Below, in pieces: positions 1 through 27,317 of a stretch of DNA of 27,317 nucleotides. This stretch comes from a virus. The stretch spans positions 1 to 27,317 of IMG/VR virus record IMGVR_UViG_3300011009_000012. One strand, 5' to 3'. The position numbers were made by a program, and so were the translations under genes. The notes beneath the pieces are model-generated. The model was not told where the DNA came from. It saw only the letters and a list, made by a program, of their open reading frames with translations, and searched no databases. Position 1 is the first letter of the stretch; every line of letters starts with the position of its first letter.

Positions 1-493
1 AAATATCGGTCAGCGTCAACTGCCGTCCACACCGCCGTTGTGCCCAGGAGCCAGGGGACTTCACGAGCGAGACCAAATTGGCCTTTGTGGTTCCATTGGC
101 CGGAAATATAGGCGTGGAACCGGAAAAGAGGATGTCCTGTACATTCTGACTATTAGAGTCAATACTTCCAGAACTCAGTAATGAGGTGAGTTGTTGCAAG
201 GCATGGTCCGTGAGCGCATTGAACTCCGCTGGGCTATAGGCCGAAGTAACTTCATAGGCAGGGATAATCCCTCTCTGGACTCGGTATGCCGCGCCTGGTT
301 GTAATGCGTTTGCCAACTGAAGAACCGCATTATCTTTCCCTGCCGCAATTGGCGCCGCGAAGCCAATGCTGTCGGCATCGGCGGTGAGTAGGGATGCAAG
401 CTGGGCTGGCGTGCATTCAGCCAGGGCGAGCGCTGGGGCAAGCAGTAACCATGCCAGTATTCCTAGATAGCGCATGGTGTTATATCTGAGCAT
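1..493 (-). CDS. Exported phage protein, 3' end beyond the window (partial)
   Basis: The reading frame runs from the ATG at 493 to the window edge without a stop (about 164 codons seen). An AGGAGA ribosome-binding site lies about 7 bases upstream of this ATG; an in-frame ATG at 475 is a weaker alternative. Residues 1-25 look like a Sec signal peptide: a short basic start, a Leu/Ala core (LGILAWLLLAPALALA), then a likely signal peptidase I cut after ALA. The mature start, ECTPAQLASLLTADADSIGF, resembles a pattern I recall from tail-region proteins of many phages (TPAQLxxLxxDxxxxGxA followed by a small Ala/Leu-rich helical segment). That likeness is from memory and assigns no function. It is the most downstream gene of the minus-strand operon seen here and is separated from the fibre-like gene ending at 1450 by the plus-strand homing-type gene. 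Export of a phage tail-region protein is unusual. Confidence 0.72.
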   Translation of the reverse strand, partial: MLRYNTMRYLGILAWLLLAPALALAECTPAQLASLLTADADSIGFAAPIAAGKDNAVLQLANALQPGAAYRVQRGIIPAYEVTSAYSPAEFNALTDHALQQLTSLLSSGSIDSNSQNVQDILFSGSTPIFPANGTTKANLVSLVKSPGSWAQRRCGRQLTLTDI

Positions 494-506
494 CTGTCTC
501 TCCTCT

Positions 507-516
507 CTGCTATACT
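507..516 (+). promoter_or_regulatory. Extended -10 promoter for the homing-type gene
   Basis: The sequence CTGCTATACT contains TGC followed by TATACT, an extended -10 element (TGn-TATAAT type). No good -35 box stands 16-18 bases upstream, which extended -10 promoters tolerate. The same ten bases occur at 17695-17704 in front of the other plus-strand HNH gene. The element lies just upstream of the ribosome-binding site of the divergent minus-strand gene that starts at 493. This is inference from sequence only. Confidence 0.45.
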
Positions 517-608
517 GAACACGTCAGGTTAGCTTCGCGAGCTTGAAATCGTGGCGACCTTCTCTCGCTGCGGGCCTGACATCCCCCTTTGCTTGAGAAG
601 GAAGCATC

Positions 609-1445
609 ATGCCAGCCCATAATTTTGTTAATCTGATTGGCTCCCCACCCTTTGGATATTTGACGGTTGTTGATCGCGGGGACAATACGTCTGATGGCAA
701 AGCGCAGTGGTGGTGTACGTGTCTCTGTGGGACTCGTTGTCTTGTTATTGGAAAATTGTTGAGGTGTGGAGATACCCGTAGTTGTGGATGTCTTAAAAAG
801 GCCAGAATCCAAGCGCTGCGGTATTCCCATGGCTTGCGCTATAGCCCTGAATATGGTATTTGGCTTGGCATGAAACAGCGCTGCCTTAATCCGAAGACGC
901 GCAATTATGCGGACTACGGCGGACGAGGTATTGTTATTTGCGACAGCTGGAAAGAGTCTTTTGCTACCTTTTATAGCGATATGGGACCACGCCCAAGTCC
1001 TCAGCATTCGCTGGATCGTTACCCTGATTGCAATGGTCCTTATAGTCGAGAGAACTGTCGCTGGGCCACTCTCGCTGAGCAAGCACGGAATACGCGTAGA
1101 AATCAACTTATAACGCTTGATGGACAAACCTTGTGCCTGAAAGACTGGCTGCAGATGAAGAAACTTTCGCCTGCCGCATTTTACGGGCGCGTTGATTTGG
1201 GGTACACGCCTGAAGAGGCATTGACCATGCCACGCCTGCGGGCCAAGCCAATAGGGCTTATAACGATTGACGGTCGCACAGAATCCTTGCAGCGATGGCT
1301 TGAAATCAAAGACATGCTTGCCACTACCGTCAAGGCACGCCGACAAAAAGGGTGGTCTATTGAGGACGCCTTGACCATGCCTGTCCATCCTCACAGGCCC
1401 TATCGTAGGCGACTTAATAATTCTCATATTCTTAATACTATATAG
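609..1445 (+). CDS. Free-standing homing-endonuclease-type protein (HNH/AP2-like) with duplicated C-terminal DNA-binding module
   Basis: This 278-residue protein is encoded against the direction of the tail operon. An AAGGAAG ribosome-binding site sits 4-10 bases before the ATG. Residues 35-61 form a Cys cluster (CTCLC, a further Cys, then CGDTRSCGC) likely to bind zinc. Residues 84-165 carry a pattern common in phage-borne HNH-type genes: YGGRGI, Cys-x2-Trp, SF..F..DMG.RP, SLDR, then PYSRENCRWA and Q.RNTRRN. Residues 167-208 and 217-258 are a gap-free 42-residue duplication starting LIT(L/I)DG and ending ALTMP, probably helical DNA-recognition modules. The likely role is cutting a related phage genome lacking the gene so that it spreads by repair. 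The catalytic residues are less clear than in a classic HNH, so DNA binding without cleavage is possible. Its stop lies 4 bases from the stop of the convergent gene ending at 1450. Confidence 0.75.
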   Translation: MPAHNFVNLIGSPPFGYLTVVDRGDNTSDGKAQWWCTCLCGTRCLVIGKLLRCGDTRSCGCLKKARIQALRYSHGLRYSPEYGIWLGMKQRCLNPKTRNYADYGGRGIVICDSWKESFATFYSDMGPRPSPQHSLDRYPDCNGPYSRENCRWATLAEQARNTRRNQLITLDGQTLCLKDWLQMKKLSPAAFYGRVDLGYTPEEALTMPRLRAKPIGLITIDGRTESLQRWLEIKDMLATTVKARRQKGWSIEDALTMPVHPHRPYRRRLNNSHILNTI

Positions 1446-1449
1446 CATA

Positions 1450-3633
1450 TCACTGATCACACTGTAAGGTGGCGTTCACGTATTTCGCAGTTGCCACAGC
1501 GGTCACGTTGGCGGCGACGATGTCATTGGCCGCGATTGCCGTTGAGGTAAAATCTGTGAGCGTTGTACTGTGAATCGCTGTCCCTGACGCAATCCCGACG
1601 CCAGAGGTATTAATGCTATTGGCGCTGGTTGGGATAGCCGTTCCCGTTGCGACGCGCCAGAATTTGACGGTGATGGTTCCCGCATCAACGAGCAGGTTGT
1701 ATGCACTAATCGTGCAGGCAAAAGGAATGGTCACATAGGCCGTCGTGGTGGAGGCGACGGTCAACGCGCTGCCTGCCGGATCGCCTATCTCAAACACGAT
1801 GCCCCGCGCCAACTTCGCAATCGTCGGGGCGGAGGCCCCGTTGCCGTAGAGGAATCCCGTTCCTGCTGCTAGGCGTGTGGGCGTGCCCGAGGCCCCGCCA
1901 TAGATCCAGTCCCCCGCCGTGGTCATGGGGTTGGTCATGCCCGTCCCCACGCTATCCAGGCTCGCAAAGTAGTTGGTGCCATCGGAGATCACGACGACCG
2001 TGGTGGGCGCCGTGGCCGAGGAGGCGGGAATGACGATGCTGGCCGTGCCGCCGTTGATGTTCTGCCCACTGCGCGCGACGGTGACGACCCCAGTGCCGTA
2101 GTTCACAATGCGGATGAACTGCCCTGTGGCGGGCTGCGTGCCACTCGCGACGAGCGTGATCGTGAAGGTGCCCGATGCGACCGCAATGGTCTTGTGATCG
2201 CTGAAGTCTGTCGCAAGCACTTGGTAGGTACTCGTTTGGGGATTCACCGCGCCCACGACCAGGCCGCAGGACGCCGCCGTACACAGCGGGCCGTCCGCAT
2301 CGGGCATGGTGTTCAGGTGATTATCGGTGAGGTTGGCGGCGAGGATCGTACTGGTAAAGCCGTGCCCATCGGCTAACTCTACTACACCGGATCCCTGGCC
2401 ATGTCGCATCTCTTGAATCGTGCCGCTATGGGGGCCAAGGTCGTAGAAGAACTGCCCGGTATCCACCGTGAGCGCGGTACTGTCACCGTGAAAGGGGATA
2501 TCGCCCGTCACCCCTGGGGCCGTTGTACTGCCGCCCCCGCCTGCCCCCAGGGTGGCAATCAGTTGTGAGGTAAAGATGAGTTGCCACGTCGAGGTGGTGG
2601 GCTCGTATTCAAAGAGCAGCAGATCGTCTTTATTGAGCCCCGTTGTGGCGGTTGGGAGCATCCAACCCGCATTCGTGCTGTATTGCGTATCCCAGGCGAG
2701 CGGCTGGCTCGTGACGCTCCGCAAACGTAAGCGATACCATTGCGCGGCGCGGGCAGGCCCCAGCGGATTCAGGACGGTGGCGGATGCCGTCATGGCCGTT
2801 ACGCTCTCCACATCGTAGAGACTCGGTGTCGGTTGAATCGTCCCGCCGGTGGTACTGGGGTCCGGGAGCGTATTGCTCCGCGGGGGCACAAAGGTTTGGT
2901 CAAGCGTTTGCGGGCCAGCAGTGCCCGCGAGACTGCCCGCCGGCAGGGGAATCGTGGTCGGCGTCGCCACGCCCGCCTGCGTCGTCAGGAGGAGCAGGCC
3001 TGTCGAGAGCCCCCCGAGATTCACCCCCGATGGGAACTGACTATTACTTTGGACAAGGAGCGGTTTTGCGGTCGAGACGGGACTGGGCGGGACGCTACAG
3101 ATCAGACTCCCTGTGGCGCTGAACCCGCTGGCATAAGTCCCGGCCAGGAGACAGGTACTGCCGCCATAGGCCGCAAAGAGACCCGTGCCGTCTGCGCCCT
3201 GCAGGGTCCCTGCGGCGCCGAGAGACACGCCTCCCCCGCTGCCACTGCTCGCGGCACTGAAGCCCTGGACCTGCAAGACCGTGCCATCATAGCAGGCTTC
3301 CACGCGCTGATTGATCCCGATATCATTCGCCGCGAGAGGGGTCGAGACGCCGGCAATGCGCTTCGTGAGGGCCAGCGCCCCTTTCCCGTTCACATTGAGC
3401 GTTGCCGGACCCGTATTGGCGACATGCGCCAGAAAGGCATAGCAGGCGCCGACGTGATAACTCTGAATGGGCGGAGCGAGCGTGAGGAGATAGGCGGTGG
3501 CGGTCCCCGCGGACACGCCGGTGTTCAATGCTCCGTAGATCGTCCGCGAGCCCGCAATGGGATTTTGTGCCCAGGCCTGCGGCATGAGACTACTGAGGAG
3601 GAGCAGTGTGAGCAGGAGCCCGCGTCTCAGCAT
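1450..3633 (-). CDS. Large exported tail-fibre-like protein
   Basis: This protein has 727 residues. The ATG at 3633 follows GAGGAG at a spacing of about 9 and overlaps the end of the upstream fibre gene by 7 bases. Residues 1-22 are a clear signal peptide (MLRRGLLLTLLLLSSLMPQAWA, cut after AWA). The rest is Gly/Thr/Ser/Ala-rich and strand-forming. Stretches recall phage tail fibre modules, such as MTTAGDWIYGGASGTPTRLA near residue 570 and SDGTNYFASLDSV near 555. The C-terminal 90 residues resemble a receptor-binding knob (AYNLLVDAGTITVKFWRVAT and the closing NATLQCDQ). It was probably a tail fibre or tail-associated adhesin. The signal peptide makes a secreted or periplasmic role, or a moron-like surface protein, a live alternative. 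The receptor is unknown. Confidence 0.78.
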   Translation of the reverse strand: MLRRGLLLTLLLLSSLMPQAWAQNPIAGSRTIYGALNTGVSAGTATAYLLTLAPPIQSYHVGACYAFLAHVANTGPATLNVNGKGALALTKRIAGVSTPLAANDIGINQRVEACYDGTVLQVQGFSAASSGSGGGVSLGAAGTLQGADGTGLFAAYGGSTCLLAGTYASGFSATGSLICSVPPSPVSTAKPLLVQSNSQFPSGVNLGGLSTGLLLLTTQAGVATPTTIPLPAGSLAGTAGPQTLDQTFVPPRSNTLPDPSTTGGTIQPTPSLYDVESVTAMTASATVLNPLGPARAAQWYRLRLRSVTSQPLAWDTQYSTNAGWMLPTATTGLNKDDLLLFEYEPTTSTWQLIFTSQLIATLGAGGGGSTTAPGVTGDIPFHGDSTALTVDTGQFFYDLGPHSGTIQEMRHGQGSGVVELADGHGFTSTILAANLTDNHLNTMPDADGPLCTAASCGLVVGAVNPQTSTYQVLATDFSDHKTIAVASGTFTITLVASGTQPATGQFIRIVNYGTGVVTVARSGQNINGGTASIVIPASSATAPTTVVVISDGTNYFASLDSVGTGMTNPMTTAGDWIYGGASGTPTRLAAGTGFLYGNGASAPTIAKLARGIVFEIGDPAGSALTVASTTTAYVTIPFACTISAYNLLVDAGTITVKFWRVATGTAIPTSANSINTSGVGIASGTAIHSTTLTDFTSTAIAANDIVAANVTAVATAKYVNATLQCDQ

Positions 3634-5153
3634 GCGTCGGTCTCCTCTGCGGGGACGGCCTGTGATACCGCGACTGCCTGTTCGAGGGTGGTGACCCGCC
3701 CATGCAACTCTTTGACGGCATTGATGAGCGCATAGGTGAACGCGTGATTGTCTACGCTCAAAATATCAGTGTCCTCACTCTCTGGAGTCAGTTTACTGCG
3801 GGCGGCATGGACCATATACGGCGCGACCCCCTGTAACGCTTGCGCAAGGAGCCCCACATGCTCTTGCGTGGTCTTTGGCATGCCGCCCTGGCCATTATAG
3901 CGATACCAGAGTGGTTCGAGTTGGAGCAGCATGGCAAGCCCGTCGGTATAGGGGCGAAGGACGTCCTTGAGGCGTTCATCGGAAAAGATAGTCCATGAAC
4001 TACTACTCGGCTTGGCTGCCGAGTCGGTGCTTAACTCCAACTGATGCGTCGGTGCCGTCACCCCCAGCCCGAGTTGCCCTGCCTCGGTCAGCGTCGCGAG
4101 GATCGCGCTCAGCTTGCTGCGCATATAGAGATGCCCGCCGGTGCCCATCTGCAAGTCAAGATCGCCGCTGCGCGAATAGAGGCGGGTAGCCGTCTGATTG
4201 ACGACCCCGCCATCGCGGATTTCAAAGTCCGTCCCGCTAAAGTCAGCGACACTCCCGAGCACGAGCCGTCCGCTCGTGGGATCATCAAAGGTGGCGACGA
4301 CATCATAGGTCGTCGGATGCACGGTCAGGGTAGCCGGGGCAATGGCCTGGCGCGGCGTGCTGGCATCCCACACCTGGAAGAGCAGGGCCCGGGTGCCGAG
4401 TCCGTGCGTACTGCCGGTCACGGTGACGGTAGTCTGCCCTGTAAAACTGGCCGCATACTGGGGAGCCGCCTTACTGAGTACCAGATACCCCGTCATCGGA
4501 TCGTCGAACGTGACGACGACATCAAACGTACTCGGATGGACCGTGATACTGCTTGGGGCAAAGACGGCAGACCCCAGGATTAAGCCTGCCGGCTGCGTAT
4601 TGTCATAGAGGCGATAGTGCAGGTCCGCGCTCGCAAAGGCATGCGCACTCCCTAGGACCGTCACCGTGGTTGCGGCGGCAAAGTCCTGAATATAGGGTGC
4701 GGCGCCGGCAATGATGAGACTGCCGCTCATGGGGTCCGCAAATTGCGCCAGGAGATCATACGTGGCCTGGTCCACCGTCAACATGTCCGGCTCAAAGGCG
4801 GCAGCGGGCACGGCATTCGTGTAGAGTTGCGCCATGAGACCGCGCGTGCCCAGGCGATGCGTCACGCCGGTCACGACGACGTTAATGCGATTCACGAAGT
4901 CGAGGAGACTTGACGCACTGCCGATGCCGGGCAAATACTGATTGAGGCGCGCGGCGACACTGCCAAGGTTCCCCTGCGGAGAGGCCCCCAAGGTCATCTC
5001 GATCGCCAGAAGCGTGGCAAGGATATCGTTCAGTAATTCTGAGTCAATCCGTGTATTGGAATCTGGCGCAGTTGGGACCCCATTGACATACGTCTGGGCC
5101 GTATCAATGCCGAGCGGATAATTCGTCCCGAAGCCAGCCCCCAATTGTGCCAC
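3627..5153 (-). CDS. Tail fibre with triple beta repeat and S74 intramolecular chaperone
   Basis: This protein has 508 residues and starts at GTG 5153, which shares one base with the stop of the upstream gene (TAGTG). GAGGGAGGG stands a few bases upstream. Residues 1-80 form a helical attachment region. Residues from about 83 to 302 hold three related units of 70-78 residues, each with a pattern like TVTVTGSTHGLGTRALLFQV then TVHPTTYDVVATFDDP.SG.LVL, as in many phage fibre shafts. The last 120 residues or so match the Peptidase_S74 (endosialidase-type) chaperone: FSDERLKD supplies the Ser/Lys pair, followed by LLQLEPLWYRYNG, EHVGLLAQ and a closing coiled coil (ALINAVKELHGRVTTLEQAV). Such domains drive trimer folding and then cut themselves off. 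The gene sits downstream of the J-like tip gene, where receptor-binding proteins are expected. Confidence 0.88.
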   Translation of the reverse strand: MAQLGAGFGTNYPLGIDTAQTYVNGVPTAPDSNTRIDSELLNDILATLLAIEMTLGASPQGNLGSVAARLNQYLPGIGSASSLLDFVNRINVVVTGVTHRLGTRGLMAQLYTNAVPAAAFEPDMLTVDQATYDLLAQFADPMSGSLIIAGAAPYIQDFAAATTVTVLGSAHAFASADLHYRLYDNTQPAGLILGSAVFAPSSITVHPSTFDVVVTFDDPMTGYLVLSKAAPQYAASFTGQTTVTVTGSTHGLGTRALLFQVWDASTPRQAIAPATLTVHPTTYDVVATFDDPTSGRLVLGSVADFSGTDFEIRDGGVVNQTATRLYSRSGDLDLQMGTGGHLYMRSKLSAILATLTEAGQLGLGVTAPTHQLELSTDSAAKPSSSSWTIFSDERLKDVLRPYTDGLAMLLQLEPLWYRYNGQGGMPKTTQEHVGLLAQALQGVAPYMVHAARSKLTPESEDTDILSVDNHAFTYALINAVKELHGRVTTLEQAVAVSQAVPAEETDAC

Positions 5154-5344
5154 TACGTCCCTCCCTCATGGGGGTGTGCTCGCAGCCAATCCCGGACCGC
5201 TTGGCGCACCGCCTGCTGGGTGAGTATAGGCAGACTCAATTGCTGGCGGAGGATATTGAGTTGCGTGACGCAGAAGTCGAGCAGGAGCCGTTCGCGCGGT
5301 GTCAACACGTCGGCAATCTCAATACGATGGTCGATCCTCGGCAT
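5153..5344 (-). CDS. Small conserved tail-region protein, unknown function
   Basis: This 63-residue protein reads from the ATG at 5344 (MPRIDHRIEIADVLTPRERL). The frame stays open to an upstream ATG at 5389, but that start would overlap the previous gene by 44 bases and adds an Arg/Ser-rich stretch. The start at 5344 is preceded by GGAGG about 10 bases away and lies 1 base past the previous stop, which fits the tight packing of the operon. The product is helical (LLLDFCVTQLNILRQQLSLP and QQAVRQAVRDWLRAHP). Its place between a short tail protein and the fibre suggests a fibre attachment or assembly helper. That role is inferred from position only. Confidence 0.6.
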   Translation of the reverse strand: MPRIDHRIEIADVLTPRERLLLDFCVTQLNILRQQLSLPILTQQAVRQAVRDWLRAHPHEGGT

Positions 5345-5345
5345 C

Positions 5346-5774
5346 CTAACTCGCCTCCACCGTGAGTGGGAGCGCCCACGCCGTGACATCTGCCGCCAGG
5401 CTCACGGCAAAGGTCGCGGGCACATCCGATGTCAGGAGTACAGTCGCATCCTCCTCAACCAATGTATAGGGCGTCCCATTGACCAGCAGCGTACATGCCT
5501 GAAAGGGGGTCACGGTAATAGCGCATGTTCCCACGCCATCGGCGGCAAAGGGATTGGGGGTCGCCGTGATTGTCAGGGCCGTCTTGGGAGACACGTCCCC
5601 ATCCACAATCGCATACTGCTCCTGCCACGTCCGCGGATCGTGCTCGTCCTCCGTAAGGAGATAGCCATAGGTGGCGTCCTCCGGGACCATCTGCGCCTGG
5701 GTCAGGGCGAGGCTACTGCCCTGAATCACGGCTGCAATCGCGCCGGTATCAAGACCATACTTTAACAAGGGCAT
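5346..5774 (-). CDS. Small Ig-like tail protein of unknown function
   Basis: This 142-residue protein starts at the ATG at 5774 (MPLLKYGLDTGAI). The longer frame starting at 5840 would overlap the J-like gene by more than 60 bases. The chosen start lies 4 bases after that gene's stop with GAGG upstream. After a short N-terminal part that includes a Trp-containing acidic segment (EDEHDPRTWQEQYAIVDGD), residues from about 63 on read as a beta sandwich of the bacterial Ig-like type: PKTALTITATPNPFAADG, CAITVTPFQACTLLVNG, VLLTSDVPATFAVSLAA. Such domains are common on phage tails and virions and may bind surface carbohydrate weakly. It is likely a tail-tip accessory or fibre adaptor. There is no catalytic motif. 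Confidence 0.66.
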   Translation of the reverse strand: MPLLKYGLDTGAIAAVIQGSSLALTQAQMVPEDATYGYLLTEDEHDPRTWQEQYAIVDGDVSPKTALTITATPNPFAADGVGTCAITVTPFQACTLLVNGTPYTLVEEDATVLLTSDVPATFAVSLAADVTAWALPLTVEAS

Positions 5775-5778
5775 CGCA

Positions 5779-8700
5779 TTACCTCTGGAGCCGCAGGGCA
5801 ATAAAACTGATGTCGGAGACATTGACGGCTGTACTCCCAACCGTCCGTTGCAATGTGACGTAAAAACTCTTACTCCCTATCGTACTAGGAGCGCCATAAT
5901 AGGCATTGAGTGCCATGCTCGTCGCAGGGCCGGGATCGGTCTCGGCAGTGCTATTGAGAATATTACCCGTAAGGTTATCCTCGCGAATCCGCAGCGTCAG
6001 GGTGTTTGCATCCCCGCTATTCCCAATCCCTTGCACCCAGAGGAGGACGACATCAAATTGGTTGAGGAGCGTCCAGGTCAGGGACGCAACAACCGTCTCT
6101 GTCCCGTTGCTGGTAATCGTGGACGCCGAGCTATAGAGGAGCGACTCGGAGACCGCGCCAAAGCCAATCTTAGGCGTCGTAATCGCCTGCGTATCGACGT
6201 GGACCGTCTGGACGGCGAGCTGGCCAATCCCTGCGGACGTCGCACCCCCGGTAAAGTCCCACATGAGGGCGCCATCATAGCGATAGACCTGCAGGCCATA
6301 GTCAATGTTGTTTGGCCCCACTTTGCCGAGATAGATCCGAGGGACAGGGGTATTCTGGGTATCATAGATGGTAATGAGGGTATTCGGGCCATCCATACTG
6401 ATGGTTGACCCTACGCCAAGCGAGTACACGGCCTGGAGGGCGCCTGTAATCAGTTTATTCGCTGAGACGGTATTAATCTTGGCGTCATCGATAATCGCAT
6501 TGGCAATCTGGGCAGCCAGGGTAATGACCGCGACGTCCGTGCGCAGACTCGCGGCTTCGATGGCGCCTGCGCGGATCGTACGTGCGGTGATCGAGGCATC
6601 ACTAATCCCGGCATTCTGCACCCCGTCCGTAAAGTTCCACATGAGTTCGCCGTTTGGGCCAAAAATCTGCATCCCATAGGCAGTATTGAGTGCGCCGAGC
6701 TTACCGAGATAGACGCGGGGGGCCTGGGTATTCTGGGCGTCAAAGATCGTGATGAGATTGTTCACGCCATCCAGGACAATATTATTCACCCCCAGGCGCA
6801 CGAGGACGTTCACCGTGCCCGCGAGCAGCTTGTCCGCGGCGAGACTGGAAATATAGGTCGTATCGAGCTGCCCGGCGGTGCCTACCACGCCAGCAATAGC
6901 TGAGGCAGGGTGAAAGGCGAGACTCTCATTTCCGGAGGTATCCACCGCACGCAGCCAATAGTAGCGCGTATCATTGGGACCGAGTCCCTCCCGTACGGCA
7001 CTACTCCAACCTGTGAGGGGGAGTCGTGTGGCATTGGCGCGCTGATTCGTGAGTGACTCGTAGATCGCACAATGGTCATAGTCGAGGTCTGGGGGCGGTG
7101 TCCAGAGGAGCGCGATAGCGCGAATACTGCCGATGGCATTGAGGTTCGTCGGGGCCGCCGGCGGCGTGGTATCTTTCCCGGTGGTAATCGTCGCTTCAGG
7201 GCTAAAGGGAGAGATATTATGAAATTTATCAAACGTGAGGAGGCGGACGCGAACCACCAGGCCGCCGGGGACGTTAAAGCGGATCGTATGCTGACTACGC
7301 TCAGGGTTAAAGACCGTTGGTGACGTCGAACTCCCCACAAAGACGTGCACTTCATACCCTGCGACGTCGGATTCTGGCGCGAGGTCCCAACTGGCCTCGA
7401 CCCACGTCACAATCGTCCCGTCTGCGCTGACGTCGGATCCGGTTGTCAGTGTCAAGCCGGTCGGCATGTCCGGGGGCGTCGTGTCGAGAAAGGCGGCATC
7501 AAACGCTACGGCGACAAAGCTCGCGATATGGGAGGGAATACCAGGCCCAAACGTGTCATAGGGAAGGATGTAGGTATAATACGTGGTGCCTGCGACAAGC
7601 CCTGCCGGATAAAACCGCTGAAACGCTATGCCAACGTCTTGCTCAATCGCAATGGGCGGGGTCATGGTGTCTAGATGCACTTCATAGTGGTGGAAGTCGC
7701 GAGGTTCGGCAAACTGATCCCAACTGATCTTCGCGGCCCCAAAGAGCGGAAGCACCTCAGGAATCATATCCCCCATATCGGGCGGGGGATTGATCGCTAT
7801 GAGGATCGCGGGTTGCAAAGAGACACGATTCGTATTCGTCCGTGCCCACACATAGATCCAGAGGTCGCGCCGCGCCCCACCAAAGCCCGCCCGAATCTGA
7901 TCTTCGGCATTTTGCTCGAGGGTATAACTCCAACTGAGCGTCGCACCGGGGAGTTGGGCCGGCACGGTCGTCGCCCGCAACTGATACTGTTGGCCCGGCG
8001 CCCAGACTTCGACCAGGTAGTCTTGGACAAAAAAGGTTGTGGTAAACAGGCCATTATCTGCGACTGGGCTCCACTCAATATGAAGATCACGTCCTTCCCA
8101 CTCCGTCGCCCCCACTTGCTGCCCTTTAAGCCGTAACTGCTGCACGGTACCCGGAAAATAGTCAGGCGTCGTGGGGCCGGCGACATGGATAATCCCCTCA
8201 CGTCCGCCCGTATTGTTCGGCACGCCACGGCCAGAGACCGGAATCACGCGGTAGATATAGGTCGTGCCCGTGAGGACGGTATAGTCATCCCAGTCGAGTA
8301 CATGGCCGTGCAGTTCCTGGAGCGGCATAAAATTGACGTTGGCGTCATTAGGGCCCTGGATCATCCCGAGATCACCGCCGGCCTGCGCGACCCCCGCGCC
8401 ACTGCTATCGAGCACGGCACGCCGGAGAATAAACGCGCCGCCATAGGGCGCGAAGCTCCCGGAGAGCGCAGCGACACTCCAGGAGAGATTGACGACCCGC
8501 AAACTCGCGCCGCTGGCCTGAATCCGCGTCACTTCCGTGAGGACGAGGCCGGTAAGCGGTGGTGGCGGTCCTTCGGGATTGAATAGGTTCGTGATGACGG
8601 GCAGGGCGGTGGCGACGGCCTCATCATAGATCGAGGGATTATGGATGACGCCCTGAAGATGGACGGTCGTATCAGACTTGCGCTGGAGGGCGGTCACGCG

Positions 8701-11154
8701 GAAAATCTTCACGGCGGTCTCCGTGGGCGTACTCTCTCCAAAGGCCCACAGGGTCCCGCGCTCCTGATCGGGGACGTGACTGAGTGCTGCCGCAAGCGTC
8801 ACCGCCGTGGCGGTGCCAGCGCCGGGAAAGTTCACGGTGCGGACTTCGGTACTCAGATCGGCATGGCGGATATAGACATGATAGGTCTTGCCCGTCACAA
8901 ACGTCACAGGGACATCGAGCAAGAGCGTGGTAGTGGTACTGCCTGGGAGGAGGCGTCCGCCGGTGCCCCAGCCGGGCAAGGGATGCGCAAAACGAAAGAG
9001 ATCATGGCGCTGCATGCGGAGGGCATCAAGCGCCACGTCCATCTCGAGGATGAGGGTTTCAAAGCGGCGCCGATTGAGCTCGAACTGGAGCGCGCGCATG
9101 ACCTCGCTAGGCTTCGTGACGCCACGTAGGTCGAGACTGGCCTTGCGCACCTCGGCAGGCCAATTATCGATGGTCGGCCAGGTGATCACGTCTTGCTGAA
9201 AGTTGTTCTCTTCATTAGCAAACCGGCCTTCCATCACATTAATGCGGTCGGGATCACGCGTATAGCGGAGCTTGACGTTCGTACAGTTCGCCCAGTTGAA
9301 GAGTTGCACCGGCGTCTCATCGAGGGTCGGATGGGCGGTCCAGACCCCCTCATCCTTGAGCAACAGGGTCCGCGAATTCCCGGCCATCTCAAGGAGCGCT
9401 GGTTGGGCGCGGAGTTCGCGGTCTAGGGAGTAGTTGAATGTATGGCGTGTCTCGCCGCTGACCAGGGAGGCGCAATACGTCCCCCAGACGCCAAAGGAGG
9501 CCAAGTCAATCTCCGCATCGGGAATGCCGAGGCCATAGCGGGGATGCGTCATCATGTCCATCACGCACCAGGCCGGGTTATTCGTGTAATTCCAGTTCTG
9601 AGTAAACTCATTGACGCGAATAATCCGCCCCAGAATCCGCAGGGTAATGTTGGGCAAACTCCCCTGGAGGGCATCTGTGGCGACGGCGCGCAACCCCAGG
9701 AGCGGCGTATTGGGATAGGCATTCGTGTTGTGCTGGATCTCGGTCACTGACTCGAGGGTTGGCAGCCACTTGGCCTGCACGTCATCGATATGCCGGGCAT
9801 GCGAGAATTCCACATGCACATCATAGATCGCAAGCGGGAGCCCTTCGCGCCGAATCCCAAAGCGCACGGCAGAGGTCCGCGCTGCGGCCACGTCGAAGAA
9901 GCTGAAACTCGTCCAGGTGCCTGCTGGATGCACCCGGTAGCGATACCCCAGCGTCGTCACGTTCTCTTCTTTTTCTCCCGTCTTGGTCAGGAAGAAGAGG
10001 CCTTCTTGAAACGCAATATTGAGGGCAAAGGCCTGTACCGCTTGCGTCGTGGTATAGACAATGCCGGGATCGACACCAATGGCACGCCCATCGGCAAAGG
10101 TATTCGCGGTCTCGCCAAACTCGGGAATAGGGGTCTGGTCACTATACCCATTGCGCGTATAGACGAGCACCTGCGGAAAATTGCCCAGCGGTTGTCCGTT
10201 GATCTCCATCGTCTCGGTGAGGAAGCCGCCAATCGGCCCTTCGCCAAAGCCGAGGAGGAGATTGAGCGTGGGCGCTGCGGCGACGGCATCAACGCGGCGC
10301 GTCGGGGCCGTCGCGGGCGTATCGAGCGTGACGAGGATGCCCCCGCCGGTATAGGCCCGTTGGTCAATGCCCTCTGAGGAGTTGAGGGCGACGGTATTAT
10401 CATCGATATAGGTCACGTACCAGCCGCCATTCGTGGCTGTCTTGCCCGTGACGCCGCCGATATCCACATGCGTTCCGGTACTGGCCCCATGCCCATTGGC
10501 GACCACGACAATCGGATTGCCCACGGTCCCATCAGGGGAGAGATCGCCGCCATAGACGGTATCAATGGCATGCGACACGCCCGCCGTCGCCCCCGAGGGA
10601 TCGACATCAATCACGGTCATAGCCTGTTCGACGGCGGCACTGAGCAGTTGCCCGGCGACGCGCGGACTCCCGTAGTGGACGGGGACGACGTTGCCAGGGC
10701 CAATAGTGGTGCGAATGCCCTCAAAGGAGAACGTCGGCTCATCCACGGCCTGTTGGATATGGGGCTTGGCGGGGGGGAAGAGGAGGTAGGTCAAGGCCGT
10801 GGTCGCGATGCCGATGGCGAGTCCCACCACGGCATAGATGAGGAGCGGAATCAGGACGCCCTCCTCAATCCCCCAGCGCGGGATAAGCCACACCTCGTCA
10901 TGGTCCTGGATCAGCGTCGTCGCCCAGTCGGCGGGGGGAATGACTTTGCCGCTGATACTGACCTGCGCCGCCGGAATGTCGGGCGGCAGGACAGACGCCA
11001 GGGGGACGCCAGGGGTCAGCGGGAGCCGGATGGTCCGCCAATGCCGATCCGCGCCACGGACGGGTGAACAGATAATGACGAGTTCCGCGGTAACGAGGCA
11101 GAGGTCCTGGGGAAGAGGGCGCGGGGGGGCACGCAAGGTGCGGATCGGCTTCAT
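5779..11154 (-). CDS. J-like central tail tip / host specificity protein with fused I-like N-terminus
   Basis: This protein has 1791 residues. The ATG at 11154 overlaps the NlpC/P60 stop in an ATGA junction with GGAGG about 10 bases upstream; an in-frame start at 11202 is less likely. Residues 1-100 look like a ubiquitin-fold tail assembly domain, followed by a hydrophobic segment (LLIYAVVGLAIGIATTALTY) and a motif close to those of lambda gpI-type proteins (IGPGNVVPVHYGSPRVAG). An inserted beta module (NPIVVVANGHGASTGTHVDI to AYTGGGI) follows, then the large J-type hub. Fn3 repeats start near DTTPPDMPTGLTL and DTTPPAAPTNLNA. Near the C-terminus a unit of about 120 residues occurs twice (NLITIFDAQNTQAPRVYLGK and TLITIYDTQNTPVPRIYLGK). 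By family, this protein caps the tail, nucleates assembly and touches the receptor. Confidence 0.88.
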   Translation of the reverse strand: MKPIRTLRAPPRPLPQDLCLVTAELVIICSPVRGADRHWRTIRLPLTPGVPLASVLPPDIPAAQVSISGKVIPPADWATTLIQDHDEVWLIPRWGIEEGVLIPLLIYAVVGLAIGIATTALTYLLFPPAKPHIQQAVDEPTFSFEGIRTTIGPGNVVPVHYGSPRVAGQLLSAAVEQAMTVIDVDPSGATAGVSHAIDTVYGGDLSPDGTVGNPIVVVANGHGASTGTHVDIGGVTGKTATNGGWYVTYIDDNTVALNSSEGIDQRAYTGGGILVTLDTPATAPTRRVDAVAAAPTLNLLLGFGEGPIGGFLTETMEINGQPLGNFPQVLVYTRNGYSDQTPIPEFGETANTFADGRAIGVDPGIVYTTTQAVQAFALNIAFQEGLFFLTKTGEKEENVTTLGYRYRVHPAGTWTSFSFFDVAAARTSAVRFGIRREGLPLAIYDVHVEFSHARHIDDVQAKWLPTLESVTEIQHNTNAYPNTPLLGLRAVATDALQGSLPNITLRILGRIIRVNEFTQNWNYTNNPAWCVMDMMTHPRYGLGIPDAEIDLASFGVWGTYCASLVSGETRHTFNYSLDRELRAQPALLEMAGNSRTLLLKDEGVWTAHPTLDETPVQLFNWANCTNVKLRYTRDPDRINVMEGRFANEENNFQQDVITWPTIDNWPAEVRKASLDLRGVTKPSEVMRALQFELNRRRFETLILEMDVALDALRMQRHDLFRFAHPLPGWGTGGRLLPGSTTTTLLLDVPVTFVTGKTYHVYIRHADLSTEVRTVNFPGAGTATAVTLAAALSHVPDQERGTLWAFGESTPTETAVKIFRVTALQRKSDTTVHLQGVIHNPSIYDEAVATALPVITNLFNPEGPPPPLTGLVLTEVTRIQASGASLRVVNLSWSVAALSGSFAPYGGAFILRRAVLDSSGAGVAQAGGDLGMIQGPNDANVNFMPLQELHGHVLDWDDYTVLTGTTYIYRVIPVSGRGVPNNTGGREGIIHVAGPTTPDYFPGTVQQLRLKGQQVGATEWEGRDLHIEWSPVADNGLFTTTFFVQDYLVEVWAPGQQYQLRATTVPAQLPGATLSWSYTLEQNAEDQIRAGFGGARRDLWIYVWARTNTNRVSLQPAILIAINPPPDMGDMIPEVLPLFGAAKISWDQFAEPRDFHHYEVHLDTMTPPIAIEQDVGIAFQRFYPAGLVAGTTYYTYILPYDTFGPGIPSHIASFVAVAFDAAFLDTTPPDMPTGLTLTTGSDVSADGTIVTWVEASWDLAPESDVAGYEVHVFVGSSTSPTVFNPERSQHTIRFNVPGGLVVRVRLLTFDKFHNISPFSPEATITTGKDTTPPAAPTNLNAIGSIRAIALLWTPPPDLDYDHCAIYESLTNQRANATRLPLTGWSSAVREGLGPNDTRYYWLRAVDTSGNESLAFHPASAIAGVVGTAGQLDTTYISSLAADKLLAGTVNVLVRLGVNNIVLDGVNNLITIFDAQNTQAPRVYLGKLGALNTAYGMQIFGPNGELMWNFTDGVQNAGISDASITARTIRAGAIEAASLRTDVAVITLAAQIANAIIDDAKINTVSANKLITGALQAVYSLGVGSTISMDGPNTLITIYDTQNTPVPRIYLGKVGPNNIDYGLQVYRYDGALMWDFTGGATSAGIGQLAVQTVHVDTQAITTPKIGFGAVSESLLYSSASTITSNGTETVVASLTWTLLNQFDVVLLWVQGIGNSGDANTLTLRIREDNLTGNILNSTAETDPGPATSMALNAYYGAPSTIGSKSFYVTLQRTVGSTAVNVSDISFIALRLQR

Positions 11155-11543
11155 GCGGTGAGGGGCCTCCAGCGTGCGATTTGCAAGAGGCGCGGACGCC
11201 AATGCCGACAGCGCTCCAGACAGACCCCGCCATCACTGGCGCGGGCATGCACAAACATCACGCCATCCGTCACAATCCCGACATGGCGGGCAAAGGGGAT
11301 AGTCTCCAGCTTCGCGAAGATCACCAGATCCCAGGGGCGCAGCAGCCGCAACGGATCACCGCCCTGCTCATGCCACCAGATTTCCACAAACTCTTCAGCG
11401 GCGGTGAGTTGGTCCGTCGCGAGGTCGACACCGAAGCCCTCGCGGTAGAGCAGGCGCACCAGATCCCAGCAGTCAGCCTGACCGTAGGGCATGCCGATGT
11501 AGGGATTGGCAATGGTACGTGGATCTGGGAGAGTTAGAATCAT
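11151..11543 (-). CDS. NlpC/P60-family tail cell-wall hydrolase
   Basis: This protein has 130 residues. The N-terminus carries the papain-like signature GMPYGQADCWDLVRLLY with the catalytic Cys, and HVGIVTDGVMFVHA supplies the conserved His region of NlpC/P60 (C40) peptidases. The family cuts the D-gamma-glutamyl to diamino acid bond or related links in peptidoglycan. In phages such as lambda the homologous C-terminal half of gpK sits directly before the I and J genes, and that is the position here. The JAMM domain found in lambda gpK is absent, so only the C40 half remains. The start at 11543 lies 3 bases after the preceding stop. It probably acts in tail tip assembly or in wall penetration at infection. 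Confidence 0.85.
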   Translation of the reverse strand: MILTLPDPRTIANPYIGMPYGQADCWDLVRLLYREGFGVDLATDQLTAAEEFVEIWWHEQGGDPLRLLRPWDLVIFAKLETIPFARHVGIVTDGVMFVHARASDGGVCLERCRHWRPRLLQIARWRPLTA

Positions 11544-11546
11544 AGG

Positions 11547-12047
11547 CTATCTTCTTGGTAGATTTTCAAATCCACTAGTACTATTATATCTACGCTTGGG
11601 TAGCAACGTCCCCAGCGTGTACCCTTCTGCGACCAGGTCAAATGTTGCGACAAGGAAATCCGTATCCACGCTATCGACCACAAGCACGGCTCCGGAGCCA
11701 AACGGCGTCTCGTCCGGTTGCTGGACGTCAATCTGCCAGAGCGTGACCTGCCAGTTGGGGTCCACGCCCCAGTAGTTCTCCAGGAGTGACGAAATAGACT
11801 GATCTACATTGGCGGCAGTCACGCGAATATGGACCAGGGCGTCACTAGTGGCTTCCTCAAGGATATCGAGGTCCAGAGGAAACCTGAGGAAGGGAAAACC
11901 GTGAAAGGTCACATCCTGGTCATAGTTCACGATCCGATACGGGACCAGCGCGCCAGGGATATCCACTTGCATCGCCACGGTCATGACGTGATCACTCGCG
12001 ACGCGGGCGAGTTCCTGGGCAAGGGCGGCGCTGTAGATGCGTGGCAC
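11547..12047 (-). CDS. DUF1833-type minor tail protein
   Basis: This 166-residue protein starts at GTG 12047, sharing one base with the stop of the upstream gene (TAGTG) and preceded by AGGAG at spacing 8. The sequence follows the DUF1833 pattern of siphophage tail tip proteins: a helical start, a strand with DIPGALVPYRIVNYDQDV, FPFLRFPLDLDILEEAT, a section on VDQSISSLLENY, and an Arg-rich tail (LLPKRRYNSTSGFENLPRR). It sits between a minor tail protein and the NlpC/P60 gene, where lambda carries gpL and gpM, so a hub or tip role is likely. The DNA becomes AT-rich over its last 60 bases. Confidence 0.72.
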   Translation of the reverse strand: MPRIYSAALAQELARVASDHVMTVAMQVDIPGALVPYRIVNYDQDVTFHGFPFLRFPLDLDILEEATSDALVHIRVTAANVDQSISSLLENYWGVDPNWQVTLWQIDVQQPDETPFGSGAVLVVDSVDTDFLVATFDLVAEGYTLGTLLPKRRYNSTSGFENLPRR

Positions 12048-12643
12048 TAGAGTTGCTCCTCAATCGTCACGCTGAAGTTGTACGCAGGCGGTGTCTGCCC
12101 GCCAATAGGACTCAGCGTTTCAGGACCACGAAGCACGGTTGCCCCAGGCCAGGTATCCTCAGAAAAGACGCCTGTGGCAGCGAGAATATACACACGAGCC
12201 GTGCCAACGCCCGTACCGATACTGACGCTCCCGTTGAGGCTAATTTGTACTGAGTTCAGGCGTGTCACAGTGTAGAAGCCATTTCGCGCATTGCCGCCCG
12301 GCGAGCTGAATATGCCAACCATCTGGTTCGTAATAAGACCGTGTGCGCCATTATAGCTGATGGCTATAGGACTTGTAGCAGCAAAAGTAACAGCATCAGT
12401 TGCAGTCGGATGCCACCAAGAAAAGGGGATGGCTCCGAACCGTTGCGCCGCAAGGAAATCCCGAATCAGGTGCATGTCGTTCGCGGTCTTGCCAAGATAT
12501 TCCATAGTAAATCGCCTACGAGGCCGACTATGCTTTACGCGTCGCAACTCGATGCCGCTGTCGGTAGTCATTCTGAAAATCGGATCAATAAACTCAGGTA
12601 CGGAAACATGACTCGGCAATGGGGTTTGTGGATAATCAGCCAT
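12047..12643 (-). CDS. Minor tail protein with inserted beta module
   Basis: This protein has 198 residues. The N-terminal 90 residues follow a pattern known from phage minor tail proteins downstream of the tape measure: an Arg-rich strand (RRVKHSRPRRRFTMEY), a helix that counts off a loop (LIRDFLAAQRFGAIPFSWWHP), and a closing strand at the far end (YNFSVTIEEQL). Between them, residues 95-155 hold an inserted module (SPIAISYNGAHGLITNQMVG then ARNGFYTVTRLNSVQISLNG). Related modules occur in the larger tail tube paralogue and the J-like protein in this window. TAGAGG precedes the ATG by about 9 bases. The likely place is the tail tip next to the distal tail protein. It plays the part of lambda gpM or gpL only by position. 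Confidence 0.68.
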   Translation of the reverse strand: MADYPQTPLPSHVSVPEFIDPIFRMTTDSGIELRRVKHSRPRRRFTMEYLGKTANDMHLIRDFLAAQRFGAIPFSWWHPTATDAVTFAATSPIAISYNGAHGLITNQMVGIFSSPGGNARNGFYTVTRLNSVQISLNGSVSIGTGVGTARVYILAATGVFSEDTWPGATVLRGPETLSPIGGQTPPAYNFSVTIEEQL

Positions 12644-12655
12644 GTTTCGTAGCCT

Positions 12656-15600
12656 CTAGCGCTGCGTCGTGCGCAAAACACGCGAAATACGACTGGACTC
12701 CCCTCGCGACAAATCCGCAAGGACTTCATTCAGAATCGCCTGCTTCCCAGCAGCCCGTTGATTCATAGCTTCTTGTTCGGCCTGCTGTCTGTTTCCAGAG
12801 GTATAGTTTATAATAGTTACTCCGCCTGCAGATTGCCCTCCGGCAGTAGGAGTCGCTCGCATAGCAGCAGCGAACAACCCTTGAATCTGTGGTTTATTCA
12901 GAATTAGCTCTGGATTCATATGGGGATTTTCGCCAGCCAGGATCTGCGTGGGCCGATTCACGATCGCGCCTCCTTGCGCCCGAAACGTCGTTGCGAGATT
13001 CGCCCCACTCCCCGTCGTGTCTGCTGGAAAGCCTGAGGGTCCGACGCTGGGCGTGAGCGCACTGGCGAGCAGGCCGACGCCGATATGGATGAGGGACTTC
13101 CAGGCTTCCTGGGACGTAATCTGAATAATCGACTGGAGGATACTCCGGGCCATCTCGCGAAAGGCCTGTGAGACCGTCTTCGTGCCATCCGAGATCCCGA
13201 GGAGCGCACTCGTCCAGGCATTTCCTACGGAGGCGCCGAACTCTTCGAAGAGCTTGAGCTCATAATTGAGTTGCTGTTGCGCATGGACCTGGGCACGGAC
13301 CTGGTCTGCAGAGGTGCGATCTGCCGGCGTGAGCAGCTTGGCATTCTCTTTCTGGCGCAGCTTGACATCCTCAAGCGTCTCACCAAAGGGAAAGGCATCG
13401 CTGCGCTGCACCTGCAGTTGTTCGAGGCGATCTTGTACCTGCTGAAGGGTCTGTTTACTTTGTTGATCTTGCGCGAAGGCAAGCGCACTAGAGTCGGCCT
13501 CTCGGCGCAGGCGCGGTACCTTCGCCAGCGCGGCAGTGCTCGCCTGAATCGCTGCGAGTTGGGCCGCCGCTTCCTCATTCCAGGCGGATGCCGCCAGGGT
13601 GTCTGCGAGTTGCGCTGCCCGGTCGGCATCACGGGCCTCTTTGAGCATGCCGTAACTCGCCGCAAGTCGCGTCAGTTCGTCGTGGGCTTGGCGTTGTTTC
13701 GTCGCCTCCTCCTCATACGCCTGGTCGAGGACGCGCCCTGTCTCCATCGCCTGATGCCGCCGCTCCGTCGCGAGGGCGTCTTCCTGCCGTTCCTGTTCAT
13801 CCAAGCCTCGCAGATACTCACGACCAGTGGCCCGAATCTGGGCCAGGCGTTCCGTATCGGGCTTCCCTGCCTCAACGGCCGCCTTGAGCGCCACAGACTG
13901 CATGCCGGCCTGGGCGACGGCCCCACCAACGCCGCTCGGCATCCGTGCAAGGACGTCTTGGGCGAACGTCGCATTTTCGCCGATGCGTTGCGGAATACCT
14001 TTGCCGCCAGGCCCAGCATTATAGGCCGTCAGCGCTTTCTCCGTGTCGCCGCGAAACTGCCGAAATAACTCTGCCAGGTATGAGAGGCCTGCTCGGAGAT
14101 TCGTTTCTGGGTCGTAGGGTGACTGGCCAGCGGGGACATACGTCGCAGCCGTGGAGGGCATGAGTTGGAGCAGGCCCATCGCGCCCACCCGGGACGTGGC
14201 CCGCGGGTTAAATCCAGACTCTTGCGCGACCAACGCTTTCGCCAGCGCAGGGTCAATATTCTTTTCCCCGGCAATCCGCGTAATGAGATCATCATACGGG
14301 GACGGCTTGCCCATACCCGCATCGACTAACGACTTCCGCAAGGGCTCGCTCAGTTTGCTGAGTTCGTCACGGACTTTCTTCAGCGTCTCTTCCCAGGACT
14401 TGAATTTTTCCTCAGCACTATTCAACTCGGGGAGAAACTGCGCATCCAGATCGAGTTGCGCAAGACCCTTCTGCCCTTCGGCCAGGATGGCACGAATCTT
14501 GTCTTCCGCATTAATGAGGGGATTGCCTGAGACGTCCTTCCCGACAAAACTCCCGCCGGCTGCGCCGACGTCGGCGGTCAGCCGGCGTTCGCGCTCGGTA
14601 AGGGCCGCCTTTTGGTCGGCGAGTAGTTGGTCGACGAGCGCGCGCTGCTTGGCAATCGCCGCATCACTCACGGTAAAACTCAGGATCCCTTGCTGGCGCT
14701 GGATCATCTCCCGCAGCGCGTCTTGCGCCGCGGTGATTTCACTCGCGCGCGCCTTGATATCAGGGGGAATCCCCCCACTACTCACCTCAGGAACGGCCGG
14801 AGGCTTGGGACCGCCCAGTCTCTCATTGACCTCACGCTCTTTGCGGCTCGTCTCCAGGAGCTTCGCCATCCCCGCAGCGGCATCCCGGAGAAAATCCAGG
14901 AGGCCTGACGCAGCAATCCGCTCTTTGAGCAGAAAGATCTCATTCCCCAGATTGGCAAAGGCCGTACTGGCCAGCTTTCCCACTTCGGTAGCATTCACCC
15001 CGAGATCATCCCGCAGTGTTCGGGCCACCCCAGGCAAGGTCTCCGTGGCGAGCACTGTACCGCTCGCAGTCATCCGCGCCAGCTCTTGCGTCGTCACGCC
15101 CATGCTCTTCGCAAAGGCTTCCATGGCCCCAGGCATCGCCATACTGAGTTGGCGTAACTCCCGCATATTGATGACATTGGTTTGAATCATGCGATCCAGG
15201 GCAAAAAACACGCGATTGAGGTCTGCCCCTTGAATCCCCATGGAGCGTGCCGCGAGCGCAAAGCTACTAAAAATCTCACGCCCTTGCTGGCCCTCCAGGC
15301 TGGTGCCCTTCATGGCGGCTTCAAAATTCCGAAAGACGATAGCACTCGAGGCAAGATCGAGCCCGAGCCGCTGGGATTCGCGCGTGATAAAGGCAAGATC
15401 CGCTGCGCCACTTTGCGCGGAGCCACCAATGCCCTTGAAGGCTAGTTGCAAGCCTTGCATCTTCTGGCCGACATCTACGACACTTTTGGCAAACTCGACA
15501 AGGCTACTGGTAAGACCACTGATGGTGGTGGCAATCCCGATGCCGCCCGCGACGCCAAGCATCGTCTGAAGAATGCCGCTACTACCCCCGCCGGTCCCGC

Positions 15601-16018
15601 TGTCAATCCCAAAGCGCTGGAGTTGGTTCAATTGGGCCTGGGCTTCGCGAATCCCTGCGGTAAATTGCTGGAGGGCTTGACTGGCGGATTTCGAGAGTTG
15701 ATCACCAAATTTATCGATCATCTGCCCGCTGGCATTGGTGGTGACGCCAAACTGTTTGACGGCCTGTTCAGCCTGTGTGATCGCTTGGCGGAGGGCGGCC
15801 TGACTATTCCCCGCGGCAAGACTGGCCCTGGAGAAGGTCTCGGTGGCCGTGGTGAGCGCGGTAAAGGGAAGGGTTGACGCCGCGACAGCGGGGCGCAGCT
15901 GGTCGAGCTTGTCACGCAACTCCTGAATGCGCTGGGTGGCCCCCTGCATTTGCGCGCCGAAGCCCGAGGTTTCGAGCTTTAACTGTGCTACGATGTCGCC
16001 TATATTTATCTCGGTCAT
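12656..16018 (-). CDS. Tape measure protein with lytic transglycosylase domain
   Basis: This protein has 1120 residues, the second longest in the window. Residues from about 20 to 140 are coiled coil. A hydrophobic segment follows (MLGVAGGIGIATTISGL), then a TIGR02675-like tape measure core (FNLxK-type pattern: LAFITRESQRLGLDL, RVFFALDRMIQTNVINMREL, AMPGAMEAFAKSMG). Residues from about 575 to 680 are an SLT domain: the catalytic Glu is in LVAQESGFNPRA, followed by GAMGLLQLMPSTA and ALTAYNAGPGG. More coiled coil follows and the C-terminus is basic. By the usual tape-measure scale of about 0.15 nm per residue, the tail would be near 170 nm (inference). The SLT domain probably opens peptidoglycan at DNA entry. 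A weak TAGGA and an AT-rich leader precede the ATG. Confidence 0.93.
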   Translation of the reverse strand: MTEINIGDIVAQLKLETSGFGAQMQGATQRIQELRDKLDQLRPAVAASTLPFTALTTATETFSRASLAAGNSQAALRQAITQAEQAVKQFGVTTNASGQMIDKFGDQLSKSASQALQQFTAGIREAQAQLNQLQRFGIDSGTGGGSSGILQTMLGVAGGIGIATTISGLTSSLVEFAKSVVDVGQKMQGLQLAFKGIGGSAQSGAADLAFITRESQRLGLDLASSAIVFRNFEAAMKGTSLEGQQGREIFSSFALAARSMGIQGADLNRVFFALDRMIQTNVINMRELRQLSMAMPGAMEAFAKSMGVTTQELARMTASGTVLATETLPGVARTLRDDLGVNATEVGKLASTAFANLGNEIFLLKERIAASGLLDFLRDAAAGMAKLLETSRKEREVNERLGGPKPPAVPEVSSGGIPPDIKARASEITAAQDALREMIQRQQGILSFTVSDAAIAKQRALVDQLLADQKAALTERERRLTADVGAAGGSFVGKDVSGNPLINAEDKIRAILAEGQKGLAQLDLDAQFLPELNSAEEKFKSWEETLKKVRDELSKLSEPLRKSLVDAGMGKPSPYDDLITRIAGEKNIDPALAKALVAQESGFNPRATSRVGAMGLLQLMPSTAATYVPAGQSPYDPETNLRAGLSYLAELFRQFRGDTEKALTAYNAGPGGKGIPQRIGENATFAQDVLARMPSGVGGAVAQAGMQSVALKAAVEAGKPDTERLAQIRATGREYLRGLDEQERQEDALATERRHQAMETGRVLDQAYEEEATKQRQAHDELTRLAASYGMLKEARDADRAAQLADTLAASAWNEEAAAQLAAIQASTAALAKVPRLRREADSSALAFAQDQQSKQTLQQVQDRLEQLQVQRSDAFPFGETLEDVKLRQKENAKLLTPADRTSADQVRAQVHAQQQLNYELKLFEEFGASVGNAWTSALLGISDGTKTVSQAFREMARSILQSIIQITSQEAWKSLIHIGVGLLASALTPSVGPSGFPADTTGSGANLATTFRAQGGAIVNRPTQILAGENPHMNPELILNKPQIQGLFAAAMRATPTAGGQSAGGVTIINYTSGNRQQAEQEAMNQRAAGKQAILNEVLADLSRGESSRISRVLRTTQR

Positions 16019-16088
16019 AATATATTAATCCTATATATCCTAGGATCTATTTTTCTTGCTTTTTATTACTTTTATTTAGCATCTCATC
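16019..16088. other. AT-rich spacer with 10-bp palindrome upstream of the tape measure gene
   Basis: These 70 bases are very AT-rich in otherwise GC-rich DNA and include the perfect palindrome ATCCTAGGAT. There is no GC stem followed by a T run, so it does not look like an intrinsic terminator. It may hold a secondary leftward promoter for the tape measure and tip genes. I could not pick a convincing -35/-10 pair. Confidence 0.3.
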
Positions 16089-16421
16089 CTACGGCCAGGG
16101 GATCGCATGCCCGGTGTCGAGCAGCGTCTGATTGACGTTGACACCCTGGGCAGTCGTCAGGACGCCCAGGTAGCGTCCGTAGTTATCAGTGCGGTCCTTG
16201 ATGGTCACGAGCGTCACCGTTGCCGGCAGTGGCCCGAGCAGCATCGCCACATAGTCCCGCGCCACTTTGCCTTCAGGCGTGACGAGCTCGGGGGCATTGA
16301 TATACGCTAATCGAATCCGCTGATTCTTGTGCCACAGATCAAAACCTAACGATATATCTAAAAGAACAGTATCAGCATCGACTATTCGCGTGACCAGAGC
16401 GCTATACGTGTAAAGCGTCAT
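16089..16421 (-). CDS. Staphylococcal-nuclease-like (thermonuclease fold) protein
   Basis: This 110-residue protein is a compact SNase domain. IVDADTVLLDI matches the first strand with the metal ligand Asp. RIRLAYINAPE matches the active-site segment with the catalytic Arg and Glu. DRTDNYGRYLG matches the segment with the second catalytic Arg. The enzyme family cuts DNA and RNA with calcium. The position matching Asp40 of the staphylococcal enzyme (D in DTPE or DAPE) is Asn here, which could weaken metal binding or may be tolerated. No signal peptide is present, so it acts inside the cell or within the virion. The gene lies between the GT chaperone and the tape measure gene, an unusual place for a nuclease, 9 bases past the GT stop. 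The role in the phage cycle is unknown. Confidence 0.82.
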   Translation of the reverse strand: MTLYTYSALVTRIVDADTVLLDISLGFDLWHKNQRIRLAYINAPELVTPEGKVARDYVAMLLGPLPATVTLVTIKDRTDNYGRYLGVLTTAQGVNVNQTLLDTGHAIPWP

Positions 16422-16430
16422 GACCTTGGC

Positions 16431-17188
16431 CTAGCTATAGGGCTTCGGGACTTCTGGGAGACTATTCCAAAACTGGACAAACCCTTCCATTCGTTCCTGG
16501 AGTACCTCGACTGGCGGTGCAGTAGGCGTTGTCGGTGGCCCATACCCAAACCATCCCCGGACTTCGTCCCAGCTAAACGGCTCACGGCGTGCCTCGCTAT
16601 CGCGGTGCACATTCATGGTCACCTGGAGGAGCAAGAGCAGCGGCGCTTCCCGCCGTTCCTGGAGTGCGAGGTACTGGGCCTTGAGCAGATGCGCCTCGAG
16701 AAACGTGAGTCGCCAGAACTCACGTTCACTTAGGCCGAGGACAGTGCGGTCATAGGCCCAGACGGCACGCCAATCGATGCGTCCAAAGGGTTCGTGTCAG
16801 GGACGACCTCACCCTGCGATGCCGCGGGGGGCGGTGGCGGACTCGCCGCTTGCCACGCTTGCATAATAGCAATTGCGTAGGGCACCAGATCGCCAGGAGT
16901 CATATACGGGAGCGTCGCCTCGACCTCGGCATAGGACAAGCTGGGATCTTCATGGAGCAAACCTTGCCAGGCGAGAATCCCAATATCCGTGATACTCAAG
17001 GCCGCTACGTCGCCCTGCGCGAGATGTTGAGCCAGGCGCAGGATGGCAGAGAAGAACGTCCGCTCCTGCCCCCACGCGCGGGAGAGTTCGATCTCACTCT
17101 GGCGGACCGCCGCGCGAGTAAAGAGGAGATGGCGCACGCGATCCCCTAGGGTAATGGGGACAGGGTCAACAACGCGGGGTTCAGACAT
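16431..17188 (-). CDS. GT tail-assembly chaperone fusion made by -1 frameshift
   Basis: A slip on C CCT TTG (16784-16790, minus strand) moves ribosomes from the G frame to the -1 frame. The fused product has 252 residues: 135 codons of frame 0, then 117 residues of the T part. The T part reads GRIDWRAVWAYDRTVLGLSE then EFWRLTFLEAHLLKAQYLAL and ends PEVPKPYS. Its GLSEREFW signature is typical of tail chaperone extensions. The -1 frame has a stop a few codons upstream of the slip site and no good ATG until far downstream, so it is reachable mainly by frameshift. In lambda, gpG and gpGT are 140 and 274 residues and recruit the tail tube protein to the tape measure. The size and position here match that arrangement. 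Confidence 0.82.
16730..17188 (-). CDS. G tail-assembly chaperone (unshifted product)
   Basis: This 152-residue protein starts at the ATG at 17188 (MSEPRVVDPVPITLGDRV) with AGGAAG about 9 bases upstream. A longer frame from a TTG at 17215 lacks a good ribosome-binding site. The product is helical (QSEIELSRAWGQERTFFSAI, LSYAEVEATLPYM, IAIMQAWQAASP), ending in a Pro/Ala-rich linker and PMTALSSA. It lies directly downstream of the tail tube genes and upstream of the tape measure gene, as expected of lambda gpG-type chaperones. The slip site falls near its C-terminus, at codons 134-135. It acts in the cytoplasm during tail assembly and is not expected in the finished virion. Confidence 0.8.
   Translation of the reverse strand: MSEPRVVDPVPITLGDRVRHLLFTRAAVRQSEIELSRAWGQERTFFSAILRLAQHLAQGDVAALSITDIGILAWQGLLHEDPSLSYAEVEATLPYMTPGDLVPYAIAIMQAWQAASPPPPPAASQGEVVPDTNPLDASIGVPSGPMTALSSA
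16784..16790 (-). promoter_or_regulatory. -1 ribosomal frameshift slippery heptamer CCCTTTG
   Basis: Read on the minus strand, frame 0 is AAC CCT TTG GAC. The heptamer C CCT TTG fits X XXY YYZ exactly: both tRNAs can re-pair on CCC TTT in the -1 frame. The -1 frame then stays open for 117 residues and encodes a recognisable T domain. The coordinates agree: 405 bases from the start to the end of TTG, then 354 bases to the stop at 16431, both multiples of three. I did not identify a definite downstream stimulatory stem. Confidence 0.78.
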
Positions 17189-17250
17189 GCTGGACTTCCT
17201 TCCTCTACGAGACAAAGCGATTTAAATATATATAGAAATAATACTAAAAG

Positions 17251-17655
17251 TTACGCAAATGCCATTGCCTCATCGGGAGTAAGGACAACACGTAGCGGTA
17301 ACACCCCCTCGACTGGCGCGCTCGGCATGGAATAGTCCGAGACAAATGCATTAAAGGTCCAGGTTGGATTCCCTGAGACGGGCAGGACAATGGTAAAGGC
17401 GGTTGACGTGCCCGCAAGCGCCGCTGCGAGTAAGGCTTGGTGCGTGGCCGCGCCTGGCACAAAGTTGAGATCAACCGTAATGTTCTTCCCACGCTTCAAG
17501 GTTGGAATAGAAACAGCCCAACCTGAACTATCATGGGAAGTCGCATCAGCTAAACCCGTTGAAAAACCTACGTCTGTGATATTCCGAACTTCCACAACGG
17601 TGCTGCCCGCAATTTTTAGCAACGTACCGTTAGCGGACTTTGCTAAGGTTGTCAT
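17251..17655 (-). CDS. Major tail tube protein, short paralogue
   Basis: This 134-residue protein is of the size of the core domain of siphophage tail tube proteins. The start MTTLAKSANGTLLKIA and the core VVEVRNITDVGF, LADATSHDSSGWAVSIPTLK, VDLNFVP and ATHQALLAA match the larger protein encoded at 18602-19264. The fold is expected to be the beta barrel that stacks in hexameric rings. The gene lies directly upstream of G and GT, the usual place of the tail tube gene. The DNA between its stop and the G gene (17216-17250) is AT-rich. Which of the two paralogues makes the main tube cannot be told; the short one is the simpler candidate. Confidence 0.83.
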   Translation of the reverse strand: MTTLAKSANGTLLKIAGSTVVEVRNITDVGFSTGLADATSHDSSGWAVSIPTLKRGKNITVDLNFVPGAATHQALLAAALAGTSTAFTIVLPVSGNPTWTFNAFVSDYSMPSAPVEGVLPLRVVLTPDEAMAFA

Positions 17656-17675
17656 GTCCTATACCTTTCTAGACA

Positions 17676-17704
17676 TTGTAGTTTCTCATATTTCCTGCTA
17701 TACT
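17676..17704 (+). promoter_or_regulatory. Promoter for the plus-strand HNH gene
   Basis: TTGTAG (17676-17681), a 17-base spacer and TATACT (17699-17704) make a sigma70-type promoter, with TGC immediately before TATACT giving an extended -10. It points rightward into the HNH gene, away from the tail operon. The ten bases CTGCTATACT match those at 507-516 before the other homing-type gene. Confidence 0.55.
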
Positions 17705-17797
17705 CTTCCTGCCGAGAGAGCAGGCATGCTCGTTGTCTGGTTATGCCTCTACATACCCAGGCCTCGGCACAAGCCACTGATCGTAGAGGAGATCATG

Positions 17798-18607
17798 ATG
17801 GGCGAAGTGCTGCCCCTGCATGCCCCAGCTGCTAAGTGCTGTCATACCTGCAACGTCTTCAAAGATCGCGATAAATTTGGCCCAAATAAGCGCAAGAAAG
17901 ATGGCAAGTCGATCTACTGTCGAGAATGCCAAGCTAGAGCCAACCATGAATATTACGAAGCACATAAGGAAGAAATGGAGCCTGTCTATGCAGAATATCG
18001 TGAGACTCACCGTAACTATCAGAATGCCTACAATGCGACCTACCGCGTAGAGAGCAAAGACAAGATTACGGCACATCTGGTGGAAACACACGAGGAGCGG
18101 CTTGCCAAAAGGCGAGCAAAACGTGAGGAGAATCCTGGGGAAGGCCATCGATACTATGAAACACATAAGGAAGAAAGTAAGAAGCGTGCCGCAAAGGCGT
18201 ATGCCGAAGACCCCGAAAAGTTTCTCAAGCGCAATGCAGTATGGCGCAAGGCGAATCCTGAGCAAGCCAAAGAGTTGGCTCGCCGGCGGCACGCTCGCAA
18301 GAAGAATGCGCCAGTCATTAACCTGAGCACTGAGCAATGGCTGGAGATACTGGCAGCATTTAACTATCGCTGCGCCTATTGCCCCAAAGATTGTCTGGAG
18401 TGCAAGAAGAAAACGCATGACCTGACTGCTGACCATGTGACACCCTATGCGCATAATGGTTCACATACGCTGTGGAATGTTGTGCCAGCCTGTAAGTCTT
18501 GCAATTCACGCAAACATACAGGTCCGCCTCCCGTGCCAGTCCAAATACTTCTCCTCACCGTTTCTTCTCCAAAACCCCTCAAACGCAAGAAAAAGGACGC
18601 CTCATGA
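17798..18607 (+). CDS. HNH homing endonuclease
   Basis: The 269-residue frame starts at the second of two adjacent ATGs (17795 and 17798); AGGAG stands 6 bases from the second and only 3 from the first. Residues from about 10 to 45 hold a four-Cys cluster (CHTCNVFKD and YCRECQAR). A long Lys/Glu-rich helical region follows, with YYEAHKEE and YYETHKEE repeated. The C-terminal third is a classic HNH core: CAYCPKDC, then DLTADHVTPYAHNG, LWNVVPACKSCNSRK. This predicts a metal-dependent DNA nuclease that spreads itself into uncut homologues. It is inserted against the operon between two tail tube paralogues, and its stop shares the palindrome TCATGA with the stop of the convergent tail gene. Confidence 0.88.
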   Translation: MGEVLPLHAPAAKCCHTCNVFKDRDKFGPNKRKKDGKSIYCRECQARANHEYYEAHKEEMEPVYAEYRETHRNYQNAYNATYRVESKDKITAHLVETHEERLAKRRAKREENPGEGHRYYETHKEESKKRAAKAYAEDPEKFLKRNAVWRKANPEQAKELARRRHARKKNAPVINLSTEQWLEILAAFNYRCAYCPKDCLECKKKTHDLTADHVTPYAHNGSHTLWNVVPACKSCNSRKHTGPPPVPVQILLLTVSSPKPLKRKKKDAS

Positions 18608-19264
18608 GTTCGACCAGGTCATCTGCCCGTCAATCGCAATCGTGACGGTCGTCGCCAGCGGCCCTATGGGCATAGTGCTACTGTGCTCACTGACCCAGCC
18701 ACGAAAGGCGCAGATCGCGTGGGGGGTACCAGGCGTGATGAGGAGCCAGGGTTTGCTGACGCCACTCAAGGCCACGTAGAGCAAGCCCGTCAGCTTGTCG
18801 TGTGTCGCGTGTAAGGGGACCCAATTGACATCGACCCGCATCGCCTTTCCACGCTTGATAATGGGAATCGACACGCCAAAGCCGCTGGCGCCGTCATGGG
18901 CCGAGACATCAGCGAGGTCCGTATTAAACCCGGCATCCTGAATATTGCGGACCTCGGCAATCGTCGCGTAGGTACTGCCGAGCGTGAGGGTACCGCCTGA
19001 GACATACGCCGCGTTGCCGACCGAGTTGCGCAGTTTCAGGTGCGTGGCATCCACCCGCTCGACAATCCAGGTGCCATTCGCCGCGGTCAGCCCGACGACG
19101 CCGGTGATCGTGCCGTAGGACGCCACAGCGATCCCATGCGGGGTACTGGTTTGCACGACGATAGGGCTCGCATTCGTTGCCCCAGCGATGGTTAAAGGCG
19201 CTATGGGTGTATCATCCCCGAGTTGCAGGGCCATCCCGAACGCAGATCTCGCTAAGGTGGTCAT
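18602..19264 (-). CDS. Major tail tube protein, long paralogue with inserted beta module
   Basis: This 220-residue protein is a paralogue of the one encoded at 17251-17655. Both begin MTTLA(R/K)SA and share EVRNI.D.GF.T.LAD, HD.SG..VSIP..KRGK, VD.N.VP and ATH..L. The extra 86 residues lie mostly at positions 20-95: NASPIVVQTSTPHGIAVASY, then GTWIVERVDATHLKLRNSVG and a Ser-Gly-Gly strand. That module resembles the short beta domain often labelled E1-FCCH-like in phage proteins. In some phages a decorated tail tube protein is made by frameshifting at the gene's 3' end; here the decorated form appears to be a separate gene. An ATGA overlap joins it to the preceding zinc-finger gene, with AAGGGGG upstream. 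Confidence 0.8.
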   Translation of the reverse strand: MTTLARSAFGMALQLGDDTPIAPLTIAGATNASPIVVQTSTPHGIAVASYGTITGVVGLTAANGTWIVERVDATHLKLRNSVGNAAYVSGGTLTLGSTYATIAEVRNIQDAGFNTDLADVSAHDGASGFGVSIPIIKRGKAMRVDVNWVPLHATHDKLTGLLYVALSGVSKPWLLITPGTPHAICAFRGWVSEHSSTMPIGPLATTVTIAIDGQMTWSNS

Positions 19265-19566
19265 GCGCTCGCCCCCTTCTCTGGCGTCGCCTCAGCCTGC
19301 GCAGGCGGGTTGGCCGGTTCGGAGACCTTCGTGGGCGGCGCACCCGTCTGTGGGGCACGGACCGCACGAGCCACCGGCGGGGCGGCTGGACGTGCTGCAC
19401 GATGCGGCGCTTCTGGCGTGTCTTCGGGAGACAGCGCCACGTCATGACGCTGTTGCATGTGCTGCGCAAAGAGATCGCGGTCCATCGCCCAGTGATCGCA
19501 GAAGTCACAGCAATAGCGCTGGGTACCTTCGTGGTCTTCCGTGTGATAGTGCAGGGTCTCAGGCAT
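19261..19566 (-). CDS. Small C2H2 zinc-finger protein with Pro/Ala-rich tail
   Basis: This protein has 101 residues. Residues 18-41 read CCDFCDHWAMDRDLFAQHMQ followed by QRH: Cys-x2-Cys, a hydrophobic spacer, then His-x4-His, the layout of a C2H2 finger. The last 55 residues are Pro, Ala, Glu and Thr-rich and probably disordered. AAGGAG precedes the ATG at spacing 8, and the stop overlaps the start of the long tail tube gene. Coupling to a tail tube gene suggests a head-tail connection or a tube assembly factor, but the family is not recognised. A role in DNA binding is possible. It pairs with a second, similar small finger protein just upstream. Confidence 0.75.
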   Translation of the reverse strand: MPETLHYHTEDHEGTQRYCCDFCDHWAMDRDLFAQHMQQRHDVALSPEDTPEAPHRAARPAAPPVARAVRAPQTGAPPTKVSEPANPPAQAEATPEKGASA

Positions 19567-19568
19567 CG

Positions 19569-19772
19569 CTAGGCTCCTTCGCGGGCATCAGCCGCAGCCC
19601 GCAGTGCTTCTAGGGCCGGAATCGTTGGATGGGGAATCGGGGTGGTGTTGTGGGCGTCTGCGAGATGGGTCGTGAGTGCTACCAGGGTCGCATGGCGAAA
19701 GGTGTTACAGAGGAGACAGACATGACTCGGCGGGGTATCCCAGATACTGAGGGTATAGGTTGCATCAGCCAT
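19569..19772 (-). CDS. Small C2H2 zinc-finger protein
   Basis: This protein has 67 residues from the ATG at 19772 (MADATYTLSIWDTPPSHVCL). A TTG at 19793 in the same frame has no better ribosome-binding site. Residues from about 19 to 42 read CLLCNTFRHATLVALTTHLA followed by DAH, giving Cys-x2-Cys and His-x4-His as in a C2H2 finger. The tail is helical (IPALEALRAAADAREGA). No clear ribosome-binding site is seen, so it may depend on read-through translation from upstream or on a weak site. It is separated from the following finger gene by 2 bases. Function is unknown. Confidence 0.62.
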   Translation of the reverse strand: MADATYTLSIWDTPPSHVCLLCNTFRHATLVALTTHLADAHNTTPIPHPTIPALEALRAAADAREGA

Positions 19773-19847
19773 ACGAACAGCACCACGCCACAAAAAAGAC
19801 CCGCACTCAATATCCGGGGCAGGATACCGAGCCGGGTCTCATAGCTA

Positions 19848-19867
19848 CGCAGTCGGTGGGGACTGCG
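19848..19867. other. Hairpin between divergent genes
   Basis: CGCAGTC and GACTGCG form a 7-bp stem around a GGTGGG loop. It lies between the divergent starts of the small finger gene (minus) and the acidic protein gene (plus). There is no T run on either side, so it is not a standard terminator. A role as an operator or an RNA structure in the leader of the minus-strand gene is possible. Confidence 0.3.
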
Positions 19868-19922
19868 GGCGACGTGATGCCGGAAAGAGCACCGCAACGG
19901 TGAGAGCATGGCAGAGTTCGTG

Positions 19923-19928
19923 TATACT
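19923..19928 (+). promoter_or_regulatory. -10 box TATACT before the acidic plus-strand gene
   Basis: TATACT lies 39 bases before the ATG at 19967 and matches five of six bases of the sigma70 -10 box. No convincing -35 box is present at 16-18 bases upstream. The same hexamer stands before both homing-type genes. A strong ribosome-binding site (AAGGAGGT) follows at 19953-19960, which supports independent expression of this gene. Confidence 0.38.
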
Positions 19929-19966
19929 GTCAAGCAACGAGCGTCGCCGAAGTACAAGGAGGTTCT

Positions 19967-20395
19967 ATGGGACAAGAATCCTGGGAGGAGTGGGGATGCC
20001 CTGCCTTGACTGGGCCAACGATTACCCATGCTGTGACCCTCATTGATCGTGTCTATGAAGGCGAATGGGCGCCAGGCATTGCCTACGGCACGGATGGCTG
20101 GATTGACGCTGACTGGCGGCCTGGGAATCTCGGTGGTGGCAATCTGCATATATTTCTTGATGACTGGAATATTGATGACGGCTATTTTGCGGGGGAGTAT
20201 TATGACGGAGCAAGCACGCCCGAGTTTATGACGGGACCGCCCCACCAATTGGCTGTAGAGCGCGCCTGCTATGATTGCCTGAAGCGCATGACGGAACAGG
20301 AGCGGGCATCGGCCCTGGCATGGTATGAAGGGCTCATCACCGCCACAGTTGGAGGCGCACCCACGCAGCGCGCATGGTATGTTTCGCGGACATAA
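19967..20395 (+). CDS. Acidic protein of unknown function, independently expressed (moron candidate)
   Basis: This 142-residue protein is encoded against the operon and preceded by AAGGAGGT with good spacing. I do not recognise the family. The first half is rich in Trp, Asp and Gly, for example EEWGCPALTG, GWIDADWRPGNLGGGN and FLDDWNIDDGYFAGEYYDG. The second half is helical (QLAVERACYDCLKRMTEQER then ALAWYEGLI). By my count there are about 21 acidic and 8 basic residues, so it is clearly acidic. It has no signal peptide and no membrane segment. An own -10 box, a strong ribosome-binding site and a reversed direction are the marks of a moron: host defence, superinfection exclusion or anti-restriction by DNA mimicry are possible but unproven. 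Confidence 0.68.
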   Translation: MGQESWEEWGCPALTGPTITHAVTLIDRVYEGEWAPGIAYGTDGWIDADWRPGNLGGGNLHIFLDDWNIDDGYFAGEYYDGASTPEFMTGPPHQLAVERACYDCLKRMTEQERASALAWYEGLITATVGGAPTQRAWYVSRT

Positions 20396-20420
20396 GGTGT
20401 CGCATGGGACGCCTCCAACT

Positions 20421-20777
20421 TCAGAAGTTGCGGCGATGGGGTCCCCGGCGTTGCCGCAATCCTGCTATCGTGGCGATGACAGTATTGGAGACGTCGCTCT
20501 CATTGTTGTTCGCATCGACCGCCGTCGCACGCCAGCAGTACTGAATTCCGGCCCCAACGGTGACATCCGTATAGGTCTGGACGGTGAGCAGCACCGGCGT
20601 GCGCAGGACATAGGCCCCCGTACACCAGGGCTGGCGATAGATCCGGAAGCCCACGGCATGAATCCCGCCATCGACATAATCCCACCAGAGGGTTTGCGAG
20701 GCCGTGGCCTGGGCGAGCACAGGGAAACTCAGGAGAAAGAGTACCCCCAGAACTATACGCCTGGAGAAAAATCTCAT
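20421..20777 (-). CDS. Exported single-domain Fn3 protein
   Basis: This protein has 118 residues. Residues 1-24 are a signal peptide: basic start MRFFSRR, core IVLGVLFLLSFPVLA, and a cut near AQA. The rest is one fibronectin type III domain: SQTLWWDYVDGG, AVGFRIYRQPW, then YTDVTVGAGIQYCWRATAVD and NNNESDVSNTV, matching strands B-G with the usual Tyr and the E-S-x-x-S end. The C-terminus is Arg-rich. Its start overlaps the previous stop (ATGA) and GAGG stands 7 bases upstream. Fn3 domains are common on virions and bind cell surfaces weakly. With a signal peptide, this one would leave the cytoplasm, so it could act at the infected cell's surface. Confidence 0.75.
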   Translation of the reverse strand: MRFFSRRIVLGVLFLLSFPVLAQATASQTLWWDYVDGGIHAVGFRIYRQPWCTGAYVLRTPVLLTVQTYTDVTVGAGIQYCWRATAVDANNNESDVSNTVIATIAGLRQRRGPHRRNF

Positions 20778-21022
20778 GCTAGACCTCGCGCAAGCAGCAG
20801 GCGGGCGTGCGAGCTCGGCACGGGCATATCCGCGTCATCCCAGAGGCCGCCGTTCATTGCGAGAACGATCTGGGCGCGCATGCTCGGAACACGACGGACT
20901 ATTTCGGCGATATAGGCCCCGCCATGGAGGCGCTGGGCTTCCCCGCACAACGTATAGGCATGGCACTGGCGATCCCAACACATCTCCCAGAGTTGATGAC
21001 TGGGGCTCCTGTGCGCCGGCAT
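20774..21022 (-). CDS. Small Cys-containing protein of unknown function
   Basis: This 82-residue protein starts at the ATG at 21022, the first canonical start in the frame. No strong ribosome-binding site precedes it. The residues MPAHRSPSHQLWEMCWDRQC are followed by HAYTLCGEAQRLHGG and a helical part (YIAEIVRRVPSMRAQIVL). The open frame continues upstream for 18 codons to a TGA without an ATG. That stretch reads like coding sequence (FTSINLTTGRIRCEIA), so the true start may be a rare codon. It ends in an ATGA overlap with the exported Fn3 gene, so the two are probably made together. I do not recognise the family. Confidence 0.58.
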   Translation of the reverse strand: MPAHRSPSHQLWEMCWDRQCHAYTLCGEAQRLHGGAYIAEIVRRVPSMRAQIVLAMNGGLWDDADMPVPSSHARLLLARGLA

Positions 21023-21138
21023 CGCGATCTCACACCGAATACGGCCTGTTGTCAGATTGATACTCGTGAAGATCTCTCAGGAGCACATACATAGGATGCA
21101 GGTCCCCCCTCAGGCGCTGGGGCTTCGTGGCACCATCC

Positions 21139-21474
21139 TCAGGCAAGTGCCGCCACAATGCGCACCAAAAAATAGGTATCATCAGGGAAAATGGCCATTA
21201 AACCATCTGACCATCGAATGGCCCACTCGCCCTCATAGACTCCCGGCGCAAGCGCCTGCGGCGCCGGCCACTGATACCGCACCGTCATCGCGGCTGGATC
21301 CACGATCTCAGCGTCCTCATTGAGGACGATCACGCCCGCTGGACTACGTAACCGCAAGGTGACCGTCGCCCCTCCGAGATCACGGGTACTGAGTGGCCCC
21401 CCGCTCAGCGTGGCGTCGAGCGTAGGGCTATTCGTTCCCACTTTCATCGTAAAATCATAGTCCGTCGCCATCAT
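21139..21474 (-). CDS. BppU-like N-terminal (Ig-like) tail protein
   Basis: This protein has 111 residues. The first ATG overlaps the preceding stop, and a second ATG 3 bases on has better spacing (4 bases) to GGAGG. The chain reads as a small beta sandwich: YDFTMKVGTNSPTL, DLGGATVTLRLRSPAGVIVL, then AMTVRYQWPA, PGVYEGEWAIRWSDGLMAIF and DDTYFLVRI. This order, with DLxGATVTL and the closing PDDxYFxVRI, is one I know from phage baseplate upper protein (BppU) N-terminal domains and related tail proteins. These normally anchor a fibre to the tail. Here the domain stands alone, so the partner may be the large repeat protein encoded just upstream. Confidence 0.7.
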   Translation of the reverse strand: MMATDYDFTMKVGTNSPTLDATLSGGPLSTRDLGGATVTLRLRSPAGVIVLNEDAEIVDPAAMTVRYQWPAPQALAPGVYEGEWAIRWSDGLMAIFPDDTYFLVRIVAALA

Positions 21475-23735
21475 GCCTCCACATCAGCCAGGGTAGGAAT
21501 CTCGTGAATATCGGCCTGCGCGGGCACGCGTACCCCAAAATGACTGCGGAGCGGGCCATGAATGACGCCAGGGGCGACAAAGACGAGGCTGAGATGAGTC
21601 TGGGCCGCGCCTACCCCATCCATACGCGAACTCGCCACCAGCGTGACCTGACTTCCAGAGTCGCCTTGTGAGGGACTAAGCCCGCTCGCCTCCAGCAGTG
21701 CGGCGCCGTCCTCCGCCACAAGCACCGCAAGCAGTTCGCTGGCAAGGACCTGGGCGAGCCCGGTGAGGAGGGCAGTCTGATCGCGAAGAGAACTCGTGAG
21801 CGTTGCTGCAAGGGCCTGTGCCACGCCAGGAGCGGTCAGGATCGTCGTGGCGAGCAAGGCCGCGCTCGCCTGCGTGGCCCCCGCAGTGCCGAGAAAGGCC
21901 GTCGCGAGCTGGGTACTCTGCGCCTGGAGACTCCCCTGCGGTGCGAGCAGATTGGCGCTCACCGTTGGCGTGCTACTGCCTATTGCGGTACTACTGACGG
22001 CGAGTTGCTGCCCTGATAGCGCGATCCCCAGCGCGCTTGCGACGCCAGGGGCGGTGAGCACAGCACTCACGAGCGCACTCGCGAGCGCATGGACGGCTCC
22101 TGCACCATCAACGGTAGCATTGGCCTGCGCCGTCGCGAGCGCCTGGAGACTTCCGGTCGCCTGGATAAGGGCACTGCCAATGGCTGTAGCGATGGCCTGC
22201 GTCACGCCAGGAGCCGTCAGGACAGCACTCGCGACAAAGAGGGCCTGCGCGGCACTGGTAACGGTGGGACTGACGCTTTGTGTCGTAGGATCGCCAGGGA
22301 TCTGGGCACTCTGGGCCTGCGCACTGCCGGTCCCGGCCTGCAGGGAACTCGCAAGGGTGGCTGCGACAGCCTGCGTTACGCCCGGTGCCGTCACAAGTGA
22401 ACTTGCGAGCAGGCTACTGACGGCCTGGGCCGTGGCACTACGGTCGAGTACCTCACTGGCAACGCGCGTAGAGCCCCCGGCACTGCTCCCAGCCGCAGTG
22501 GGGAGGAGTTGCGCGAGGATCGTGAGGAGCGCACTCGCGTTGTCGGTGGCAAGCACGGATACCGCTTGACTGAACAGGGTCTCGAGGCTCGTCTGCGCAC
22601 TCCCACTGCCCGTGATGGAGGACACGCCTGGGGTGGCGCTGGCAATGGCTTGCGCGAGCACGGCAAGGAGCGAACTCGCGAGGAATGTGGCCGTCGCCTG
22701 GGTCACCCCGAGGCCTATGACAAGCGCACTGATGATGGTCGCGAGGGATGCCGTCGCGCTCCCCGTCGCCGTGGGAAGCACCGTGCTCGTGACCTGGACG
22801 GTGGCGAGGCCACTTGCGGCACTGAGAAGCGCCATGAGGGAACTGGCAGTCGCTGTCGCCGCGCCCTGGCTCGCGCCAAGTCCCGCCTGGAGCGAACTTG
22901 CAAGGAGGCTACTCGCCCCCTGGGCACCACTCGTAAGGCCGATGAGCGTACTCAGGTCCTGCGTACTGAGTGCCGTTGCCTGCCCACTTCCGGCGACCAC
23001 TTGACTGAGCAGGGTGGCAGCCAGGGCACTCGCAACGGCGCTGGGTGCGAGGGTTTGACTGAGGAGAAACGCGGTCGTCAGGCTGGCAGCACCCGTTGCC
23101 ACCCCTACCTGACTGAGGAGCGTCGCAAGTTGCGTCGCACTCATGCCGCTCGCCGCGACGAGTTCGCTGAGCAGCGCGGCACTCTGGGCTTGGGCCTGGC
23201 CGGTCCCAGCTTGGAGGCTACTGGCGAGGAGGGTAGCGATGGCCGTCTCTGCCACCGTCCGTGCGAGGAGCGAACTAGCGAGCGGCGTCGCCGCCCCCTG
23301 GCCACTGCCCGCGCCGGGCGTGCTGTTCGTCAGGACACTGAGCGCCGCGAGAGCCTGGGCACTCGGGGTAGGCGCGAGGAGACTACTGGCCAAGCGGACA
23401 CTGCTGGCCTGACTACTGCCGCTCGCCCCAGGCAGGAGGTTTGTGGCAACGAGCGCCGCTGCCAGCGCTTGGGCCGCGACCGGCGTCGCGAGGATTGCGC
23501 TAAGGAGCAGGGACGGCGTGGTCGCCGCCGTGCCCGTCCCTGCTTGGAGTGAACTAGCGAGCAGTGCGGACGTTGCCGTCGCAGCGTCCGCGGGCGCCAG
23601 CAGTGAACTCGTGAGGAACGTCACCGTCCCAGCCGCCCCCCCGCTGACCGCACACGTCGCGGCATTCGGCGTGATGAGCGGCGCCAGATGGGACGGCGGG
23701 GGAAGAAACGGCGGCGGCGGATAAAAGATGGCCAT
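21471..23735 (-). CDS. Giant Ala/Ser/Leu/Thr-rich protein of about 35 repeats of roughly 18 residues
   Basis: This protein has 754 residues and follows a Pro-rich start (MAIFYPPPPFLPPPSHLAPL). From about residue 35 to 680 the chain repeats with a period near 18 residues. The consensus is about A-S-S-L-x-A-x-G-x-x-x-A-x-A-x-x-x-L; LASSLQAGTG and LTAPGVTQA recur almost unchanged. Trp is absent and only one Cys was noticed. The last 60 residues are unlike the repeats (VTLVASSRMDGVG, then HFGVRVPAQADIHEIPTL). The pattern recalls alternating-strand repeats I know from some phage tail proteins and would suit a beta-solenoid or stacked-strand fibre. Helical amphipathic repeats are not excluded. It may be a long side fibre or a host-surface ligand. 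No enzymatic motif is seen. Its start lies 3 bases past the preceding stop with no clear ribosome-binding site. Confidence 0.8.
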   Translation of the reverse strand: MAIFYPPPPFLPPPSHLAPLITPNAATCAVSGGAAGTVTFLTSSLLAPADAATATSALLASSLQAGTGTAATTPSLLLSAILATPVAAQALAAALVATNLLPGASGSSQASSVRLASSLLAPTPSAQALAALSVLTNSTPGAGSGQGAATPLASSLLARTVAETAIATLLASSLQAGTGQAQAQSAALLSELVAASGMSATQLATLLSQVGVATGAASLTTAFLLSQTLAPSAVASALAATLLSQVVAGSGQATALSTQDLSTLIGLTSGAQGASSLLASSLQAGLGASQGAATATASSLMALLSAASGLATVQVTSTVLPTATGSATASLATIISALVIGLGVTQATATFLASSLLAVLAQAIASATPGVSSITGSGSAQTSLETLFSQAVSVLATDNASALLTILAQLLPTAAGSSAGGSTRVASEVLDRSATAQAVSSLLASSLVTAPGVTQAVAATLASSLQAGTGSAQAQSAQIPGDPTTQSVSPTVTSAAQALFVASAVLTAPGVTQAIATAIGSALIQATGSLQALATAQANATVDGAGAVHALASALVSAVLTAPGVASALGIALSGQQLAVSSTAIGSSTPTVSANLLAPQGSLQAQSTQLATAFLGTAGATQASAALLATTILTAPGVAQALAATLTSSLRDQTALLTGLAQVLASELLAVLVAEDGAALLEASGLSPSQGDSGSQVTLVASSRMDGVGAAQTHLSLVFVAPGVIHGPLRSHFGVRVPAQADIHEIPTLADVEA
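21690..23630 (-). repeat. Coding tandem repeat region, about 54 bp per unit
   Basis: The DNA encodes the approximately 18-residue units of the protein above, so the period is near 54 bases with small variations (17-21 residues). Neighbouring copies are diverged and some distant ones are closer, for example the four LASSLQAG(T/L)G units and the four TAPGV units. This suggests repeated rounds of duplication or shuffling by recombination. Confidence 0.7.
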
Positions 23736-23738
23736 CGG

Positions 23739-23912
23739 CTAGGGCTTTAGCGGCAGGACAGGGGCAGGATGGGGCTGGGCCATGCTCCCGCTCTGGAGAT
23801 GCAGGGCATGATACTCGACAAACGCAGCGGCACAGTGCGAGCAGATATAGTGCCCTGACGGGAGTTTCACGATCTGGTGGACGCCCTGGAGGCACAGGGC
23901 AGGCGCCGCCAT
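23739..23912 (-). CDS. Tiny zinc-ribbon protein
   Basis: This 57-residue protein runs from the ATG at 23912 to a TAG at 23739. AGGAG stands 8 bases before the start and the gene ends 3 bases before the repeat protein's ATG. It reads MAAPALCLQGVHQIVKLPSG, then HYICSHCAAAFVEYHALHLQ and a Pro-rich end (HPAPVLPLKP). Cys-x2-Cys followed by two His residues 8 and 11 residues on suggests a small zinc-binding fold, close to but not exactly a C2H2 finger. It is the third such small protein in the structural operon. No function can be assigned. Confidence 0.62.
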   Translation of the reverse strand: MAAPALCLQGVHQIVKLPSGHYICSHCAAAFVEYHALHLQSGSMAQPHPAPVLPLKP

Positions 23913-23915
23913 GCG

Positions 23916-24287
23916 TCAGGCTCCTGCCTGGGGGAGGAGGGTCGCACACCACGCGACAAACGCAAGGACGACCGCATGGTCAGGCGCACTACAGGGATAC
24001 GCATCTGCCGCGAGGTCGAGCAGATGCTGCATGTCCGGCGTGAGGAGCCGCGCCAAGATCTGCTCGCGGCTCGCCTGGCTTTCGTCCTCACTGACGTCGC
24101 GCGGCGGATTCGCCTCATCCCACGCATCAATCGCGTCATCCACACTGGTGCCAACCGTCATATTCGCACAGCCGAGGCAGGTGACGCTAAAGGCCGGGTC
24201 ACGCCAACTCATTTCCGCCACCTGGCGGTCGCCACCACAGCGATGACAGGGGTTCGTGGGGATGTCATGGACCACGGGTTCAGCCAT
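23916..24287 (-). CDS. Lar-like zinc-ribbon protein (restriction alleviation family pattern)
   Basis: This 123-residue protein starts at the ATG at 24287 (MAEPVVHDIPTNPCHRCGGD), with AAGGAGAT 6 bases upstream. A longer frame from 24350 has no such site. Residues 14-50 match the Lar zinc-ribbon pattern: Cys-x2-Cys-Gly-Gly, then FSVTCLGCANMTV, then a helix ending DDAIDAWDEANPP, like the family's typical AIxAWN ending. The C-terminal half is helical (EQILARLLTPDMQHLLDLAA and VVLAFVAWCATLL). Lar proteins reduce host type I restriction, but this ribbon is widespread in phages and the wider family is poorly known. The stop lies 3 bases before the start of the tiny zinc-ribbon gene. Confidence 0.65.
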   Translation of the reverse strand: MAEPVVHDIPTNPCHRCGGDRQVAEMSWRDPAFSVTCLGCANMTVGTSVDDAIDAWDEANPPRDVSEDESQASREQILARLLTPDMQHLLDLAADAYPCSAPDHAVVLAFVAWCATLLPQAGA

Positions 24288-24408
24288 AGGGGATCTCCTT
24301 GAGAAAATGCGACGCGCGGAGAACTGCATAAGGATAGCGCAGCGCGTCACGATTCCGCCACCTCAAGGGAGGTGGCTTTGTTTGGAACGTATCACTGCCA
24401 TAGAAATA
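24288..24408. other. Leader between the tnpB element and the Lar-like gene, with two stem-loops
   Basis: GACGCGC (24311-24317) pairs with GCGCGTC (24342-24348) around a 24-base loop. CCACCTC (24358-24364) pairs with GAGGTGG (24369-24375) around AAGG. On the minus strand these would form in the leader of the Lar-like gene. The second hairpin is followed on the plus side by CTTTGTTTGG, too weak a T run for a confident terminator. It may alternatively be a subterminal structure of the mobile element. Confidence 0.35.
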
Positions 24409-24419
24409 CGTCCAGGGGA

Positions 24420-24439
24420 CTGCCTGCTTTAGCTGGCAG
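24420..24439 (+). repeat. Left-end hairpin of the tnpB-only element
   Basis: CTGCC-T-GC pairs with GC-T-GGCAG around a TTTA loop, with one T-T mismatch. It matches the hairpin at 25719-25738 in 19 of 20 bases. AGGAA follows directly, as it does after the matching hairpin of the second element. It was probably the recognition hairpin for a Y1 transposase. Confidence 0.6.
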
Positions 24440-24501
24440 AGGAATGGACGTCCTGCGTGAGCAGGACCGCTGTTTCCCCCCTGTCCTTTCTCTGATGAAA
24501 G

Positions 24502-24530
24502 TTGTTAAATCTCATTGCATATGGTAAAAT
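24502..24530 (+). promoter_or_regulatory. Promoter for tnpB, probably giving a leaderless transcript
   Basis: TTGTTA (24502-24507), a 17-base spacer and TAAAAT (24525-24530) make a fair sigma70 promoter. The normal start point, about 7 bases after the -10 box, falls on the tnpB ATG at 24537. No ribosome-binding site precedes this ATG, which fits a leaderless message. Confidence 0.5.
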
Positions 24531-24536
24531 TATAGT

Positions 24537-25745
24537 ATGCAACGAACTGTACGACTTACACTCAAACCTACTCCTATCCAAGCACAGGCGCTCACGGACA
24601 CGACGCACCTGTTTACCAAGGCATTCAATGATGTCTGCGCCTATGGCTGGGCACATGCCGAGAGGAACGGCGTACAGTTGCACCACGCCACGTACTATGC
24701 CGAGAAAGCTGCCTGTCCTGGGTTGGTATCTGACCTGATCATTCAAGCACGGGTTAAGGCCACTGAAGCCCTCAAGTCTGCCTTTGCCCTTCAGAAAGCT
24801 GCACGCACGGTCTCGTGTCCGCACTCTGCAGCCTGTCCACCGCGTTACAACCTGCATACCTATACCCTGGCCTGGGACAACGGAACCGTACGTCTTTCGA
24901 CGGTAGAAGGACGAATGTCTGTGCCGTTTACTGTCCCTGGCTATGGTAAGAAGTATATTGGCCTCCCTCCCGACACGGCAGACCTCATCCAGTACGACTA
25001 TGGAAGGTGGGGGTTGCATGTCGTGGTCACGCTGGAAGCTCCCGCCGTGCCACAGACCGATGAAGTCATTGGCATTGACCTTGGTCTGACACATCCTGCG
25101 GTCACATCGGCCAATACGTTTCTTGGTCAGAAAGCTTGGAAAGCGACTGAGGGGCGCTACTTCCGGCTCAAGCGTCGTTTGCAGTCCTGTGGCACCAAGA
25201 GCGCCAAACGGCACTTGCGACACTTGCGCGGGAAACAGGCGAGGTTTCGCAGGGATTGTGATCACCTCTTGTCGAAACAGCTTGCCGAGACGACGGCTCC
25301 TGGGGGCACGCTCGTTCTCGAAAACCTCACGAATATTCGCCAGCGCATGCGGGCAAAACGTCATACCCCAACCAAACGCCGCATGCATAGTTGGTCTTTT
25401 GCGCAACTCTTCGCTTTCCTCACGTATAAGGCCGAAGAACGCGGATTGACGGTAGCTCGGGTTGATCCCAGGCATACCTCGCAGAGGTGTTCTGCTTGTG
25501 GGCATACCGCTCGCAACAATCGTCGTTCCCAGAGTCGCTTTGTGTGCCGTCAGTGTGGCTTCGAGCTGCATGCGGACCTCAATGCGTCCAGAAATATTGC
25601 GGCCAAGTACCGTGCCAGTCGAGGCATAACTCCGACTGGTGTGCCGTTGTCAACCGGCGTATCGTCTCCGGTCCGGTCTGTCGTGCGTCAGCACGCCTCG
25701 CCGGAGGTGAGGGACAAGCTGCCTGCTTTAGCGGGCAGTCGTTGA
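24537..25745 (+). CDS. tnpB: TnpB, RNA-guided nuclease of an IS200/IS605-family element
   Basis: This 402-residue protein carries all RuvC residues: Asp181 in VIGIDLGLTHPAV, Glu262 in TLVLENLTNIRQR and Asp347 in HADLNASRNIA. Between the last two lies a four-Cys zinc ribbon (Cys318, Cys321, Cys337, Cys340; CSACGHTARNNRR then FVCRQCG). An N-terminal helix region begins RLTLKPTPIQAQAL, as in the OrfB helix-turn-helix. Characterised TnpB proteins use an omega RNA from the element's right end to cut DNA next to a short TAM and so help the element persist. The reading frame is intact, so activity is plausible. The last codons are part of the right-end hairpin. The related gene at 27137 has a clearly different N-terminus. 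Confidence 0.93.
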   Translation: MQRTVRLTLKPTPIQAQALTDTTHLFTKAFNDVCAYGWAHAERNGVQLHHATYYAEKAACPGLVSDLIIQARVKATEALKSAFALQKAARTVSCPHSAACPPRYNLHTYTLAWDNGTVRLSTVEGRMSVPFTVPGYGKKYIGLPPDTADLIQYDYGRWGLHVVVTLEAPAVPQTDEVIGIDLGLTHPAVTSANTFLGQKAWKATEGRYFRLKRRLQSCGTKSAKRHLRHLRGKQARFRRDCDHLLSKQLAETTAPGGTLVLENLTNIRQRMRAKRHTPTKRRMHSWSFAQLFAFLTYKAEERGLTVARVDPRHTSQRCSACGHTARNNRRSQSRFVCRQCGFELHADLNASRNIAAKYRASRGITPTGVPLSTGVSSPVRSVVRQHASPEVRDKLPALAGSR

Positions 25746-25750
25746 CGCGA
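25590..25750 (+). ncRNA. Predicted omega (reRNA) scaffold overlapping the tnpB 3' end
   Basis: TnpB guide RNAs come from the last part of tnpB and the right end. Here three stems follow each other: CGTGC/GCACG (25682-25695), CCTCGCC/GGTGAGG with a GGA loop (25696-25712), and CTGCCTGC/GCGGGCAG with a TTTA loop (25719-25738). The third is the last structured element. The guide would start soon after it, within about 25740-25770. The 5' end is a guess. Only the three hairpins are directly visible. Confidence 0.5.
25719..25738 (+). repeat. Right-end hairpin of the tnpB-only element
   Basis: An 8-base-pair stem with one T-G wobble and a TTTA loop, lying inside the last codons of tnpB (encoding LPALAG). 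It repeats the left-end hairpin at 24420-24439 in 19 of 20 bases and in the same orientation. It probably serves both as a transposase recognition site and as the final stem of the omega RNA. Confidence 0.62.
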
Positions 25751-25795
25751 AAGCAAGTTGCCCTCGCGATGGTGCGAGTAATTAATACTAGTACT

Positions 25796-26608
25796 TTATG
25801 CATTAGTTATACTATAAGTGACCGCAAGAGTACCAGACGAGGACACATTGAGCGCCGAGAAGCTATCATGCGTCAAGAGAAATGGCCATGAATTTGTCGT
25901 GGTTGTTACTATAAGTCCCACTTCTGTATAGGCTCTAGCTGAGCCAGCCGTAACGGTATAGGTCACAGTATACGTACCTGTTGCGCCTGCGCCTGAGACG
26001 GCGTTCACCGTACAGGCTGCAGATTCGGTGGGCGTTTGCAGGGCCACGTCGGCCACCGTGGCGGCCGTAACACCCGTGCCTGCCCATCCGACCTTGCTCG
26101 TAATCCCGCCCCCGAGGACCGTAATCGTCATAGACCGTGGCGTATTCGCGGTGTCATTGATGGTCGTCGCCTGCCCAAACAGCCCCACCTGCACCATTTT
26201 TGCAAAGTTGTTGACGAGCAGATTGGCTGGGCCTTGGCGTCTCCCGACAAGCGTTTTCTGGCACGGACACCCGCCCGGTATCGGCCAATGATCGCGAGTG
26301 CGGCAGGGCGCATAGGCACGGATATCCAGATCCATGCGGAAGGCGTTTAGATCGATTTTGGGCTCGCTCATCCCCTCGATCCACCTGCCCGTCCGCGTAT
26401 CCTTGAACCGCACCCGCGCTGGGGCTACCACCGGTAGCGCCCCCTGCGACGTGAGCGGGCCATAGTCCACACCGCGCCGCGCATAGCCCTGCTTCTCCAG
26501 GAGGTAGCGGCGGGTGAGGGCCGCAAACTCCTCAGGATCGAGTTGGTCCGCGAGCAGGGTCGGGAGGAGAAACGGGGTCATGGACGTCGCATGCACTGCA
26601 CTGGACAT
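25796..26608 (-). CDS. Conserved phage structural-type protein, exact role unknown
   Basis: This protein has 270 residues, with AAGGAG 8 bases before the ATG at 26608. The N-terminal 130 residues include a helix (PEEFAALTRRYLLEKQGYAR) and a short Cys/Pro section (GGCPCQKTLVG). From about residue 135 the chain has a pattern found in many tail-region phage proteins: NLLVNNFAKMVQVGLFGQ, GWAGTGVTAATVADVALQTP, then TYTVTYTVTAGSARAYTEVG, FLLTHDSFSALNVSSSGTLA and VTYSITNA. I know this pattern from proteins encoded near tail fibre and capsid accessory genes, but not a function for them. Both flanks are mobile elements. The right one begins within a few bases of its ribosome-binding site, so its original upstream promoter or gene has been displaced. 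Confidence 0.68.
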   Translation of the reverse strand: MSSAVHATSMTPFLLPTLLADQLDPEEFAALTRRYLLEKQGYARRGVDYGPLTSQGALPVVAPARVRFKDTRTGRWIEGMSEPKIDLNAFRMDLDIRAYAPCRTRDHWPIPGGCPCQKTLVGRRQGPANLLVNNFAKMVQVGLFGQATTINDTANTPRSMTITVLGGGITSKVGWAGTGVTAATVADVALQTPTESAACTVNAVSGAGATGTYTVTYTVTAGSARAYTEVGLIVTTTTNSWPFLLTHDSFSALNVSSSGTLAVTYSITNA

Positions 26609-26638
26609 TGCCAGGCTCCTTAAAGAACGTGTGAGAGA

Positions 26639-26740
26639 CCCCTCACTTTAGTGGGGGGAGGAAAACATGTTGAGCCGCACCGGCTCAATTCCAAATGAGA
26701 GTTGAAAACTCTCACCATCCATGCTACCATGTAGGCATGG
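26639..26740 (+). promoter_or_regulatory. Series of four hairpins in the tnpA leader, the last covering the start codon
   Basis: Stem 1: CCCCTCAC/GTGGGGGG with a TTTA loop (26639-26658). Stem 2: TTGAGCCG/CGGCTCAA with a CAC loop (26670-26688). Stem 3: GAGAGTT/AACTCTC with a GAA loop (26697-26713). Stem 4: CCATGCTAC pairs with GTAGGCATGG with one bulged G (26719-26740), and it contains the tnpA ATG at 26737. Leader structures that block tnpA translation are known for IS200. No good ribosome-binding site is seen here. Confidence 0.55.
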
Positions 26741-27147
26741 ATAAGCTACGTCATACAACAGGTTGCGTCTACCAGTCCTCTTACCATATAGTGTGGCGTC
26801 CGGTGTATCGACGTGATGTCTTGCTGGAACCTGTGAAGAGTACGCTAGAGGGCTTACTGCATACCATTGCCTATCAGCATGGCATGGAAGTCCTGGCAGT
26901 CGATGTCCAGCCAGATCACGTCCATCTGTTTGTGTCACTTCCGCCAGCCCTGTCTGTCGCCAATGCCGTAAAGCTGTTAAAAGGCGTTTCTGCCCGTCAA
27001 CTTCGATTGATGTTTCCAGGCTTGCGTAAGCGCACGCGGTCTGATCGGTTGTGGGCACCGAGCTACTATTTTGGTACGGCTGGACATGTCTCGACTGAAA
27101 CCATTCGGAAGTACATCGAATCCCAAGAGAGCCACCATGCCAAGTAG
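26737..27147 (+). CDS. tnpA: TnpA, Y1 (HUH) transposase of IS200/IS605 type
   Basis: This protein has 136 residues, the normal family size. The ATG at 26737 gives the conserved start (MDKLRHTTGCVYQSSYHIVW). The HUH motif is PDHVHLFVSLPP with His61 and His63. The catalytic Tyr126 lies in RKYIESQ, with Gln130 following as in the family. WAPSYYFGTAG matches the conserved strand before the final helix. The enzyme cuts single-stranded DNA at the hairpin-bearing ends and joins them by a Tyr-DNA link. The frame is intact and all key residues are present. An upstream in-frame ATG at 26695 lies within the hairpin leader and is unlikely. Confidence 0.93.
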   Translation: MDKLRHTTGCVYQSSYHIVWRPVYRRDVLLEPVKSTLEGLLHTIAYQHGMEVLAVDVQPDHVHLFVSLPPALSVANAVKLLKGVSARQLRLMFPGLRKRTRSDRLWAPSYYFGTAGHVSTETIRKYIESQESHHAK

Positions 27148-27317
27148 CATGCTGACCTACCGCTACCGTGTGAAAGACGCCACGACAGGGAAGCATCTGA
27201 GGATGATGGCCTGGGCGGTCAATCGCGTCTGGAACTTCTGCAATGAAACCAGTCTGCTTGTGTGGCGTCGTGAAAAGCGGTTTATCTCCGCCTTTGAGCT
27301 GATTAATCTCTGTGCTG
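27137..27317 (+). CDS. tnpB: TnpB N-terminus of the second element (partial)
   Basis: An open frame starts at the ATG at 27137, overlapping the end of tnpA by 11 bases (a second ATG at 27149 is in frame), and runs off the window. The 60 residues seen (MLTYRYRVKDATTGKHLRMM, then VNRVWNFCNETSLLVWRREK) match the N-terminal helical region of TnpB/OrfB, including the VNRVWNFCNE pattern. The RuvC part is outside the window, so activity cannot be judged. The sequence differs from the complete TnpB at 24537, so these are separate lineages. Confidence 0.8.
   Translation, partial: MPSSMLTYRYRVKDATTGKHLRMMAWAVNRVWNFCNETSLLVWRREKRFISAFELINLCA

Follow-up and report, generated by a model that had tools for sequence, protein, structure and literature searches.

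The stretch of DNA analyzed here (the window, 27,317 nucleotides from a virus record of IMG/VR) carries on its minus strand a tail operon of the lambda type. In the order of transcription, two small genes coding for proteins with zinc-finger-like motifs (19793-19261) are followed by a gene for a 220-aa protein (18602..19264, -), a gene for a 134-aa protein (17251..17655, -) and a probable G-like tail assembly chaperone (16730..17215, -; PHROG 2115 tail protein, E 7e-4), whose position matches that in relatives and downstream of which lies a probable frameshift partner frame. The chaperone is in turn followed by an SNase-like gene (16421-16089, -), a 1120-aa tape measure protein with an SLT transglycosylase domain (12656..16018, -; Pfam TMP_3 8e-21, SLT 7e-28) and a DUF2460 protein that is probably distal-tail-like (12047..12643, -; Pfam DUF2460 6.7e-5, under the cutoff). 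Further downstream are two more tail genes, one of them NlpC/P60-like, and then the central fibre, a J-like hub of 1807 aa (5779..11202, -; PHROG 31, E 3.7e-104). The only interruption between the 220-aa and 134-aa genes is a free-standing HNH endonuclease gene of 270 aa, which is antisense to the tail operon (17795..18607, +; Pfam HNH 5.2e-9). Rfam and tRNA searches returned no matches. The two adjacent genes occupy the slot of the major tail protein, with the chaperone and tape measure genes lying downstream; in annotated relatives (cf. Dubu, Dryad) this slot holds a single major tail protein, with the terminator on one side and the chaperones on the other.

Comparison of the long and short proteins with each other by BLASTP recovered 47 identical residues out of 104 (45%, E 2e-25), and AF2 modeling of the short (pLDDT 82.1, 18 sequences) and the long protein (pLDDT 85.0, 27 sequences) yielded in both cases a confident model, a beta-sandwich with a flanking helix and a loop between strands 2 and 3. 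Foldseek searches with the short model recovered lambda gpV (TM 0.84, E 5e-8), with further matches to monocin MttP, the gene transfer agent tube and the PVC and AFP rings. The core of the long model likewise recovered gpV, while its best full-length PDB matches were the tube proteins of T1, FCWL1 and a third phage, at a TM of only ~0.5 with high rmsd, probably because the orientation of the domains differs. Both proteins are accordingly modeled as tail tube paralogues with the lambda gpV fold, and the prediction of one fold for the two, rather than of different folds, upholds the earlier note, which had proposed from the open reading frames at these positions that they encode tail tube paralogues. 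At the level of sequence profiles the short protein matches the PHROG 158 major tail protein family (E 2.8e-11), and its Pfam TTP matches, like that of the long core to Phage_TTP_12 (E 0.0014), fall under the curated cutoffs; a PHROG search with the long protein gave no match. PDB sequence searches returned weak matches only, tblastn against INPHARED recovered a single distant single-gene relative for the short protein and FCCH-only matches for the long one, and no relative was found in GTDB genomes (two contig scans).

The additional ~80 residues of the long protein form, in the AF2 model, one compact beta module placed within the first beta-hairpin. An alignment with homologues puts its start after about residue 17 and its end near residue 97 (codons ~18-97; 18974..19213, -), between strand 1 (MTTLA.SA.G..L.LG) and strand 2 (.AEVRNI), in agreement with the previously noted concentration of the extra residues in one block near the N-terminus. 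In the 27-sequence alignment the module is present in all 12 long proteins and in none of the short ones, and its pLDDT exceeds 90 across most of its length. Foldseek searches indicated an FCCH fold (UBA6 and UBA1, E ~1e-4); against the Pfam E1 FCCH profile (PF16190) it scores 11.7 bits, below the cutoff of 29.5. An FCCH-like module also occurs in the J-like hub (10297-10530, -) and, weakly, in the DUF2460 protein (module HMM i-E 5.7e-4), and hence the tube, the distal tail and the hub would have one type of module in common.

The architecture of the long protein finds a close counterpart in T1 gp41 (PDB 9l0f), which combines a gpV-like sandwich with a beta domain of ~80 residues following strand 1 (residues 16-94, as against ~18-97 here); this Ig-like domain lies within the beta-sandwich and reaches outside the tube (PMC11945409). 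The same layout is seen here in the long gene only. Given that the module sits at the insertion point used by T1 gp41, N-terminal insertion is an already known form of tube decoration, and the view of the earlier note that it is unusual does not hold. T1 differs in that gp41 is its sole tube protein, so that every subunit is decorated, whereas the phage studied here has a neighboring gene for a plain paralogue. Lambda gpV and monocin MttP share the core fold and gene position with the pair, but lambda has a single gene with a C-terminal Ig-like domain. JBD30 gp44 and YSD1_22 also possess inserted outer domains, but there the insertion follows the peripheral helix instead of lying in the first hairpin.

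When IMG/VR was searched with patterns and HMMs, the long-then-short order was recovered in 11 other distinct phages (L002, L006, L012, L013, L014, L023, L028, L029, L030/L031, L032 and L050), making 12 with the window; L030 and L031 are identical over 6630 bp and were counted once, and the cut contigs L033 and L034 are outside the 12. Wherever the contig extends that far, the slot before the chaperones and upstream of the tape measure gene holds both tube genes. No third tube gene was found in the 11 pair-bearing records searched whole, five of which are 44-141 kb long, an extra weak match in the L050 record being the N-terminus of the long gene itself. Strong purifying selection acts on both genes, with omega at ~0.06-0.12 wherever dS is unsaturated. 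In phylogenetic trees all long proteins are separated from all short ones and the outgroups with a bootstrap of 93, the grouping of the short proteins being weaker (64), and the tree distances of long and short proteins are correlated (r 0.85). This separation suggests that the two genes most likely stem from a single old duplication that predates these phages. A tandem pair of tube-like genes in which neither member has the inserted module was also observed in L036 (1374-1796 and 1819-2265); the two group together with a bootstrap of 90, and the L036/L037 pair is apparently an independent duplication.

Some observations bear on whether the two proteins assemble together. Long and short proteins from the same phage are on average more similar than those from different phages (41% versus 36% identity; permutation p 5e-5), and when only seven representatives are used the observed own-pair mean is reached in 2 of 5040 permutations. 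The best internal shared stretch, with 70% own-pair identity, comprises residues 37-48 at the start of the strand 2-3 loop, which in known tubes is the main inter-ring contact (PMC8718954). Its retention fits with both proteins stacking in one tube; the own-pair similarity could also be explained by gene conversion or shared ancestry. With regard to the ratio of the two proteins, start-site sequences, stop codons and the use of NNC/NNT codons gave no consistent ranking of the two genes.

Taken with the conserved gene order, we consider it fairly probable that the products of this gene pair make up the tail tube of a siphophage of the lambda type, with plain and decorated subunits occurring in one tube, and a mixed or banded tube, as the earlier note had proposed, is the reading that we infer to be the best. 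In this scheme an old duplication would have given rise to two paralogues sharing the tube fold and, as the most conserved part, the ring-stacking loop. Both would be incorporated into one tube that surrounds the tape measure protein, with the FCCH-like module of the long protein projecting outward, such that part of the subunits or rings would be decorated and the rest plain. The module probably makes weak contacts with the cell surface, an adhesive role for which there is a precedent in the Douge tube protein, whose Ig-like domains bind host glycans when isolated (PMC13033339).

The two genes would in this way achieve what SPP1 obtains by frameshifting. In SPP1 tubes the two forms, decorated and plain, are mixed at ~3:1 (PMC6316719), and gp17.1 and gp17.1* resemble the present pair in that one phage has both forms. 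The decorated form of SPP1 arises by a +1 frameshift that adds a C-terminal FN3 domain, in contrast to the internal module and the two diverged genes found here, which are both full-length, have their own starts and share ~45% identity, unlike the products of an SPP1-type frameshift. The siphophage tube has mostly been treated as a homopolymer in structural work, apart from the known case of frameshift products. What is new is the presence of plain and decorated forms as separate, anciently diverged and conserved genes, whereas neither the insertion point nor the HNH gene is new; no description of such a gene pair was found in the open-access literature searched. A stable two-gene system raises the question of what places the decorated subunits, and as each tube gene can be deleted separately, the function of tube decoration can be asked. 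An ordered two-component polymer, with plain and decorated subunits in fixed rings or zones and the modules marking a defined part of the tail, is an unlikely elaboration; if true, it would represent a heteropolymeric siphophage tube made without frameshifting.

More than one tube-fold protein per machine, as here, is also seen in Pvc1/Pvc5, Afp1/Afp5 and T4 gp19/gp48/gp54. Pvc5, Afp5 and T4 gp48/gp54 are baseplate initiator rings of contractile systems that are encoded elsewhere, and tube initiators are usually encoded downstream among baseplate genes. By analogy, one of the paralogues could form the tube while the other is only a specialized end ring, i.e. an initiator, completion or adaptor protein. 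The precedent of the contractile machines, the PVC and AFP rings among the Foldseek matches and the divergence of the two cores to only ~30-45% identity, which would permit separate rings, all speak for such a possibility (the T4 gp48 and gp54 rings are described in PMC8718954), but both genes lie in the major-tail-protein slot and not among the baseplate genes, and the neighboring roles are already filled by the DUF2460 distal-tail-like gene and, in L013, by connector and tail-completion-like genes. We regard a dedicated end ring as rather unlikely and a tube containing both forms as the better account.

It is quite improbable that the two proteins build alternative tubes according to condition, or that one of them is an assembly factor or decoy absent from virions. 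Structure was seen in the spacer between the long and short genes of L012 (folding z -5.2) and, to a weak degree, in that of L028 (z -2.0), and might uncouple expression of the two genes, but the spacer of the window shows no unusual structure (z -0.4), the genes are always adjacent and both strongly constrained, and the gap between them is merely 19-30 bp in L002, L006, L013 and L014 (30, 20, 19 and 19 bp, respectively; it is 99 bp in L023 and 146 bp in L028). The highly structured spacer of L012 (5872-6000) has a perfect 10-bp hairpin directly after the long gene; RNA structure in the spacer was considered as a conserved mechanism and dropped, the signal being strong in L012 alone.

The HNH gene most likely begins at the ATG at 17795, which is preceded by AGAGGAG, and its stop codon overlaps that of the long gene (shared TCATGA). 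Its product retains the invariant CxxC, H and N residues and a CNS.K motif, and its GC content is 50.3% as against 59.2% for the window. As had been noted before, the gene lies between the tube genes; both of these neighbors are complete, and no coding sequence is interrupted. A scenario in which it split one ancestral gene was considered and rejected, given the intact neighbors and the gaps of 20-30 bp where the site is empty in the closest relatives. The pair was found both with and without an HNH gene, a comparison that the earlier note had suggested: the junction is occupied in five of the 12 phages (the window and, with related HNH genes, L029, L030, L032 and L050), in all cases by an antisense gene, and empty in L002, L006, L013, L014, L023 and L028, while in L012 an HNH relative (39% identical by BLASTP) is situated on the far side of the long gene. 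Free-standing HNH homing endonucleases are known from phage structural operons, where they are intergenic, near essential genes and present or absent among relatives (PMC10448857, PMC3706429). The genes seen here have the same intergenic location and patchy distribution but are always antisense, and in the window, L029 and L030 their stop overlaps or abuts that of the long gene. Judging from this distribution, the HNH gene is an optional, putatively mobile insert separate from the tail system, probably an unrelated homing element whose site is the junction of two conserved genes, and it looks as though an element of this type reached the locus more than once. A functional tie between the HNH gene and the pair, e.g. 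in ratio control or paralogue conversion, is suggested by the recurrence of such genes at five junctions and, in L012, next to the long gene, but is very improbable, as seven of the 12 pairs have no HNH gene in between, and among 80 HNH relatives taken from IMG/VR few are near tube genes, the pair occurring on only three of their contigs (those of L012, L032 and L050) and a single distant tube gene on one more.

Some further features of the neighborhood are worth recording. An antisense HNH-like ORF, absent from the window, separates the tape measure gene from the DUF2460-like gene in L006 (12933-13925, -) and L002 (10423-11415, -). The SNase-like gene (16089-16421, -; Pfam SNase 1.6e-6), which sits between the chaperone and the tape measure gene, is also found in L002 and L006. 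The two small proteins encoded immediately upstream of the tube pair (19261-19566 and 19569-19793, -) contain C2H2 zinc-finger-like motifs, which are odd within a structural operon; a family match was sought for them and none was convincing, and counterparts are found in L002, L006, L012 and L013. Finally, a repetitive protein of 754 aa rich in Ala, Ser and Leu is encoded at 21471-23735 (-), and in the equivalent neighborhood repeat proteins of similar length occur in L006 (681 aa) and L012 (807 aa), with one of 456 aa in L014.
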